From NCBI GenBank assembly GCA_035710745.1, contig DASTCX010000018.1:10001-74000 (forward strand): a DNA stretch of 64,000 bases, read 5' to 3'. This DNA is from Candidatus Eremiobacteraceae bacterium (GTDB taxonomy: Bacteria; Vulcanimicrobiota; Vulcanimicrobiia; Eremiobacterales; Eremiobacteraceae). Positions 1-64,000 of the stretch are shown here, piece by piece. The position numbers and the translations under genes are program-made. The notes under the pieces were generated by a model, which worked only from the letters and a program-made list of their open reading frames with translations, ran no database searches and was not told the origin of the DNA. Position 1 is the first letter of the stretch. Every line of letters begins with the position of its first letter.

Positions 1-1
1 C

Positions 2-625
2 CCGGTCATGCCGCATCAGTATCTGAGGGAGACGCCAGTCGAGCCGCCGCGTCCGAAGAAGGCGAGCGTTCCCAAGAAGAAGACCGCGAGTCGCACGGTT
101 TCTATTCCGGTCCGCGGTGGTCAGACCGCGGCGGTCGACCGTAAAGGTCGACCGCTCCATGGTGACGTCGCGAAGGGTCGATCGGCGAACGCGGTCGACG
201 TCGAACCTCGCAAGAACGAGAAGGCGCGCGAGCTTGTCGCGACCGCCATCAAACACGCACGCGCCGGGAAACTCGACGCCGCCGAGCGTTCGGCGGTCGC
301 GGCGATCGCCGCAGATTCGCTCGATCCCGAGCCGCACGTGCTGTATGCCGCCCTGCTCATGGCGCGCAACTCGCTCAAGGAAGCCGAAACCGAACTGCGC
401 CGAGCGCTCTTCCTCGATCCGGTCTTCGTGCCGGCGCTCTGGCAGATCGGCAACCTCTACGGAATCACCGAGCGCAAGCGCCAAGCCGCGTTCGCGTTCG
501 CGCGCGCGCTGACGCAGCTCGAAGGTCTGCCGCCCGAAACCGAAGCGCTGCCGTTCGACAACCTCTCCGTGGGCGAGCTGACGACGCTTTTGCGCGCCGA
601 GCTCGGCGAGCGGGCGGAGGCATAG
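2..625 (+). CDS. cheR: CheR-type methyltransferase, C-terminal TPR part (5' truncated by window)
   Basis: The frame is open at the window edge, so this is the 3' end of a longer gene; the Met at position 8 is probably internal. The first ~70 residues are a basic Pro/Lys/Arg-rich linker. Residues ~70-185 hold helical TPR-like repeats (LYAALLMARNSLKEAETELR and LWQIGNLYGITERKRQAAFA). A chemotaxis methyltransferase with a C-terminal TPR module (WspC/FrzF type) is the usual gene at this place, directly before cheW, mcp, cheA and cheB. The methyltransferase domain itself lies outside the window, so the name rests on tail type and context. A 35-bp R1 repeat (124-158) is translated in frame inside the linker. 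It ends 3 nt before the next start codon, so it is probably co-transcribed. Confidence 0.68.
   Translation, partial: PVMPHQYLRETPVEPPRPKKASVPKKKTASRTVSIPVRGGQTAAVDRKGRPLHGDVAKGRSANAVDVEPRKNEKARELVATAIKHARAGKLDAAERSAVAAIAADSLDPEPHVLYAALLMARNSLKEAETELRRALFLDPVFVPALWQIGNLYGITERKRQAAFAFARALTQLEGLPPETEALPFDNLSVGELTTLLRAELGERAEA
124..158 (+). repeat. R1 palindromic repeat inside the cheR-TPR reading frame
   Basis: This is a full copy of the R1 family in plus orientation (GACCGCG at the left end, GACCGCTCC at the right). The stem reads GCGGTCGACC against GGTCGACCGC, with loop GTAAA. It is read in frame as part of the linker (TAAVDRKGRPL) and does not interrupt translation. Confidence 0.85.
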
Positions 626-628
626 ACG

Positions 629-1645
629 ATGAACGCTGCCTGGCACGCGCAAACGACATCGGCTTCGAGCCTCACGCAGTCGCATCTGCTCGCGCGCGTC
701 GACCGCTTCGATCTCGCATTCCCGGTCGAGCGCATCATCTCGGTCCACGAAGCGCCGCTCGTCTTCACAGTGCCCGGCAAGCAGCCCGGCATCCTCGGCG
801 CGGTCAAGGTCCGCGGTGAAGCGATCCCGGTCGCGGACGTACGGCGCAGCTTACGGATCGCATCGAAACAAGTCGAGCACGACGATCGGCTCATCATCAT
901 CCGCAGCGCGGGCGATCGCCACGTCGGCGTCATCGTCGATCGTGTGCTCACGCTCGTCGACGTCCCCGAAGGCGTTCTCCAAGGTCCGGATCCGCTGTTC
1001 GGCGACGCGCAGATCAACGGCAACATCATCACCGGCATCGCCGCCGCGCCCGATCTGTGCGCGGTCGTCGATCCCGACGGTCTCCTCGTCCCCGACTCGT
1101 GGGATGACGATGCCGATACCGCCGCGGTTCTCGCCGCCGAGATCAAGCCAGACGATCCGCTCGCGAACCGCACTCGTACGCTCGCCGAAACGGTCATCGC
1201 GATCGAAAAGTCCGGCACCGACGCCGCGGTCTTCACTCTTTGCGGACAGCGCTACGCCGTGCCGATCGGCAGCGTTATCGAATTCTTCAGCGATGCGACG
1301 TACTCGCAGCTCCCGTTCTCATCGGCGTCGATGGCCGCGCTGGTCAACCGGCGCGGCGAAGCGCTTCCACTATATGATGTACGGCCGCTGCTCGGGCTGC
1401 GCGGCGACGCGCTCTCGAGCACGGTCGACGGCGTCGTCCTCGGCGGCAACGGCTATCGCGTCGCGATCGCCGTCGACGCGTTCGAGGGTCTTGAAGTGTT
1501 GGCCACCGCGGCTGCATCGAGCACGCGGCCGGGCCGTTATTGCGTCTCCATCCACGCCAGCGAGCGTGGAGCCATACAACTCCTCGACGTCGCGGCGCTG
1601 ACCGCGGCGCCGCAGCTCAACCTGTCAGGTGAGGGACCCATATGA
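629..1645 (+). CDS. cheW: CheW scaffold protein with two CheW domains
   Basis: CheW proteins couple chemoreceptors to the kinase CheA. This 338-residue protein is about twice the usual CheW length and holds two CheW-like SH3-type modules, roughly residues 18-150 and 190-335. The first has [19 protein letters not shown] and the second [19 protein letters not shown], each the typical 'G.x.RG.xxPxxDxR' strand-loop. The ATG at 629 directly follows the cheR stop. The last four bases (ATGA) overlap the next start, so CheW and the MCP are translationally coupled. In Wsp-type systems two separate CheW proteins occur; here the two domains share one chain. Cytoplasmic. Confidence 0.9.
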
Positions 1646-3282
1646 TCCAGCAACTGCTTGCCGTCCAACAGCAAACGCTGCGCGGCAAATTGCTTCGCAT
1701 CCTCGGCGTCGTGCTGCTCGTCGTCGCGGCGCAGATCGCGCTCGCGTTCGCGCTGCCGCGGATGATCTTCGACCGCGAGTCGGACATCATCTCGGGCATC
1801 CAGCCGATCTCCGATGCGGCTGCGAACGTCCGGCTCGACGTCCTCTCGATGATCGGCGGCACCGCGCAGTGGGGCCTGTCGAACAGGACCGAAGATCTGT
1901 CGCTGTACAACGACGGCTCGACGAGCTTGCCGAAGGACATGGCGAACCTGTCGCGACTCGGCGATCAACAGCCGACGAACGTCAAGAACGCCGTGACGAA
2001 GCTGACCGAAGCGGCGCAGGACGAGTCGCAAGTCGTCCAGTCGATCGTCTCCCAGGCGCAAGACGGCACGACCGACATCCGCAAGGCTGTCGCGGGCGGC
2101 TTTGCCGAGGAACGCGACAAGATGGGCCGCTTCATCCAAGCGCAGCAAGCGCTTCAGGGCGCGCTCGATGACGAACGTGCGCAAGACGAGCGCAACGTCA
2201 CGGAGCTGCTGTGGGTGCTCATCGGATCGCTCGTCTTGACGGCTGTGCTCGCGCTCCTCATCGCGGTCTTCCTCGCCGGCGGCACGATCCGCGCGGTGAG
2301 CGATGCCGCGGTGCTTCTCTCGAACACGGCCGGATTGATCGCATCGGGCGACTTCACGAGCCGCGTCGAGTTGAAGACCGAAGACGAGTTCGAAGCGCTC
2401 GGCGAGGCGGTGAACAACATGGTCGAGCGGCTCGGCGCGTCGCTGCAGCAAGTGCAGACGGCCGTGAACGAATCGACCGTCGCCGTCATGCAGATCGCGA
2501 CGACCGCCCAAGAACAAGAGCGCATGGCGACCCAGCAGTCCGTCGCCATGAGCGAGATCTCGCAGACGATCCAAGAGCTCAACTCGGCATCGCAGAACAC
2601 CGCGACGCAGGCCGAGTCGGTCTCGTTCAAATCGCAAGAGAGCGCCGAGATCGCGCGGCGCGGCCGCGCCGACGTCGAGACGAACGTCTCGATGATGCTG
2701 GCGCTACGCGACCGGTTCCGTCAGACGTCGGACCGCATCGCGCATCTCTCCGAGCAGATCGCGCAGATCGGCACGATCACGCGCACCGTCGCCGACTTCG
2801 CGGCTCAGACCAACCTCCTCGCGCTCAACGCAGCCGTCGAAGCCGCGCGCGCGGGCGAGCAAGGTCGCGGCTTCGCGGTCGTCGCGGCCGAGATCCGCAA
2901 GCTCGCCGACCAATCGAAGACGGCGACCGAGCGCATCGACGCGCTCACTCGCGAAGTGCAGCGCGCTTCGGACGAGTCGGTCATGGCGATGATCGAAGGC
3001 AGCCGCAACGTCGACGAGAACGCGACGCACGCGGCGCAGACCGGCCAAGCGATCGCCGAGATCATCGAGACGCTCCAGCATACGGTCGACTCGATGCAAG
3101 AGATCGCGCTCGCGGCCAAACAGCAATCGCACGGCATCGAGCAGGTCACCCAGAGCATCACGTCGATCAACGCCGCGATGCGCGACACCGTGTCTGCGAC
3201 GGCGCAGACGCAGGAGGCGACTTCACGGCTCAACGATCTGGCCCTCGGCCTCAAACATCTCGTGGCGGCGTATCGGATCTAA
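1642..3282 (+). CDS. Methyl-accepting chemotaxis protein
   Basis: A transmembrane chemoreceptor that controls the CheA encoded next door. TM1 is near residues 16-37 ([19 protein letters not shown]). A ~150-residue extracytoplasmic helical region follows, consistent with a four-helix-bundle sensor. TM2 is near 190-215, then a HAMP linker (~215-270) and a methyl-accepting coiled coil. The signalling tip is well conserved ([20 protein letters not shown], then [20 protein letters not shown]). At 546 aa it is normal length for the class. The start ATG overlaps the cheW stop. There is no C-terminal pentapeptide tether for CheR, which fits a dedicated CheR-TPR. The ligand cannot be read from the sequence. 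Confidence 0.93.
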
Positions 3283-3288
3283 GCGTAC

Positions 3289-5505
3289 ATGGAACTCTCG
3301 CCGGCCGAGCTGGCCGAGCTGCAAACCGTCTTCAAGGCTGAGTGCGACGAGCATCTGTCGGCCTTGAACGATTTGCTCATGAGCCTCGAGCGCCGTCCAG
3401 ACGACGCGGAGTCGCTCAACGAGACGTTCCGCCGCGTCCACTCCGTCAAGGGTGCGGCGCGGATGGTCGGTCTGGCGGGCATCGAAGCGATCGCGCACGC
3501 ACTAGAGACGATGCTCGCTCCGGTCCGCGACGGGAAGCGCAAGCTCGAACGTCGCGAGCTCGACATGCTCTTCGAGGGCACGGACGCGATCACGGTCTTC
3601 ATGTCGACGGCCTCAGGGACGTCTACCGAGGATCCGAAGGTCCGCGAATTGCTCGCGAAGATGGCGCCGGCCAACGGACACTCGAACGGTGCGTCGACAA
3701 AGCCTGCGAGCGAATCAAAGGCCGACACGCCGGTTCCCACTGCATCGCCTGAGGGCCCGAAATCGACGCCCGCCTCCGCGATCGAACTCGCCGTCGAGAA
3801 CGTCGCCGGCGGTGAGATGGTGCGCATCCCGGCGGACAAGATCGACAAGCTCATCGCGCTGCGCGGCGAGCTCGTCCGCGCGCTCACCGTCGAAGAAGAC
3901 GAGCTGAAGAGTCTCTCGGCGCTCGTCGACTCGGCGCTCGAAGACATCGAAGAGGCTCGGCGCAAAGCGATCGGTGACGCGGCACAGATGAACGATGCGA
4001 CGACGTCCGAATTGCGCCGCCGCCGCGAACAGCTGCGCACCGCGCTCTCGCGCATGGCCGAGCGCAACGCGCGCCGCACGAGCGGACTCGAGGAACTGCG
4101 CGACAGTCTCGCCGATCTGCGCATGCTTCCCGCCGGAACGATACTGCAGGGCATGCACCGCATCGTCCGCGACGTCGCGCTCAATCAAAGTAAAGAAGCC
4201 GATCTGACGATCGCCGGCGGCGACGTACCGATCGACAAGGTCATCCTCGACGCGCTCAAAGAGCCGCTCATCCATCTCGTCCGCAACGCGGTCGCGCACG
4301 GCCTCGAGTCATCGGACGTCCGCGCCGCCAACGGTAAGCCGCGATCGGGCAACGTCCGCATCTCCGTCAGCACCGGCACCTCGAGTGCCACGATCACCGT
4401 CGAAGACGACGGCGGCGGCATCGACTTCGAGCGCGTCCGCGACTCGGCGATCGCCAACAATTTCGCGACGACCGTCGAAGCGGAGCAGATGACCGAGGCG
4501 AAGCTCGTCTCGCTGTTGTTCAAGCCCGGTTTCTCGACGGCGCGCTCGGCCGACCAATTCTCCGGCCGCGGTGTCGGGCTCGACGTCGTCGCCGACCGCA
4601 TCGCGCAACTGCACGGCAGCTACACGGTCGAGAGCGTGCTCGGCAAGGGCATGCGGGTCTCGCTGCGCGTGCCGGTCAGCTTGCTCACGTCGTCCGTCTT
4701 GACGGTCAAAGCGGGCACGCATGAGGTCTGCTTGCGCCAGACCGAGATCCGCGAAGCCGTGCTGCTCAAGCCCGAGGACGTCGTCAACGTCGACGGCCGG
4801 ATCAACGCGACGGTCCGCGGCGAGGTCATGCCGGTCGTGCCGCTCGCATCGATCGCAGGCGGCGACAACGAGGTCTTCTTCACGCACGACGGCGTCAAGC
4901 CGGCGATCGTCATCGAATTCGGCGAACGCGCGGCGGCGCTGGTCGTCGACTCGCTCGAAGGCGTCTCGGACGTCATCGTCAAGCCGCTTCCGAAACCGCT
5001 CGGTCAGCTCGCGGGCATCGCCGGTTGTGCCATCCTTGGGAACGGCATCCCGCTGTGCGTTCTCGACGGCGAGCATATCGTCGTGTCGGCGCACGATCGC
5101 GGCTCGCGCGGCGCGGTCGTCCATCAGAAGCAGACGGTGAAGCGCAGTCTCTTGATCGCCGACGACTCGCTGACGACGCGCACCCTGCTTCGAAACATCA
5201 TGCTGAGCGCGGGGTATGACGTCGAGACGGCTGTCGACGGCGTCGATGCCTGGAACAAGGCGCAGCAACGCAAGTTCGACTGCATCATGAGCGATATCGA
5301 GATGCCGAACATGAACGGCTGGGAGTTCTGCGCGCGCGTGAAGCGCGACGGCAGGCTCGCCGACACGCCGCTCGTCCTCATCACGTCGCTGTCTCGCGAC
5401 GAAGAGCGCCGCCGCGGCCTCGAGCTCGGCGCCGACGCCTATATAGTGAAAGGATTGTTCAACGAGACGCAGCTCCTGGAGACCGTGGAGCGCCTTGTCG
5501 CGTGA
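3289..5505 (+). CDS. cheA: Hybrid chemotaxis histidine kinase CheA with C-terminal receiver
   Basis: The kinase passes phosphate from ATP to response regulators. The domains in order are: an HPt domain with the phosphorylated His at residue 51 (RRVHSVKGAARM); a low-complexity linker (~120-165); the dimerisation region; a HATPase domain with N-box LIHLVRNAVAHGLE, G1 box VEDDGGGIDFERV and G2 FSGRGVGLDVV; a CheW-like regulatory domain; and a receiver domain (~615-738) with acceptor Asp669 (IMSDIEMPNMNG). The CheA-REC arrangement is known from FrzE and WspE. No clear P2 domain is visible. The gene follows the MCP stop by 6 nt, and its TGA overlaps the GTG start of cheB. Confidence 0.95.
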   Translation: MELSPAELAELQTVFKAECDEHLSALNDLLMSLERRPDDAESLNETFRRVHSVKGAARMVGLAGIEAIAHALETMLAPVRDGKRKLERRELDMLFEGTDAITVFMSTASGTSTEDPKVRELLAKMAPANGHSNGASTKPASESKADTPVPTASPEGPKSTPASAIELAVENVAGGEMVRIPADKIDKLIALRGELVRALTVEEDELKSLSALVDSALEDIEEARRKAIGDAAQMNDATTSELRRRREQLRTALSRMAERNARRTSGLEELRDSLADLRMLPAGTILQGMHRIVRDVALNQSKEADLTIAGGDVPIDKVILDALKEPLIHLVRNAVAHGLESSDVRAANGKPRSGNVRISVSTGTSSATITVEDDGGGIDFERVRDSAIANNFATTVEAEQMTEAKLVSLLFKPGFSTARSADQFSGRGVGLDVVADRIAQLHGSYTVESVLGKGMRVSLRVPVSLLTSSVLTVKAGTHEVCLRQTEIREAVLLKPEDVVNVDGRINATVRGEVMPVVPLASIAGGDNEVFFTHDGVKPAIVIEFGERAAALVVDSLEGVSDVIVKPLPKPLGQLAGIAGCAILGNGIPLCVLDGEHIVVSAHDRGSRGAVVHQKQTVKRSLLIADDSLTTRTLLRNIMLSAGYDVETAVDGVDAWNKAQQRKFDCIMSDIEMPNMNGWEFCARVKRDGRLADTPLVLITSLSRDEERRRGLELGADAYIVKGLFNETQLLETVERLVA

Positions 5506-6554
5506 GCAAAGCTCGTTGGGCCCGCGTGCTCATCGTCGAGGACTCGCCGACCGCCGGCCGAGTGCTCTCCGAAGGCATCAGCCGCGATAGCCGCCTGGCC
5601 GTCGCCGGCGTCGCGAGAACCGCCAAAGACGCGATGTCGATGGCGAGCCTGCTCAAGCCCGATGTCATGACGCTCGATCTCATGCTGCCCGATCAGAATG
5701 GGCTCGCCATCATCCGCAATATCACCGAGCACGCGAACCTGCCGATCATAGTCGTCACGTCGCTGCCGGCCGAGGGCGCCGATTCACTACCCTTCCAAGC
5801 GCTCGAGGCCGGCGCGACTGACGTCGTCGCCAAACCCAATGGCGATGCGGCGTCACTTCGGCGGTTCTTCGACGACCTCAACGAGCGGCTCGCATCGATC
5901 GCGGTCACGCGATCGGTACCGACGCACGCACCGATCGCGCTCGCGCGGCCGATCCCGATGGCGCCCGAGGCGCACCTCGATTGCGTCGTCGTCGGCGCGT
6001 CGACCGGCGGACCGCCGGCGATCGTCGACTTCCTCCGCGGGCTCGGTGAGAGCTTCCCGGCTCCGGTCGTCATCGTCCAACATATCGCGGCGCCCTTCGT
6101 CGACGGCCTCGTCCGCTGGCTCGACAAGGAGACGCCGATGTGGATCTCGTTGGCGGATGACGGCGTTCGGCCGCAGCCGCATCATGCGTATCTCGCACCG
6201 GCAGGCTGCGACGTCACGTTCGCTCCGAGCGGTCGGCTTATAGTCAAGAAGGCATCGAACGACCGCAAGGGGATCGCGCCGTCGGCGGACGCGCTGTTCG
6301 AGTCCGCAGCCGAGACGTACCGTTCGCGCTGCGCGGGCGTGCTGCTGACCGGCATGGGTAGGGATGGGGCGGTCGGTCTCTTGAAGATGCGCAGCAGACG
6401 TGCGCATACGTTCGCTCAAGACGAACGGAGTTGCGTCGTTTTCGGGATGCCCGCTGCGGCCGGCAGATTGGGAGCGGTTGAGATGTTCGCCGAACCGAAG
6501 GTTATAGCATCACGTCTGCGAAGGCTCGTCGCGAAAAGCGAAAGGATGGCCTGA
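5502..6554 (+). CDS. cheB: Chemotaxis response regulator protein-glutamate methylesterase CheB
   Basis: Demethylates and deamidates receptor glutamates to reset adaptation, opposing CheR. The N-terminal receiver has acidic pocket residues E13/D14 and acceptor D59. The C-terminal esterase carries the catalytic triad: Ser167 (GASTGGPPAI), His194 (IVQHIAAPFVDG) and an Asp in LLTGMGRDGAVGLLKM. At 350 aa it is standard length. The start is GTG at 5502, overlapping the cheA stop (GTGA); no better start exists downstream. The stop overlaps the next ATG. Confidence 0.94.
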   Translation: MSKARWARVLIVEDSPTAGRVLSEGISRDSRLAVAGVARTAKDAMSMASLLKPDVMTLDLMLPDQNGLAIIRNITEHANLPIIVVTSLPAEGADSLPFQALEAGATDVVAKPNGDAASLRRFFDDLNERLASIAVTRSVPTHAPIALARPIPMAPEAHLDCVVVGASTGGPPAIVDFLRGLGESFPAPVVIVQHIAAPFVDGLVRWLDKETPMWISLADDGVRPQPHHAYLAPAGCDVTFAPSGRLIVKKASNDRKGIAPSADALFESAAETYRSRCAGVLLTGMGRDGAVGLLKMRSRRAHTFAQDERSCVVFGMPAAAGRLGAVEMFAEPKVIASRLRRLVAKSERMA

Positions 6555-6952
6555 TGAGCAAGACCGTCTTGCTGGTCGACGACAGCGTCACGCAGAGCTT
6601 CGCTCTGAAGTTGGCGCTCGTCCGAGCCGGCTTTCGCGTGCTCACCGCTCCGGACGGGCGTACGGCGCTCAAGACGCTCGCGGCGGAGAAGCCCGACGTC
6701 GTCGTCGCCGACGTCATCATGCCGATGATGGACGGCTACGAGCTCTGCCGTCAGATCAAGGACAACGCCGATTCGGGGAAGACGCCTGTCATCCTGATGA
6801 GCGGCCTCGGTGAGACGCACGACCAATACTGGCGAAAGCACGCCGGCGCCGACCTCTACGTCGCGAAATCCGCGGACGCGAGCCGCCTCGTCAAAGCGGT
6901 CGAAGACCTCCTCGCGGGCAACGTGCCGGACGCGGACGCCTCGGCGAACTAG
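6554..6952 (+). CDS. Single-domain response regulator (CheY/PilH-like)
   Basis: A 132-residue stand-alone receiver domain. Visible conserved residues are D9/D10, acceptor D53 (VVADVIMPMMDG), the switch Ser83 and Lys105. No output domain is present. In the related Wsp operon a GGDEF regulator (WspR) stands at this position; here the output must pass through protein contact or a separate protein. The ATG overlaps the cheB TGA (TGATG), and the gene is followed by a clear terminator, so it closes the operon. Confidence 0.9.
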   Translation: MSKTVLLVDDSVTQSFALKLALVRAGFRVLTAPDGRTALKTLAAEKPDVVVADVIMPMMDGYELCRQIKDNADSGKTPVILMSGLGETHDQYWRKHAGADLYVAKSADASRLVKAVEDLLAGNVPDADASAN

Positions 6953-6977
6953 CCCAGGAAACCAAGCGGACGTCTGA

Positions 6978-7011
6978 GGCGGTCGAGCGCGGCTCGGCCG
7001 TCTTCCTTTTT
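6978..7011 (+). terminator. Rho-independent terminator of the chemosensory operon
   Basis: An 11-bp stem (GGCGGTCGAGC against GCTCGGCCGTC, with two G-U pairs) has loop GCG and is followed by TTCCTTTTT. It lies 25 nt after the response-regulator stop. Confidence 0.8.
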
Positions 7012-7071
7012 GGATGTCGATTGGGCCGCCCTATTTTTGTCCGACGCCGTCGACTTCGGGCATTAATATAA

Positions 7072-7599
7072 ATGATGGTTCGACGGCGCTGGCGCCTCGA
7101 GCCGCCGGCTCTTACGAGTCGTAGCACTTTTTCATTCTTATCGAAAGCGGTGCGACCCGTGAGAAGCTCCGTCTCAATCGATTTCACCGTAGAGCGCAAG
7201 CCGAAGATCGACGCATTGTTCGACGAGCCGACGGACGACGTCGTGTCGATCGCTATCGAGGACTCGCAAGCCGGGCTGAGCCTGAGGATCGCGCGATCCG
7301 ACTTCGAGCGGCTCATCAGCGCCGTCGATTCGCGGCGCAAAGAATACGCCCGGATCAAAGGGCTCTCGCAGCAATCGAAGTTCGTGGCGGACATCCGGCG
7401 AGCTCGGGTCGAGGGGCGCCTGAAAGACCGCTTCTTGCCGAGCGACTTGCGCGAGGCGTGTCCGGGCTGGGCGGACGCCACGTATTCGGCCTTCCCGCCG
7501 CAGTATCGCCGGGGCAATCCCTCGGGCCACGTGCCTTACTTCGAGCAGAACGAAGACGGCACGTATTCGCTGCTCGAAGAATCCGTCGCTTCGATCTAG
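7072..7599 (+). CDS. Protein of unknown function, possible C-terminal winged-helix-like segment
   Basis: I do not recognise the family with certainty. The ATG at 7072 gives 175 aa, but the first ~26 residues are basic and low-complexity; GTG codons at 7150 or 7159 (before SSVSIDFTVERKPKID) are plausible alternative starts. The middle is charged and helical. The C-terminal ~50 residues (FLPSDLREACPGWADATYSA, then a GNPSGHVPYF stretch ending in GTYSL) resemble small winged-helix modules attached to some bacterial nucleases and regulators, but this is a weak resemblance. It stands alone after a terminator and faces recN across an R1/R2 cluster. Confidence 0.6.
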   Translation: MMVRRRWRLEPPALTSRSTFSFLSKAVRPVRSSVSIDFTVERKPKIDALFDEPTDDVVSIAIEDSQAGLSLRIARSDFERLISAVDSRRKEYARIKGLSQQSKFVADIRRARVEGRLKDRFLPSDLREACPGWADATYSAFPPQYRRGNPSGHVPYFEQNEDGTYSLLEESVASI

Positions 7600-7619
7600 A
7601 CGACCGCCCCGATTAGATT

Positions 7620-7715
7620 GGGAGCGGTCGAGATTTATCTCGACCGCCGCGGCCCCGCAGAGATAGTGCTGGGGAGCGGTCGACCTTTACGGTCGACCGC
7701 CGAGCTTCGCTCGGC
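7620..7715 (-). repeat. R1-R1-R2 repeat cluster between convergent genes
   Basis: Two minus-oriented R1 copies lie at 7620-7654 (loop TTTA, stem GCGGTCGAGA) and 7672-7702 (stem GCGGTCGACC). The R2 hairpin GCCGAGCTTCGCTCGGC at 7699-7715 is fused to the second. The recN stop codon falls 4 nt after R2, within the conserved R2 tail (CCTGCTAC here, CCTACTAC elsewhere). The cluster fills the space between two converging genes and could act as a bidirectional terminator. Confidence 0.85.
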
Positions 7716-7718
7716 CTG

Positions 7719-9440
7719 CTACGTCTTTGAAGCCGACCTCACGTCGCGTAGGAGCGCCTCCGCGTGACGAAGCGCTTCCGTACCTTGCTCGTCACCGGAT
7801 AGCATCCGGGCGATCTCGATCCGCAACTCCTCGCGATTGTCGATCATCCGGGCCGCGATCGTGACGCGATCGCGCTTCTTCGCCTTTTCGAGAGCGATAT
7901 GTTCGTCGGCGTGCGCGGCGATCTGCGCGAGGTGCGTCACGCAGAGCACCTGCACGCGACGCGAGAGCGCGGCTATTCGCGCACCTACGGCACGCGCGGC
8001 AACGCCGCCGATCCCGGCATCGATCTCGTCGAGGACGACGATCGGATGCGGGTCGACGTCGGCAAGCGCGACCTTCAGTGCTAGAAGCAGCCTTGAGAGC
8101 TCGCCGCCCGACGCGGCCCGCGCGATCGGCCGCTCCGGCTCGTTCGCATTGAGCGAGGCGTAGAACTCGACCTCATCTGCGCCATCCGGACCGATTCCGT
8201 CAGCCTTCGGGTCCACCGCGCACCTGAACGCAGCGCCGCGCATGTCGAGAGATCCGAGCTCCTCTCCAACTTTCGCGGAGAGCGTCTTCGCGGCGGCGAC
8301 TCGCAGTCTCGTAAGAAGCGAAGCGGCGTGCTCTAGCTCGCGCTCGACATCGGCGAGCGACCGCTCGAGGGCGACGATGTCCTCGTCGCGTCCTTCGATC
8401 CCGCGCGCGGTTTCGGCGTAGCGCTCGCCGGCGGCGACGATCTCCTCGATTGTTCGGCCGTACTTCTTCTGCAGCCGCTCGATGAGCGTCAGACGGTCTT
8501 CAAGCGCATCGATCGCAGCCGGATCGTCTGCGACTTCGTCTGCGCCTGCGGCAACGGCGCTTAGAAGATCGGAAGCGGCGCCTTGAACGCCCTTCGTGCT
8601 TTCGGCGAGTTCGCGCAGCCGAGGGCCGAATTGTGCAATGCTTTCCAACGCGACTGCAGCTCTGCCCAGCGACGCAACCGAACCGATATCTGCGTCGTCG
8701 AGCGCTGCGATCGCGGCGCGCAAAGCGTTGCCGATCTTCGCCGCGTTCGCGAGCATGGCTCGGCGCTCGTGCAGTTCCTCGATCTCGCTGGACCGCAGGC
8801 GCGCCGCGGCGATCTCATCGGCCGCGTAGCGAGCATCTGCGAGGGCTTTGTCCGCTTGAGCCGCCGACATCCGAAGCGCCGACAGCCGACCCACCAGTTC
8901 GACGCGCTTCGCGTAGAGCGACCGGACCGAATCAAGCGCTGTCGTCGCGGGTTCTCCTGCGAACGCATCGAGCGCTTCGCGATGGAGCGCCGGCCGTACG
9001 AGACGCGTGTGCTCGTGCTGGCCGACGACGTCGAGCAGGATGTCGCCGAGTTCGCGCAGCTGAGCGGCTGTCGCGGGCCGGCCGTTGATGCGCGCGCTCG
9101 AGCGCCCCTGCGCTTGCATCTCGCGAGCGATGACGAGCGGCTCGCCCTCGTCCGAAGCGAAGCCGTTGTCGTCCGCCCAACGCCGAGCAACGGCGTTCGG
9201 CTCGACCTCGACATGCACGGTTGCTTTTGCGCTGCCTGCACGCACGACGTCGGCGCCTGCGCGAGCGCCGAACGCGAAGCCGATCGCATCGATGACCATC
9301 GATTTGCCGCTGCCGGTCTCGCCGGTGAAGACGTTGAGGCCAGGTCCGAGGTCGACGGTCGTCCGATCGATGAGGCCGAAGCCTTCGACCGTCAGCGTCC
9401 GCAGGGAACCGTCAGTGCGTCGGACGGCCAACGCTCCCAT
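7719..9440 (-). CDS. recN: DNA repair protein RecN
   Basis: An SMC-like ATPase acting on double-strand breaks. The start is placed at the ATG at 9440 (MGALAVRR); the open frame continues upstream to 9791, but that part is a shadow of nadK. The product is 573 aa, normal for RecN. Walker A is GETGSGKS (residues ~40-48), with a long coiled coil in the middle, and Walker B/D-loop near the C terminus (VVLDEIDAGIGGVAARAVG) followed by VLCVTHLAQIAAHAD. The 5' end overlaps nadK by 29 nt, so the genes are coupled. The tlyA-nadK-recN order matches Firmicutes. No LexA-like box was seen directly in front of it. Confidence 0.95.
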   Translation of the reverse strand: MGALAVRRTDGSLRTLTVEGFGLIDRTTVDLGPGLNVFTGETGSGKSMVIDAIGFAFGARAGADVVRAGSAKATVHVEVEPNAVARRWADDNGFASDEGEPLVIAREMQAQGRSSARINGRPATAAQLRELGDILLDVVGQHEHTRLVRPALHREALDAFAGEPATTALDSVRSLYAKRVELVGRLSALRMSAAQADKALADARYAADEIAAARLRSSEIEELHERRAMLANAAKIGNALRAAIAALDDADIGSVASLGRAAVALESIAQFGPRLRELAESTKGVQGAASDLLSAVAAGADEVADDPAAIDALEDRLTLIERLQKKYGRTIEEIVAAGERYAETARGIEGRDEDIVALERSLADVERELEHAASLLTRLRVAAAKTLSAKVGEELGSLDMRGAAFRCAVDPKADGIGPDGADEVEFYASLNANEPERPIARAASGGELSRLLLALKVALADVDPHPIVVLDEIDAGIGGVAARAVGARIAALSRRVQVLCVTHLAQIAAHADEHIALEKAKKRDRVTIAARMIDNREELRIEIARMLSGDEQGTEALRHAEALLRDVRSASKT

Positions 9441-10320
9441 CCTCGTGTCTGACGGATCGCTTGATCGACGTCCCCCAGTGCAGCTTGCGCTCGAGGACGC
9501 GGAAGAAATGGCGATCGTCGAGGCGCACGAAGTGCGCGGCGTACGGCGCGCGCGCGATCTCGATCGACGAGCCCGGCTGCAGATCCGCTTCGAGTCTGCC
9601 GTCCGCGTAGAGGTGGGCGGGTCCGCTCGCATCGCGCGGCACGCCGATGCGGATCGTCTCGTCTGCCGCGACGACCAGTGGTCGCGAGAAGAGCGTGTGC
9701 GGGCAGATCGGTGCGATGCCGAACGCGTCGAGACCGGGCGCGAGAATCGGTCCGCCCGCTGACAGGAAGTACGCCGTCGAGCCGGTGGCACTCGAGACGA
9801 CGATGCCGTCGGCGGGGATATCGGCGACCCGCTCGCCTCCGAGCGCGATGCTGAACGTCAGCGTGTGCCCGTGCTCTTTGCGATCGATATGGACGTCGTT
9901 TATCGCGAGAAAGCGCTTGCCGTTTTCGAGCGTCGCTTGAAGCACCGTGCGCGCCTCGGTCTCGACGCCGTTCGCGATCAGGCCGCCGAGCATCGTCGCG
10001 TAGTCGCTGCGGCTGAGCGCGGTGAGGAATCCCATCCGACCGAAATCGATGCCGACGACCGGGATGCCGAGCGGAACTGCAAGGTGCGCAGCGCGGAGCA
10101 GCGTGCCGTCGCCGCCGAGCGAAACGATGAGGTCGGCGCCCGCGGGGAATCCATCGGAAGCGGCGGCTTTCAGACCGACGGCCGAAGCTTGGTCCGGTTT
10201 GATCTGGAGAGCGACCTTGGCTTCTTCGGCGATCCGAATGACGGTCTTCGCCGCGTCGACCGCCGAGCGCCGGCGCGTATCGACGTAGATCCCGAGGTTG
10301 CCGATGCGTCGCGCGCTCAT
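9412..10320 (-). CDS. nadK: NAD kinase
   Basis: Phosphorylates NAD to NADP in the cytoplasm. It has the diagnostic GGDGT motif at residues 69-73 (LIVSLGGDGTLLRAAH) and the second conserved block SATGSTAYFLSAGGPI. At 302 aa it is a usual length. The ATG at 10320 overlaps the tlyA stop by 4 nt, and the 3' end overlaps recN by 29 nt. Such tight packing argues for one transcript tlyA-nadK-recN. Confidence 0.95.
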   Translation of the reverse strand: MSARRIGNLGIYVDTRRRSAVDAAKTVIRIAEEAKVALQIKPDQASAVGLKAAASDGFPAGADLIVSLGGDGTLLRAAHLAVPLGIPVVGIDFGRMGFLTALSRSDYATMLGGLIANGVETEARTVLQATLENGKRFLAINDVHIDRKEHGHTLTFSIALGGERVADIPADGIVVSSATGSTAYFLSAGGPILAPGLDAFGIAPICPHTLFSRPLVVAADETIRIGVPRDASGPAHLYADGRLEADLQPGSSIEIARAPYAAHFVRLDDRHFFRVLERKLHWGTSIKRSVRHEDGSVGRPTH

Positions 10321-11144
10321 CTGACGAGCGTTTCGTGAGCGGCCGCGACGACCCCCGCCACGTCGAGGTCGCGTGCTAGGACGCCGCCATCGGCTCGTCC
10401 GCCACCGGCGATAACTGCGCCGATAAGGAACTCGATGTTGCCGGCAGGGCCGGTGATCGGCGAGAACGTGAGCCGCGCCGGCGCTAGACCGACGCTTTCA
10501 AACGCCGCCATGACGGACTCTATCGCTTTCGCGTGCTCCGATGCATCGCGGACGACTCCGCCGCGACCGACGGCGGCCCGACCGGCTTCGAACTGCGGCT
10601 TGATGAGGGCGACGAGCCGCGCGCTATCCGATGCCGAGGCGCGAAGCTGATCGGCCAGTTTCGTCAGTGATATGAACGAGACGTCGATCGTGATGAAATC
10701 GAACGGAGCGCCGAGCTCGCGGACGTCGGCGATACGGAAGTTCGTGCGATCGACGACGGTGACGCGCGGGTCGCTTTGCAGCGACCACGCGAGCTGGCCG
10801 TAGCCGACGTCGACGGCGGTCACGGATGCGGCGCCGCGCTGAAGCAGACAGTCGGTGAAACCGCCGGTCGATGCCCCGACATCGAGACAGCGCAAGCCTA
10901 TGACCGGCCACTCGAACGCGTCAAGCGCCTTTTCGAGCTTCTCACCGCCCCGGCTGACGAATCGCGTGTCGTCGGTGATTTCTATCCGAGCGTCGTCGGG
11001 TACGCTCGCACCGGCTTTCGTAACGGGACTCCCGTTTACCATGACCTTGCCGGCCATGATGAGCGACTGCGCTCGCTCGCGCGAGATCGATGCGGATGTA
11101 GCGACCACCGCGTCGAGGCGGTTCGTCTTAGGCTTGGACGTCAT
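10317..11144 (-). CDS. tlyA: TlyA family rRNA (cytidine-2'-O)-methyltransferase
   Basis: An N-terminal S4 RNA-binding domain (RLDAVVATSASISRERAQSL) is followed by an FtsJ-like SAM domain (CLDVGASTGGFTDCLLQRGA). TlyA proteins methylate ribosomal RNA and are often annotated as hemolysins. The frame extends to 11186, but its first residues (MVDRRGRS) are encoded by an R1 repeat. I therefore prefer the ATG at 11144 (MTSKPKTNRLDAV), giving 275 aa. There is no strong ribosome-binding site at either start. The gene is followed by nadK with a 4-nt overlap, as in Firmicutes. Confidence 0.9.
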   Translation of the reverse strand: MTSKPKTNRLDAVVATSASISRERAQSLIMAGKVMVNGSPVTKAGASVPDDARIEITDDTRFVSRGGEKLEKALDAFEWPVIGLRCLDVGASTGGFTDCLLQRGAASVTAVDVGYGQLAWSLQSDPRVTVVDRTNFRIADVRELGAPFDFITIDVSFISLTKLADQLRASASDSARLVALIKPQFEAGRAAVGRGGVVRDASEHAKAIESVMAAFESVGLAPARLTFSPITGPAGNIEFLIGAVIAGGGRADGGVLARDLDVAGVVAAAHETLVR

Positions 11145-11167
11145 CGAAGTCAGGTTCGATATCGAGC

Positions 11168-11285
11168 GGCCGCGGCGGTCGACCATAAAGGTCGACCGCT
11201 CCCTTTTCTAGCCGAGCTTCGCTCGGCATACCACATTTTCTCAATGGCTAGACCGCGGCGGTCGAGATAAATCTCGACCGCTCCC
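11168..11285 (+). repeat. R1-R2-R1 repeat cluster between xseB and tlyA
   Basis: R1 at 11168-11203 has stem GCGGTCGACC and loop ATAAA. R2 hairpin GCCGAGCTTCGCTCGGC at 11211-11227 is followed by the tail ATACCACA. The second R1 at 11251-11285 has stem GCGGTCGAGA and loop TAAA. Both R1 copies are in plus orientation. The last R1 base is the first base of the xseB stop codon on the complementary strand, and the first R1 supplies the upstream potential start codon of tlyA. Confidence 0.88.
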
Positions 11286-11581
11286 TACCCACCGTCTTCT
11301 TCGTCGTCGGCGTCTTCTTCACCATCCAGGTCGGCGGTGGAGCGGGGCGACTCGACGTCGCGCAACGCTTCCTTCACTTGGACTTCGGCTTCGGCGAGGA
11401 GCTCGCGGCAAGCGCGGGCGAGCTTTGTGCCTTCCTTGAACAGCGCGAGCGACTTCTCGAGCGGCAAATTGCCGTCGTCGAGGGTCTCGACGATCTGCTC
11501 GAGTCGCGCGAGGCTTTGTTCGAAATTCGGCCCGTCGCCGGAACCGTCGTCAGGCTTCTTCTTGCTCGTCGTCTTCGCCAC
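11285..11581 (-). CDS. xseB: Exodeoxyribonuclease VII small subunit
   Basis: Small partner of XseA in exonuclease VII, which degrades single-stranded DNA. At 98 aa it is typical in size. The conserved core reads FEQSLARLEQIVETLDDGNL followed by PLEKSLALFKEGTKL, a helical hairpin that binds XseA. The tail is very acidic (Asp/Glu run) and not conserved. The ATG lies within the last 32 nt of xseA, so it is translationally coupled. The stop codon abuts an R1 repeat. Confidence 0.93.
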   Translation of the reverse strand: MAKTTSKKKPDDGSGDGPNFEQSLARLEQIVETLDDGNLPLEKSLALFKEGTKLARACRELLAEAEVQVKEALRDVESPRSTADLDGEEDADDEEDGG

Positions 11582-12938
11582 GAGGATCCTCCTTCGCGGT
11601 CACGGCTGCTTCGAGGCGGCCGCGGTGCAATTCTATATCGAGCGGATCGCCGACCCGCGCTGCGGTGCTGTCGACCAGCGCCATGCCGCCCTTATCGAAC
11701 ACGATCGCATAGCCGCGCCGCAGCGTCTCCGTCGGACCGAGTGCGGAAAGTCGCGCGTTTGCGACTTGCAGCGAGTTCGTGCGAGCGAGCATCGCCTGCG
11801 CGAGCGAGATGCGCAACTGCTCTTCGAGTTCGACGATCTCTGCGACGGCGCCGGCGAACGCGCGCGCCGTAGCGACCCGCAATCGCATTCCGGCCGACGC
11901 GATCCTGCGACGCAATTCCACGGTCCGCCGACGCGGGTCCGAAGTGCGCAGCCTGACCTCGAGTTCGTCGATGCGCTGCGCTCGTGCGAACACGACTTCG
12001 CTGGCCGCACCTACGATATCGTCCGATGCGCGATCGACGCGTGTCTGAAGGCCTGACAGCGCACGCCGAAGCGACCCGATGAGCCGCCCCTCGCTGGCAT
12101 CGAGCGATTTCAGCAAGCGCGCACGATCGGGCGAGACGAGCTCTGCGGCCGCTGTCGGCGTGGCGGCGCGAATGTCGGCGACGAAGTCGGCGATCGTCAC
12201 GTCCGTCTCGTGACCGACCGCCGATATCACCGGCCGCGCGCACGCGGCGATCGCGCGAGCGACGACCTCGGTGTTGAATGCCCACAGATCTTCGAGGGAT
12301 CCGCCGCCGCGCGCGACGACGACGACGTCGACCGGAAGCGTCGAAGCGCGCCGGATCGCCATCGCGACCCGCGTCGCCGACGCCTCGCCCTGCACCGGCG
12401 TGTGGACGACGACTACCTCGATGTGCGCGCCACGGCGACGGCACGTCGTGAGGAAATCCGCCAACGCCGCTCCTTCGCGGCTCGTGACGATCGCGACGCG
12501 GCGGACGAATTCCGGCAGCGGCCGCTTGCGTTCGCGGGCGAACAGCCCTTCGCGCGACAGCTGCTGTTTGAGCTGCTCGAACCGCCGGTGCAGCTCGCCG
12601 CGGCCGACCGGAACGATGTCGTCGACGTCGATCTGATACTTGCTCTGCGGGATATAGGTCGTGACGCGACCGCGGATCTCGACTTGCAAGCCGTCGGGAA
12701 GAGGAAGCGTGACGTCGATCTGCGACAAGCGATCGCCGAGGCAGATGCATGCGATGCTCGCTTGCGCGTCCTTCAAAGTGAAGTATGCATGGCCGCTCGC
12801 CCGGTTGACGTTGCAACCCGAGATCTCACCCACGACTCGAACGCGCTGTGGAAACGCGCCTTGGAGCGCGCGTTTGATCTGCCGGCACAACTCGCCGACG
12901 CCGACCGGCGGCGCTTCGAACAACGATCGCATCGTCAC
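11550..12938 (-). CDS. xseA: Exodeoxyribonuclease VII large subunit
   Basis: Catalytic subunit of exonuclease VII. An N-terminal OB-fold (VRVVGEISGCNVNRASGHAY, then FTLKD) is followed by the nuclease domain (VARGGGSLEDLWAFN and PVISAVGHETDVTIADFVAD) and a long C-terminal coiled coil. At 462 aa it is normal length. The GTG at 12938 overlaps the PBP stop (GTGA); an in-frame ATG two codons later (12932) is an alternative. It is part of the long minus-strand run. Confidence 0.95.
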   Translation of the reverse strand: MTMRSLFEAPPVGVGELCRQIKRALQGAFPQRVRVVGEISGCNVNRASGHAYFTLKDAQASIACICLGDRLSQIDVTLPLPDGLQVEIRGRVTTYIPQSKYQIDVDDIVPVGRGELHRRFEQLKQQLSREGLFARERKRPLPEFVRRVAIVTSREGAALADFLTTCRRRGAHIEVVVVHTPVQGEASATRVAMAIRRASTLPVDVVVVARGGGSLEDLWAFNTEVVARAIAACARPVISAVGHETDVTIADFVADIRAATPTAAAELVSPDRARLLKSLDASEGRLIGSLRRALSGLQTRVDRASDDIVGAASEVVFARAQRIDELEVRLRTSDPRRRTVELRRRIASAGMRLRVATARAFAGAVAEIVELEEQLRISLAQAMLARTNSLQVANARLSALGPTETLRRGYAIVFDKGGMALVDSTAARVGDPLDIELHRGRLEAAVTAKEDPRGEDDEQEEA

Positions 12939-15088
12939 GTATCGCGCGGAGGCGCTGTCACCGGCGTCACGGGCGGCGTCGCCGGCACATCAGCGGGCGT
13001 CGCGGAATCCAAAGGCGTCGGCGTCGGGGCCTCCGCCTGCGGCGGCAGCGTCACGTCCGGTGCCGGCGTCGACTGATCCACCGGGGCTAACTCGTGCCTG
13101 CCGACCGCGACGTGCGCCGTCTGCGAGCAATATTCAAGCGGGGCCGTGCCGTTGAGGAAGTATTCCGCGCGACCGCCTTGCCCCGGCCGCGCTCGGCGAT
13201 TGTTGCCGCACACTCGCACCACCTGGACGTCGGGCGGCTGCGATTGGAAATCCTCGACCTTCTGATCCGCGAGCGCGGTGCGCATGAAGCGCGCCCAGAT
13301 GCGCGCCGGCACGTTGCCGCCGTACGATTCGTACATCTTCGAGTAGTCGTCGTTGCCCACCCATACCGATGCCGCAAGCTGCGGCGTGAAGCCGACGAAC
13401 CACGCGTCGCGAAAGTCGGACGTGGTGCCCGTCTTGCCCGCGGCAGGCCGGCCGATGATCGCGTTCGGATAGCCGGTCCCCTCTTGTATCACGCCCTCCA
13501 TCATCGTCGTCATGATAAACGCGGCACCCGCCGACATCGCGACGTGACGTTCGGGGAAGCGCGCGTCGTAGACGATCGAGCCGTACTTGTCCTCGACGTA
13601 GCGGATGCCGGTCGGTTGCGTGTAGATGCCGCCGTCGGCGATCGTCGAGTATCCCGAGACCATTTCGAGCGGCGAAACGACCGCGGTTCCAAGCGCGAGT
13701 GAGAGATCGGGCTGCAGATCTTCGGTGATGCCCATCCTGCTCGCGTAGTCGATGACGTTGCCGATGCCGATATCGTGCGCCAGCTCGACGGCGACGATGT
13801 TTCGCGAGAGCTCGAAGGCTTTGCGCAGCGTGATCGGGCCGAGGTATCGATGATCGTCGTCGGACGGCGTGTAATCGCTGCCGTCGCCCGCCGGATACGT
13901 CACTTTGGAATCCGGATACACGGTCGAGACGGGCACGCCGCGGTCGACCGCTGCCGAGTAGACGAAGCCTTTGAACGACGATCCCGGTTGGCGCCGGGCT
14001 TGCCAGGCGCGATCGAATTGACTCTTGGCCGAGAAGCCGACGCCGCCGACCATCGCCATGATCTCGCCGGTGTGCGGGTCTTCGGCGACGAGCGCTCCTT
14101 GGTGCATGCCGTAGCCTTCGGACGCGCCTTCCTTAACGAGCGACGTCACCGCGTTCTGCGCGATCGTCTCGTACTTGGGATCGAGCGTCGTGTATACCGT
14201 CAGTCCGTCGTGGAACAGACGCTGCGGCCCGATGATGCTCTCGAGCTGCGCGATGACGTAGGTCGTGAAGTACGGATATTTGTAGGAAAGCACGCCGCCC
14301 GAGTTCGCACCGACGAGATGGGCCGGCGCGGCGGATGCGGCGTCCGCTTGGGCCTCGGTCACGAAGCCGTTGGCGACCATCCGGTCGAGCACGTGCTGCT
14401 GGCGGTCGCGGGCGAGCTTGAGGTTGGCGTACGGGTTATATAAGGAAGGCGCGGCGACGAGCCCGGCGAGCATCGACGCTTCGGAGAGGGTCAGATGGCT
14501 CACGTCCTTGCCGAAATACGCATGACTGGCGGCTTGGACGCCGTACGCGCCGGCACCGAAATAGACGAGATTGAGATATCGCTCGAGGATCTCGTCCTTC
14601 GTGTAGTAGCGCTCGATCTCGATCGCGAGCAGCGCCTCTTGGATCTTGCGGCCCATCGTCTGCTCGTCGGTGAGGAACATGTTGCGCGCGAGCTGCTGCG
14701 TGATCGTGCTCGCGCCTTGCTCGATCTGTTGGTGCTGCCAGTTGGCGAGCGCCGCGCGCGCGATGCCGCGGATGTCGACGCCCGAATGGCTGTAGAAGCG
14801 CTCGTCCTCGCTGGCGACGATCGCCTCGCGCATGACGGTGGGGATCTGCGTGATCGGCACGTAGACGCGGTTCTTGTCGTAGAGCCGCGCGAGCAGCGTT
14901 CCGTCGCGCGCGAGAATGCGCGTCGTCCCTGCGGGTTCGATATCGGATAGCCGCGAGATGTCCGGCAGGTTCTTGCCGTAGGCGGCGATGATGCCCAGGG
15001 CGGTGATGCCGGCGCCGACGGCGAGGACGAGCACGATCGCGACCACCCAGATCGCGACCCGGCCGATCCTGCGATAGATAAGCTTCAT
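12935..15088 (-). CDS. Class A penicillin-binding protein (PBP1a-like)
   Basis: A bifunctional peptidoglycan synthase anchored in the inner membrane. One TM helix lies near residues 11-35. The glycosyltransferase 51 domain has catalytic Glu94 (VASEDERFYSHSGVD) and GASTITQQLARN. The transpeptidase domain has the SxxK active site Ser370-Lys373 (PGSSFKGF), SRN at 428-430 and KTGT at 552-555. The C-terminal ~40 residues are Pro/Thr-rich and probably disordered. It sits between nusB and xseA, a place not occupied by a PBP in the usual Firmicutes order. It overlaps both neighbours by 4 nt. Confidence 0.95.
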   Translation of the reverse strand: MKLIYRRIGRVAIWVVAIVLVLAVGAGITALGIIAAYGKNLPDISRLSDIEPAGTTRILARDGTLLARLYDKNRVYVPITQIPTVMREAIVASEDERFYSHSGVDIRGIARAALANWQHQQIEQGASTITQQLARNMFLTDEQTMGRKIQEALLAIEIERYYTKDEILERYLNLVYFGAGAYGVQAASHAYFGKDVSHLTLSEASMLAGLVAAPSLYNPYANLKLARDRQQHVLDRMVANGFVTEAQADAASAAPAHLVGANSGGVLSYKYPYFTTYVIAQLESIIGPQRLFHDGLTVYTTLDPKYETIAQNAVTSLVKEGASEGYGMHQGALVAEDPHTGEIMAMVGGVGFSAKSQFDRAWQARRQPGSSFKGFVYSAAVDRGVPVSTVYPDSKVTYPAGDGSDYTPSDDDHRYLGPITLRKAFELSRNIVAVELAHDIGIGNVIDYASRMGITEDLQPDLSLALGTAVVSPLEMVSGYSTIADGGIYTQPTGIRYVEDKYGSIVYDARFPERHVAMSAGAAFIMTTMMEGVIQEGTGYPNAIIGRPAAGKTGTTSDFRDAWFVGFTPQLAASVWVGNDDYSKMYESYGGNVPARIWARFMRTALADQKVEDFQSQPPDVQVVRVCGNNRRARPGQGGRAEYFLNGTAPLEYCSQTAHVAVGRHELAPVDQSTPAPDVTLPPQAEAPTPTPLDSATPADVPATPPVTPVTAPPRDT

Positions 15089-15582
15089 CTCGTGACCGAT
15101 GGCCGCGTTTTCGCGAGCGCGTCAAGGATCGCGTTGACGAACGAAGCGCTCTTCTCAGTCGACAAGCGGCGAGCCAGTTCGATGGCATGGTTGATGACGT
15201 GTGTCGTCTCAGCCTCCGGCCGGTAACGGAGTTCCCACGCGGCGAGATAGAGTATCAAGCGGTCGACGCCCGCGAGCCGTTCGAGCGTCCAACGTTCGAG
15301 CAACGGCTCGAGCTGCGCTTCGAGCACCGCTTGGCGCTCGAGCGTGCCGCGCACGAGCATCTCGACGATCGTCCAGTCGGTATCGCGCGGTGCATCGGAA
15401 CGCTTGTCGATCGCAGGATAGACGGGCTCGTACGGATCCTCGGCCGCCGCGTCGTCGCCGCGCGCGAAAACGCCGACGCCGTTGCGCGCCTGGGCGATGG
15501 CGTCATCGAGCGGGCGCCGCCCGATCTCGACGGCGTAGAGGATCTCGACTGCGACGCGGTGTTCGCGGCGTTCTAAGGCCAT
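15085..15582 (-). CDS. nusB: Transcription antitermination factor NusB
   Basis: An RNA-binding helical protein of the rRNA antitermination complex with NusE (S10). It is 165 aa. The C-terminal block is typical: LILYLAAWELRYRPEAETTH followed by VINHAIELARRLSTEKSASF and VNAILDAL. An insertion rich in acidic residues and Pro (~residues 40-65) makes it slightly longer than E. coli NusB. It follows accC by 6 nt and overlaps the PBP start by 4 nt. Confidence 0.9.
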   Translation of the reverse strand: MALERREHRVAVEILYAVEIGRRPLDDAIAQARNGVGVFARGDDAAAEDPYEPVYPAIDKRSDAPRDTDWTIVEMLVRGTLERQAVLEAQLEPLLERWTLERLAGVDRLILYLAAWELRYRPEAETTHVINHAIELARRLSTEKSASFVNAILDALAKTRPSVTR

Positions 15583-15588
15583 ACGATC

Positions 15589-16944
15589 TCAGGCAGCGGG
15601 CGGCTGCAGCACTTCTTCGCGCAGCCACGTCACGTGCGTGTTCGCGCCGGCGAACGACGGCGACTCCAAGATGCGCTCGTGGATCGGCACCGTCGTCGTC
15701 ACGCCCTTGATCTCCGTCTCGGACAGCGCGCGACGCATCCGAGCGATCGCGCTCGCGCGGTTGCGATCGTACGCGATGATCTTGGCGAGCAGCGAATCGT
15801 AGTACGGCGGGATTTCGGCGCCCGAGAAGATGTGCGTGTCGACGCGGATACCGGGTCCGCCAGGCAGCAACACCGAACCGAGCTTGCCCGCGGCAGGCGC
15901 GAACTTGTTGTCGGCGTCTTCCGCGTTGATGCGGCATTCGATCGCATGGCCGCGCGGCTTGATGTCCTCTTGCCGAACGGTGAGCCGTTCGCCGGCCGCG
16001 ATGCGTATCTGCCAGCGTACGAGATCGATGCCGTAGACGACTTCGGTCACCGGATGCTCGACCTGGATGCGCGTGTTCATCTCCATGAAGTAGAAATTGC
16101 CGTCGTCGGTGACGAGAAATTCGAGCGTGCCGGCGTTCGCGTACTCCGCGGCGCGCGTCGCCCGCACGGCCGCCCAGCACAGCTTTTCGCGAACTTCGGT
16201 CGGCAGGCGAGGCGCGGGCGCCTCTTCGAGCAGTTTCTGGTGTCCGGGCTTTTGCACGGAGCAGTCGCGTTCGCCGACGTGGATCGTGTGGCCGAACTCA
16301 TCCGCCAAGACTTGCACTTCGATATGGCGCGGATGGACGAGCAGCTTCTCGACGTAGACGCGGCCGTCGCCGAACGCCGCTTGCGCTTCGCCGCTCGCCG
16401 TCTCGAGCCCGGCGGAGAGATCCGCCTCGCGCCCGACGATGCGCATGCCCTTGCCGCCGCCGCCCGCGGTCGCCTTGATGAGCACGGGGTAGCCGACGGT
16501 GCGACAAAACGTCTTCGCGTCTTCGAGCGACTCGACGATGCCGGAGCCGGGGATCACCGGTACTCCCGCTTCTTCCATCCGCTTCTTCGCCGATGCTTTG
16601 TCGCCCATGAGCGCGATCGCCGCTGCCGGCGGCCCGATGAACTTGAAACCGTGCGACGCGCAGATCTCCGCAAAGGTCTCGCGCTCCGATAGGAACCCGT
16701 AACCCGGATGGATCGCATCGACGCCGGCGACTTCCGCCGCGCTGATGATGTTCGGTATGTTGAGGTACGAGCGCGCCGATTGCGGCGGCCCGACGCAATA
16801 CGATTCGTCGGCCATGCGGACGTGAAGCGAATTGCGGTCGGCCTCGGAGAAGATCGCGACCGTCTTCACGCCGAGTTCTTTGCATGCGCGGACGATGCGG
16901 AGCGCGATCTCGCCGCGGTTGGCGATCAGTACTTTGTTGAACAC
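15589..16944 (-). CDS. accC: Acetyl-CoA carboxylase biotin carboxylase subunit
   Basis: Carboxylates the biotin on AccB using ATP and bicarbonate, the first step of fatty-acid synthesis. It starts with the family signature FNKVLIANRGEIALRIVRAC. It contains the ATP-grasp glycine loop (ATAGGGGKGMR) and the block FYFMEMNTRIQVEHPVTE with the catalytic Glu/Arg residues. At 451 aa it is standard length. It lies 10 nt downstream of accB. Confidence 0.97.
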   Translation of the reverse strand: MFNKVLIANRGEIALRIVRACKELGVKTVAIFSEADRNSLHVRMADESYCVGPPQSARSYLNIPNIISAAEVAGVDAIHPGYGFLSERETFAEICASHGFKFIGPPAAAIALMGDKASAKKRMEEAGVPVIPGSGIVESLEDAKTFCRTVGYPVLIKATAGGGGKGMRIVGREADLSAGLETASGEAQAAFGDGRVYVEKLLVHPRHIEVQVLADEFGHTIHVGERDCSVQKPGHQKLLEEAPAPRLPTEVREKLCWAAVRATRAAEYANAGTLEFLVTDDGNFYFMEMNTRIQVEHPVTEVVYGIDLVRWQIRIAAGERLTVRQEDIKPRGHAIECRINAEDADNKFAPAAGKLGSVLLPGGPGIRVDTHIFSGAEIPPYYDSLLAKIIAYDRNRASAIARMRRALSETEIKGVTTTVPIHERILESPSFAGANTHVTWLREEVLQPPAA

Positions 16945-16954
16945 GTCGTGTCTT

Positions 16955-17509
16955 TCAGATGCGCGGTGGCTCTATGTCGTCGTCAGGCCCGCTTTCGGTG
17001 CCTGCGGGTTCGTCCGGCAGCGCTTCGATCGGTCCGGTGTCGATGACGAACAGCGTTTCGCCGAAATCGACCGGTTGACCGTCCTCGGCGACTTGCGCCA
17101 CGAGCCGGCCGTCGACGCCGGCTTTCACTGGCGTCCGCACCTTCAACGCCTCGATGTATCCGAGAATCTGATCCGGCGCCACTTTCGCGCCGAGCTCCAG
17201 GGCATCCGGCGCGCTGTGGAAGATACCGACGACGTCCGCAGCGACGGTCGTGTACGCGCGACCTGGCTCGGCATCCGGCAGGTAGTCGTGCGTGCGGGGC
17301 GAGCGGCGGGGTTCGGCGGTTTCGGCATCGAGCGATGATGCCCGCGAACCGGCCTTTTCAAGCGTGACGCTGCCTTCCGGCGTCGTCACGCGAAGCTGCA
17401 TGAGCGGCGTTTGTGCGAACGCGTCGCAGAGCTCGGGCAAGCGGTCTTCGACGAACTGCAAGAGGTCGGCCGACGCCGAATCCATCCCGTCGTTAGAGTC
17501 GTGGGTCAC
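16955..17509 (-). CDS. accB: Biotin carboxyl carrier protein (AccB-like) with an unusual biotinylation motif
   Basis: The C-terminal ~80 residues form a biotinyl domain (VVGIFHSAPDALELGAKVAP, then ILGYIEALKVRTPVKAG and GQPVDFGETLFVID). The N-terminal part resembles the AccB leader, with a Pro/acidic linker and an acidic tail. The usual biotinylation site is AMKM; here it reads ALKV, keeping the acceptor Lys but replacing both flanking Met residues. Its place directly in front of accC, with a 4-nt overlap to the upstream gene, supports the assignment. A lipoyl-type carrier is the main alternative. Confidence 0.85.
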   Translation of the reverse strand: MTHDSNDGMDSASADLLQFVEDRLPELCDAFAQTPLMQLRVTTPEGSVTLEKAGSRASSLDAETAEPRRSPRTHDYLPDAEPGRAYTTVAADVVGIFHSAPDALELGAKVAPDQILGYIEALKVRTPVKAGVDGRLVAQVAEDGQPVDFGETLFVIDTGPIEALPDEPAGTESGPDDDIEPPRI

Positions 17510-18807
17510 GTGCGGCCGCTTCGCCGCAGATACCCTTGCGGCCTATCGCTTTGCGGCGTTCCAACGCTCCCGGATACGATCATCGCCCGTACGCTGCGAC
17601 GCACGCGCACCGAGTGTTTCCAATCCTCGCGCATCCTGGCGACGCCGCGACGGAACTCATCATCGGGGATAAGGAAAAACGACGATAAGAATTTGCGTTC
17701 GATCCTATCGGCGAGACTCTGGGGATCGTCTTCGAGCTCCATGTGGATGTCGCGCTGTTCGACGTCCTCGAATCCCGCGCGTACCAGGTCGTTCGCGAGC
17801 TTCTGCGCGCTCGGAAATCTCGCCATATCGATCGCCGGCAACGAGGTGAAATAGCGCGCATAGATCACTTCGGCGAAATGGCGATGCGGGAACGTCGCGA
17901 TCGAGAGGACGGCGCCGGGGTCGAGCGCGTGGAGGGCGCGACGAGCGAACGGCTCGACGTCAATATAGTGGATGCAATAGAACGCGGTGATCGCATCAAA
18001 GGGTCCGCGCGGCAGCGTCTGGTTCGCATCGCCTTGGAGGTATTCGATCGCCGGCACACGCGCGCGCGCGGCCTCGAGCATCGTTTGGCTTGGATCGTAA
18101 CCGGTCACGCGGCAGCCGAGTTCATGAAGGCGCTCGGAGAATCGGCCCGTGCCGCAACCGACGTCGAGGACGCGAGCCCCGCGTGTGAGACGCGCCGATT
18201 CGACGACCGCGTCGAGCACAGCCTTATCGAATTTCGAAAACGGGCGCAGCTTGTCGTAGCCTTCGCCCGCGCCTCCGGGTGCGTCGTAGTCGACGCGTGG
18301 CGGCGGCACGAGCTTTGCAGTTCCGCGAAGTCTAGTCACGCCGCGACGCTCCTCGGCCGGCAAGGCGGCGAGTAGTGCTGCCGCGTTGCGGCCATCGGAC
18401 GACGCGACAACGTCCGGCGCGATCTCCGCCAGCGGCTCGAGGGCGAATGCGCGCGACGCGAGACGCTCGTGCGGCACTATGAGATCCGGCTCGTCGATGC
18501 GCGCATCACCGAGCAAGAACAGATCGAGGTCGAGCGTTCTTGGTCCAAAGCGTTCACGGCGTTCGCGACCGAACTCCCTTTCGATCGCTTGGAGGCGTTC
18601 GACCAGTTCGCGAGCACCGAGTCCCGTGTCGAAGGCGGCGACGGCATTGATGTACGAGGGCTGCTCTTTTACGCCCCACGGCTCGGTGAGATAGAGATCG
18701 GAGTTGACGAAATCCGTTCCGAGCGCGCGCAGCCGCTCGAACGCTTCGCGCACGATGCCGGCCGAATCGCCGAGATTAGACCCGATGCCGACGAACGCCC
18801 TAGCCAC
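17506..18807 (-). CDS. folK: Fusion of 6-hydroxymethyl-7,8-dihydropterin pyrophosphokinase (FolK) with a SAM methyltransferase
   Basis: The first ~165 residues are a complete FolK: GIGSNLGD near the start, EFGRERRERFGPRTLDLDLF with the catalytic Asp pair, and PHERLASRAFALEPL. FolK transfers pyrophosphate to the pterin in folate synthesis. After a Pro-rich linker (~175-190), residues ~195-350 form a class I methyltransferase with motif I VLDVGCGTGRFSERL and a substrate region FYCIHYIDVEPF. The reading frame is continuous. An internal GTG in the linker (before PPPRVDYD) could also start a separate methyltransferase. It overlaps folB by 8 nt and accB by 4 nt. The methyltransferase substrate is unknown. 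Confidence 0.9.
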   Translation of the reverse strand: MARAFVGIGSNLGDSAGIVREAFERLRALGTDFVNSDLYLTEPWGVKEQPSYINAVAAFDTGLGARELVERLQAIEREFGRERRERFGPRTLDLDLFLLGDARIDEPDLIVPHERLASRAFALEPLAEIAPDVVASSDGRNAAALLAALPAEERRGVTRLRGTAKLVPPPRVDYDAPGGAGEGYDKLRPFSKFDKAVLDAVVESARLTRGARVLDVGCGTGRFSERLHELGCRVTGYDPSQTMLEAARARVPAIEYLQGDANQTLPRGPFDAITAFYCIHYIDVEPFARRALHALDPGAVLSIATFPHRHFAEVIYARYFTSLPAIDMARFPSAQKLANDLVRAGFEDVEQRDIHMELEDDPQSLADRIERKFLSSFFLIPDDEFRRGVARMREDWKHSVRVRRSVRAMIVSGSVGTPQSDRPQGYLRRSGRT

Positions 18808-19159
18808 GCGGGCGCGTGCGCGAGAGTTCGACTTCGGGCGTCGCTCCGTCGAGCAGACCGGACTTGCGCACGCGGACCGAGGCTCGCTCGACGCGCGGGT
18901 CGCGCATCAACTCGTTTAGGCACTCGTCCGCGAGCGCTTCGAGCAGCGAGAACGAGCGCTCCGTGACGACGCGCTCGCAAAGGCGATAGGCTTCGTGGTA
19001 ATCGACCGCGTCTTCGAGGCGATCCGAGCGGGCGGCGCGCGAGCAATCGACGATGAGCTCGGCGTCGAGTTCGATCTCTTGCGGGTTCGCCCGCTCCGCT
19101 TCCGTCACGCCATGGCGGCCCCAAAAGCGCATGCGCCGGATGCGGATCGCGTCCGTCAC
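18800..19159 (-). CDS. folB: Dihydroneopterin aldolase
   Basis: Cleaves dihydroneopterin to 6-hydroxymethyl-dihydropterin, the substrate of FolK. At 119 aa it is normal length. Family features visible are the start MRFWGRHGVTEAERANPQEI, the LEDAVDYHEAY block, SFSLLEALADE, and the conserved Lys in VRVRKSGLL. It overlaps folP by 4 nt and folK by 8 nt. Confidence 0.93.
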   Translation of the reverse strand: MTDAIRIRRMRFWGRHGVTEAERANPQEIELDAELIVDCSRAARSDRLEDAVDYHEAYRLCERVVTERSFSLLEALADECLNELMRDPRVERASVRVRKSGLLDGATPEVELSRTRPRG

Positions 19160-20052
19160 GGCTTCTGTCCGGTCGAGGTTGAAAGATCCGGCGTTGCGGA
19201 CCGCGGGTTACGCGCCGCACCGACGCGGCAGATCGCATCCGCGACGTCGATCGCCGGCACGAGCTTTTCGACATCGTGGATCCGCACGATGTCCGCGCCC
19301 GCCTCGATCGCGAGCGTTATCGATGCAGCGGTGCCGAACGCGCGCTCTTCTACCGGCAGCCCGGTGATCTTGCCGATGAACGACTTGCGCGACGTGCCGA
19401 CGAGCAGCGGATACGGCAGCCGTTCGACGAACTCGCCAAGACGCCCGAGCACGAGGACGTTTTGGTCCGGCGTCTTGCCGAAACCGATTCCTGGATCGAC
19501 GATGACGCGCGCGACGCCGGCCTGTCGCGCCTCCTCAGCCGAGCGTCCCAACGAGTCGATGATCTCGTCGACGCAATCGCCTTCGTAGTCGCTCGCGTTG
19601 CGGTTGTGCATGACGACGAGCGGCACGTCCGCGCGCGCCGCGACCTCGACGATGCCCGGAACGGCTCCCCAGACGCAATTGACGATGTCCGCGCCGGCCT
19701 CGAGCGCGGCCGATGCGACTGCGGGCTTGAACGTATCGATCGATATCGGCAGATCGACGGCCGCGCGAATGGCTCTCAGCGCCGGAAGTACACGCGCCGC
19801 TTCTTCGTCTTCTCGCACAGGCTCGTGACCGGGGCGCGTCGATTCCCCGCCGACGTCGATGATGTCGGCGCCGGCCGCGGCGAACGAACGAGCCCTTTGC
19901 ACGGCGGCTTCGACGTCGCGGCTCAGACCGTCGCCCGAAAACGAATCTGGCGTTACGTTGATGATCCCCATGACGAACGTCCGCGTGCCCCAGCAGAACT
20001 CGCGGCCGCGGATGGTCATCGGGTCGAGTGCGAACGGCCGGATGCTACGCAC
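19156..20052 (-). CDS. folP: Dihydropteroate synthase
   Basis: Joins hydroxymethyl-dihydropterin pyrophosphate to p-aminobenzoate; the sulfonamide target. It has MGIINVTPDSFSGDG, IIDVGGESTRPGHE and LLVGTSRKSFIG, the pterin, pyrophosphate and Lys/Ser loops of the TIM barrel. At 298 aa it is slightly longer than E. coli FolP because of a short N-terminal extension; a Met at residue 12 is an alternative start. It overlaps folC by 8 nt. Confidence 0.95.
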   Translation of the reverse strand: MRSIRPFALDPMTIRGREFCWGTRTFVMGIINVTPDSFSGDGLSRDVEAAVQRARSFAAAGADIIDVGGESTRPGHEPVREDEEAARVLPALRAIRAAVDLPISIDTFKPAVASAALEAGADIVNCVWGAVPGIVEVAARADVPLVVMHNRNASDYEGDCVDEIIDSLGRSAEEARQAGVARVIVDPGIGFGKTPDQNVLVLGRLGEFVERLPYPLLVGTSRKSFIGKITGLPVEERAFGTAASITLAIEAGADIVRIHDVEKLVPAIDVADAICRVGAARNPRSATPDLSTSTGQKP

Positions 20053-21376
20053 GCGCGTGACTCCCGTCCGCGACGTTGCGGGCGAACCACTCGCGCAGCC
20101 GTGCGACGAGGAATGTCGAGCCGGTGACGACGACGAGTTCGTCGGCCGCCGCCATCCGCCGCGCTATGGTAAGCGCCTCGATCGGGTCGTCGATCGCGCG
20201 GGCGCTCACGCCCGCGGCCTCGGCGGTAAGGGCGAGCCGCTGCGGGAGCATCGCCGCGCGATGCGCGACGTCAAACGACGTGAAGATGAAATGCGCGGGC
20301 AGCGTCGACCATGTCTCGAGCATCTCGCGAGATGCCTTGCCCTCGGCGACCGCGACGACGAACGTGAAGCGCTTGTCCGGAAAGTGACGCAGCAGACCGC
20401 CGCGCAACGCTTCCGCTTTCTCGGCGTTGTGCGCGACGTCGAACAACAGCGAGGGCCGCGATGGATAAAACTCCATGCGTCCGGGCAGCGCGATCGACGA
20501 CATCGCGTGTTCCACTTGCGTGGGACTCACCGGCAGCACGTCCCGGACCTGTTCGAGCGCGACGATCGCCGTCGCCGCATTGAGCACTTGGAATTCGCCG
20601 AGCAGCGGCATCGAAAACGAGTACGCCGCGCGCTCTGTGCGGATCTCTGCGTGCTGCTCGTACGCGCCGCGGGCTTCAGAGCTAATAGCTGCAGCCGACT
20701 GCACCCTCGTCAGCGGCGCACCGGCTCGCAACGCCGCCTCTTCGATGACGCGGAGCGCGCCAGGATGTTCTGCCGCGGTCACGACCGGTACGCCCTGCTT
20801 GATGATGCCCGACTTGTCGGCGGCTATCTCCTCGACCGTGCCCCCGAGCACGTCAGCGTGATCCGTTCCGACGTTCGTCAGCACGCTGACGATCGGCAAC
20901 AAGACGTTCGTGCCGTCGAGCTTGCCGCCGATCCCGACTTCCACGACCGCGCAGTCGACGCGCTCTTGCGCAAAAAGCTTAAACGCGAGCGCCACGAGCA
21001 ATTCGAAGTACGACGGAGCACCGTGCGGGCCGCGCTCCATCTCGCCGACCGCGGGCATCATCTCCTCGATGATCGCGGCGAAACGTTCCTCGCTCACCGG
21101 TGCACCGTCGATGACCGCGCGTTCCGTCACCGACCGGAGGTGCGGCTTCGTATGCAGGCCGATTTTGAATCCGGCCGATCGGAGCATCGCGGCGGCCATC
21201 GTCGCGGTCGAGCCTTTGCCCGATGTGCCGCCGACGTGGATCGACTTGAATTCGCGCTCCGGATTTCCGATGAGGTCGAGCAGGTCGCGCATGCGATCGA
21301 GCCGTCCGGGATGCCGCCGCGACACCGACTCGTTCGTCGTCGTCTGGAGGAACTTGACCGCGCTCGCGAAGTCCAT
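20045..21376 (-). CDS. folC: Bifunctional folylpolyglutamate/dihydrofolate synthase
   Basis: Adds glutamate to dihydropteroate or folate. It belongs to the Mur ligase fold: P-loop HVGGTSGKGSTATMAAAML, VGIGGKLDGTNVL, GTDHADVLGGTVEEIAADKS and a C-terminal FDVAHNAEKAEALRGGL block. At 443 aa it is typical. It follows the mog gene by 3 nt and heads the folate part of the run. Confidence 0.94.
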   Translation of the reverse strand: MDFASAVKFLQTTTNESVSRRHPGRLDRMRDLLDLIGNPEREFKSIHVGGTSGKGSTATMAAAMLRSAGFKIGLHTKPHLRSVTERAVIDGAPVSEERFAAIIEEMMPAVGEMERGPHGAPSYFELLVALAFKLFAQERVDCAVVEVGIGGKLDGTNVLLPIVSVLTNVGTDHADVLGGTVEEIAADKSGIIKQGVPVVTAAEHPGALRVIEEAALRAGAPLTRVQSAAAISSEARGAYEQHAEIRTERAAYSFSMPLLGEFQVLNAATAIVALEQVRDVLPVSPTQVEHAMSSIALPGRMEFYPSRPSLLFDVAHNAEKAEALRGGLLRHFPDKRFTFVVAVAEGKASREMLETWSTLPAHFIFTSFDVAHRAAMLPQRLALTAEAAGVSARAIDDPIEALTIARRMAAADELVVVTGSTFLVARLREWFARNVADGSHARA

Positions 21377-21379
21377 CGA

Positions 21380-21868
21380 TCAGGGCTCCGCCGCATGTTC
21401 GCCGACGCTTCCGGCGAGAAGCTCGATGGCGTGCGGCAGCACGCCGGCGATGACGCCGAGCGTCTCGCGCACGCCGCGCGGGCTGCCGGGAAGGTTGACG
21501 ATGAGCGTCTTACCGCGCACCGCGGCGACCGCGCGCGACAACATCGCGGTGGGGACTGCCCCGACGCTCGCGGCGCGCATCGCTTCCCCTAAGCCCGGCA
21601 CCTCGTAATCCATGATCGCCAGCGTCGCCTGGGGTGTTAGGTCGCGCGCGCTCAAACCGGTCCCGCCGGAAGTGAGAACGCAATCGACGTCACCGGAATC
21701 GCACCACGTCCGCAAGCGCTTTTCGATGAGCGGCCGGTCATCTGCGACGATCTCGCGTGCGACGACACGCGACCCTTTCGGCAGACCCGCTTCCATGACG
21801 GGAAGACACCCGTCGTCACGCACGCCGGCTGCGGCCTTGTCGGAAAGGACGAGGAGCGCGAAACGCAT
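21380..21868 (-). CDS. mog: Molybdopterin adenylyltransferase / MoaB-Mog family protein
   Basis: Part of molybdenum cofactor synthesis, probably adenylating molybdopterin. The start is the ATG at 21868 (MRFALLVLSDKAAAG), giving 162 aa; the longer open frame upstream is a shadow of moaC. The diagnostic loop CVLTSGGTGLSARDLTPQAT and the GKTLIVNLPGSPRGVRE block are present. It overlaps the moaC stop by one base (TGATG). MogA and MoaB cannot be told apart from sequence alone. Confidence 0.9.
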   Translation of the reverse strand: MRFALLVLSDKAAAGVRDDGCLPVMEAGLPKGSRVVAREIVADDRPLIEKRLRTWCDSGDVDCVLTSGGTGLSARDLTPQATLAIMDYEVPGLGEAMRAASVGAVPTAMLSRAVAAVRGKTLIVNLPGSPRGVRETLGVIAGVLPHAIELLAGSVGEHAAEP

Positions 21869-22341
21869 CAGGCCTTGTACGTGCCGCTTCGCCCGCCCGA
21901 TTTCGCGAGCAGCTTGACCGACTCGATGACGATGCCGCGATCGAGCGCCTTGCACATATCGTAGATGGTGAGCGCGGCGACGCACGCGCCGGTCATCGCT
22001 TCCATCTCGACGCCCGTCGGACCGGTGCAGCGAGCGCTGCACGTGACCGAGGCGGTGTTGCGCCCGCGCAGCGAGATGTCGACGTCGACGTGCGTCAAAG
22101 CGAGGGGATGGCACAGCGGGATGAGGCTCGACGTCTTCTTGGCGGCCATGATGCCGGCGATGCGCGCGGTCGCAAGCGCGTCGCCCTTCTTGAGATCGCC
22201 GGACTTGAGCGCTCGGTGCGCTGCCGCGTTCATCCGGATGATCGCTTGCGCCGACGCTTCGCGCAACGTCGCGCGCTTAGCGCCCACGTCGACCATGGTC
22301 ACCGAGCCGTCCGGACGCACGTGCGATAACTTCGCCTTCAC
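21868..22341 (-). CDS. moaC: Cyclic pyranopterin monophosphate synthase MoaC
   Basis: Makes cyclic pyranopterin monophosphate in the first stage of molybdenum cofactor synthesis. It has KKTSSLIPLCHPLALTHVDV and GVEMEAMTGACVAALTIYDM, then CKALDR, with the conserved catalytic Lys/Asp region. At 157 aa it is standard. No moaA is present in the window, so the pathway is split in this genome. It is coupled to the downstream mog. Confidence 0.95.
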   Translation of the reverse strand: MKAKLSHVRPDGSVTMVDVGAKRATLREASAQAIIRMNAAAHRALKSGDLKKGDALATARIAGIMAAKKTSSLIPLCHPLALTHVDVDISLRGRNTASVTCSARCTGPTGVEMEAMTGACVAALTIYDMCKALDRGIVIESVKLLAKSGGRSGTYKA

Positions 22342-22398
22342 GGCGAAATAGTTACCGCACGACGAACCGTTGCCCTATCGACGCGTATCCGCCGGCGA

Positions 22399-23364
22399 TC
22401 AGCCGCCGTGGACCCGGCCGAGCAGTATCCCGAGCGTCACGAGACCGAACGCCCAGCAGTAGTATGCGAACGGCGTCAGCCGGTGATCGTTGACGTAGCG
22501 CATGAAGAACCGGATCGCGAACATGCCGGTGACGAACGCGACGATGAAGCCGGTGACGATCACGAGGCTCGGTTCCGGCGCCGCGCACAGATTAGCGACG
22601 CCGTGCAGCTCCGTCGTCACCGTCGGATCGCACGGTTCCGGCTTGAGGATGCGCAGCATTTCGAACGCGCTCGCGCCCAAGATCGCGGGGCCTGCCAGCA
22701 AGAACGAGAAGCGCGCCGCTTCCTCGCGCGTCAGCCCGGCCCACATGCCGGCGACGATCGAGAAGCCGCTGCGCGATCCGCCGGGGAACAACCCGCCGAT
22801 CTGGCTGAGTCCGACGAGAATCGCCTTCACCCATGAGAGGCCGGCGGCGCCGGGATGATCGTCGGCGCGCCGCACTTCGGGGAAGTACATGCGCGACGAT
22901 TTCGGATTGAGCTCCTCGTGTTCGACTTCCTCGACCTGCTCGACGGGCCGCCGCTGCATACGCTCGATGAGGAAGAGCGCGAGGCCGGTCACGAGCAAGA
23001 AGCACGCCGCGAAGATCGGCAGACTGAAGAGCTGGTCGAAGAACGGTTCGCCGGCTTTGCCGATGAGGAAGAGCGGTATCGTGCCGGCGATGACGAGCAG
23101 CGAGAGCCGCTGGTCGGACTTCGTGAACTTGTCGCGGAAGCCGGTGAAGAACCCGACGACGAGCGCCCAGTAGTCTTTCGCGAAGAAGAGAAGCACAGCT
23201 AGGAACGTGCCGAGGTGGAGCATGACGACGAAGGGCAGGCTCGGCGGTTTCCAGCCCAAGAGCGCGGAGATGATGAGCGTGTGGCCGGCGCTGCTCACGG
23301 GGAACAGCTCAGCCACACCCTGGATGATGCCTAAGATGATCGCATGGACGTACGCGTTATCCAA
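22399..23364 (-). CDS. uppP: Undecaprenyl-diphosphatase UppP (BacA)
   Basis: An integral membrane phosphatase that recycles the undecaprenyl carrier for cell-wall synthesis. It has IIQGVAELFPVSSAGHTLI near the N terminus and the second active-site motif GGSRSGFSIVAGMWAGL. There are about eight hydrophobic segments. At 321 aa it is longer than E. coli UppP because of a charged cytoplasmic loop (~residues 140-185). The only suitable start is TTG at 23364. It is the first gene of the long minus-strand run. Confidence 0.94.
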   Translation of the reverse strand: MDNAYVHAIILGIIQGVAELFPVSSAGHTLIISALLGWKPPSLPFVVMLHLGTFLAVLLFFAKDYWALVVGFFTGFRDKFTKSDQRLSLLVIAGTIPLFLIGKAGEPFFDQLFSLPIFAACFLLVTGLALFLIERMQRRPVEQVEEVEHEELNPKSSRMYFPEVRRADDHPGAAGLSWVKAILVGLSQIGGLFPGGSRSGFSIVAGMWAGLTREEAARFSFLLAGPAILGASAFEMLRILKPEPCDPTVTTELHGVANLCAAPEPSLVIVTGFIVAFVTGMFAIRFFMRYVNDHRLTPFAYYCWAFGLVTLGILLGRVHGG

Positions 23365-23505
23365 TCGTGCACCCCTGTCACTACGCGAGAAACGCGGACC
23401 GACATGCGCCCGCGCCTTCTACCGATAGTGTGTTTCGAGAGCCCCTTCCTAAGCAGGGTACGCACTTTCCTGTGCATTTACGGGGCATCGCGCGAGGGCG
23501 ACTGC

Positions 23506-23520
23506 AAAAACGACGTTTTT
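23506..23520. other. AT-rich palindrome upstream of uppP
   Basis: The sequence AAAAACGACGTTTTT is a near-perfect 15-bp dyad in the 242-bp gap between exbD3 and uppP. It could be an operator or a weak terminator; no function is shown. A short stretch just beyond it (~23523-23535) shares AGCGGTCGACGTT with R1 and may be a decayed copy. No convincing promoter was found in the gap. Confidence 0.35.
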
Positions 23521-23606
23521 CCTAGCGGTCGACGTTCCCGGCGGCCTAAGGCGCTATAGGGCGTAAGTCGGCACGACGGTTCATTTCTCGGTAAGACACC
23601 AGCGAT

Positions 23607-24029
23607 CTAACGCGTCACGAATCCGACGTCATCGTCGCCCGCTTGTCGTCCGGCGTCGAGTATCTTCACGATCGCGTCGTATTTCGCGTCGGCATCGGCG
23701 ACGATCGCGATGTGCGTCGAAAGATGCACGCGCTCGTGCGCGGCGACGGCGTTCGCGATGGCTGCGTAAAGACCGCTGTCCGTCGTGGCGACGCCGTCGA
23801 CGTAGATCGCGCCCGCGCGCGTCACCATGACGTCGATGACGCGCGTCGGATCGATTATCGGCGTAATGGGATTAACAGTACCGGTTAGCTCTTTTTGGAA
23901 TCCCGGAGGTACTGCGATCGACGTCAGGATCATGAAGACGATAAGCAGCACGAGGAGCACGTCGGTGAACGGCGTGATATTGATCTCCGCCATCACATCG
24001 CCATCTTGCCGCGCGACTGCCGACGTCAT
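23607..24029 (-). CDS. ExbD/TolR family protein (third copy)
   Basis: A one-TM component of the proton-driven motor that energises TonB. The frame opens at a TTG (24059), but the ATG at 24029 (MTSAVARQDGDVM) matches the start of the sibling at 25490-25927 and is preferred, giving 140 aa. The TM helix contains the essential Asp (INITPFTDVLLVLLIVFMIL), followed by a periplasmic domain ending KILDAGRQAGDDDVGFVTR. It is very close to the 25490 copy, suggesting duplication. It is separated from tonB by an R1-R2-R1 cluster. Confidence 0.93.
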   Translation of the reverse strand: MTSAVARQDGDVMAEINITPFTDVLLVLLIVFMILTSIAVPPGFQKELTGTVNPITPIIDPTRVIDVMVTRAGAIYVDGVATTDSGLYAAIANAVAAHERVHLSTHIAIVADADAKYDAIVKILDAGRQAGDDDVGFVTR

Positions 24030-24079
24030 CTTGCGTGTGAGTCGCGATCGGAGCGGCAAAGGTTCACGGGTTTGAACAA

Positions 24080-24209
24080 GGGAGCGGTCGACGTTTACGT
24101 CGACCGCCGCGGTCGTCCCAAAGAGCCGAGCTTCGCTCGGCCTACTACATTACGAAAGAAAAATCACAAAGAAAAACCGCGGCGGTCGAGATAAATCTCG
24201 ACCGCTCCC
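24080..24209. repeat. R1-R2-R1 cluster with inverted R1 ends
   Basis: R1 at 24080-24114 is minus oriented with stem GCGGTCGACG. R2 GCCGAGCTTCGCTCGGC at 24125-24141 has tail CTACTACATT. R1 at 24175-24209 is plus oriented with stem GCGGTCGAGA and loop TAAA. The two R1 copies face each other and together look like the ends of a small mobile unit. The cluster sits between tonB and the third exbD. Confidence 0.88.
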
Positions 24210-24243
24210 TGATCCTTTTCGCGGTTTGTGTTGTAGGGCGACC

Positions 24244-25032
24244 TTATTGGTCGAGGCGGAAGTTGTAGACGATCAGGTAGTCGAGCTGGACCGCAACGCC
24301 GTTGTACGTTGGCGGCTTGAACGTCGATGCTCTCGCGGCTTTCAGCGCCGCTTGATCGAGAAGCGGATTTCCCGACGATTCCTGGATGACCGCGGCGAGC
24401 ACCGACCCCGTCGGACCGACGGTGATGCGGACGGTGACATCGCCTTGGATGCTCTCTTCCTTGGCCATGTCGGGATACTCGGGCGCCACCTTGTTGATGA
24501 AGACGGCGTCGGTCGCCTCGACCGGGCCTGACGGCGTCGGCGGTGCTGTCGCCGGCGGCGCCGTGCTGGCGGCCGTCGCCATTGCGGTCGGGACGCCGTT
24601 CGGATTCCCGACCGGCGGCGGCGTATACGCCTGCTCGGCAGGTCCACCACTATTCGAGCTGCTGTGGCTCTGCACGACGTGCAGCTTGAGATTGACCGGC
24701 GGAGGCGTGTTCTTCGGCGGCGGGGGCGGCGTCGGCGTCGGCGTCGGATGCGGCGTCGGCGTCGGCTTGGGCGGCGGCTTGATCAGCGTTTGGACGGTCA
24801 CTTTTTGCGGCGGCGGCGTCGCCTCTTGTTTGAAATGAGGAACGACGCTCTCACCCAACGATCCTATCGCGAAGTGGATGATGCCGGACGCGATGATGAA
24901 CGCGATCGACAGACCCGTGATGTAGTACTTCTCGCGCTTCGTGAAAAGCGGAGGCAGCGATTGGCGCTGGCCCGGACCGCCCGGAGGTCCGGGGGAGCTC
25001 GGCGAGCCGCTTGTGGGTGGTGTCGTCGACAC
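24244..25032 (-). CDS. tonB: Energy transducer TonB
   Basis: Links the inner-membrane ExbB/ExbD motor to outer-membrane receptors. An unusual cytoplasmic N-terminal Pro/Gly/Ser-rich stretch (~30 residues) comes before the TM helix (residues ~36-56, YYITGLSIAFIIASGIIHFA). A long Pro/Thr-rich periplasmic spacer follows (TPTPHPTPTPTPPPPPKNT). The C-terminal domain is typical: KVAPEYPDMAKEESIQGDVT and ALKAARASTFKPPTYNGVAV. The start is GTG at 25032, preceded by AAGGAT. It is downstream of two exbD genes. Confidence 0.93.
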   Translation of the reverse strand: MSTTPPTSGSPSSPGPPGGPGQRQSLPPLFTKREKYYITGLSIAFIIASGIIHFAIGSLGESVVPHFKQEATPPPQKVTVQTLIKPPPKPTPTPHPTPTPTPPPPPKNTPPPVNLKLHVVQSHSSSNSGGPAEQAYTPPPVGNPNGVPTAMATAASTAPPATAPPTPSGPVEATDAVFINKVAPEYPDMAKEESIQGDVTVRITVGPTGSVLAAVIQESSGNPLLDQAALKAARASTFKPPTYNGVAVQLDYLIVYNFRLDQ

Positions 25033-25050
25033 TCGATGGATCCTTTCGGC

Positions 25051-25476
25051 CTAGCCGTTCGATGTCGCTGGCGTGCCCTGGATGTGGTTAGCCAGACCGA
25101 ATTCAGTGAAGCCCGCCGTCTTCGCCGCGTCCATGACGGTGAGCACCGTGCCGTACTTCGACGTCGGCGCCGCCTTGATGATGATGTCGGTCTGGCTGCC
25201 GTTCAACTGGTCGAAGTACGCTTTGAAGCGGTCGTAGATCTGTGCCTTCGGGATCGTCTCGGCGCCGATCTGCACCTGGTCCTTCGGGTCGATGATGACG
25301 ACGATCGGCGACGGCGACACCTTGAGGCGGTTCTTCGCCTCCGGCACCGGCGGCGGCTTGAGCAGCGAGGTGAGGATCATGAAGATGATGAGCAGGACGA
25401 GGAGCACGTCCGTGAACGGCGTGATGTTGATCGTCGACATCACGTCTTCTTCGGGGCCCGATCCGACAAGTGCCAT
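25051..25476 (-). CDS. ExbD/TolR family protein (second copy)
   Basis: Motor component with a single TM helix containing the proton-path Asp (INITPFTDVLLVLLIIFMIL). The periplasmic part differs clearly from the other two ExbDs in this cluster (KPPPVPEAKNRLKVSPSPIV, TSKYGTVLTVMDAAKTAGF). The product is 141 aa. It follows the first exbD by 13 nt and precedes tonB by 18 nt, so it belongs to the same operon. Confidence 0.93.
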   Translation of the reverse strand: MALVGSGPEEDVMSTINITPFTDVLLVLLIIFMILTSLLKPPPVPEAKNRLKVSPSPIVVIIDPKDQVQIGAETIPKAQIYDRFKAYFDQLNGSQTDIIIKAAPTSKYGTVLTVMDAAKTAGFTEFGLANHIQGTPATSNG

Positions 25477-25489
25477 TGCTCGCTAGTCC

Positions 25490-25927
25490 TTACTGCGTGA
25501 CGAATCCGACGTCGTCGTCGCCGGCCGCGCGCGCCGCGTCGAGTATCTTGATGATCGTGTCGTACTTCGCGTCCGAATCGGCGATGAGCGAGATGTGCGT
25601 CGTATAGCCTTGCGCGACGTGCGCCTTGTGATAGGTGACCGCCGAATTGATCGCGTCGTAGATGCCGTTCACCGTCGTCGGATGTCCATCGACGAAGATG
25701 CGGTTCGCCGCCGTCACGATCACCTGGATCTGGAAGTGCAACTGGTTCTGCGTGACGTTATGCGGCGTATTGTTGCTCTTCGGCAGTTCCTTTTGGAAGC
25801 CGGGCGGTGCGGCGAGCGCGGCGAGGATCATGAAGATGATGAGCAAGACGAGCAGCACGTCGGTGAAGGGCGTGATGTTGATCTCCGCCATCACGTCGCT
25901 GTCTTGCCTTGCCGATGTCATGCCCAT
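25490..25927 (-). CDS. ExbD/TolR family protein (first copy)
   Basis: A TonB-system motor component of 145 aa. The TM helix with essential Asp is INITPFTDVLLVLLIIFMIL. The periplasmic domain ends SDAKYDTIIKILDAARAAGD before DDVGFVTQ, almost the same as the third copy at 23607-24029. It starts at the ATG at 25927 (MGMTSARQDSDVM). It lies downstream of exbB and directly before the second exbD. Confidence 0.93.
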   Translation of the reverse strand: MGMTSARQDSDVMAEINITPFTDVLLVLLIIFMILAALAAPPGFQKELPKSNNTPHNVTQNQLHFQIQVIVTAANRIFVDGHPTTVNGIYDAINSAVTYHKAHVAQGYTTHISLIADSDAKYDTIIKILDAARAAGDDDVGFVTQ

Positions 25928-26003
25928 GGTCTATCGCCTTCTCTGCCGTGAGTCGCCAAAGGACGCCAGATGGTTCATTGCCGGGCGATCCTCGAAGAGC
26001 GGC

Positions 26004-26729
26004 CTAGCTCGCGGGGCCGGACGGTTTCGGCGCCGGCTGGGCCGACGGAGCCGCCGTGCGCTGCATACCCTTCGGTGTGTACAGCTCGGTCGGGATCGGG
26101 GCGCCGGTGTTGTGGAAGTGGAGCATCTCGGCGAGCTTGTTCGCGGCGACGATCATCTCTTGGTTGTACGCCTTGATCCGCGATTTGAAGTAGTTGAAGA
26201 ACACGACCGCGAGGACGGCGACGAGCAGGCCGGCGGCGGTCGTCACGAGGGCCTCAGAGACACCTGCCGCGACGACGGCCGGCGTCGAATTGCCTTTGAG
26301 CGCGATGTCGTTGAACGCCCGGATGATGCCGAGGACGGTTCCGAAAAGTCCGACGAACGGCGCGATGACGGCGACCGTACCGATGATCGAGAGGTTCGCT
26401 TCGAGCGTGTTCAACTGCTCGAGCAACGCGATCGAGAGCGCATCCGAGATGTCGGCGCGGCTCTTCTCGTGCCGGTACAGACCGAATTGGAGGATCTTCG
26501 GCAACATGCCGCGGTTGCGATCGCAAACGGCTATCGCGCCCTTCATGTCGTCCTTGCTCACGCGGTCGCCGATGTCGCGCAGCAGCTGCGCGGGATCGCT
26601 GTGTTGGCGCATGAAGAAGAATATGCGCTCGAACACGATGCCGAGTGAGACGATCGACAGAACGAGCAGGATATACATCGCGAAGCCGCCGCGGTTGAGA
26701 AAGTCGACAAAATCTTGTAACGGATTCAT
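26004..26729 (-). CDS. exbB: ExbB/MotA/TolQ proton channel family protein
   Basis: An inner-membrane proton channel that with ExbD powers TonB. It has three hydrophobic segments: ~15-38 (GFAMYILLVLSIVSLGIVFE), ~115-145 (IGTVAVIAPFVGLFGTVLGI) and ~165-190 (EALVTTAAGLLVAVLAVVFF). The conserved TM2/TM3 blocks with GLFGTV and ALVTTAAGL are typical. At 241 aa it is a usual length. The C-terminal tail is Pro/Ala-rich. A single ExbB is encoded for three ExbDs. Confidence 0.93.
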   Translation of the reverse strand: MNPLQDFVDFLNRGGFAMYILLVLSIVSLGIVFERIFFFMRQHSDPAQLLRDIGDRVSKDDMKGAIAVCDRNRGMLPKILQFGLYRHEKSRADISDALSIALLEQLNTLEANLSIIGTVAVIAPFVGLFGTVLGIIRAFNDIALKGNSTPAVVAAGVSEALVTTAAGLLVAVLAVVFFNYFKSRIKAYNQEMIVAANKLAEMLHFHNTGAPIPTELYTPKGMQRTAAPSAQPAPKPSGPAS

Positions 26730-26795
26730 CTTACGTTGTTACCCCTTCGGTCGACAGCAGACGACCGCGTTTCGCGAGAACCACGGGTTTTAGAG

Positions 26796-26830
26796 TAAAA
26801 AACACAGACGGCGGGCCGACGCCCGTCCGT
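26796..26830 (-). terminator. Rho-independent terminator after the TPR/TonB-domain gene
   Basis: On the minus strand a GC-rich hairpin (GACGGGC pairing with GCCCGCCGTC, one bulge) is followed by TGTGTTTTTTACTC. It lies in the 245-bp gap between the TPR gene and exbB, so exbB probably has its own promoter in 26730-26795. A second, perfect 10-bp hairpin (GAGTCGGAGC / GCTCCGACTC, 26928-26958) stands just after the TPR gene stop, without a T run. Confidence 0.65.
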
Positions 26831-26974
26831 ATGTTCGCACCAAAGTACGACGGCGTCCTATGGAATCCTACCACGCTCAGCGCAGACCAAACGCATGCTA
26901 CGACGCTCGAACGCGTGTGTGGACGGAGAGTCGGAGCTGCGTGTGCGGGCTCCGACTCGCCTAACGATTCGCGC

Positions 26975-28630
26975 TTAGGATTGATGGCCGGGCTGATTTG
27001 TCTGTTCGTCTCTACCATTGTTGTAACCGGTGAGATCCTGACCGTTCAGCTGCTTGTAGGCGGCGTTGACCTGCTCCATGCCCTGCGAATTGTTTTGTGA
27101 CTTGAAGATGTCATACGCTTTCTTCAGCGCGGCATCGGCCTGGGTCTTGTCGCCCTTGATCACCTGAGCATCCGCGACGCCAAGCGCGTACCAAGCGTGC
27201 GGGTTGTTCGGATCGGCCTTCGTGGCCTCGTCCGCGTACTTCTGCGCTTCGGAGGCGAGATTCGCATGGCTCGTGCTTTGCGCGTTGAGGTAGTCGATGG
27301 CGATGCTCGCTTCGTAGGCGGCCGCCTGGACGGGCGTCGCCTTCGCTGTGAGCTGCGCCATGCCGTTCGACACGGTCTGCGTATCGCCAGCGGCTGCGCT
27401 CAGCTGAAGCATGCCGAATTGAGCGTCGAGGTTTGACGGATCGATCGAGAGCGCTTTCTTGTACGCATCGTGCGCCGCCGCCGTGTTGTTGTTCGCCATG
27501 TACATCTCGCCGATCTGCGTCGGCCAAGCGGCATTTGTCGGGTCGAGCAGCTCGAGCTGGTTGAGCGGCGTGATCGCTGCGGCGAAGTTGCCCGAGCGGG
27601 CGTAGTAGCTGAAGAGATATTCGTACGCGAACAGGCCGTGCGAGTTCGCTTGTTCGGCGCGGTTGATGTCGGCCATGCCGTTCGTCCGGTCGCCCTGCGA
27701 CAGCTCGGCGTTGGCCTCGTCAGCGAGGATCCGCGACGTCACCATCGAGCTCGATTTGTTGTCGAGCGACTCCGCCTTCTTCAACGTCGTGACCGCGTTG
27801 GCGAAGTCGCCGAGCGACGTCTGCGCCTCGCCGAGGAGGATGAAGTATTCAGACGACTTCGGGTCGAGGTTCGTCGCCTTTTGCGCGTACTGCTGTGCCA
27901 GCGCGCTCTGGCCGTTGTTCTGCAGCAAGAAGCCGTAGTTGAAGTACGACCCGGCAGCGATGTTCTGGAGCTCGACGTGCGGGTCGAGTTTGAGCGCTTG
28001 ATCGAACGCATCCGACGCGCTCTTGTACTTGTCGAGCGCCGTCGCCTGATTCGACCCGGCGTCTTGATAGAACGCAAGTCCTTGATTGGCCCAAAGCTTC
28101 GCGTTCGTCGGCATGAGCTGCGTGCCGGCCTCGTATGTCTGCTCCGCTGCCGAGTAGTTCTTCGCGAGCAGATATTGATTGCCGATCGCTAGTCGGGTCG
28201 CCACGTCTCTCGGGTTCGCGGCGAGCTTCTTTGCGAGCGTCGACGATGCGCCTTCGTCCTGGGCGACGCCGGTGAGCGTGAAGCGATACGTCACGTCGTA
28301 GAAGCCGACGGTCGGTGTCGTACCGCGCGTCGCGGGATTGTACGTCGACGCTTTTGCGGCCGTCACGACGGCGTCGTCGAGATCCTTATGACCGGACGAC
28401 TTGAAGACGATGAACTGCTTCGGCTTGCCGTCGGCTCCGACGAGGACCTTGAGCACGACGGATCCGATCTCGTGCTTCGCTCGTGCGGTATCCGGATAGA
28501 CGGGTTGAACGCGAGTCTTGAAGGTCGGAGGCGTGTAATAGGTGACGTCCGCTCGTGCGGCGGGCGAGTAGGCGGCTAAGCAAGCCGCGGCCACGGCGAC
28601 GGCGGCGATCCGCCTTGCGATGTTGCTCAT
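26975..28630 (-). CDS. Secreted TPR protein with N-terminal TonB-C-like domain
   Basis: A signal peptide (~residues 1-27, cleavage near ARA-DV) is followed by a TonB C-terminal-like domain (VQPVYPDTARAKHEIGSVVL, then AVVTAAKASTYNPATR). The rest is about ten TPR-like repeats (e.g. YFNYGFLLQNNGQSALAQQY, AHDAYKKALSIDPSNLDAQF), predicted periplasmic. It is 551 aa. A good ribosome-binding site (AGGAGT) precedes the ATG. The domain mix and its place before exbB suggest a periplasmic scaffold for TonB-dependent transport, but that role is inferred. It ends with a Gln/Asn-rich tail. Confidence 0.8.
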   Translation of the reverse strand: MSNIARRIAAVAVAAACLAAYSPAARADVTYYTPPTFKTRVQPVYPDTARAKHEIGSVVLKVLVGADGKPKQFIVFKSSGHKDLDDAVVTAAKASTYNPATRGTTPTVGFYDVTYRFTLTGVAQDEGASSTLAKKLAANPRDVATRLAIGNQYLLAKNYSAAEQTYEAGTQLMPTNAKLWANQGLAFYQDAGSNQATALDKYKSASDAFDQALKLDPHVELQNIAAGSYFNYGFLLQNNGQSALAQQYAQKATNLDPKSSEYFILLGEAQTSLGDFANAVTTLKKAESLDNKSSSMVTSRILADEANAELSQGDRTNGMADINRAEQANSHGLFAYEYLFSYYARSGNFAAAITPLNQLELLDPTNAAWPTQIGEMYMANNNTAAAHDAYKKALSIDPSNLDAQFGMLQLSAAAGDTQTVSNGMAQLTAKATPVQAAAYEASIAIDYLNAQSTSHANLASEAQKYADEATKADPNNPHAWYALGVADAQVIKGDKTQADAALKKAYDIFKSQNNSQGMEQVNAAYKQLNGQDLTGYNNGRDEQTNQPGHQS

Positions 28631-28713
28631 TGGACTCCTTGCGGGTTTTTGATTCTGGCCGATATGAACGGCGCGTTGAATTTAACGTAAAAAGTGGGTC
28701 GATGATTCTGCGA

Positions 28714-29598
28714 CTAGTCGGCCACAACCCGCCTGCGGGCCGAGCCGGCTTTGGAGAATAGTCGTTCCATCGCCCGTACGTCGGCCTGCCGAGCGGCGCT
28801 GGTGACACGCGCTGTCACGCGCTCGAGCGCCCGCAGGCAGCGGACGATTTCGCCCCGGTTCGCATCGATGGCGGGGCGCCAGATGTCGTAGGGCGACAGC
28901 GCGAGGCGTGTCGTGTCTGCGAACCCGGGGCCGGCGAGCAGCGCCGCCTTTCTCCCGCCGATTTCGGTGGCGGCCAAGACGAGCGCGATCGACGCGAGTT
29001 GGGGCAGTGCGCTCATCGCGGCGACGGCGCGGTCGTGCGCCGATGCGCTCATCCTTAATCCGGTGCCGCCCACTCGTTCGACGAGCGCCGACGCGCGCTT
29101 GAGGGCATCGCGAGAACGGACGTGCGGCGGCACGACGAGTGCGAACGGCCGGCCGGTGAAAAGGGTCGCGTCGGCATTGCGCGCTCCGCCTTTTTCTCGA
29201 CCCGCCATCGGGTGCATGGAGACGTAGGCGACGTCCGGCCGCCGACGCAGAGGGAGCCGGACGGCGCGAAGCATCGGGCCTTTCACCGGAGTGACATCGA
29301 GGATGAGCGCGCCCTTAGCGGCGGCGCGGATGACATGCGGCGCTAGATCGAGGGCCGCGTCGAGCGGGGTGCCAATGACGACGACGTCCGCCTCGCGCAC
29401 CGCTTCTTCCATAGAAGCGGCGATTTCGGTGATGCCGCGACGCTTCAGGGCTGATCGCGCATTTGAGGGACGCATGTCCCAACCGACGATGCGAGGCCGC
29501 GGCGGTCGAGATGAATCTCGACCGCTCCCAGATCTTAGAGCGAGACCGAGCGAGGCTCCGATGAGACCCGTGCCAAGGATGGCGACGGTCGATCTCAC
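28714..29598 (-). CDS. tyrA: Prephenate dehydrogenase (TyrA-type)
   Basis: NAD(P)-dependent oxidative decarboxylation of prephenate toward tyrosine. The dinucleotide motif is [18 protein letters not shown]. The domain continues with [28 protein letters not shown] and the prephenate block [20 protein letters not shown]. It is 294 aa. An R1 repeat (29495-29529) lies inside the frame and encodes about 12 residues ([11 protein letters not shown]) between the first Rossmann helix and the second strand, a surface turn in homologues. It overlaps the DAHP synthase stop by 4 nt. Confidence 0.9.
29495..29529 (+). repeat. R1 palindromic repeat inside tyrA
   Basis: A full R1 copy in plus orientation, stem GCGGTCGAGA and loop TGAA, antisense to the tyrA frame. 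It is translated as an Arg/Ser/Pro-rich insertion and keeps the reading frame. Confidence 0.88.
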
Positions 29599-30641
29599 AC
29601 CGGCGCCGTCACGTCCGACGCCACCGGCCGTCCGACCGCGCGCGCGACCGGGCGCAGCCCATCCATCATGGCCGCGAAATTATCGAAGGTCAGCGACTCG
29701 AAGCCGTCCTTGAGCGCCTCTGACGGATTCGGATGGACCTCGATCATGAGTCCGTCGGCACCGGCAGCGATGCCCGCGCGCGCCATCGGCGTCACGAGAT
29801 CCCACTTGCCGGTGCCGTGACTCGGATCGACGATGACGGGCAAGTGCGTCAGCTGCTTGACGAGCGGCACGGCGTTGAGATCGAGCGTGTTGCGCGTCGC
29901 CGGTTCGAAGGTGCGAATACCGCGTTCGCACAGGATGACGTCATGGTTGCCGCCCGCGTAGAGGTACTCGGCGGCGAGTAGCCACTCTTCGATCGTCGCG
30001 GAAAGCCCGCGCTTGAGCATCACCGGTTTGCGCGACTTGCCGCATTCCTTGAGCAGATTGAAGTTCTGCATGTTGCGCGCACCGATCTGGAGGATGTCGG
30101 CGTATTCTTCCACGATCGGAACGTCGCGCGGGTCGAGCACTTCGGTGATGACCGGCAGTCCGGTTTGCGCTCGCGCTTCGGCTAGGATCTCGAGTCCGTC
30201 TTTGCCCATGCCTTGGAACGAGTACGGCGACGTACTCGGCTTGTATGCGCCGCCGCGGAGCAGCGTCGCGCCGCAACTTTTCACCCAATGCGCGGTGTCG
30301 ACGAGCATGTCGCGGCCTTCGACCGTGCACGGTCCAGCCATGACGTGCACCGCGTTCGCGCCGATCTCCGTGCCGTTGGACAATCGAACGACGGTGCCGC
30401 CTTGCATACCTTCGCGGCTGACGAGCTTGTACGGCTTGCTGATCGGCATGACGCGCTCGACGAAAGGCAGTCCGCCCAGCTGCGCCGCCAGCGTCTCTTT
30501 GTTCTCGCGAACGCCGAGCACGCCGATGATGAGTTTTTCGGCACCTTGCGAGACGTTCACGCCGAAACCCATCGCGGTGATCTTGTCGACGACCGCCTTC
30601 GTCTGTTCCGGCGTCGCACCGGACCGCATCACGACGATCAT
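29595..30641 (-). CDS. aroF: 3-deoxy-7-phosphoheptulonate (DAHP) synthase
   Basis: The first step of the shikimate pathway. The start is the ATG at 30641 ([13 protein letters not shown]), giving 348 aa; the extra open frame to 30836 is a shadow of aroH. An N-terminal ferredoxin-like regulatory domain (~1-75) precedes the TIM barrel with [71 protein letters not shown] and [16 protein letters not shown]. This is the Thermotoga/Bacillus type, usually inhibited through the N-terminal or a fused domain. The gene overlaps both aroH and tyrA by 4 nt. Confidence 0.95.
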
Positions 30642-31033
30642 CGAACTGTCGTGCTCCCCTCTCGTTGTTGTGCGCCCTCGAGGTCGGGTCGGAGCGACCT
30701 CGCGCCGTCGAGGTAGACGTGCCGGATCGCGGCTTGCGCGACGTCGACGTTGACGAGCATCATGACGCGCACGCACTTGTCGAGCCGGCCGGGCACCGAC
30801 ATCTCGTGACCGCAAAGCAGCGGAACGTCGTGCCAACCGAGCTCGCGCGCGGCCGCTGCGGGGAACTCCGCTGTCAGGTCGGGCGTAGTCGTGAAGAAGA
30901 TCGCGCCGATGTCTTCCACCCTCACCGCGTTACGTTCGATGATCTCGCGGAGAAGACGGCTCGTCGCCGCGACAATCGCCTCTCGCTCGTTCCCGGACGC
31001 CGTGATCGCGCCGCGGATACCTCGTGCTGCCAT
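30638..31033 (-). CDS. aroH: Chorismate mutase, AroH type
   Basis: Converts chorismate to prephenate, which the tyrA product then uses. This is the trimeric B. subtilis AroH class: [60 protein letters not shown] and [15 protein letters not shown]. It is 131 aa, standard. It overlaps the DAHP synthase start by 4 nt and follows the pseudouridine synthase gene by about 10 nt. Confidence 0.95.
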
Positions 31034-31043
31034 GTGGGCGCTT

Positions 31044-31781
31044 TCATTCTGTGGGCTGAACGGCCGCCCTTTTTCGACGCTTCAGTCTCGTTTCAGGCGG
31101 CGCCGATAGCGTTCGAAGGCGTTCGAGCGCGACGTTTTCGGTTTTGGTCGGCATACGAGTCGCGCCCGGTTTCAGACCACCAAGCAACACAGGGCCGAAT
31201 CGGATCCGCTCGAGATCGATGACGCGTAGGCCGCGGTTCGCGCACATGCGACGCACTTGTCGATTTCGACCTTCGCGGAGCGTCATCGAAAAGGAATGCG
31301 TGCCGTCGGCGTTCGCGCGGATATCGCGCGCGCCGAGCGCTGATTTCGACTGCCCGGTCAACGTGCCGCTCGCGCGCACACGATAGACCTTTTCGACGCC
31401 GAACGACGGATGCGTAAGAACCCGCGCGAGTTCACCGTCCGTCGTGCAGAGAAGGACGCCGGTCGAATCGGCATCGAGGCGGCCGACTGGGAAATAGCGC
31501 GGTGATCCAGGGAGAAGCTGCGCGATGCTAGCGCGCCCGCGTTCGTCGTGCATCGTCGTGACGACGCCGCGCGGCTTGTTCAAAACGAGCGTGTCGAGCC
31601 GCGCCGCCTGTCGCGCGATGTTGCGACCGTTGACCGTCACGCGTTGCGTGGTCGGGTCGATCGTCTCGCCTAGACGCGCGACGCGCCCATCGACCGCGAC
31701 AACGCCGCTTTCGATGAGCGCATCTGCCTTGCGCCTTGCGCATATGCCGCGCTCGGCGAGGTACTTGTTGAGCCGCGTCAC
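31044..31781 (-). CDS. rluB: Pseudouridine synthase, RluB/RsuA family
   Basis: Modifies a uridine in ribosomal RNA. An N-terminal S4 domain (RLNKYLAERGICARRKADAL) is followed by the catalytic domain with the active Asp in FPVGRLDADSTGVLLCTTDG and the RQVRRMCANRGLRV block. A basic C-terminal tail is present. The frame extends to an ATG at 31823, but those residues (MVCRAKLGERSD) come from an R2 repeat; the GTG at 31781 (before TRLNKYLAERG) gives a product that starts like its homologues (245 aa). The choice of start is not certain. Confidence 0.9.
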   Translation of the reverse strand: MTRLNKYLAERGICARRKADALIESGVVAVDGRVARLGETIDPTTQRVTVNGRNIARQAARLDTLVLNKPRGVVTTMHDERGRASIAQLLPGSPRYFPVGRLDADSTGVLLCTTDGELARVLTHPSFGVEKVYRVRASGTLTGQSKSALGARDIRANADGTHSFSMTLREGRNRQVRRMCANRGLRVIDLERIRFGPVLLGGLKPGATRMPTKTENVALERLRTLSAPPETRLKRRKRAAVQPTE

Positions 31782-31799
31782 GGCGCTATCAGACCGCTC

Positions 31800-31816
31800 G
31801 CCGAGCTTCGCTCGGC
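31800..31816. repeat. R2 hairpin between rho and rluB
   Basis: GCCGAGCTTCGCTCGGC with tail ATACCACA, a solo R2 without a full R1 beside it. It supplies the upstream potential start codon of rluB and lies 14 nt from the rho stop codon. Confidence 0.85.
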
Positions 31817-31829
31817 ATACCACACCAGA

Positions 31830-33713
31830 CTAGCGGTCGCCGTCGCCTGACATCGACATCGCTTCTTTGGTGACCGACTTGAGGAACGCTTCGTTCGAGT
31901 CGGTGCGCCGGAAGCGCTCGAGGATGAGTTCGGTCATCTCCTGCGTGCCGAGCACCGCGGTGGCGCGGCGCAGCATGACGACCTTGCGGAGCTCGATCTC
32001 GCTGAGCAGGAGCTCCTCGTGACGCGTGCCCGACTTCTTGATATCGACGGCCGGGAAGATCCGGCTGTCGGCGAGCTTGCGCACGAGATTGATCTCCATG
32101 TTGCCCGTGCCTTTGAACTCTTCGAAGATGACGTCGTCCATCTTCGAGCCCGTCTCGATGAGCGCGGTCGCGACGATCGTCAGGCTTCCGCCTTCCTCTA
32201 TATTGCGGGCCGCTCCGAAGAAGCGCTTCGGGCGATGGAGGGCGCTCGTGTCGAGGCCGCCGGAGAGGGTCCGCCCGGTCGCCGGCATCACCTGGTTCCA
32301 GGCACGCGCGAGACGGGTGATCGAGTCGAGCAGGATCACGACGTCGTGACCGAGCTCGACGAGCCGCTTGCAGCGTTCGAGGGTCAGCTCGGCGACGGCG
32401 GTGTGGTTGTCAGGATGTTCGTCGAAGGTCGAAGAGACGACCTCGCCTTCGATCGACCGGCGCATGTCGGTGACTTCTTCGGGCCGCTCGTCGACGAGCA
32501 GCGCGAACAGGTCGACCTCCGGGTGGTTGGCCGCGATCGCATTCGCGATCTTCTTGAGCAGCGTCGTCTTGCCGGCTTTCGGCGGCGACACGATGAGCGC
32601 GCGCTGTCCCTTGCCGATCGGGCAGAAAAGGTCGAAGACGCGCCCGCTCATCTCGAGCGGCGACGTCTCCATCTTCAGCCTGACGTCGGGATAGACGGGA
32701 ACGAGCTTGTCGAAAACCGCGCGACCGCGGAGCGATTCCGGGTCTTGACCGTTGACCGCCTCGACTTTGAGGATGCCGTGGTACTTCTCGTTGTCCTTCG
32801 GATCGCGGATCTGTCCGGCGATGAGGTCGCCCGTGCGAAGCTCGAATCGGCGGATCTGGGATTGCGAGATGTAGACATCGCCCGGACCAGGGCGCATGTT
32901 CTCACGCCGCAAGAAGCCGTAGCCTTCGGGTAAAATCTCGAGGACGCCGGTGGCGAAATGGAGTCCGGCCGCTTTTGCCTGCGCCTCGAGGATCGGGAAC
33001 ACGATGTCGCGCTTCTTGATTCGCTGGAGGTTCGGGATTTCGAGGCTCTTCGCGAGCTCGATGAGCTCGGTGCGGGTCTTGTCCTCGAGCTCCTTGACGG
33101 AGAGCAAGTTCATGACGGTGCCGTCTTTGCCGACGTACGTCTTCGGCGAATTGTCGTAACGCTCGACCGGCTGCTGCTGTTGCTGCCGCGGCACGAACAC
33201 TCTGCCCGGCTGCCGGTTGCCGCGATCGAAACGCCCGCGGTCTCGGTCGCCGCGATCTTGGCGGTCGTAGCGCCCCCGGTCTTGGCGATCCCGGTTATCG
33301 CGGCCGTCGCGGTCCGGACGTTCGACGCGGTCGTGCCGCTCGTAGCGTTCCGGCCTCTCGACGCGCTCGGGGCGCTCGCGCTCGATGCGATCGGGCCGCT
33401 CGCGCTCTACCCGCTCGACGCGATCTTGGCGGTCTCCGCGATCTTGGCGCTCCTGGCGGTCGTAGACGCGCTCCACGCGCTCTCGGGGTTCGCGGGGTTC
33501 GCCGCGATCTCGCTGATCGTAGGCACCTTCGGCCTCCGCGTCACGCGGCTCTCGATCGTCGAACGCCGACGTCGTTTCTGCGCGCCCATCGCTCTCCGGC
33601 GCCTCGTCGGTATCATCCGAGACGGGGCGGATGCGCGCGCGGCTGACCGGCCGTCCAGGTCGAGCGGGGCGCTCTGGCCGGGGCGAATTTTCGAAATCGT
33701 TGTCTTCTTGCAC
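31830..33713 (-). CDS. rho: Transcription termination factor Rho with long disordered N-terminal extension
   Basis: A hexameric RNA helicase that ends transcription. Residues ~1-190 are a low-complexity Arg/Asp/Glu-rich region (repeats such as [17 protein letters not shown]) followed by a Gln run. The standard Rho follows: Rho-N helix domain ([20 protein letters not shown]), the RNA-binding cold-shock fold ([20 protein letters not shown]), Walker [16 protein letters not shown] (~376-383), [13 protein letters not shown] and [14 protein letters not shown], the Q and R loops. It is 627 aa versus about 420 in E. coli. The start is GTG at 33713. Similar extensions are known in Actinobacteria and Bacteroidetes. 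Confidence 0.96.
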
Positions 33714-33935
33714 TGTGACCTGCTTTGAGTCTATGGAAGGTGAGGCGAATGAGGGTGGGGCGTGTTGAGGATGAAGCGGCTCGCCCGGATCGGGCCTACG
33801 CTCGAGGCTTTAGGACGCATGACGAATGACAAGACGAACCTTGGCGACGCTCGTGCCGATGGTGATCACGTTAGGATGTTGTGATTGAAGCGGATGAACC
33901 GGTGCCGTGTGCTTGCGACCGGTCTCGCTTTCGTC

Positions 33936-33965
33936 ACTATAGCATATGGCGCGAGCGTCCGTCAA
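33936..33965 (-). promoter_or_regulatory. Likely promoter of rho inside the end of mpg
   Basis: On the minus strand TTGACG (33965-33960) and TATAGT (33941-33936) are separated by 18 bp. The -10 overlaps the mpg stop codon. Transcription would start near 33929, giving a leader of about 215 nt before the rho GTG. The gap 33714-33935 holds no other gene; such long leaders are known for autoregulated rho. Confidence 0.6.
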
Positions 33966-34671
33966 CGTTGACGCGCGACACATCGCTCGCCGGCCGCCCT
34001 CGGCGATGGGCCGAAATCGCCTTGCTGTCGGCATCGAAAAAGCGCAACGGCCACTCGCGGGCGACGGTAAGCCCTATTCGGTGGCCCTCGAAGAGCCGCT
34101 TCGGCTCGGTGCCCTTCGCGATGCGCAACTCGCCGACCGCGAGATCGACGCCGTCGAGCGAGCGATCGATCGCGAGCGCGCGGCACAAGTTCCCTGGTCC
34201 GCTCGCCAATCTGACGTCGTCGACGCCCGGCCTTCGGGCGCGCATCGTTTCGATTCCACTGACGGGCTCGGCGGCACGGATCAGCACGGCTGCGCCGATC
34301 CCGGGGCGCTCGGTTGTGACGTTCAGACAGAAATGATTTCCATAGATGAAGTAGACGTACGATGTGCCGGGGCGCCCGAACGCGCTCGCGTTGCGTTTCG
34401 TCGGACCGCGATACGCGTGACACGATGGATCGACGAGCGGCAAGTAAGCTTCCGTCTCGACGATTCTTACTGCGATCTTGCCCGAGCGCTCATCGCCGTC
34501 GAGCGGCTCGCGGATCAGCAGCGCTCCGACGAGCCGGCGGGCGACGGAAATCGTCGGCCCGTAGAAATCGAATGGGACCTCGCGCGCTGGGTCTTGACGG
34601 CCGTCGTGTTTTGCGTGATGATTGCGCAACACAGGGACCGGCTTCGCTCCGCTAGGTGAAGTGGTTCGCAC
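33937..34671 (-). CDS. mpg: DNA-3-methyladenine glycosylase (AAG/MPG family)
   Basis: Removes alkylated purines in base-excision repair. Typical blocks are LVGALL, AVRIVETEAYLPLVDPSCHA followed by YRGPTKRNASAFGRPG with the catalytic Glu, YVYFIYGNHFCLNVTTE, and LASGPGNLCRALAI. The GTG at 34671 gives 244 aa, but its first ~30 residues are not conserved; a GTG further in (near 34632) is an alternative. It starts only about 60 nt from the divergent prepilin-like gene. Confidence 0.9.
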   Translation of the reverse strand: MRTTSPSGAKPVPVLRNHHAKHDGRQDPAREVPFDFYGPTISVARRLVGALLIREPLDGDERSGKIAVRIVETEAYLPLVDPSCHAYRGPTKRNASAFGRPGTSYVYFIYGNHFCLNVTTERPGIGAAVLIRAAEPVSGIETMRARRPGVDDVRLASGPGNLCRALAIDRSLDGVDLAVGELRIAKGTEPKRLFEGHRIGLTVAREWPLRFFDADSKAISAHRRGRPASDVSRVNVDGRSRHML

Positions 34672-34734
34672 GTTCGCTTTTCGGCAGCGCGTTCATCATG
34701 TCGGCCGGCCCTTGCTTTGAAGAGGGGCACCATC

Positions 34735-35757
34735 ATGCTGACGACGGCGTTTCGCCCGCACCGCGCGTATTCGCTCCTCGAGGTCTTGCTGACGGTCTCA
34801 CTCCTCGGCATGCTGCTCTTCGCGATCGCATATGCGGTGACGCATGCGCTTGCGACCACCGCGCTCGATGTCGGCCGCAACGGCATCGCGAGATCGGCCG
34901 ACGAGCTCGCCGGCCGGCTGTCATCCGAGGCGCGCAGTTCCACCGCTGTGTTCGTCCCCTCGAGCGATGTGTACGGTCGGCCGAACGACGATCCGAACGG
35001 CGGCCATGAGGTCGACTTCTTTCGGAAGGCGTCGGACGGCACCGCGACCTTTGTTGCCTATAGATACGACCAAGCCTCAGGCGAAGTCGACAGATTTGAG
35101 TACAATCCGATAACGGGCGGCCCACCGAATATTCTGAACCAGGACGTGGTCGCGACAGAGGTTTCCGCATTCGCGGCGACGTTTCATGAGGCATCTTCGG
35201 TGCCGGGAATCGTCGGCGGTGCCAACGCGAAGCCCGTGCACATCTATTATGGATCAGCTTCTTGGTCAGGTGGAAATGGTATCGTAACGGTAAGCGTAAC
35301 CGCTGGTGCGAGCGGCGGGCTACAGCAGCATCTCGATGTCCATCTTGCGTCGCGCGCGGCACCGACGGACGTGTTGGTTCTCGTCGCTCCCGGATCGCCG
35401 CCGCCGTCACCCTCACCGAGTTCTAGTCCAATTTTAGTCGGTTTTAGCTTACACTCCGCACATCCGCATGGACCAAACCACCAAGGAGGTGGCGGTGATG
35501 GCGATCCCGGCGGCGGCCTATGGGGTCCAGGAATACCCGGAACGGCATGGTTTACCGGAAACGGTGTCGGCGCGTCGGAGGATTGGCAGTCGTTGTATAG
35601 CCAGTTCAACATTGTCCAAGACGGAACGTATAATTTCAAAGACTCGAATGGCAATGCCGAGTCAGTGACAATATCATGTGACGGCTCGTGTCCGCCATTC
35701 ATACCAAATCCGATCGCGACTGATGGTCCGACGGTCATTTTTCATACTGCCAACTAA
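34735..35757 (+). CDS. Prepilin-type protein (pseudopilin-like) with Pro/Gly-rich C-terminal region
   Basis: The N terminus is a type IV prepilin leader: basic residues, then AYSLLEVLLTVSLLGMLLFA, with the conserved Glu5. The usual Gly before the cleavage site is replaced by Ala, which is allowed but less common. The start is the ATG at 34735, preceded by GAGGGG; the frame opens 6 codons earlier at a TTG. It is 340 aa. The middle is a beta-rich pseudopilin-like head; a Ser/Pro run and a Gly/His-rich stretch follow, and the last ~100 residues use visibly more A/T than the surroundings. No other pilus genes are in the window. The function is unknown. Confidence 0.75.
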   Translation: MLTTAFRPHRAYSLLEVLLTVSLLGMLLFAIAYAVTHALATTALDVGRNGIARSADELAGRLSSEARSSTAVFVPSSDVYGRPNDDPNGGHEVDFFRKASDGTATFVAYRYDQASGEVDRFEYNPITGGPPNILNQDVVATEVSAFAATFHEASSVPGIVGGANAKPVHIYYGSASWSGGNGIVTVSVTAGASGGLQQHLDVHLASRAAPTDVLVLVAPGSPPPSPSPSSSPILVGFSLHSAHPHGPNHQGGGGDGDPGGGLWGPGIPGTAWFTGNGVGASEDWQSLYSQFNIVQDGTYNFKDSNGNAESVTISCDGSCPPFIPNPIATDGPTVIFHTAN

Positions 35758-35795
35758 TGGGAGGATAAGCCGGAACCCATTCGAACCGCCCCATA

Positions 35796-35877
35796 ACCAG
35801 CTTCCGACATGCGGGTTACGCCGCGCGCCTTGGACGGTCCCAAAGGACCGCAGCGTGGCGCGACTCGGGTGGCTGGT
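35796..35877 (+). promoter_or_regulatory. Nested RNA structure in the leader of the TonB-dependent receptor
   Basis: Three helices nest: ACCAGC (35796-35801) with GCTGGT (35872-35877); CGCGCC (35824-35829) with GGCGCG (35857-35862); CGGTCC (35835-35840) with GGACCG (35845-35850) and loop CAAA. It lies in the 149-nt gap before the receptor, ending 29 nt before the start codon. I could not match it to a known riboswitch class. Confidence 0.5.
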
Positions 35878-35906
35878 GTTCTTGCCATTGAGGGAGGAAA
35901 TCTCGA

Positions 35907-38900
35907 ATGCCCAAGTTGATGCGGGCTTTGATGGCGGTTGCAGCGGGTGCGCTGCTGGTCTTCGCAGGTCAGGAAACACGGGCTCTGGCTGCTGCGACCA
36001 CCGGCGCGATCGCGGGCACCGTCACCGATGCCTCAGGACATCCGCTTGCAAACGTAGCGGTCTCCGCCGTCTCGCCATCGATGACGGAGAAGACGACAAC
36101 GGGTTCCAACGGATTCTACGCGCTCCAGGGCTTATCGCCGGACACGTACACGGTTACGTTCACGCTCGAAGGTTACCAACCGCAACAAGTGCTGGGGCTG
36201 ACGATCGTGCAGGGCGAGTCGTACACGCAAAGCGTCAAGATGCAGAACGAGGCGAAGGTGATCGGCACCGTCGCAGTTCGCAGCGCGACGTCGCTCGTGC
36301 AACCGAAGGCACCGGCCGACACCTATACGGTCAATCCACAACAGATCCAGAACATCACAGGCACGCCGCAGAATATCTCCGAGACGGCGCTGCTCGATTC
36401 TCTGCCTGGTATCACAACCGATAATGCCGGTTACCCGGTCATTCGCGGCGGTGCCGAGAACGAAGAGGGTTACGAACTTCAAGGCGTCGATGCAACCGAC
36501 CCGATCACGGGCCAGTTCATCAACAGTCTCAGCCTCGCCGGCGAGTCGTCGGTCGTTCTTTCGACCGGTGGTTACGACGTCAGCGCGGGCAACACGAACG
36601 CCGGCGTCGTCAACGAAGTCATCAAGCGCGGCACATACCCTGGTGAGGGTGAGATGACCGCGACGGTGAACGCGCCGAACTTCGACCACCGCTTCGCGTT
36701 CGATTACGGCAATGCGACGGCGGACAACCGCTTCAGCTACTTCTTCGGGTTCAACGGCCTTCGCCAGTTCCGCGTCTACGGAGACACGAAGACGTTCCTG
36801 CCGCGGCTCGTAGGCTCTGTCGGTGATGCTTCCGGCAACATCGACACGACGAATATGTTCTACCGCTGGGGTACGAACAACGCGAACGAGCTCGAGTACA
36901 TGGGCGAAACGGGCGCCAGCGTCTTCTACCTGAACTACGGGATCAACCCAAACAACACGCCATACGCGACGTTCAATCAGCTCGTCCAGCTCGATACGGG
37001 AGCGAACTGCACGGGGCCGGGCTTCACGCCGCCGTGCACCGGAGGCGCGGTCGAATTCACCACGCTCTTCCCCGGCCAGACAGCGCTTTCGCAGAACACT
37101 GGCTATCCGGACAACGAGAACAACGTCCACACGATCGAGAAACTGAACTACAAGCGCCAATTCAGCGCTTCAAGCTTCGGCGACTTCTTCGTGTTCCGGA
37201 CGATCGAAGCTGACGTTTTCCTGTTCCCGTGGGACGGCGGAGCGTTCGGCGACGAGTTCGAGCACAACGTCAACAACAATCTTGGCCTCTCATTCGACTA
37301 TACGAATCAGTTCAATTCGCAGCACGAAGTTTCGTTCGGCGGAGAAACGATCTACACGCAGTCGAAGTACGACCTTGGGCAGCCGTCGTTCGAGGCTTTT
37401 GTCTTCCCCGCTCTTGACCCGCCCGGCAGCTTCTCGCCGTGCGGCCAACCAGCGGGCACGGGTTGCTTGCCGCAGCTGACAGGGCTCGTCAACGACCCTC
37501 TCCATAGGAGCAACTTCTGGATCCAAGACAAATGGACCCCGACCGACAAATGGACAATCCAACCCGGTTTGCGCTGGGATGGTGAGCGGCTCGATATCCC
37601 TGCGAATGCCGCGGCCCAAAACCTGTCACTGACGACCGACGCGAGCGGCAACGTTCTCGAGGTCCCCGGCCCGCCGCTAACCTCTGACGTGACTCGCCCG
37701 ACGCAGGTGAGCCCGCGTCTAGCGATCAGCTTCCAAGCGAACGCGACAAACACGTTTCGCATGTCCTACGGCAAGAACATAGAGTTCACGCCGTTCTCGA
37801 ACATCGAGTTCAAGTGGAACGGTAACCCCGCAACAGCGTCGTTGCCGATTCCGAACTTCATCTTCGGAGGCCCCCACGCGCCTGGATTCAGTCCTACGTG
37901 CGTGCTCGGTCGCGATCCTCAAAACAACAATGCACCGTGCAACGGTATAAAGAACCTCTATCAATTGAATCAGGACCTCTTCAACTCGTCGTTCTTCGCT
38001 CAGTACACGCCGGTGCGTCCGCAGCGCGCGACAAATGTCGACGCGTCGTGGGAGCATGACTTTGGGCGCGGATTGCAGCTTAAGATCACGCCGTATTACC
38101 GTAAAGGCGTCGACTACGTCGTCGCCAATACGCCGTTGCTGCTGACGTTGCCGGACGGCACGCCAGTCTTCGGCTCGCCGCGAGAAGAAAATGCCGGCAT
38201 CAACATCAATACCGGCGTCGAATTCTCGCTGCAGAAGCTCGCGACGTACGGCTGGTCGGGCTTCATCAACGCGACGTACGACAACACGCTCGCCAACTAC
38301 AACAGCGACTTCTTCCCGTCGGTGAACAACGCGGCGCTGGCACTTGGACATATGTTCCATGTGTCGTACCTCGCCCCGGTCACCGGAGCGTTCAACCTCA
38401 GCTACGACTCGCGAGGCGGATTCCATGCGTCGGCGGAAGTCCCGTACGAGTCCGGTTATCGCTACGGCGTCGGTACACACACCTTCGTGTATATCACGAA
38501 CGCGCAAGGCAAGCTCGTACCGATGGAGGTCCTCAACACCGATCTCGCGGCGACGTCGCTCGGCCTCAATGCAAATACGAGCGCGTACTACTTCACGGAC
38601 CCGGCCAATCCGGGAACTATCGCCAACCCGAACATCACCGGCTCGCGCGGTACGCCTGACGGCACCGATCCGGGGACGCTCAAAGGCCCGGCGATCGCGA
38701 CCCTGAACCTCTCGCTCGCGCACGACATAGGCACGAACGGGATGGAGGTCGGATTCCGCGTCTCCAACTTGTTCGGCAACTACACCGACGCGGTTGTGGG
38801 TAGCAACTCGCGCTACCGCAACAACGGCCTCGGCGGCTACGGCAGCACATCGGGGACGAACACCTTCAACCCGATCTACGAGCCGTATCAGTACCCCCGC

Positions 38901-38975
38901 AGCCCGCTTCCGTTCGAGAACGAAGCAACCGGACCGGCGAGACTGTGGACCTTCTTTGTGAGCAGTAAGTTCTAA
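35907..38975 (+). CDS. TonB-dependent outer-membrane receptor with N-terminal carboxypeptidase-like domain
   Basis: Takes up a large substrate across the outer membrane using TonB energy. A signal peptide (~1-29, MPKLMRALMAVAAGALLVFA) is followed by a CarboxypepD_reg beta-sandwich (GAIAGTVTDASGHPLANVAV, ~33-110), a plug domain (~140-245) and a long beta-barrel ending in the OMP-type terminal residue Phe (TFFVSSKF). At 1022 aa it is typical for this Acidobacteria/Bacteroidetes-like subclass. A strong ribosome-binding site (GGGAGG) precedes the ATG. The codons are more A/T-rich than the housekeeping genes. The substrate cannot be read; the neighbouring lipoprotein may be its partner. Confidence 0.92.
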   Translation: MPKLMRALMAVAAGALLVFAGQETRALAAATTGAIAGTVTDASGHPLANVAVSAVSPSMTEKTTTGSNGFYALQGLSPDTYTVTFTLEGYQPQQVLGLTIVQGESYTQSVKMQNEAKVIGTVAVRSATSLVQPKAPADTYTVNPQQIQNITGTPQNISETALLDSLPGITTDNAGYPVIRGGAENEEGYELQGVDATDPITGQFINSLSLAGESSVVLSTGGYDVSAGNTNAGVVNEVIKRGTYPGEGEMTATVNAPNFDHRFAFDYGNATADNRFSYFFGFNGLRQFRVYGDTKTFLPRLVGSVGDASGNIDTTNMFYRWGTNNANELEYMGETGASVFYLNYGINPNNTPYATFNQLVQLDTGANCTGPGFTPPCTGGAVEFTTLFPGQTALSQNTGYPDNENNVHTIEKLNYKRQFSASSFGDFFVFRTIEADVFLFPWDGGAFGDEFEHNVNNNLGLSFDYTNQFNSQHEVSFGGETIYTQSKYDLGQPSFEAFVFPALDPPGSFSPCGQPAGTGCLPQLTGLVNDPLHRSNFWIQDKWTPTDKWTIQPGLRWDGERLDIPANAAAQNLSLTTDASGNVLEVPGPPLTSDVTRPTQVSPRLAISFQANATNTFRMSYGKNIEFTPFSNIEFKWNGNPATASLPIPNFIFGGPHAPGFSPTCVLGRDPQNNNAPCNGIKNLYQLNQDLFNSSFFAQYTPVRPQRATNVDASWEHDFGRGLQLKITPYYRKGVDYVVANTPLLLTLPDGTPVFGSPREENAGININTGVEFSLQKLATYGWSGFINATYDNTLANYNSDFFPSVNNAALALGHMFHVSYLAPVTGAFNLSYDSRGGFHASAEVPYESGYRYGVGTHTFVYITNAQGKLVPMEVLNTDLAATSLGLNANTSAYYFTDPANPGTIANPNITGSRGTPDGTDPGTLKGPAIATLNLSLAHDIGTNGMEVGFRVSNLFGNYTDAVVGSNSRYRNNGLGGYGSTSGTNTFNPIYEPYQYPRSPLPFENEATGPARLWTFFVSSKF

Positions 38976-38993
38976 GAGAAGGCCGCCTCCGTC

Positions 38994-39023
38994 GTCGAGC
39001 GGGCCCTCCGGGGCCCGCTCGAT
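38994..39023 (+). other. Strong intercistronic hairpin between receptor and lipoprotein genes
   Basis: A perfect 12-bp stem (TCGAGCGGGCCC with its complement) closes a TCCG tetraloop; there is no T tract after it. It more likely protects the receptor mRNA end or sets the ratio of the two proteins than ends all transcription. Confidence 0.65.
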
Positions 39024-39063
39024 GGCCCGGTTTACAACACACGTGAGAAAGGAATCAACGGAG

Positions 39064-39999
39064 ATGCGCAATTTCGGCGCAGGGATCATCGCGATGCTGT
39101 GCCTCGTCGCGATCGCGGGCTGCACGACGAACAAGTCTATCGCCAACATCACGACATCATCGAACAAGATGCAGCTCGCCGTCGGCACTATCAACGATAG
39201 CGCCGGCACGCTCGGGATCGGCGGGGTGTCGCTGAACGTCGTCACGACGTTCCGCAACTCGCTCGGCAACTCGGCGTTCATCCACCCAGGCTTCTATACA
39301 TTGACCGGTCCTAGCGGCACGATCGTCACCCCAAACCCATCGAACCCGTGCGATCAGCTCTTCGTTTACGGCGATCTGCCGATTGGTTGCGAAGCCGACA
39401 GCATCGGCGACGCCATCGTCGGTGTTCCTCCGGCGTATACACCGCCGAGCTCGGTCCTCGGATACCCCATGGGCTTCATCCAGACGGGTGCGGCGGCGAG
39501 CGCCGGAGCCTATTCGGTTTCGACGATAGTCACCGTCAACGGGCAGAACGTCACCTATACGGCTAACGCGACGTTGAGCCCGATCGTCATGGCGAACGCG
39601 ACCGGCGTCACCAGTTTCGCTTCCGACGGCAAGGGTGGTGGCACGTTCACGATCGGAAATCCGCTGAAGGCGAAGCTGAAGCTGCACCATCACGGCTTCG
39701 TACCGGTGAGCGAGTATCTCATCCTCGTGAGCAACTCGGTCATCAGTTCGTCACCGCTTATCGTCGCGGCCGTCGAGACGACAAGCACGACGGCGACGAT
39801 CGTCGGCACGGGCGACTGCTCGAGCAGCGTCGGTGGCATCCCGATCCCGTGCGGCGGTAACAACGCCTACGTGATCGACGCCGACTACCCGCTCGTCGAG
39901 GACGGGCCGCCAGCCAGCCATGCACAGACGCCTCAGCTCGACGGGCCTAACGGTTCGGCGGATATCAGCGTCTCGCCGATCGCAGGCATCACCGAATAG
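39064..39999 (+). CDS. Predicted lipoprotein of unknown function
   Basis: The start is placed at the ATG at 39064, which directly gives a lipoprotein signal MRNFGAGIIAMLCLVAIAGC with the lipidated Cys20; the frame opens 14 codons earlier without a signal. It is 311 aa. The mature part is rich in Thr, Ser, Gly and Val and looks like repeated beta-strand (Ig- or adhesin-like) structure with four late Cys residues. No family is recognised. It follows the receptor gene after a hairpin and ends in a strong terminator, so the two may form a transport or surface-binding pair. Confidence 0.75.
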   Translation: MRNFGAGIIAMLCLVAIAGCTTNKSIANITTSSNKMQLAVGTINDSAGTLGIGGVSLNVVTTFRNSLGNSAFIHPGFYTLTGPSGTIVTPNPSNPCDQLFVYGDLPIGCEADSIGDAIVGVPPAYTPPSSVLGYPMGFIQTGAAASAGAYSVSTIVTVNGQNVTYTANATLSPIVMANATGVTSFASDGKGGGTFTIGNPLKAKLKLHHHGFVPVSEYLILVSNSVISSSPLIVAAVETTSTTATIVGTGDCSSSVGGIPIPCGGNNAYVIDADYPLVEDGPPASHAQTPQLDGPNGSADISVSPIAGITE

Positions 40000-40024
40000 A
40001 CCATCCTCGGTAGGACAGCACATG

Positions 40025-40055
40025 GGCGGCGCAGCGGCGCCGCCTTTTTCTTTTT
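40025..40055 (+). terminator. Rho-independent terminator after the lipoprotein gene
   Basis: A perfect 8-bp stem GGCGGCGC/GCGCCGCC with loop AGCG is followed by TTTTTCTTTTT. It lies 26 nt after the stop codon. Confidence 0.92.
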
Positions 40056-40115
40056 GCAACTCGGGCGCACGCAGACGAGTAGGCACAACAGCGCGGACGG
40101 AGAACGCGCGCGTTT

Positions 40116-41264
40116 ATGGGTGACGACCGTCTAACCCGCAACCTCAAGGTCCTCGGCGTCGTGGCGCTGAGCCTGGCGCTCGCCGCGGTCGCTTACTTGT
40201 TCCTCGCGAAGATCAAACTCGTCGTCATCATCCTAATCGCAGCGACGTTTATCGCGTATCTGCTCTATCCCGCGGTCGTCTGGCTCCAACGCCGGCGCTT
40301 TCCACGCTGGGCCGCGATCACCGTCGTTTACATCGCGCTCGCGGTTCTCATCGGTGCAGGCCTCGCGTACATTGGACCGGTCGTGACGGACGAGGCGCAA
40401 CGCCTCACGACCGATACGCCGAAGCTGCTCGCCGAAACGCGCGATGCGATCGTCAACGCGAACAACAACCTGCTCGCGACGATCCCCGAGTCAGCACGAC
40501 AGTCTGCGGTCACGTCGCTCGACAACCTCGTGTCGCAATTCCAATCCGTCGCCGCCGACTTCGCCGGTCAGGCCGTGCGCTTCGCGGCGAGCCTCGCAGC
40601 CTTCATGACGGCGGTCATCTTGGTGCCATTGCTCGCGTTCTATATACTGCTCGATATCGACCGCTTGCGCGAAACGATCGTCGGGCTGTTCCCACAACGC
40701 CATCGCGAGCGGGCGCTCGCCGTGCTCGCGGATATCGACTCGGTCGTCGGCGGCTTCGTCCGCGGTCAGATAATCGTCGGCGCGATCGTCGGCGGCCTCG
40801 TAACGGTCCTGCTGCTCATCTTCAGGATCAAGTACGCGTTGCTCATCGGCGTCTTCGCCGGCGTCGCAGATCTCGTGCCGTACGTCGGCGCGTTCGCCGG
40901 TGCGATTCCGGCGGTGCTGCTCGAGCTCTTCAATGCCGGCCCCGTTTGGGCGCTCATTCTCGTCGGTGCCTTCGCGCTGTTGTATGAGCTCGAAGGTCAC
41001 ATCATCGCACCGGCGATCGTCAGCCAACGCGTCGGGTTGACGCCGCTCGTGGTCATCGTCGCGATCCTCATCGGCGCGGAGGTCGGCGGCATCGGTGGCA
41101 TGTTCCTATCGGTGCCGATCGCGGGCATCATCCGCGTCTTGACCCGACGCTTCATGCACCCGCAAGTCGTCGTGCCGACGCAGCCGCTTGCGCCGATCGA
41201 AGAAGCGGTCGAGTCGACCGCCAGCGCTGAAGACAAGCCGCGTATCGAAACGGCGACAAAGTAG
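40116..41264 (+). CDS. AI-2E family transporter (PerM/UPF0118)
   Basis: An integral membrane protein of the AI-2 exporter/PerM family; the true substrate of most members is unknown. There are about eight TM helices, e.g. VLGVVALSLALAAVAYLFLA, ILIAATFIAYLLYPAVVWL and ILVPLLAFYILLDIDRLRE. The family blocks VGGFVRGQIIVGAIVG, ADLVPYVGAFAGAIPAVLL and LEGHIIAPAIVSQRVGLTPL are present. It is 382 aa with a charged C-terminal tail. The ATG at 40116 stands after the terminator of the previous unit, so it has its own promoter. It converges on the gene at 41360 across R1 repeats. Confidence 0.92.
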   Translation: MGDDRLTRNLKVLGVVALSLALAAVAYLFLAKIKLVVIILIAATFIAYLLYPAVVWLQRRRFPRWAAITVVYIALAVLIGAGLAYIGPVVTDEAQRLTTDTPKLLAETRDAIVNANNNLLATIPESARQSAVTSLDNLVSQFQSVAADFAGQAVRFAASLAAFMTAVILVPLLAFYILLDIDRLRETIVGLFPQRHRERALAVLADIDSVVGGFVRGQIIVGAIVGGLVTVLLLIFRIKYALLIGVFAGVADLVPYVGAFAGAIPAVLLELFNAGPVWALILVGAFALLYELEGHIIAPAIVSQRVGLTPLVVIVAILIGAEVGGIGGMFLSVPIAGIIRVLTRRFMHPQVVVPTQPLAPIEEAVESTASAEDKPRIETATK

Positions 41265-41283
41265 AGTCTCTTCTCAATGGAAA

Positions 41284-41346
41284 GGCCGCGGCGGTCGAGA
41301 TAAATCTCGACCGCTCCCTTCATATCGAATAGACCGCGGCGGTCGA
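41284..41346 (+). repeat. R1 repeat plus a half R1 between convergent genes
   Basis: A full R1 at 41284-41318 (stem GCGGTCGAGA, loop TAAA) is followed at 41332-41346 by only the left arm GACCGCGGCGGTCGA, which ends abruptly. The half copy shows that R1 can be truncated at the middle of its palindrome. Confidence 0.88.
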
Positions 41347-41359
41347 TTCTGTTTTTGGG

Positions 41360-41812
41360 TTAGGCGACGCTTTGGTAGACGGTCGACGCGAGCGCCGATG
41401 CTTTTGCGCGCAGGGCGGCGAGGCGCTGCGCGGGCACGGCGATGATCCTCGCGCTCGCGAACTCGTTCAGCTTGCAGCCGAGGATGATGTACGGAAGCGT
41501 GAGATCGCGATGCGGGTCGGTGCGGCGCTGGATCTCTCCGACGACCGCTTCGTCGTCGGTCTGCAAGAGCACCCGGCGGACGTCGAGCGAACGCAGCCGT
41601 TCGAGCGCGCTGATGAGACCAGCGTAGGTGTACTCGTGCCCCTTTTGCGAGGGCATCTCGTGGACGGCGAACGGGATGAAGTGCTCGACCGCGGTGCCAG
41701 ACTCGTCGATGAGCGTCAGCGCGGCGAGGCCGCGGCCCGGGCCGCAACGCAGGGTCGCGACGAGCGCTTGGCAGTCGCGGCGGGTTTTTCGGGTCCTCTC
41801 CAGGGTCTCCAT
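41360..41812 (-). CDS. RNase H-like (RVT_3-type) protein under a putative SOS promoter
   Basis: A 150-aa protein. The region HEYTYAGLISALERLRSLDV followed by RRVLLQTDDEAVVGEI resembles the helix-strand part of RNase HI/RVT_3 domains that carries the second and third acidic residues. The first catalytic Asp of the fold is not obvious (LAALTLIDESG), and the C terminus is a helix rich in Ala. It may be a nuclease or an inactive nucleic-acid-binding relative; the assignment is tentative. The start ATG at 41812 lies only about 10 nt after a -10 box, so the mRNA is probably leaderless or nearly so. The gene stands alone between two convergent or terminating units. Confidence 0.6.
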   Translation of the reverse strand: METLERTRKTRRDCQALVATLRCGPGRGLAALTLIDESGTAVEHFIPFAVHEMPSQKGHEYTYAGLISALERLRSLDVRRVLLQTDDEAVVGEIQRRTDPHRDLTLPYIILGCKLNEFASARIIAVPAQRLAALRAKASALASTVYQSVA

Positions 41813-41821
41813 GATGGTAAA

Positions 41822-41850
41822 AGTATATCGAACATGTGTTCGAAAGTCAA
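41822..41850 (-). promoter_or_regulatory. Sigma70-type promoter with a LexA (SOS) box in its spacer
   Basis: On the minus strand TTGACT (41850-41845) and TATACT (41827-41822) are exactly 17 bp apart. The spacer contains the dyad CGAAC-ACAT-GTTCG (41842-41829), a perfect match to the Gram-positive-type LexA consensus CGAACN4GTTCG. A repressor bound there would block RNA polymerase. It serves the gene at 41360-41812. Confidence 0.8.
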
Positions 41851-41884
41851 ACGAACGTCCCGCTAAAAGTGGGCTCGTCCTGGC

Positions 41885-43123
41885 CTATGGCGACGTCGAT
41901 GATACAGCAGAAACGTGCCCAGGATCGACGACGTCAAACAGCTCGTCGAAGGCGGACATATCCGCCGTTCCGGCACGATTCGCCAGTACAGCCTCGTAGA
42001 CGGCGAGGACGCGGCCGGCGGTAGCCCGAGCATCGAAGGATGCTGCCGCGGCTCTTGAGTGTGCCGACGCGGCGCTTCGAGCAGCCGGATCGGTGAGCAG
42101 TCGTTTCAGCTCCGCTGCCATCCCCTCGGCGTCGGCGACGAGCGCCCCGGCGAGGTTGCTTCCAAAGACGTCTCGCGTCTGGGGGCTGTCGATCGCGACG
42201 ACGGGCAGCCCTGCTCCGAACGCCTCCGCGAGAACGAGCCCTTGCGTCTCGGTCACCGACGGGAACATGAAGGCGTCCGCGGCCGCGTAGTACGTCGGCA
42301 GCTCGTCGTGCGGAACACTTCCGACGAAGTGGATGGCCCCTTCGAGCCCCTCAGCCCTCGCCTGCTGCTTGAGCGAATCCTCAAGCGGGCCGCTGCCGAC
42401 GAGCAGCAATTGGGTGTCGGGAAGGTCGGCGCGGACCAAGGACAGCGCTGCGAAGGCCAGGGGGACGCTCTTCTCCTGCGCCAGGCGCGAAACGAGCAGC
42501 AAAAGCGGGGCATCCGGGGCGATTCCGAGCCGTCCCCGGACCCCTATTCCGACGGTCGCTTCGGTGTTGCGGAACGCCTCGAGATCGACGCCGGTCGGCA
42601 CGATGCAGATCGGCGCGGTGACGCCGTCGCGACGCAATCCGGATGCCACCGTCTGCGTCGGAACGATCACTGCATCCGCGGCATTCGCGTATGCGCGCGT
42701 CAGCTCGCGCGTCAACTGCGCCGTGATGCGCGGTCCGAGCGGCGAGTAATGCGAGTAACGATCGAGCATCGTGTGATACGTGAAGACGAGCGGCACGCGA
42801 AAACGTCTGCGCGCGTAGTACGATGCCATCCATCCGGTGATGAAGAGCGAGTGGCTGTGGATCACGTCGCACTGGCTCAAGAACTGTCGCTTGTTGCGGC
42901 GCGCGACGAGCGGAAGCGTCAAACGATATTCCGTGCGTGCCGGAAGCGGAAGCGACGGCATGCGGAAGACGCGGCCTTTGGTCTCCGCACCGCGCGGGAT
43001 GTGCGGAGCGAACGTGTACACGTCGTGGCCGCCTTCTCGCAACACGTGTGCGAGCGTGTCGACGGAGGTCACGATACCGTTGACGATGGGACGGTACACT
43101 TCCGTGAAAAGCGCGATCTTCAA
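41885..43123 (-). CDS. Glycosyltransferase, GT4 family
   Basis: GT-B fold transferase of 412 aa. The N-terminal acceptor domain starts MKIALFTEVYRPIVNGIVTS, with HSHSLFITGWMASYYARRRF and TYHTMLDRYSHYSP. The C-terminal donor domain has LLLLVSRLAQEKSVPLAFAA and the sugar-nucleotide motif FMFPSVTETQGLVLAEAFGA with the E-x7-E pattern. It resembles lipid-directed mannosyl/glucosyltransferases (for example diacylglycerol or PIM type), but the substrate is not certain. The gene is single and has its own 5' region (43124-43264). Confidence 0.88.
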   Translation of the reverse strand: MKIALFTEVYRPIVNGIVTSVDTLAHVLREGGHDVYTFAPHIPRGAETKGRVFRMPSLPLPARTEYRLTLPLVARRNKRQFLSQCDVIHSHSLFITGWMASYYARRRFRVPLVFTYHTMLDRYSHYSPLGPRITAQLTRELTRAYANAADAVIVPTQTVASGLRRDGVTAPICIVPTGVDLEAFRNTEATVGIGVRGRLGIAPDAPLLLLVSRLAQEKSVPLAFAALSLVRADLPDTQLLLVGSGPLEDSLKQQARAEGLEGAIHFVGSVPHDELPTYYAAADAFMFPSVTETQGLVLAEAFGAGLPVVAIDSPQTRDVFGSNLAGALVADAEGMAAELKRLLTDPAARSAASAHSRAAAASFDARATAGRVLAVYEAVLANRAGTADMSAFDELFDVVDPGHVSAVSSTSP

Positions 43124-43464
43124 ACGTGCGTTCCTAACGCGGTCAATGCTCGATTGTGGATAAAGTCGCGTTCGTCATTTCGAACCGCGATTCCCATTCG
43201 CGGTACAAATCGTCTGCATCACGGAACGCTGCGTGGATTATCGTCGCAGATGAGCGTCCGTTGAATTGACCGCTTCGCTCGCTGCGTGGTATAATGCCTG
43301 TACACATCGAGGCTTACTCAAAGCCTTTCTTATTCTGTAGCGTTCGCAACTAACCCGACAAAACGCGAACCTGACCTGAGTCCCGACGCAGCCGAAAATG
43401 CGCTGCCGCTTTCAAAAAAAGCCGCTCGGCGAATACGCCGCCGCATGTCGAGACCTACGGAGCA
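43124..43464. other. 341-bp divergent intergenic region
   Basis: No gene is seen. It holds a 6-bp hairpin (CCGCGA/TCGCGG, 43186-43203), the plus-strand promoter at 43266-43295, and a leader of about 160 nt. In the leader an early stem AGGCTT/AAGCCT is followed by TTCTTATTCT, and a later stem CGGCG-AATA-CGCCG lies at about 43428-43441. The leader could carry attenuation control of the cell-wall gene; no known riboswitch was recognised. Confidence 0.45.
43266..43295 (+). promoter_or_regulatory. Sigma70-type promoter for the G5/3D protein gene
   Basis: TTGACC (43266-43271) and a perfect TATAAT (43290-43295) are 18 bp apart. The predicted start near 43302 gives a leader of about 160 nt. Confidence 0.75.
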
Positions 43465-44400
43465 TTGCACGATTTGACCCCATTTCGATCTCCTCGCTTG
43501 AACTATGCCGCGAAGCATCTCGCACCGGCGCTACGCGCCGCGCGACGGCCGGCATCGCAGATCGGCGGCATCATCGCCGTCTTTTTCATCGCCTGTTCGA
43601 TCTCGCGCTCCGACGCGAAGATCCAGACGTCACCGCTGCCGATCTTCGATCCGTCGCGCATCGTCGGCACGTGGTATTCATCGACGAACGCTGATCCCGC
43701 GACGTCGAACGCTGCGCGTGAAGCGATCGCCGCCGGGCGCACGAGCGCCGTCGTCGCATCGGCACAGTCGATGCTCACGACGACGAAGATCGACGATTCC
43801 GATACGCGCGTGCCCGAAAGCGTCTCGAAGCTGCACGTCGAGACGAAGATCCACTCGCGCCGCATCTACTTCGACGCGGATCCAACGGTCCGATATTCGC
43901 CGCACCTCGCACCCGGCGAACGCGAGATGCTGCGCTCAGGCGCGCGCGGCGTCGCATGGGTGACGGAACGCGTGACCGTCTGGGATGACGTCGTCGTCAA
44001 TCGCCAGGTCGTGTCGCGAGAGGTCGTGCATGGGCCGACGCCCGGCGTCGTGCTCGTCGGCACGCCGAAGACCCTCGCGCAGCTGCGTCAGGCGATGCCG
44101 AACGTCGCGTTAGGAACGGCGATCACGATGATCGCGACGGCATACACCGCCGATACCGCAACCGCCGCACCGACCGGCTACACCGCGACGGGCATCCTCG
44201 CGCAGGAAGGCGTCGTCGCCGTCGATCCGCGTGTCATCCCGCTCGGCACGAAGCTCTTCGTGCCCGGCTACGGCATCGCGCTCGCGGCCGACACCGGCGG
44301 TGCGATCGTCGGCAACCGTATCGACCTGTGCATGGACTCGTACTCGCGTGCCATGGAGTTCGGTCGCCGGCCGGTCCAGGTCTACATCCTCAAGCGGTAG
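43465..44400 (+). CDS. Secreted cell-wall protein with G5 and 3D domains
   Basis: Probably a cell-wall hydrolase or remodelling protein. A signal-anchor like segment (IIAVFFIACSIS, residues ~34-48) follows a basic N terminus. A G5-like domain lies at ~150-210 (VTERVTVWDDVVVNRQVVSR). The C-terminal 3D domain (~225-311) reads TAYTADTATAAPTGYTATGI, VVAVDPRVIPLGTKLFVPGY and AADTGGAIVGNRIDLCMDSY, with the three conserved Asp residues (as in MltA/YocH). It is 311 aa. It precedes ksgA by 31 nt; in Firmicutes a G5/3D protein (YabE) is also encoded close to ksgA, which supports the assignment. Confidence 0.88.
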   Translation: MHDLTPFRSPRLNYAAKHLAPALRAARRPASQIGGIIAVFFIACSISRSDAKIQTSPLPIFDPSRIVGTWYSSTNADPATSNAAREAIAAGRTSAVVASAQSMLTTTKIDDSDTRVPESVSKLHVETKIHSRRIYFDADPTVRYSPHLAPGEREMLRSGARGVAWVTERVTVWDDVVVNRQVVSREVVHGPTPGVVLVGTPKTLAQLRQAMPNVALGTAITMIATAYTADTATAAPTGYTATGILAQEGVVAVDPRVIPLGTKLFVPGYGIALAADTGGAIVGNRIDLCMDSYSRAMEFGRRPVQVYILKR

Positions 44401-44431
44401 CGCACGCCGCGCCGTCGAACGCGCCGCCGCG

Positions 44432-45322
44432 ATGACGGATGACGGCGCGTCCTTTGGTTCACCGAAACAGTTGCTCGCTGCGCATGGCCTGCACGTGCGC
44501 AAGCGTCTCGGACAGAACTTCCTCGTCGATCCACGCTTCGCCGCTCGCGTCGCCGACGCGTTGCCGGCGGATGCATTCGTCATCGAGATCGGCGCGGGCA
44601 CGGGGTCGCTGACCGCCGCGCTTGCGCAACGCGCACGGCGAGTCGCGACCATCGAGATCGACAGGGGTCTGGCTGCGATCGTGCGCGAGCGCTTCGCGGG
44701 CGTGGGGAACGTGAGGCTCGTCGAAGACGACGCGCTCGAATTCGATTTTGCCGGCGCTTTGCGGCCCGAAAACCCGCCGCGCGCCGTCTGCGGCAATCTT
44801 CCTTATTACATAACGACGCCGCTCATAGAGAAAATCCTCGATACCGTCGACTCATGGGAGTCGGCCGTGCTCATGGTACAGCGCGAATACGCACGCCGCT
44901 TGACGGCCGTACCGGGCACGCCCGATTACTCGAGCCTCACCGTGTTCGTCGGTTACCACTGTTCGGTCGAGAAGATATTCGACGTCGGCGCAGCGGGTTT
45001 TTATCCGGCGCCGACCGTGTCGTCGGCGGTCGTCCGCCTGACGCCGCGGGCGGATCGAGCCGCCGGCCTTGACGACGAACGAGTGCTTCTCAAGACGATA
45101 CGCGCGGCGTTTTCGCAGCGACGCAAGACGCTCGCCAACTGCATCCTCGCAGCGGTCCGGTCGAAGTCAGGGGATGAAAAGGACGAGCGAGTCCGGCGAT
45201 CCATCGAGCAAGCCATCGCGGCCGCACGACTCGAGCCCCAGATCCGCGGCGAGCGGCTGTCGCTCGACGATTTCAAGCGGCTTTCGAATGCACTCGTGAC
45301 GGCGCGCATCGATATCGTCTAG
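44432..45322 (+). CDS. ksgA: 16S rRNA dimethyladenosine transferase KsgA (RsmA)
   Basis: Dimethylates two adenosines at the 3' end of 16S rRNA. The start is the ATG at 44432 (MTDDGASFGSPKQLL), giving 296 aa; the frame upstream is a shadow of the 3D gene. Motifs: RKRLGQNFLVDPRF, SAM loop IEIGAGTGSLT (54-58 GAGTG region), and the adenine-binding CGNLPYYITTPLI, then GFYPAPTVSSAVVRL near the C terminus. It is downstream of the G5/3D gene. Confidence 0.96.
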   Translation: MTDDGASFGSPKQLLAAHGLHVRKRLGQNFLVDPRFAARVADALPADAFVIEIGAGTGSLTAALAQRARRVATIEIDRGLAAIVRERFAGVGNVRLVEDDALEFDFAGALRPENPPRAVCGNLPYYITTPLIEKILDTVDSWESAVLMVQREYARRLTAVPGTPDYSSLTVFVGYHCSVEKIFDVGAAGFYPAPTVSSAVVRLTPRADRAAGLDDERVLLKTIRAAFSQRRKTLANCILAAVRSKSGDEKDERVRRSIEQAIAAARLEPQIRGERLSLDDFKRLSNALVTARIDIV

Positions 45323-45354
45323 GGACTTCGCCGCGCGGGCGACAATGTAGCGGC

Positions 45355-46158
45355 ATGCAAGAGACCGTCGAGGAACGTCCTCCGTTTTTGAAATCGGAGT
45401 GGTCAGCCGCGGGCTGTGGGCTCGTCGGCTGCTTCAGTTACGCGCTGTTCGCCATCGCGCAGGTCGTCGCGTTCGTCATCGTCCTGCTGCGCGCACATCC
45501 CGAAGCGGTTCGGCTTTTCACGGAGCAGCCGCCGCCGCCGAACCTCACGGAACTCGTCCAGCAGTGGACCATCCAGATCAGTTCCGCTGAGAATCTTTTC
45601 TGGTTCGCCATCGCCGGCGACGGCTTCATGGTCATCTTCGCACTCATTTTCGCTGCCGCGTTCCTCAACGCGAAGGGCCGCGCGCTCGGGCTTGGCGTCA
45701 AGACCACCGGCGCTCAGCTCGGTCTCGGGGTCGCTGCGGGCCTCGCACTCGTGCTCGTCGCCGACCTCGTGACCGCCGGTCAAACGAGGGTCGTCGGCCA
45801 GCACCCCCAGGCCGTCGCCGAGATACTCAAGACGCACAAAGGCGGTGTGAGCTTCATCTTCGATTTCCTTTCGGTCGGCGTGATCGCGCCGTTCGCCGAA
45901 GAACTGTTGTTCCGAGGAGTCATCTTCGCCGGACTTGCGCAGCGGCTGCCGCTCTATTGGGCAGCTGCGATCAGCGGTGTCATTTTCGGAGCGGCCCACC
46001 TCGACCCGTGGAGCATCGTGCCGCTCGCCGTCGTCGGCACCGGTCTCGCGCTGCTTTACCGGCGCACGGGATCGCTGTGGCCGAACGTGTTAGCACACGC
46101 GACGTTCAACACGTTTTCGCTCGTGCTGGTCTACGTGTTCCCGAAGCTCGCGACCTGA
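45355..46158 (+). CDS. CPBP family intramembrane metalloprotease (CAAX protease-like)
   Basis: A membrane protease of 267 aa with about six to seven hydrophobic segments. The Abi/CPBP motifs are complete: EELLFRG with E182/E183 and R187, FGAAHLDPW with His215, and NVLAHATFN with a further His. Bacterial members often process peptides or act in immunity or protein maturation; the substrate here is unknown. It follows ksgA by 32 nt and converges on the antiporter gene across two R1 repeats. Confidence 0.9.
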   Translation: MQETVEERPPFLKSEWSAAGCGLVGCFSYALFAIAQVVAFVIVLLRAHPEAVRLFTEQPPPPNLTELVQQWTIQISSAENLFWFAIAGDGFMVIFALIFAAAFLNAKGRALGLGVKTTGAQLGLGVAAGLALVLVADLVTAGQTRVVGQHPQAVAEILKTHKGGVSFIFDFLSVGVIAPFAEELLFRGVIFAGLAQRLPLYWAAAISGVIFGAAHLDPWSIVPLAVVGTGLALLYRRTGSLWPNVLAHATFNTFSLVLVYVFPKLAT

Positions 46159-46177
46159 GGGCCGTTCTTCAATGCAA

Positions 46178-46262
46178 GACCGCGGCGGTCGAGATAAATC
46201 TCGACCGCTCCCTGGCTCATTTTGTGAGACCGCGGCGGTCGAGATAAATCTCGACCGCTCCC
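46178..46262 (+). repeat. Two tandem R1 repeats between convergent genes
   Basis: Two identical plus-oriented R1 copies at 46178-46212 and 46228-46262 (stem GCGGTCGAGA, loop TAAA), with a 15-bp gap and 50-bp period. The identity suggests recent duplication or gene conversion. Confidence 0.92.
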
Positions 46263-46279
46263 AGTCTTCTATGACGGCA

Positions 46280-47278
46280 TCAATGCGTGATGGCGGCGAA
46301 GACGAGATAACCCGCGTAGAAGATGCCGCACGCGAGCAGAGCGATGCTGCTGAGGCGCCGGCGAACCAGGGTGGCGATCAACACGAGGAGCACAGCCGCA
46401 AAGGCGGCCGCGCACGCAGCATAGCCATGTGAATCCAAGCGCCATGGCGACGCCAGCATCGCGATGGCCGATGCGATCGAGGTCTGGAACATCATCGCAC
46501 CGATGACGTTGCCAAAGGCGAGTTCATCCTCTTTGCGCCGCATCCACAGGACGACGTTCATCGCTTCGGGGAGTTCCGTCGCGACCGGACTCAAGAATAG
46601 CGAAACGACGAGCGGTGGGATGCCGACCATCGCGGACACACCGCTGACGGATGACACGAACCAGTGAGAGGCGAGTACGGTGACGGCAAGGGCGATCGCC
46701 ATCTGCACGAGCACGATCCACATCGGCGGCTTGACCGCACGTGGCGAGAAGCGGAGCGGCGGCGGTTGCGTTTCGACGCCGGAGTCGCCGTGACGGAAAT
46801 GATAGCGCAGATAGACGAAATACGCGATGATGACCGCGATCGATGCGCCGATCCGCACCGCCGGAGTCGGAGCAAAGGAAGCACCGACGACGAACGCAAA
46901 AGTGAGGACGAACAGGGCGAGACCGACGATCGCGTTACGCGGCTCGACCGCGAGGAAACCACCCGTCTTCTCATAGATGGAGTGGCGGAAGAACGCGATG
47001 CCGCCGACGGCCGAGAAGACGACCGTCGATAGCATGAAGGGCGCGCCGAGGACCGCACCGATGCCGACCGCCTGGCTGCGCGCGTCGTGCAAGACGACGA
47101 GCGCGACGATCGCAACCATAGTCTCCGGCAGCGACGACCCGATCGCCGCGACGATCGCGCCGGCCGCGTTGCGCGCCAGACCGCGGAGCGACGCGAACCA
47201 TTCGACCGCGTTCGTAAACGAGTCGCTTGCGATGACGAGCAAGAGGAGCGCGCCGAAGAGCTGGGCGGCGGTCAGCAC
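46280..47278 (-). CDS. Sodium/calcium exchanger family (CaCA) membrane protein
   Basis: A cation antiporter with two inverted-repeat halves and about ten TM helices. The alpha-repeat motifs are visible: AIGSSLPETMVAIVALVV with AVGIGAVLGAPFMLS in the first half, and LFLSPVATELPEAMNVVLWM with ELAFGNVIGAMMFQTSIASA in the second. The frame is open to 47431, but that part overlaps the divergent nuclease gene. GTG at 47278 (before LTAAQLFGALLLL) gives 332 aa starting at the first TM helix, typical of the family; the start is not certain. The specific ions cannot be decided from sequence. Confidence 0.88.
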   Translation of the reverse strand: MLTAAQLFGALLLLVIASDSFTNAVEWFASLRGLARNAAGAIVAAIGSSLPETMVAIVALVVLHDARSQAVGIGAVLGAPFMLSTVVFSAVGGIAFFRHSIYEKTGGFLAVEPRNAIVGLALFVLTFAFVVGASFAPTPAVRIGASIAVIIAYFVYLRYHFRHGDSGVETQPPPLRFSPRAVKPPMWIVLVQMAIALAVTVLASHWFVSSVSGVSAMVGIPPLVVSLFLSPVATELPEAMNVVLWMRRKEDELAFGNVIGAMMFQTSIASAIAMLASPWRLDSHGYAACAAAFAAVLLVLIATLVRRRLSSIALLACGIFYAGYLVFAAITH

Positions 47279-47347
47279 CGGGCGTCGGTTTAGCCCTACG
47301 ACGAAGCCTTCCTCCGGCGCCCAGCTGACGCTAGAGATGGAGTGAGC

Positions 47348-48466
47348 GTGCCGTATCGCATCCTGCACATCGCAGACGTGCACCTCGACATGGCGTTCGC
47401 GGGCGCCGATGCAGCCCTCGGAAAACGGCATCGAGAGGAGCTGCGCGCGGCGTTCGAGCGTGCGCTCGCGCTCGCCAAGGAGCGTCGCGTCGACGCGCTG
47501 TGCATCGCGGGCGATCTATATGAAGACGGACGCGCGGGCAGCGACCGCGCCGCCTATCTGCGACGCGTTCTCGGCGATCTCGCGCCTATCCGCGTCTTCA
47601 TCAGCCCGGGTAACCACGACCCTCACACGCCAGCTTCTATGTACGAGCGCATGGGCGACATTCCGGATAACGTCACGATCTTCGGCCGCCGGCGGTTCGC
47701 GTCGGCGACGCTCGATGACGGGCTCACGCTATGGGGCTTCGGCCACGAGCATGGGATCGATCGAGATCCGGCGATCGGCGATTTCACCTGTGAAGGGCCG
47801 GGAACGCATCTTCTTCTCTTCCACGGATCCGACCGCGACCACATGCCGCCCGACAAGGACGGCGTCGCGCCGTTCTCTGGCGCCGAGATCGAACGGACGG
47901 GCGCGGCCTACGCGATGGTCGGCCACTTCCACGGCATGCTCCAGGCACCGCGCTACGCCTACCCGGGTTCGCTCGAACCGCATACGGTCGCGCAGGACGG
48001 TCGACATACCGCCTCGCTCGTGACTGTCGAGAACGGTCGCGTTTCGCCCGATTTCATCGACGTCAACCGCGTGCGCTACGTCGACGTCGACGTCGACATC
48101 ACGCGATATGGCGATCGGGCGGAGCTCGCGCGAGCGGTCGAAGACCGACTGGCGTCCGCAAGCGCCGGCGACGGCGCTATGTATTGCCGCGTGCGGCTTG
48201 GCGGCGCGGCGCAAGGGTCGCTCGAGCTCGACGCGGCCGCGCTCGAAGCCGACCTCGCCGAGCGCTTCCCGGGCACACGGATCGTCGACGGAAGCGCCGC
48301 AATCGATCTGGATGCCGCCGCGCGCGAAGGGCGGACCGTTCGCGCGCACTTCGTCCGGACGATGCGCGAGCGGATCGCCGCCGCGCCGGCGACCGAACGC
48401 CCGCTGCTCGAAGACGCCTTGCGTTACGGGATGCTCGCGTTCGCACGGAAAAGCATCCCGGCGTGA
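47348..48466 (+). CDS. Mre11/SbcD-like metallophosphoesterase (YhaO type)
   Basis: A DNA repair nuclease subunit. The metal-binding motifs occur in order: HIADVHLD, AGDLYED, SPGNHDPHTP, LLLFHGSDRDH and MVGHFHGML. It is 372 aa. The start is taken as the GTG at 47348 because GGAG lies 5 nt before it; GTG 47342 is the alternative. The stop overlaps the start of the ATPase gene, so they form a coupled pair like B. subtilis YhaO-YhaN. Confidence 0.9.
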   Translation: MPYRILHIADVHLDMAFAGADAALGKRHREELRAAFERALALAKERRVDALCIAGDLYEDGRAGSDRAAYLRRVLGDLAPIRVFISPGNHDPHTPASMYERMGDIPDNVTIFGRRRFASATLDDGLTLWGFGHEHGIDRDPAIGDFTCEGPGTHLLLFHGSDRDHMPPDKDGVAPFSGAEIERTGAAYAMVGHFHGMLQAPRYAYPGSLEPHTVAQDGRHTASLVTVENGRVSPDFIDVNRVRYVDVDVDITRYGDRAELARAVEDRLASASAGDGAMYCRVRLGGAAQGSLELDAAALEADLAERFPGTRIVDGSAAIDLDAAAREGRTVRAHFVRTMRERIAAAPATERPLLEDALRYGMLAFARKSIPA

Positions 48467-51141
48467 AGCTCGAGCGCCTGGTCATCGCCGGTTTCGGCCG
48501 TCTCCGCGATCTTTCGTTGAGATTCGGCGACGGCCTCACGGTCGTCTACGGGCCGAACGAAGCCGGCAAGTCGACGATCGTCGAGTGCATACTACGCATG
48601 CTCTTCGGCTTTCCCGAGGCGCACCACAATAAGTTCCGTACGCGTTACGAGCCCTGGACCGGCAACGGCCGCTTCGCGGCGATGCTCGCGTACCGTCTCG
48701 ACGATGGCCGCACGTTCGAGGTCTCGCGCGATTTCGCGCGCGCTGACGTACCGACCGAAACGGTCGACGCGGTCACGCGGCGCATGATGCCGGCGCTCAG
48801 CGGCAACAAGTCGGCGGCGCCCGGCCAAGAAGCGCTTCAGATCCCGCTCGAAGTCTTTCGTTCGGCAGCGGTGTTGAGCGCGAGCGATATCGGCGTCGAC
48901 GAGGCGGCATCGCAGGCGCTCGCGGAGCGCCTCGCCGAGATCATCGGTTCGGCAGGCGACGCCAGCGCGAAGGAGGCGATCGAGCGCCTCGAAGAGGCTC
49001 GCAATTCGATCGGCCTGACCGGCGCGAACACGCCGCTCGGCAAGGCGAGCCGAGAGGCCGACGACGCCGAGGCCGATCTCCGCCGCTTTCGTGAGGACCG
49101 GGCCACCTTTTCGGAGACGATTCGCGAGCAGGCCGAGCTAACCGAGCGCGCTCACGATCTCGCTGCGCGAAGATCCCGGTGCGCGGCCGCCCTCGCGGCG
49201 GTCAAACTTCGAAGCTTGCGTTCCCGGATCACCGACGCCACCGAAGCGAGGCGGCGTCTCGATGCCGCGCTCGACGAGCGTCGCGCCGTCGACTCAGGAT
49301 CGCCCGGCGCGTTCGAGCGGCGCGACGACATCGAAACCGCCGTCGAAGCGTTGCGCGCCGCCCAGCAGTCGGAGGCCGACACGACCGCTCGATCGGTCGC
49401 CCGCGCCGCCGATCGCGCCGCGCTGCGGCACGACGTCGACGTCGCCGGCAACGAGCTCATCGAGAAGCGCGCGGCCGTCGCGCGCTTCGACGAAACGCTT
49501 GCGACGCACGAAGCAGCCGCGAAAGATCGGCCCGCGATCTCGGCGGACACGCTCGCAACGCTCGAACACGAAGCGGACGAGGCCGACGCAGCGGAGAGCC
49601 GCGCGCGGACGCTCGAGACCGCCGCAGCGATCGCGCGCCAGCTACAGCGACCGTCGCCGCTGGGCGCATTGGTCGGGTTTGTACTGTCGGGAGCGTTCTT
49701 GGCCGTCTGGCTCGTCACACACGCGCTCGGGTTTGCGCTCGGCGGCGTCGCGCTCGCTGCTGTCGGCATTTTCTTCGCGGTCATGTTCAGCGGGGCGAAT
49801 CGTCGCCGTGCTCAGACGATCGCCGACGCGCAAACAGCGGCCGAAGAAGCCGGCCACGTGAACGACCGGGCGACTGCGGCGCTTGCCGCCCGCTGCCGAG
49901 CGGTGGGATGTCCGAACGTCGCCGCAGTGCGAGCGGCGCGAACGGCGCAGCTCGAGATCGAGAAGGTTCGCGTCGCGCGTGACGGTGCGAGCGAGGCGGC
50001 ACGCATCCTCGGTCAGCGACGCGATGCGCTCTCCCAGCGCCTCGACGACATCGACGCCATCGAGCGCGACCGGCGAACCGCAGCCGCGCAGGCCCAAGAG
50101 CGCAAACGCGCGCTCGATGCGCTGCTCGATCACCTTTCGATAGCGCCGGGGCCGATCGACGGTCGCATCGCCTCGTACAAGCAACTGCGAGGCGCCGACG
50201 AGCTCGCTGCGCACGCGGATGCAGCAGCCGGCAACGCTCGCGCCCAACTCGAGCGTGCGCTCGGCGGTTCGACGATCGATGCGCTCGAAGACGATGCCGA
50301 TCGATGCGCGGTGCAAGCCGCGAGCGGCGGCGATGCGGGCGAGTTCGCGGATCGTTCGGAGGCCGACTTAACGTCGGAACTCGAGGCGCTTGAGAGCGAA
50401 CAACGGATCGTCGAGCGCGCGCTTGACGCCGCGCGTGGCCGCAACGCTGAATTCGAGCGTAATCATCCGGTACCGGTCGCGGAACTCGAAGAGCGGGCCC
50501 AGTCGGCTGCGGCCAAACGCGATCGCCTGCGAGCGGTTCGCCTCGCGCTGGAAACCGCAAGCGCGGAGATCGAGCGCGTGAAGGACATCGTCCACCGCGA
50601 TTTCACGCCGCCTCTCAACGACGCCGTCGGTAAGCTCGGCGCAGCGATGACCGGCGGACGCTATGCCGAGGCGTGGATCGATCCCGCCGACTTCGCGGTC
50701 CGCGTCCGCGTGCCCGAGACCGCGACGACGCAAGACGCGTCCGTTCTCTCGACCGGCACGCTCCAACAGCTTCAGCTCGCCTTGCGCGCCGCGCTCGCGA
50801 CGACGCTCGGGAGCGGCGAACGAGTGCCGATCCTCGTCGACGATGCGCTCGCGAATGCGGACGACGTTCGAGCAGAAGCCGCGCTCATCCAAGCCGCGAC
50901 GCTCGCGCGAGCCGGCCAGCAGATCGTGTTCTTCACCCATCGCGACGCGCTCGAGGCGCGCGCGTCGTCCCTCGTCGGCGTCACAGTCGTGCGACTCGAC
51001 GGTCCGGTCACCGATTCTAACCCGCCAGCCGGCCAGCAAGATCACGCCCGCTATTCCGAAGCTGTTCCGGACGCTAGCGCGCAGCCCGCGACTGCCGGCA
51101 CACCGCCGAGCTCCGGCATGCTGCCGGGCTTCTCGACCTGA
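48463..51141 (+). CDS. SMC/Rad50-like ATPase of the YhaN type with internal membrane segments
   Basis: Partner of the Mre11-like nuclease. The GTG at 48463 overlaps the preceding stop (GTGA); the longer frame is a shadow. It is 892 aa. Walker A is GPNEAGKSTIVE (30-37), with two long coiled-coil arms. Between them lie two hydrophobic stretches at ~400-443 (LGALVGFVLSGAFLAVWLVT and LGGVALAAVGIFFAVMF) that look like a TM hairpin. The C-terminal half has the ABC signature LSTGTLQQLQLALR (~761), Walker B VPILVDDALANADD (~789) and FFTHRD. The two hydrophobic segments place it in the YhaN group rather than soluble SbcC. Confidence 0.9.
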   Translation: MKLERLVIAGFGRLRDLSLRFGDGLTVVYGPNEAGKSTIVECILRMLFGFPEAHHNKFRTRYEPWTGNGRFAAMLAYRLDDGRTFEVSRDFARADVPTETVDAVTRRMMPALSGNKSAAPGQEALQIPLEVFRSAAVLSASDIGVDEAASQALAERLAEIIGSAGDASAKEAIERLEEARNSIGLTGANTPLGKASREADDAEADLRRFREDRATFSETIREQAELTERAHDLAARRSRCAAALAAVKLRSLRSRITDATEARRRLDAALDERRAVDSGSPGAFERRDDIETAVEALRAAQQSEADTTARSVARAADRAALRHDVDVAGNELIEKRAAVARFDETLATHEAAAKDRPAISADTLATLEHEADEADAAESRARTLETAAAIARQLQRPSPLGALVGFVLSGAFLAVWLVTHALGFALGGVALAAVGIFFAVMFSGANRRRAQTIADAQTAAEEAGHVNDRATAALAARCRAVGCPNVAAVRAARTAQLEIEKVRVARDGASEAARILGQRRDALSQRLDDIDAIERDRRTAAAQAQERKRALDALLDHLSIAPGPIDGRIASYKQLRGADELAAHADAAAGNARAQLERALGGSTIDALEDDADRCAVQAASGGDAGEFADRSEADLTSELEALESEQRIVERALDAARGRNAEFERNHPVPVAELEERAQSAAAKRDRLRAVRLALETASAEIERVKDIVHRDFTPPLNDAVGKLGAAMTGGRYAEAWIDPADFAVRVRVPETATTQDASVLSTGTLQQLQLALRAALATTLGSGERVPILVDDALANADDVRAEAALIQAATLARAGQQIVFFTHRDALEARASSLVGVTVVRLDGPVTDSNPPAGQQDHARYSEAVPDASAQPATAGTPPSSGMLPGFST

Positions 51142-52205
51142 GCGCAGAGCTTCGCGTCGGCATCGACGCGTCGAACATCGTTCGCGACCGCCGAGGCATC
51201 GGCCGTTACGTCCGCGGCCTCATCGATGCGTGGACCAAACGCTTCCGACCGCGCGTCGATCTCGTGCTCCTCGTGCCGGATCTCTTCCCGCGGCTCGTCG
51301 AGCCGCGGCTGCGCGACGCGACAGGCGTCGCCGATATCTCGGCGATTCGCCAAGCTGATGCGCGCAAGTTTGGCGTTCAACTCGTCTGGTATCCGTGGAA
51401 CGGCATGACGTGGACGACGACGCTGCCTTCGGTCGTCACGGTCCATGATCTCTGGCCGTTCGTATCGCCTGCCGACGAACAGCGCAAGCGTGACCGCGAG
51501 CAGAGCCACTATCTGCGCGCGGTCGAGTCGGCGACGCGCTTCATCGCCGTATCCCGGTTCACCGCAGACGAGATGGTCGAGCGGCTGAAGATCGATCGCG
51601 CGCGCATCGACGTCATCCCGCACGGAGTCGCGCGACTGACGATAGACGACGTCGCGCCTGCCCGCTTGCCGAGCGGCGATCGATACGTCCTTTTTGTCGG
51701 CGAGACGGAGGCGCGAAAGGATGTCGCGACGCTCGCCCGCGCGGCGGCGCTACTACCTCAGTCGCTCCGATCGTCGATTGTTTTCGTCGTCGCGGGTAAA
51801 AAACAGCGTACGATGGCTGATGTGTTTGCCACGCCCGGCGTTCGCTTCGACATCCTCGGCGAGGTGAGCGACGGGCGACTTGCTTCCTTGTTTGCCGGTG
51901 CATCGGCGTTCGTCTTTCCGTCGCGCTACGAGGGCTTTGGTCTGCCCGTCCTCGAGGCGATGAGCTACGGCGTGCCGGTCATCGCGTCCGACGCGCCTGC
52001 CGTCAAAGAAGCCGCCGGCGATGCAGCTTTGATCTTCACTGCCGGCGATGCAGCTGCGCTTGCTTCCGCGCTCGAACGGGCGCTCACCGACGTCGACCTG
52101 TCGCGGCGGTTGTCGGAGGCCGGTCGCGCACGTGCCGCGTCGATGACGGTCGATCTCTGTGCCGAGCGGACGCTCGAGGCTTTCGGTCGTGCGCTCGCGG
52201 CCTGA
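51138..52205 (+). CDS. Glycosyltransferase, GT4 family (first of a tandem pair)
   Basis: A GT-B transferase of about 355 aa. The first ATG/GTG/TTG in frame is at 51264, but that would remove the N-terminal Rossmann strand (ELRVGIDASNIVRDRRGIGR) which is present upstream and matches the next gene. No ATG, GTG or TTG precedes it, so the likely start is CTG at 51138, overlapping the ATPase stop (CTGA). The donor domain has YVLFVGETEARKDVATLARA and FVFPSRYEGFGLPVLEAMSY with the E-x7-E motif. Function in cell-surface polysaccharide synthesis is inferred. Confidence 0.82.
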   Translation: MSAELRVGIDASNIVRDRRGIGRYVRGLIDAWTKRFRPRVDLVLLVPDLFPRLVEPRLRDATGVADISAIRQADARKFGVQLVWYPWNGMTWTTTLPSVVTVHDLWPFVSPADEQRKRDREQSHYLRAVESATRFIAVSRFTADEMVERLKIDRARIDVIPHGVARLTIDDVAPARLPSGDRYVLFVGETEARKDVATLARAAALLPQSLRSSIVFVVAGKKQRTMADVFATPGVRFDILGEVSDGRLASLFAGASAFVFPSRYEGFGLPVLEAMSYGVPVIASDAPAVKEAAGDAALIFTAGDAAALASALERALTDVDLSRRLSEAGRARAASMTVDLCAERTLEAFGRALAA

Positions 52206-53277
52206 CGAAACGAGTCCGCGTTTGCGGATCGGCGTCGATGCGGACAATCTCTTGCACGACCGACGCGGCATCGGGCGCTACGTCCGGGCGCTGCTTCGTC
52301 GCTGGCTTTCAAACGACGGCGACGTCGACCTGACGCTGCTCGTCTCCCACCCGTTTCCCGGCATGCTGACGAAGCGGCTGGCGGCCGCGCTCGGCCTTGC
52401 TCGGGTCGCGGTCGCGAATCGTTCCTACGCGCGGCGCCACGGTTTCGACGTCGTCTGGCACCCGTGGAACGGCATCTTCTTCCGCACCGACTGCCGCGAC
52501 GTCGCGACTATCCATGACGTTTGGCCATTCGTCGACGCACCTGCCGACGACCCGGCGCTCGCACAGCACCGGCAAGAGCCGTTCCTTCACGCGGCGTCTC
52601 GCGCGTCGCGCATCATAACAGACTCACAGTTCTCGAAAGGCGAAATCGTGAGACATCTCGGTGTCGGCGAAGGCCGGATCGAGGTGATCCCGCTTGGCGT
52701 CGATGCAGATCTATTGAACGCAAGGCCGCCGCACGTCGACATCGCAGGAGCGCAGCGCTACGTCCTCTTCGTCGGGGAAGCTGAGGCGCGCAAAGATCTG
52801 CCGACGCTGTTGCGAGCGATGGGTTTGTTACCCCAGGAGCTGCGCGCGACGACGGCTATCGTCGTCGCCGGCAAGAGCGCGTCATCCGTGTCGGTCCCCG
52901 CTGGCGTCCGAATCCACTTCGCCGGCGAAGTCGACGATGAGAGACTTGAAGCGCTCTATGCAAGCGCGGCAGTGTTCGCATTCCCCTCACGCTACGAAGG
53001 GTTCGGGCTGCCGGTGCTCGAGGCGATGGCGCTCGGCGCGCCGGTCGTCGCTTCCGATGCGGCGAGCGTTCCCGAAGCGGGCGGCGACGCAGCTTTGTAC
53101 TTCCCAGCGGGCGACGCGAGCGGGCTCGCCGCGCAACTGGGGCGCGTCCTCTCCGACGGATCGCTCGCGCAAGAACTTCGTGAAAAGGGAAAACGGCGCG
53201 CGGCGGACATGTCGTGGGACCGCTGTGCGGCTGCGACGCTCGCCGTGCTGCGGAGCACGGCAGCCACGTCCATATAG
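52189..53277 (+). CDS. Glycosyltransferase, GT4 family (second of a tandem pair)
   Basis: A close paralogue of the preceding gene, with the same N-terminal strand LRIGVDADNLLHDRRGIGRY, the WHPWNGIFF block and donor motifs VLFVGEAEARKDLPTLLRAM and FAFPSRYEGFGLPVLEAMAL. The start may be GTG 52189 (overlapping the previous gene) or TTG 52222 directly before RIGVD; GTG 52159 is also possible. With GTG 52189 it has 362 aa. The pair probably arose by tandem duplication and may add successive sugars to one polymer. Confidence 0.86.
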   Translation: MRSRPDETSPRLRIGVDADNLLHDRRGIGRYVRALLRRWLSNDGDVDLTLLVSHPFPGMLTKRLAAALGLARVAVANRSYARRHGFDVVWHPWNGIFFRTDCRDVATIHDVWPFVDAPADDPALAQHRQEPFLHAASRASRIITDSQFSKGEIVRHLGVGEGRIEVIPLGVDADLLNARPPHVDIAGAQRYVLFVGEAEARKDLPTLLRAMGLLPQELRATTAIVVAGKSASSVSVPAGVRIHFAGEVDDERLEALYASAAVFAFPSRYEGFGLPVLEAMALGAPVVASDAASVPEAGGDAALYFPAGDASGLAAQLGRVLSDGSLAQELREKGKRRAADMSWDRCAAATLAVLRSTAATSI

Positions 53278-53355
53278 GGGCCCTCGAGGCGCGTCACGCG
53301 CTCCGAAGGGAATGGCGCTCGACGAACGGACGCTTAAGGGCGATCGAGACCAGCT

Positions 53356-53502
53356 CTACTTGTGCGGGCCCTGCGGATCGTCGTGGCTGTTGACCCAATG
53401 GATGTTGTTTCCGGGCGACGGCGTAGCAGCGGATCCGCAACCGCTCAGGATGGCGGCCAGTGCCAGGCCGGCGACGGCCCGGAGGAGGATGCTCGGACGC
53501 AT
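53356..53502 (-). CDS. Small predicted lipoprotein (48 aa)
   Basis: A short gene. The ATG at 53502 is preceded by AAGGTG at a 7-nt distance. The product starts MRPSILLRAVAGLALAAILS and continues GC, an ideal lipoprotein signal with lipidated Cys22. The mature part is only about 27 residues, Ser/Pro/Gly then His/Asp-rich (HWVNSHDDPQGPHK). Such tiny lipoproteins include entericidin-like and other envelope-stress peptides, but no family is recognised. It diverges from the LuxR-type regulator with about 73 bp between the starts, so the regulator may control it. The remaining gap sequence (53278-53355) shows nothing. Confidence 0.7.
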   Translation of the reverse strand: MRPSILLRAVAGLALAAILSGCGSAATPSPGNNIHWVNSHDDPQGPHK

Positions 53503-53575
53503 AACAATCACCTTTTCTAGGACGGCTGCAAGCAATGATTAGCAACAGTCTTTCTCTAGCATAGGCTGGCTTTTG

Positions 53576-56284
53576 ATGGCGGTCACCGGGAAAGTCCCCA
53601 CTCTTATCGACCTGCGGCGTTCTAGTGTGCGCCCGGATACGTTCGTGGGGCGCGTCGAGGAATTGTCGGCACTCCGCTGTTCCTGGCCGCCGGTCACCAT
53701 CGTGTTTGGAGAGCCCGGCGGCGGAAAGACTCGGTTGCTTCTAGAGGCGGCGCGTCGGGGGCGCACGTCCTCTACGATGGTCTCGTGCCACCCAAGCGCT
53801 CGAACGATCCCTCTGGAGCCTCTACTCGCCGTCGCAAATGATCTGCGGAGCGGCAGCCCTCGACCGCGCGAGTGGGAACGCCCGAGTGAGGGTGGGCGCC
53901 TCGTCGTGATCAGGGATCAGCTTGAGCGTGAGGCCGCTTCTGGAACGTTGCTGATCCAAATAGATGACGCGCACTGGGCTGACGACCAAACCCTAGACGG
54001 CATCGCGTATCTTGCGGACCGCCTTAGGAATGCGCCGATTCGCTGGCACGTCGCGGCGAGGATCGGCGACGATCGTTGCGAGCGACTGGCGGTCCGGCTC
54101 GCCCAGATGCGAATCAGCGAGGTCCTGCGCCTTCGCGAGTTCGGGATCGCCGAGTTTCGGTCGTTCGTAGCCAACGCGTTCGATCACCCGATCGATGAGG
54201 CGGCGATCGGTGAGCTCTACGCACTATCTGGTGGCAATCCACTGTATACTGAGCAACTAGTCGTCGCCGCTGTAGCGGGTGAAACGACGCAGCCGGCCGG
54301 ACTAAACGCATTGTTGGCCGAGCGTATCCAATCGCTTTCCGATGGTCAACTTCGGGTAGCACGAGCGATGGCGGTGATCGGCGAAGCCGCCCCGTTAGGT
54401 ACTTTGAGCCAGTTGTGCGGGCTCCCGGAATCTATGAACTCCCTCGTCGCAGAACTCGAAGCTCGCTTTATCGCGAAAACATCGCCGTTGGGCGTCCAGT
54501 TCCGCCACGACTTGCTCAGGCGTGCCTGCTACGCTTGGACGCCGTCTGAGGAACGAACCCGCCTTCACCGCGTAATGGCCGAGCTTTGCACCGACACCTG
54601 GCGCCGCGTCTTTCACTTGGATGGTGCTGGCCTCGGGAACGAGGCGGCGGAAGCACTGCTCCATCACGGTCTGTCAATGATCGACAGAGCTGATTGCGTG
54701 GAAGCGAGGGCAGCGCTCGAAGGCGCCGTTGCGCGCGCCGGCGATAAATCAGACGTGTCTGCTCAGGCGAACGCCGGGCTCGCGGCAATCGTGGCATTGG
54801 CGGGCGAGACTGAATTGGCGCTTGAGATGATCGGTCGCGTGGAGGTGTTGTCAGACCGGCTGGCACCGCAGTTGCGCGCGGAGATGCGAGGCAGATTTGC
54901 CGAGGCCGTGTTCGAGGGCTCCGACGACACAGTCGTGCCGTTAGAGTTTTTGAGATTCGCGATCGATGACGCACGTGTCGCAGCGCCGCAGGCGCTACCA
55001 CGGCTCTACCGGGTTGCGGGCGCCGTCGCTGACCGGTCAGGCGAGTCGCGCGCCGCTGAGGAACTGCTTTCGATGGGGGTCTCGGCCCTTTCGCCGTCGA
55101 CGCCGTCGCGAGATCGCGTTCAGCTCAAGTCGTGGATGGGCGTCGTCCGAGCGAGGCGGGGAGACCCGGAGAGGGGCATGGTGGAAGTTGCGGAGGCCGC
55201 AGAAACCGCCATTGCACATGGACTTACAAGCGAGTTTGCTCAGGCCTGCCTGAAGTGTTGCTACGTGTCGGATCTTAGAAGCGACCGCCAGGCCTACGAG
55301 TCCTGGTGCCGCCGAGGTCTCGAAGTCGGCGGCACGAAGCTGCCGCGTGTCGCCGCACACCTGCGCTTGAATCTTGCGACGGCGCTCAAGGATCGAGGCG
55401 CGCTCGAGGAGGCCTTGCTAGCAGGCGAAGTCGCGTACATAGACGCGCACAATGGCGGCAAGACGCTTCGTGTCCAGGCCGGGTGTTCTCTCGCGCTGAC
55501 GTACTCGATGCTAGGAAAATTCGTCGATGCATTTCGGATCGTCAGCGAGATACAACGCTATGACGTGTCGGATCGCTGGCTTCGAGCGATCCAATTCGTC
55601 GCGGGCCGCGTGTTCGAGATGTCGGACGATCTGGATTCAGCGCTCGGCTGTTACGAAGGGGTTGGTGTCGCCTGGGTCGACCGGTTCGAACCTGAGGGCA
55701 CCGACGTTCGCGCCAAGGCTGGTGAGGCGCGGGTGCTCTATCAGCTAGGCCGCATCAAAGAGTTGCATTCGGTGCGGGAATCCGCCATGAAGGGATTCGA
55801 GCGCGGTTGGCCGTTGGGTGCGAGCTTACGCGCTGAGATCGAAGGCTACGCCCTCATAGCCGATGGGTGCATCGACGAGGGTGTTACATCGCTGCTCGAT
55901 GCGGCCCGTACGTCGAAGGAACGGTTCCGTGCGGCGTACCTCAAGGCGACGGCGGGTTTGGCAAAAGCCGATCGTGATCTCATCAACACCGCTATCTGCG
56001 AGCTCGACGAGATGGGAGCACAGATCGCCTCCGAGTCGATCCGACGCAAAGCGCGTGGGATCGGCCTGCGGCCGCGGCACCGCCCGCGCTCGAAGCTCGC
56101 GGTCACCGGATCTGACGTGCGCATCGCATCGCTCATCCGCGCCGGCAAGACGAATGCCGAGATCGGCGCGCAACTCGGTTTGAGCACGAAGACGGTCGAG
56201 CACTACGTCTCGAACATGCTCGCGAAGCTCGGGCTGCGATCGCGAGCCCAGTTGGCCGCGACGATAGGTTCGGACTCCGAGTAG
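53576..56284 (+). CDS. Large LuxR-family transcriptional regulator with AAA ATPase domain (LAL type)
   Basis: 902 aa. Residues ~22-270 form a STAND/AAA ATPase with Walker A GEPGGGKT (45-52) and Walker B LLIQIDDAHWADD. A long helical TPR-like region (~350-800) follows, and a C-terminal LuxR helix-turn-helix (IRAGKTNAEIGAQLGLSTKT, then VEHYVSNMLAKLGLRSRAQL). This is the LAL/MalT arrangement: an ATP-dependent activator responding to a small molecule or protein. The ATG at 53576 directly follows a TTG. The third positions look less GC-biased than the neighbours, hinting at transfer. Its stop is only 3 bp from the convergent rhomboid stop. Confidence 0.9.
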   Translation: MAVTGKVPTLIDLRRSSVRPDTFVGRVEELSALRCSWPPVTIVFGEPGGGKTRLLLEAARRGRTSSTMVSCHPSARTIPLEPLLAVANDLRSGSPRPREWERPSEGGRLVVIRDQLEREAASGTLLIQIDDAHWADDQTLDGIAYLADRLRNAPIRWHVAARIGDDRCERLAVRLAQMRISEVLRLREFGIAEFRSFVANAFDHPIDEAAIGELYALSGGNPLYTEQLVVAAVAGETTQPAGLNALLAERIQSLSDGQLRVARAMAVIGEAAPLGTLSQLCGLPESMNSLVAELEARFIAKTSPLGVQFRHDLLRRACYAWTPSEERTRLHRVMAELCTDTWRRVFHLDGAGLGNEAAEALLHHGLSMIDRADCVEARAALEGAVARAGDKSDVSAQANAGLAAIVALAGETELALEMIGRVEVLSDRLAPQLRAEMRGRFAEAVFEGSDDTVVPLEFLRFAIDDARVAAPQALPRLYRVAGAVADRSGESRAAEELLSMGVSALSPSTPSRDRVQLKSWMGVVRARRGDPERGMVEVAEAAETAIAHGLTSEFAQACLKCCYVSDLRSDRQAYESWCRRGLEVGGTKLPRVAAHLRLNLATALKDRGALEEALLAGEVAYIDAHNGGKTLRVQAGCSLALTYSMLGKFVDAFRIVSEIQRYDVSDRWLRAIQFVAGRVFEMSDDLDSALGCYEGVGVAWVDRFEPEGTDVRAKAGEARVLYQLGRIKELHSVRESAMKGFERGWPLGASLRAEIEGYALIADGCIDEGVTSLLDAARTSKERFRAAYLKATAGLAKADRDLINTAICELDEMGAQIASESIRRKARGIGLRPRHRPRSKLAVTGSDVRIASLIRAGKTNAEIGAQLGLSTKTVEHYVSNMLAKLGLRSRAQLAATIGSDSE

Positions 56285-56287
56285 GTC

Positions 56288-56890
56288 CTAGGCGCTTTCT
56301 TCTACGTCATCCTTGCGGAGCCGCGTCGCAGGCAAGGCGAATCCGACGATCGCGCCCGCGATGACGCCGCCGATATGCCCGGCATTTGAGATTCCCGGCT
56401 GTGTGAAGCCGACCGCCAGCGTCGCCAGTATCGGGAAAAGCGCCCAACCGACGAGCGTCCTTCTCAGCCTCGGCACTCTTAACCCGAGGGCGAAGATCGC
56501 GCCGAACAAACCCATGATCGCGCCTGACGCACCCGCCGTTATGTCGGCGGTGTGGATCGTCGACTCGTATGCCGCAATGCCGCCCGCGATGAGCGCGCTA
56601 AAATAGATGATCGCGAAGCGTCCGCTGCCCCAGATGTTCTCGACGACCATGCCCGCCTGCGTCATTGCGTACATGTTGAATGCGATGTGCTGCAGGTTGA
56701 ACTGCAAGAAGCCGGCGGTGACGATCCGGTAGTATTCCCCGCGCGCGACGAGCTCCGGGATGATCGCGCCTAGGAACATGAGGCGATGCACGCCGGAATC
56801 GCCGTACTGCGGCGATAGCTGATCCGCTCCATACACCAGAATATTGATCACGACGAGCGCGATCGTCACGGGCGCGTAGCGAAGGCTCAT
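56288..56890 (-). CDS. Rhomboid family intramembrane serine protease
   Basis: Cleaves TM helices inside the membrane. It is 200 aa with six TM helices. Catalytic features are all present: Asn72 (QHIAFNMYAM), Ser122 (GASGAIMGLFGA) and His172 (NAGHIGGVIAG). The N-terminal loop has the usual GEYYRIVTAGFLQFNLQHIA block. The GluP-like extra domains are absent. It overlaps the upstream gene (56887) by 4 nt. The substrate is unknown. Confidence 0.93.
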   Translation of the reverse strand: MSLRYAPVTIALVVINILVYGADQLSPQYGDSGVHRLMFLGAIIPELVARGEYYRIVTAGFLQFNLQHIAFNMYAMTQAGMVVENIWGSGRFAIIYFSALIAGGIAAYESTIHTADITAGASGAIMGLFGAIFALGLRVPRLRRTLVGWALFPILATLAVGFTQPGISNAGHIGGVIAGAIVGFALPATRLRKDDVEESA

Positions 56891-57837
56891 CGCAGGGCCA
56901 GACGCAACCCGGCCGCCAACAAGGGGATCATGATCTCGTGGTGGCCGGTGAACATGTAGCCTCGCCCGCCGTCGAGATGCGGCCGGTGGACGACGTTCGT
57001 CCGAGGGCGATAGTGCCGGATGAAATCGAAATCCGCCGTGACGAACTGACCGCGGAAGCCGAGATTGCGCGCTACCGACAGAGCCTTCAGAAACACCTCG
57101 GGCATGATGACGGCCGATCCCCAGTTCAGGTACGCGCCTCCGTCGGTCAGCGCTGCGACGACGCGCGTGAACGTCCTGAAATCGAACAGCGTCGCCGCAC
57201 CGAGCGCCGCGCCATCCGCCTGCGGATGCATATGGATGATGTCGGTCCCGACTGCGACGTGGACGGTCACCGGGATGTCGAGCGCTGCGCCTTGCGCGAG
57301 GATCGACGTCTCCGCGTACGGCGCTTTGCGCGCGAGCAGCGCGTCGCCGAGCGCGCGGCCGAGTCCGACCTTCGGACCCGCGCGAGCGATCGCTTCAAGG
57401 ATGAAATCCGACGTCTCTGCCGACATGCCGAACGATCCGTCACGCAGCGCGACGTCGACCTCCTCGGACGTCTTGCCCGCGATCGCGAGTTCGACGTCGT
57501 GGATGCAGACGGAGCCGTTGCTCGCGACCGCATTGACGATGCCGTCGCGCATGAGATCGATGAGGACCGGCGCCAGACCGGTCTTGATGACGTGTCCGCC
57601 GATGCCGACGGCGATCGTCTTATCCGCGCGATTCGCGTCGGCGAGCTGGCCGACCAACGCGCGCAGGTCCGACGCCGCGAGAATATCCGGAAGGCCGCGC
57701 CAGAACTGCTCGAACGAATCGCCGGCACGTGGCGGCGTCGCGAGCGAATCTTTCGAGACCTTCGACGGCCGCTCGTCGATGTGCGTCAGCGCAAGCTTGT
57801 CGAGGTCGATCTCCGGCAAGCGCCGCTTGCGATTCAC
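56887..57837 (-). CDS. Conserved protein of unknown function (GGHVIKTG family)
   Basis: A 316-aa soluble protein that I recognise only vaguely. It has a Rossmann-like segment IAVGIGGHVIKTGLAPVLID followed by GIVNAVASNGSVCIHDVELA, and conserved-looking blocks FGMSAETSDFILEAIARAG, VTVHVAVGTDIIHMHPQADG and GYMFTGHHEIMIPLLAAGLR. The pattern recalls distant relatives of deoxyhypusine synthase, but no catalytic assignment is possible. It lies between a glycosyltransferase (4-nt overlap) and a rhomboid gene (4-nt overlap), so a link to surface-sugar synthesis is possible. Confidence 0.75.
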   Translation of the reverse strand: MNRKRRLPEIDLDKLALTHIDERPSKVSKDSLATPPRAGDSFEQFWRGLPDILAASDLRALVGQLADANRADKTIAVGIGGHVIKTGLAPVLIDLMRDGIVNAVASNGSVCIHDVELAIAGKTSEEVDVALRDGSFGMSAETSDFILEAIARAGPKVGLGRALGDALLARKAPYAETSILAQGAALDIPVTVHVAVGTDIIHMHPQADGAALGAATLFDFRTFTRVVAALTDGGAYLNWGSAVIMPEVFLKALSVARNLGFRGQFVTADFDFIRHYRPRTNVVHRPHLDGGRGYMFTGHHEIMIPLLAAGLRLALR

Positions 57838-58934
57838 GTCGGCTTCGTTTCCGTCCGGTAGCGGTCGATCAACGCCTGCATGTCGCGCCGGAAGCGCTCG
57901 GGCGAGAACTTCTTCGCGTGTGACGTGAGGGCGGATCGATCGAGCGTGAGCCGCGATGCCGCGCGCAACGCATCGCTAAGCGCTTGTGCGGTCGGCTCGC
58001 GGAAGAATATCCCGGTCGCGCCTTCCACGACGGTTTCGAGCGCCCCTCCGCCTGCGAATGCGACGGTCGGGCGGCCCGATGCCGCCGCTTCGATCGGCAC
58101 GAGACCGAAATCTTCGGTGCCCGGCACGATGACGGCGCGCGCACGTGCGAACAATCGTCGACGCTCGACATCATCAACGCGGCCGGCGAAGCGCGTCATC
58201 GGTCCGGCAAGACTGCGCAGACGCGCTTCGTCGGGACCATCGCCCATGATGACGAGCGGCGCCTTCATCGCTTCACACGCCTCGATCGCGAGATCGACGC
58301 GCTTGTACGGGAGAAATCGCGCCGCGACGAGGTAGTGTTCTGGCGGCTCGTCCGATGGCGCGAAATGATCGAGCGTCACCGGACACGGCACGACGTCACT
58401 GTCGCGCCCATAGATCTCGCGGATCCTGCCGGCGACGTTGTGCGAGTTCGCGACGATCCTCGTCGGGCGCATTGCAGCGGCGAGATCCCAACGCCGCAGC
58501 GCCGGCACGGCGGCCGCGAACAACGGACGAGCCCATCGCGGCACGACGTCGGCGGCGTGACCCTCTTCGCGCCAAAGAAATCGCGCAGGCGTATGCATGT
58601 AGCAGACGTGCAGCGCACCTGGCGCCGTTCGAACGCCCTTTGCGAACGACGTCGTCGACGAGATGACGAGGTCGTAACCAAACAGATCGAACGATTCGAC
58701 CGCGCGCGGATACAACGGAAGCAAGGCACGGAAATCGCGCCGGCGGATGGGCACGCGCTGCAGCCAGCTCGTCCGAACGTCGACGCCGTCGAAGGCCCCG
58801 GAAAACGCCTTGGGCTCGTAGATGGTCGTGTACAGCGGGGCGTCGGGATAGAGCCGCCGCAGTTCGAGAAGCACGCGCTCGGCGCCGCCGAACTGCGTCA
58901 AGAAGTCGTGGACGAACGCGACGCCCACGGGCAA
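57834..58934 (-). CDS. Glycosyltransferase, GT4 family
   Basis: A GT-B glycosyltransferase of 366 aa (TTG 58934) or 364 (GTG 58928). Acceptor domain: VAFVHDFLTQFGGAERVLLE, STTSFAKGVRTAPGALHVCY and MHTPARFLWREEGHAADVVP. Donor domain: YLVAARFLPYKRVDLAIEAC and VIVPGTEDFGLVPIEAAASG with the E-x7-E motif. It resembles WbaZ/mannosyltransferase-type enzymes of O-antigen or exopolysaccharide synthesis. It lies 4 nt after an M16-like gene and overlaps the unknown gene at 56887-57837 by 4 nt. Confidence 0.88.
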   Translation of the reverse strand: MPVGVAFVHDFLTQFGGAERVLLELRRLYPDAPLYTTIYEPKAFSGAFDGVDVRTSWLQRVPIRRRDFRALLPLYPRAVESFDLFGYDLVISSTTSFAKGVRTAPGALHVCYMHTPARFLWREEGHAADVVPRWARPLFAAAVPALRRWDLAAAMRPTRIVANSHNVAGRIREIYGRDSDVVPCPVTLDHFAPSDEPPEHYLVAARFLPYKRVDLAIEACEAMKAPLVIMGDGPDEARLRSLAGPMTRFAGRVDDVERRRLFARARAVIVPGTEDFGLVPIEAAASGRPTVAFAGGGALETVVEGATGIFFREPTAQALSDALRAASRLTLDRSALTSHAKKFSPERFRRDMQALIDRYRTETKPT

Positions 58935-58938
58935 AGCC

Positions 58939-60291
58939 CTAAGGACCGGCCTGGTTAGGCGAGACGAGCGCGAGCGTCTGCGTTCCGAGATACTTCTGTG
59001 CGACGCGGCGAACGTCGGCCGGCGTCACGGCTTTGATCCGCGCCGGCAACTGATTCTCGAACAGGATACCTGACGGCGACAACACCGAGCGCCCGAGAAG
59101 CCAGGACTGATCGTCGAGCGTTGCGATCGACGTCAAGAACGTCCCCTCGGCCGATGATTTCGCCTCATTGATTAGTGCTGCGGGCAGCGTCGAAGTCCGC
59201 AACCGCGAGACGCCGGCGTTGAGCGTGCGCAGTTCGCTGACGATGTCGACGCCGTTGTAGAACTCGACGAGCATGCCCGGCTCCGCCTCGTACTGATAGT
59301 ATCCGCCGACAAAGCCTGCCGGCAGCTGTGCGGCCGATCCGTACGAAAACGAATGGACGTCGCCGCCGCGGCCCAAGAGCGCCTCGATGACGAGCATGAC
59401 GGGGAAATCGGACGAGAATTGCGACGGCACCGAAAAACCGACCGCGACCCACGGCGCCGCGACGGCTCTGTGCGCGACGAGCTCGTTCGCCCGGATCTTA
59501 GGCGGCGCAGCGCCGCGCGGCGCCTCGTTCGGCGCAAAACCAAGGAACGCCGATCGCACCGCATCGTAGCCCGCCGGCGTCACGTCGCCGGACAGTGCGA
59601 CGACCGTGCCGTGACCGTGCCGGTACTGTCCGGCGAAGGCCTCGACATCCGAGGCGGTCGTCGAGGCCAATGCCGTCGGCGAGCCTTGATCGAGCGTCGC
59701 ATAGCCGGTGCCGGCGAACTCCGACTGCTTGACCATCGCGTACACGGTCATCGATGGATCGGCTATCGCGTCGCGCGCCGACTGGAGCGCCGCTTTGCGC
59801 GCTTCGGGCAGCGCGGATGCGTCGGGCGCTCTCAACGCCGCGCCGAGCCCATTCATCAGGCGCGCCAAGTCGTCGGCTTTGCATTCGAGCGAGAAGCGCG
59901 TGTTTTCGGGATCGATCGTGTATGAGAGAGAAGCGCCGGCGTCTGAAGCCGCCTGCGATAGCGTCTTACCGCCGTCCACACGCGTTCCGAGAACGACGGC
60001 CGCGGTCAGACCCGCAATGCCGCCACGATCGGGCGGCTGTTGCGCCGCACCTGCCGGCAGGAAGACGTTGACGCTCACGATCGGCGTCTCCGCCGACCCC
60101 TGCGTCGCGAGCACGACGCCATTCGGCAACGTCTCGGTCCCCGCCCCGGGGAACGTGGCGTCACCAGATGTCACGACGGACCTTGGCGTCAGCACTTGCG
60201 GCGCAGATGCGGCAGCAGCCCGAACCGACATCATCGTCGTCGTCAACGCGGCAAGAACGAATAGCGACGCGACGCGCGCGAGATGCCTCAC
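58939..60291 (-). CDS. M16-family-like protein lacking the zinc motif (second of a pair)
   Basis: A 450-aa secreted protein with a signal peptide (~1-28, ending VRAAAAS). It has the M16 fold signature: TLPNGVVLATQGSAETPIVS and VNVFLPAGAAQQPP, then the C-terminal half VIEALLGRGGDVHSFSYGSA. At the place of the zinc-binding HxxEH motif it reads GGIAGLTAAVVLGT, so the zinc ligands are absent and it should be inactive as a peptidase. In two-subunit M16B enzymes one subunit is normally inactive and one active. The start is GTG at 60291, one base after the preceding M16 stop. Confidence 0.85.
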   Translation of the reverse strand: MRHLARVASLFVLAALTTTMMSVRAAAASAPQVLTPRSVVTSGDATFPGAGTETLPNGVVLATQGSAETPIVSVNVFLPAGAAQQPPDRGGIAGLTAAVVLGTRVDGGKTLSQAASDAGASLSYTIDPENTRFSLECKADDLARLMNGLGAALRAPDASALPEARKAALQSARDAIADPSMTVYAMVKQSEFAGTGYATLDQGSPTALASTTASDVEAFAGQYRHGHGTVVALSGDVTPAGYDAVRSAFLGFAPNEAPRGAAPPKIRANELVAHRAVAAPWVAVGFSVPSQFSSDFPVMLVIEALLGRGGDVHSFSYGSAAQLPAGFVGGYYQYEAEPGMLVEFYNGVDIVSELRTLNAGVSRLRTSTLPAALINEAKSSAEGTFLTSIATLDDQSWLLGRSVLSPSGILFENQLPARIKAVTPADVRRVAQKYLGTQTLALVSPNQAGP

Positions 60292-60292
60292 G

Positions 60293-61669
60293 TCAGTGCC
60301 CTCCCGTCAACATCGCGGTCGACGCTTTCTGCGGTGCGATCGTGATGACGACCGGAGCAGCGCCGAGATAGCGGCGCGCGACGTCGTGCACGAAATCGGG
60401 CGTCAGCGATGACGCCGAAGCGAAATACTCGCCGCCGAGCGAGACGTCGGTCGCGCTCGGTGCGTACGACGGTGCGTTCATCGCGAAGTACCAGCCGTAG
60501 TTGTCCGCGAGCCCCTGCGGCGAATCCATCTGCCGAAGCAGCCTCGTCTCGTACGCCGAGAGCGCCGTCGCGAACCGGTCTTGCGACAGCGGTCGCGCGA
60601 GCAGTTGGTCGAGCGCGTTGCGCAGCGATTTCGCCATCGCTGCGGGGTCGACGCCCGTGCCGGTCGCGCTGACGTAGAACAGACCCGGCTGTTCGAGGGT
60701 CACGTACTGACCGTCGATCGCCGCGCCGGCCGTGGTAGCGGTCGCTGCATTCGCGAACGCCCCAGTCTGCGGATCGGTGAGATAGTCGGACAAGAAATCC
60801 ATCGCCGTCGCCGCGCGTCGATCGGTGATCGGCGGACCCGGCCACGCGAGCGCGACGCCGGGTGCATCGACGTCGGGGTTCGTCAAGCTGATCGGCGCAG
60901 CAGGAGGCGCGGCGATAACAGAGGCCGGCATCGAAGATCCGGCGCCCGAAGTCGGCGACGCGGCAGCGATGTGCGCCCGCAAGACATCGGCATCGGCGTT
61001 GCCGAGCGCGATGACCGCCGATTCGCTCGGCACGTACGAATGCGCCGCGTAGTCGCGGACCTGTGTCAGCGATGCGGTCTCCAAGAGCTTCGAGTTGCCG
61101 AGCGTCGCGTCGTGGAGCGGGCCGTTCGCGAAGATCGCCGCGAAGACTTCGTCGCGCAGCACGGCGACCGAGGATTGCGCCGACAGCGCTTGTTCGGCGG
61201 CCAGCCGCGTCTTCGCCTGATCGAGGGCGGCCGCGTCGATCGACGGCCGAAAGACCGCGCGCATGAGCGCGTCTTCGAGGGCCGGCGCTTGATCCGCCGG
61301 CGCTAAGACGACGAACTCCGTCGCCGTTTGGAAGATCGAGACGCCGACCTGGCCTCCGTGCGAACGGACGATGTCGCGCAGCGTCGTGTTCCCGCTCTTC
61401 GCGTCGACGACCGCGAGCGCAGTCAGGCGAGCGATGCCAGGCTGCGTCGACGTCCAGCCGCTTGCCGGGCAGCGGACCCAGATCTCGAGCGCCACCGCGC
61501 CCGATCCCGTCGCGTGCCGCACTTCCATGGTCAGGCCGTCGTTTAGAACCGTCTCGCCAGGTGCGAGCTCGGGGCCGGCGAGCGCCGGTGAAGACAGCCC
61601 GGCCGCCGAGAGCGTCGCCGCGCCGGCGATAAAAAGCGCGGCGAGCACGCCGCGCCGTCGATACATCAT
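60293..61669 (-). CDS. M16-family-like protein lacking the zinc motif (first of a pair)
   Basis: A 458-aa secreted protein with a signal peptide (~1-31, ALFIAGAATLSAAGLSSPAL). It has the two-domain M16 layout: VLNDGLTMEVRHATGSGAVA, then GGQVGVSIFQTATEFVVLAP, ESAVIALGNADADVLR, and QPGLFYVSATGTGVDPAAMA in the second half. At the HxxEH position it reads QPGIARLTALAVVD, so this subunit also lacks zinc ligands. Both genes of the pair therefore appear non-catalytic. It lies 39 nt after ftsH. Confidence 0.85.
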   Translation of the reverse strand: MMYRRRGVLAALFIAGAATLSAAGLSSPALAGPELAPGETVLNDGLTMEVRHATGSGAVALEIWVRCPASGWTSTQPGIARLTALAVVDAKSGNTTLRDIVRSHGGQVGVSIFQTATEFVVLAPADQAPALEDALMRAVFRPSIDAAALDQAKTRLAAEQALSAQSSVAVLRDEVFAAIFANGPLHDATLGNSKLLETASLTQVRDYAAHSYVPSESAVIALGNADADVLRAHIAAASPTSGAGSSMPASVIAAPPAAPISLTNPDVDAPGVALAWPGPPITDRRAATAMDFLSDYLTDPQTGAFANAATATTAGAAIDGQYVTLEQPGLFYVSATGTGVDPAAMAKSLRNALDQLLARPLSQDRFATALSAYETRLLRQMDSPQGLADNYGWYFAMNAPSYAPSATDVSLGGEYFASASSLTPDFVHDVARRYLGAAPVVITIAPQKASTAMLTGGH

Positions 61670-61708
61670 ATCAAACCCTTTGGTCGAGAAGATCGAGAAC
61701 CCTACGCG

Positions 61709-63652
<1,944 letters not shown>

Positions 63653-63699
63653 AGGGAGTGTCTCCTGCCCGGCCAGCCGTGACCGGGACGTCCGTCCTA

Positions 63700-64000
63700 C
63701 TATATACGTTCGGCGGACGTCTGAAGTTTACATATATAAGGGAGATTTCTGAACCGTTCTTGGTGGTCTAAACCGTAACCTACCAGGAAGGCGTCGGGGG
63801 CGTCCAGACCTACGAAATCAACTGTGACGCCTTCGTGCCTGTGGAACGGTTTATCGAGCAGGACGCACGCCCGCAGGCTGGCGGGGCCATGGCTGCGGAT
63901 CGCAGCCAACAGGCGACCGAGCGTCACACCTTCATCGACGATATCCTCGACGAGAATGACGTGTCGTCCCTTGAGGTCGCCGTCGATATCCTTCACGATC
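63700..64000 (-). CDS. hpt: Hypoxanthine phosphoribosyltransferase (5' truncated by window)
   Basis: A purine salvage enzyme. Only the C-terminal ~100 residues are inside the window and the frame is open at the edge. The PRPP-binding loop reads [19 protein letters not shown] (the usual form is VEDIVDTGLTL), followed by [32 protein letters not shown] and [10 protein letters not shown], all typical of HPRT. The hpt-ftsH order is common in bacteria, often after tilS. Confidence 0.92.

Follow-up and report, generated by a model that had tools for sequence, protein, structure and literature searches.

A candidate core SOS gene of the Eremiobacteria is predicted to encode a non-catalytic RNase HI paralogue

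Our analysis of a stretch of 64,000 nucleotides (64 kb; hereafter the window) from a member of the Eremiobacteria identifies a gene that we consider, on balance, to be a core SOS gene of the whole class, its product a non-catalytic paralogue of RNase HI with a probable role in damage repair as a nucleic-acid-binding protein or an adaptor. The predicted fold and the regulation are well supported; the ligand, the partner and the molecular job of the protein we infer. Eremiobacteria are a class of little-studied soil bacteria, placed by GTDB records in Candidatus Eremiobacterota/Vulcanimicrobiota, and our searches of the open-access literature returned no paper on SOS in Eremiobacterota and no description of an inactive or RNase H-fold gene in an SOS regulon. 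It is unusual for an SOS gene of unknown function to persist throughout a class with so constant an operator. Features of the locus are collected in Table 1.

Table 1. Features of the candidate SOS locus and its conserved neighbours, in window coordinates
Feature	Position	Strand	Basis or remark
-35 hexamer TTGACT	41845..41850	-	Sequence; TTGAC retained in most orthologue promoters
LexA box CGAACACATGTTCG, palindrome, inside the 17-nt spacer	41829..41842	.	Sole perfect match in the window
-10 hexamer TATACT	41822..41827	-	Start codon 9 nt further on
RNase H1-fold protein of 150 aa, predicted non-catalytic; SOS-controlled gene (predicted)	41360..41812	-	ORF; ATG at 41812
GT4 glycosyltransferase, upstream neighbour, syntenic marker	41885..43123	-	Pfam; same-strand upstream in nearly all family loci
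3-methyladenine-DNA glycosylase (MPG/Aag)	33937..34671	-	PF02245 E 1e-57; NCBIfam PRK00802/TIGR00567; about 6.7 kb from the gene here, next to it in f2 and f3
rho, next gene of the conserved block	31830..33713	-	ORF; same order in relatives

On the minus strand the gene is preceded by a promoter, TTGACT-17-TATACT (41850-41822), that spans a perfect LexA box, CGAACacatGTTCG; both the hexamers with their spacer and the full CGAAC-N4-GTTCG dyad within it are as a preliminary description of this DNA had read them. A motif scan found no second perfect CGAACN4GTTCG in the window, and one-mismatch boxes elsewhere in it have a frequency compatible with chance (11 matches in total versus 8.5 expected). 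A lone perfect box is weak evidence of SOS control, because the host genome (G000; 2.97 Mb in 41 contigs, 98% complete) contains 12 of them as against 6 for a reversed control pattern. Among those 12, the ACATGT centre is confined to the window box and a box on contig 34. The distance from the -10 hexamer to the start codon, first put at about 10 nt, is 6 or 9 nt in 11 of the 11 promoters that were read from the window's family, and this short spacing implies a leaderless or near-leaderless mRNA for these genes, as had been suggested; in the families f2 and f3 many members have longer leaders.

More importantly, both the gene and its box are conserved. A sequence search recovered homologues in 48 of 61 near genomes, and a profile search recovered orthologues in 105 of 149 genomes of the phylum, all of them within the class Eremiobacteria (105/117); the same search found none in the 32 genomes from other classes of the phylum, though most of these have lexA. 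We read the locus closely in 50 genomes (30 plus 20 divergent ones) and observed a perfect box at the gene's promoter in 49 loci and a box with one mismatch in the remaining locus, and the 210 kb of orthologue loci hold no further perfect boxes. Named MAG loci, a set that partly overlaps the 50 genomes, carry the box in 15 of 15 cases, while 0 of 26 ordinary RNase HI loci do. Because it is retained at nearly every orthologue promoter, the box is, as judged by this comparison, beyond chance. Nine pairwise comparisons gave dN/dS values of about 0.05-0.4, which shows purifying selection on the ORF. An opposite-strand ORF at 41372-41866 was rejected, since orthology and purifying selection fall on the minus strand. 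Profile matches in G033, G075, G076 and G039 contain one in-frame stop codon, which suggests genes that decayed recently, matches extended too far or errors in the sequence.

The cognate repressor is also at hand. The host genome encodes lexA (contig C25; TIGR00498, 239.6 bits, E 3e-71) with two one-mismatch boxes upstream, CGAACATATGTTTG and CGAACAGATGTTTG, and lexA was found in nearly all genomes of the class. On contig 34 of the host, the perfect box that shares the window box's centre precedes imuA (RecA-like) and imuB (IMS), an SOS mutagenesis cassette (L007), and five relatives have the same box type before lexA and imuA. The preliminary description had proposed SOS control and named a search for lexA and further boxes, together with conservation of the box before orthologues, as ways to check it; all have come out in its favour. 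Given that lexA is present, and that the box is conserved class-wide and shared with known SOS genes, we regard control of the gene by LexA as close to certain, with LexA binding and damage induction as its predicted consequences.

The product belongs to a family of proteins of 137-150 aa and is predicted, with very high confidence, to adopt the RNase H1 fold. An AlphaFold2 model of the window protein, made with 15 relatives (pLDDT 86.8, pTM 0.83), has the element order beta-beta-beta-alpha-beta-alpha-alpha-beta-alpha, and the model of an f2 member scored similarly (pLDDT 90.9, pTM 0.87). In Foldseek searches the best PDB match of both models was 4e19, the RNase H1 of the archaeon Halobacterium salinarum (E 2e-7 to 3e-7, TM up to 0.79), followed by other RNases H1. 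Against Pfam RVT_3 the window protein scored 19.3, below the cut-off of 21.6 (E 0.001), and the orthologue from G005 scored 23.2, above it; when hhalign compared the protein family with the ordinary RNase HI encoded by the same genomes, E was 1.6e-5 over an alignment spanning the fold. A sequence-profile search of PDB chains yielded insignificant matches only (uS11, E about 0.4), and the uS11 match was set aside in favour of the fold search. Structure prediction, a further check proposed at the outset, agrees in two models with the RNase H-like fold then suggested, as do Foldseek and the profile comparison, and none of the three findings named as counting against that description (no LexA in the genome, an unconserved box, an unrelated fold) was made. 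The search for relatives outside the phylum covered Pfam, PDB, plasmids and phages. No family for the window protein was found in NCBIfam, PHROGs or PADLOC, and no relatives were found in plasmids and phages; a known mobile or defence gene was rejected on the lack of plasmid, phage or PADLOC matches.

Fold, element order and detectable profile similarity are shared with type 1 RNases H (RVT_3/PF13456; 4e19, the N-terminal domain of Rv2228c, 3hst, and Sulfolobus RNase HI), but the SOS protein has a shortened hairpin, its gene is under predicted LexA control and its active site appears to be lost. In an alignment of ordinary RNase HI the four catalytic acids are invariant, within the motifs DGG, AEY/AEW, DSEL and D-V-N. 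Among 58 SOS-type sequences, placed on the same positions by profile alignment rather than by side-chain geometry, the equivalents of D10 and E48 are acidic in none; acids fill the D70 equivalent in 47% of the sequences and the D134 region in 28-78%. Judged by these residues, the protein would not be an RNase HI enzyme. The preliminary description had called the first catalytic Asp unclear; D10 is indeed missing, but this understated the change, as E48 is absent too and the other two positions are unconserved. Instead, the SOS-type sequences share an invariant Y108, C113, L115 and acid at position 87, with N116, R135 and Y63 nearly invariant. A separate, intact RNase HI coexists with the SOS paralogue in all 26 genomes searched. 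We consider the protein very likely to be non-catalytic, and because its catalytic carboxylates are lost it most likely binds without cutting; the earlier suggestion of RNase H activity is not supported, given these residues and the intact enzyme alongside.

Nor is the gene an orphan, as first described, since its neighbours are conserved (GT4 - gene - MPG - rho). Two of the three families, f2 and f3, have the arrangement GT4 - box - gene - MPG - rho - rluB, and MPG begins at or within tens of nucleotides of the gene's stop codon, sometimes with a 4-nt overlap; loci without MPG have rho directly after the gene. In the window the block order is kept but split, with a gap of about 7 kb between the gene and MPG that holds opposite-strand genes (an AI-2E transporter and others). 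We found no evidence that the GT4 glycosyltransferase belongs to the SOS unit. The observed operon linkage to MPG suggests a connection to base-excision repair. Box and gene are retained where MPG is not adjacent (L102, L103 and L105, for example), and since the box stays with the gene and not with MPG, the gene itself is the predicted SOS target. Because the link is broken in the window's family and MPG is not adjacent in some members, the protein cannot be solely an MPG accessory.

LexA blocks the promoters of its target genes, and its RecA-stimulated self-cleavage upon DNA damage frees them. From this established biology and the conserved operator we infer that in undamaged cells LexA on the box, between the -35 and -10 hexamers, would block RNA polymerase, and that damage would free the promoter by LexA self-cleavage, yielding in the window's family the predicted (near-)leaderless mRNA. 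The RNase HI paralogue, its fold kept and its carboxylates lost, would then bind rather than cut: at sites of damage or stalling it would recognise RNA:DNA hybrids or a different nucleic-acid structure; alternatively, it may act as adaptor to a repair partner. Hybrids of this kind arise in E. coli after UV damage and stop replication there when RNase H is missing (PMC8053090). The glycosylase MPG/Aag would be co-produced with the protein in most species. Whether or not the protein reads nucleic acid we judge to be evenly balanced. A more specific version, in which the dead paralogue reads hybrids or lesions and connects damage at R-loops or stalled transcription with base-excision repair through MPG/Aag, and perhaps with Rho, is tentative and rather unlikely; if true, it would be a kind of SOS function that we did not find described.

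Several other explanations deserve weighing. A purely protein-protein adaptor or regulator, acting for example on the mutasome, RNase HI, Rho or MPG without binding nucleic acid, through the surface near Y108, C113, N116 and R135, is possible, if rather unlikely. Conservation peaks in the helix before beta-5 (YxxLxCxLNxF) and not at active-site positions, the gene is co-located with MPG and rho, and ImuB and ImuA offer a precedent for non-catalytic SOS proteins (PMC3765255); against this, Y108 and L115 may belong to the packing core, and the corresponding helix of ordinary RNase HI has a similar L/Y..L..F pattern. We think it improbable that the protein is a nuclease still active through a rearranged metal site, in which acids at 23, 60, 87 and 131 replace the tetrad and hybrids or R-loops are degraded after damage. 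Such an activity would suit the RNase H1 fold and the finding that UV damage in E. coli creates RNA:DNA hybrids which block replication when RNase H is missing (PMC8053090), and all 58 sequences have an acid at position 87, with 25 of them having acids at all four positions. The window protein, however, has C23 and L131; positions 23 (50%) and 60 (66%) are unconserved, unlike the catalytic acids of ordinary RNase HI; D23 is located next to the turn of the beta-hairpin, at a distance of several residues from the inferred D10 site; and an intact RNase HI is already present in all genomes searched.

The remaining two readings concern the locus rather than the protein, and both are very improbable. 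That the ORF is a mere leader or passenger which places MPG under SOS control would fit the f2 and f3 loci, where MPG follows directly or overlaps, but it is largely refuted by families without an adjacent MPG, in which box and gene persist, and by dN/dS values well below 1. Less probable still is a chance origin of the palindrome, or its use as an operator by a different repressor: the host genome has 12 perfect boxes versus 6 for the control pattern, so chance sites do exist, but the box recurs at 49 of the 50 promoters and nowhere else in those loci, and lexA and imuA are preceded by the same motif.

The reading that we favour, of an SOS-controlled, non-catalytic RNase HI paralogue, has a parallel in ImuA and ImuB, which are inactive paralogues of RecA and UmuC, respectively, encoded in SOS operons (PMC3765255). 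The present protein would likewise be an SOS-controlled inactive paralogue of a nucleic-acid enzyme, and a dead RNase H would extend the pattern of SOS systems recruiting such proteins; in contrast, the ImuA and ImuB folds are those of RecA and a Y-family polymerase, and their genes are not in one operon with the gene described here. The gene would also link the SOS response to the biology of RNA:DNA hybrids and to base-excision repair.

Our results give a first sketch of the Eremiobacteria SOS regulon. LexA operators of the GAACN4GTTC type are known from Bacillus subtilis (PMC4234289), and the regulon described here has the same operator type, a lexA with its own boxes, and imuA-imuB and DnaE2-like targets, to which it adds the RNase H-fold gene and, by operon, MPG. 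In at least one relative, boxes precede genes for a DnaE2-like polymerase III alpha subunit, an Lhr-type helicase and a DinG-type helicase. A LexA-type box also lies before a class II (B12-dependent) ribonucleotide reductase gene in two genera (L150 and L156, in G037 and G019). In f2 genomes (L144, L153 and L159) a gene oriented divergently from lexA, with the lexA boxes in common, encodes a small secreted LysM-like protein, possibly an SOS-controlled envelope or cell-division factor. In one relative, a perfect LexA-type box marks the start of a gene with a PAPS-reductase domain (DndC-like; L134, G005:C15, box at 2548), which, if bound by LexA, would bring a gene of the DNA-modification or defence type into the SOS regulon.

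A further observation concerns a palindromic repeat, CGGTCGAGATaaaTCTCGACCG, found near the gene at 41292-41313 and also at 7625, 11259, 24183, 29503, 46186 and 46236, giving 7 sites in the window versus 0.1 expected by chance. The genome holds about 300 per strand, as against 0 for the control, often as tandem units spaced ~50 nt apart, and the copy near the gene forms a stable predicted hairpin (z -3.1). The repeat looks like an extragenic family of the REP/BIME type.
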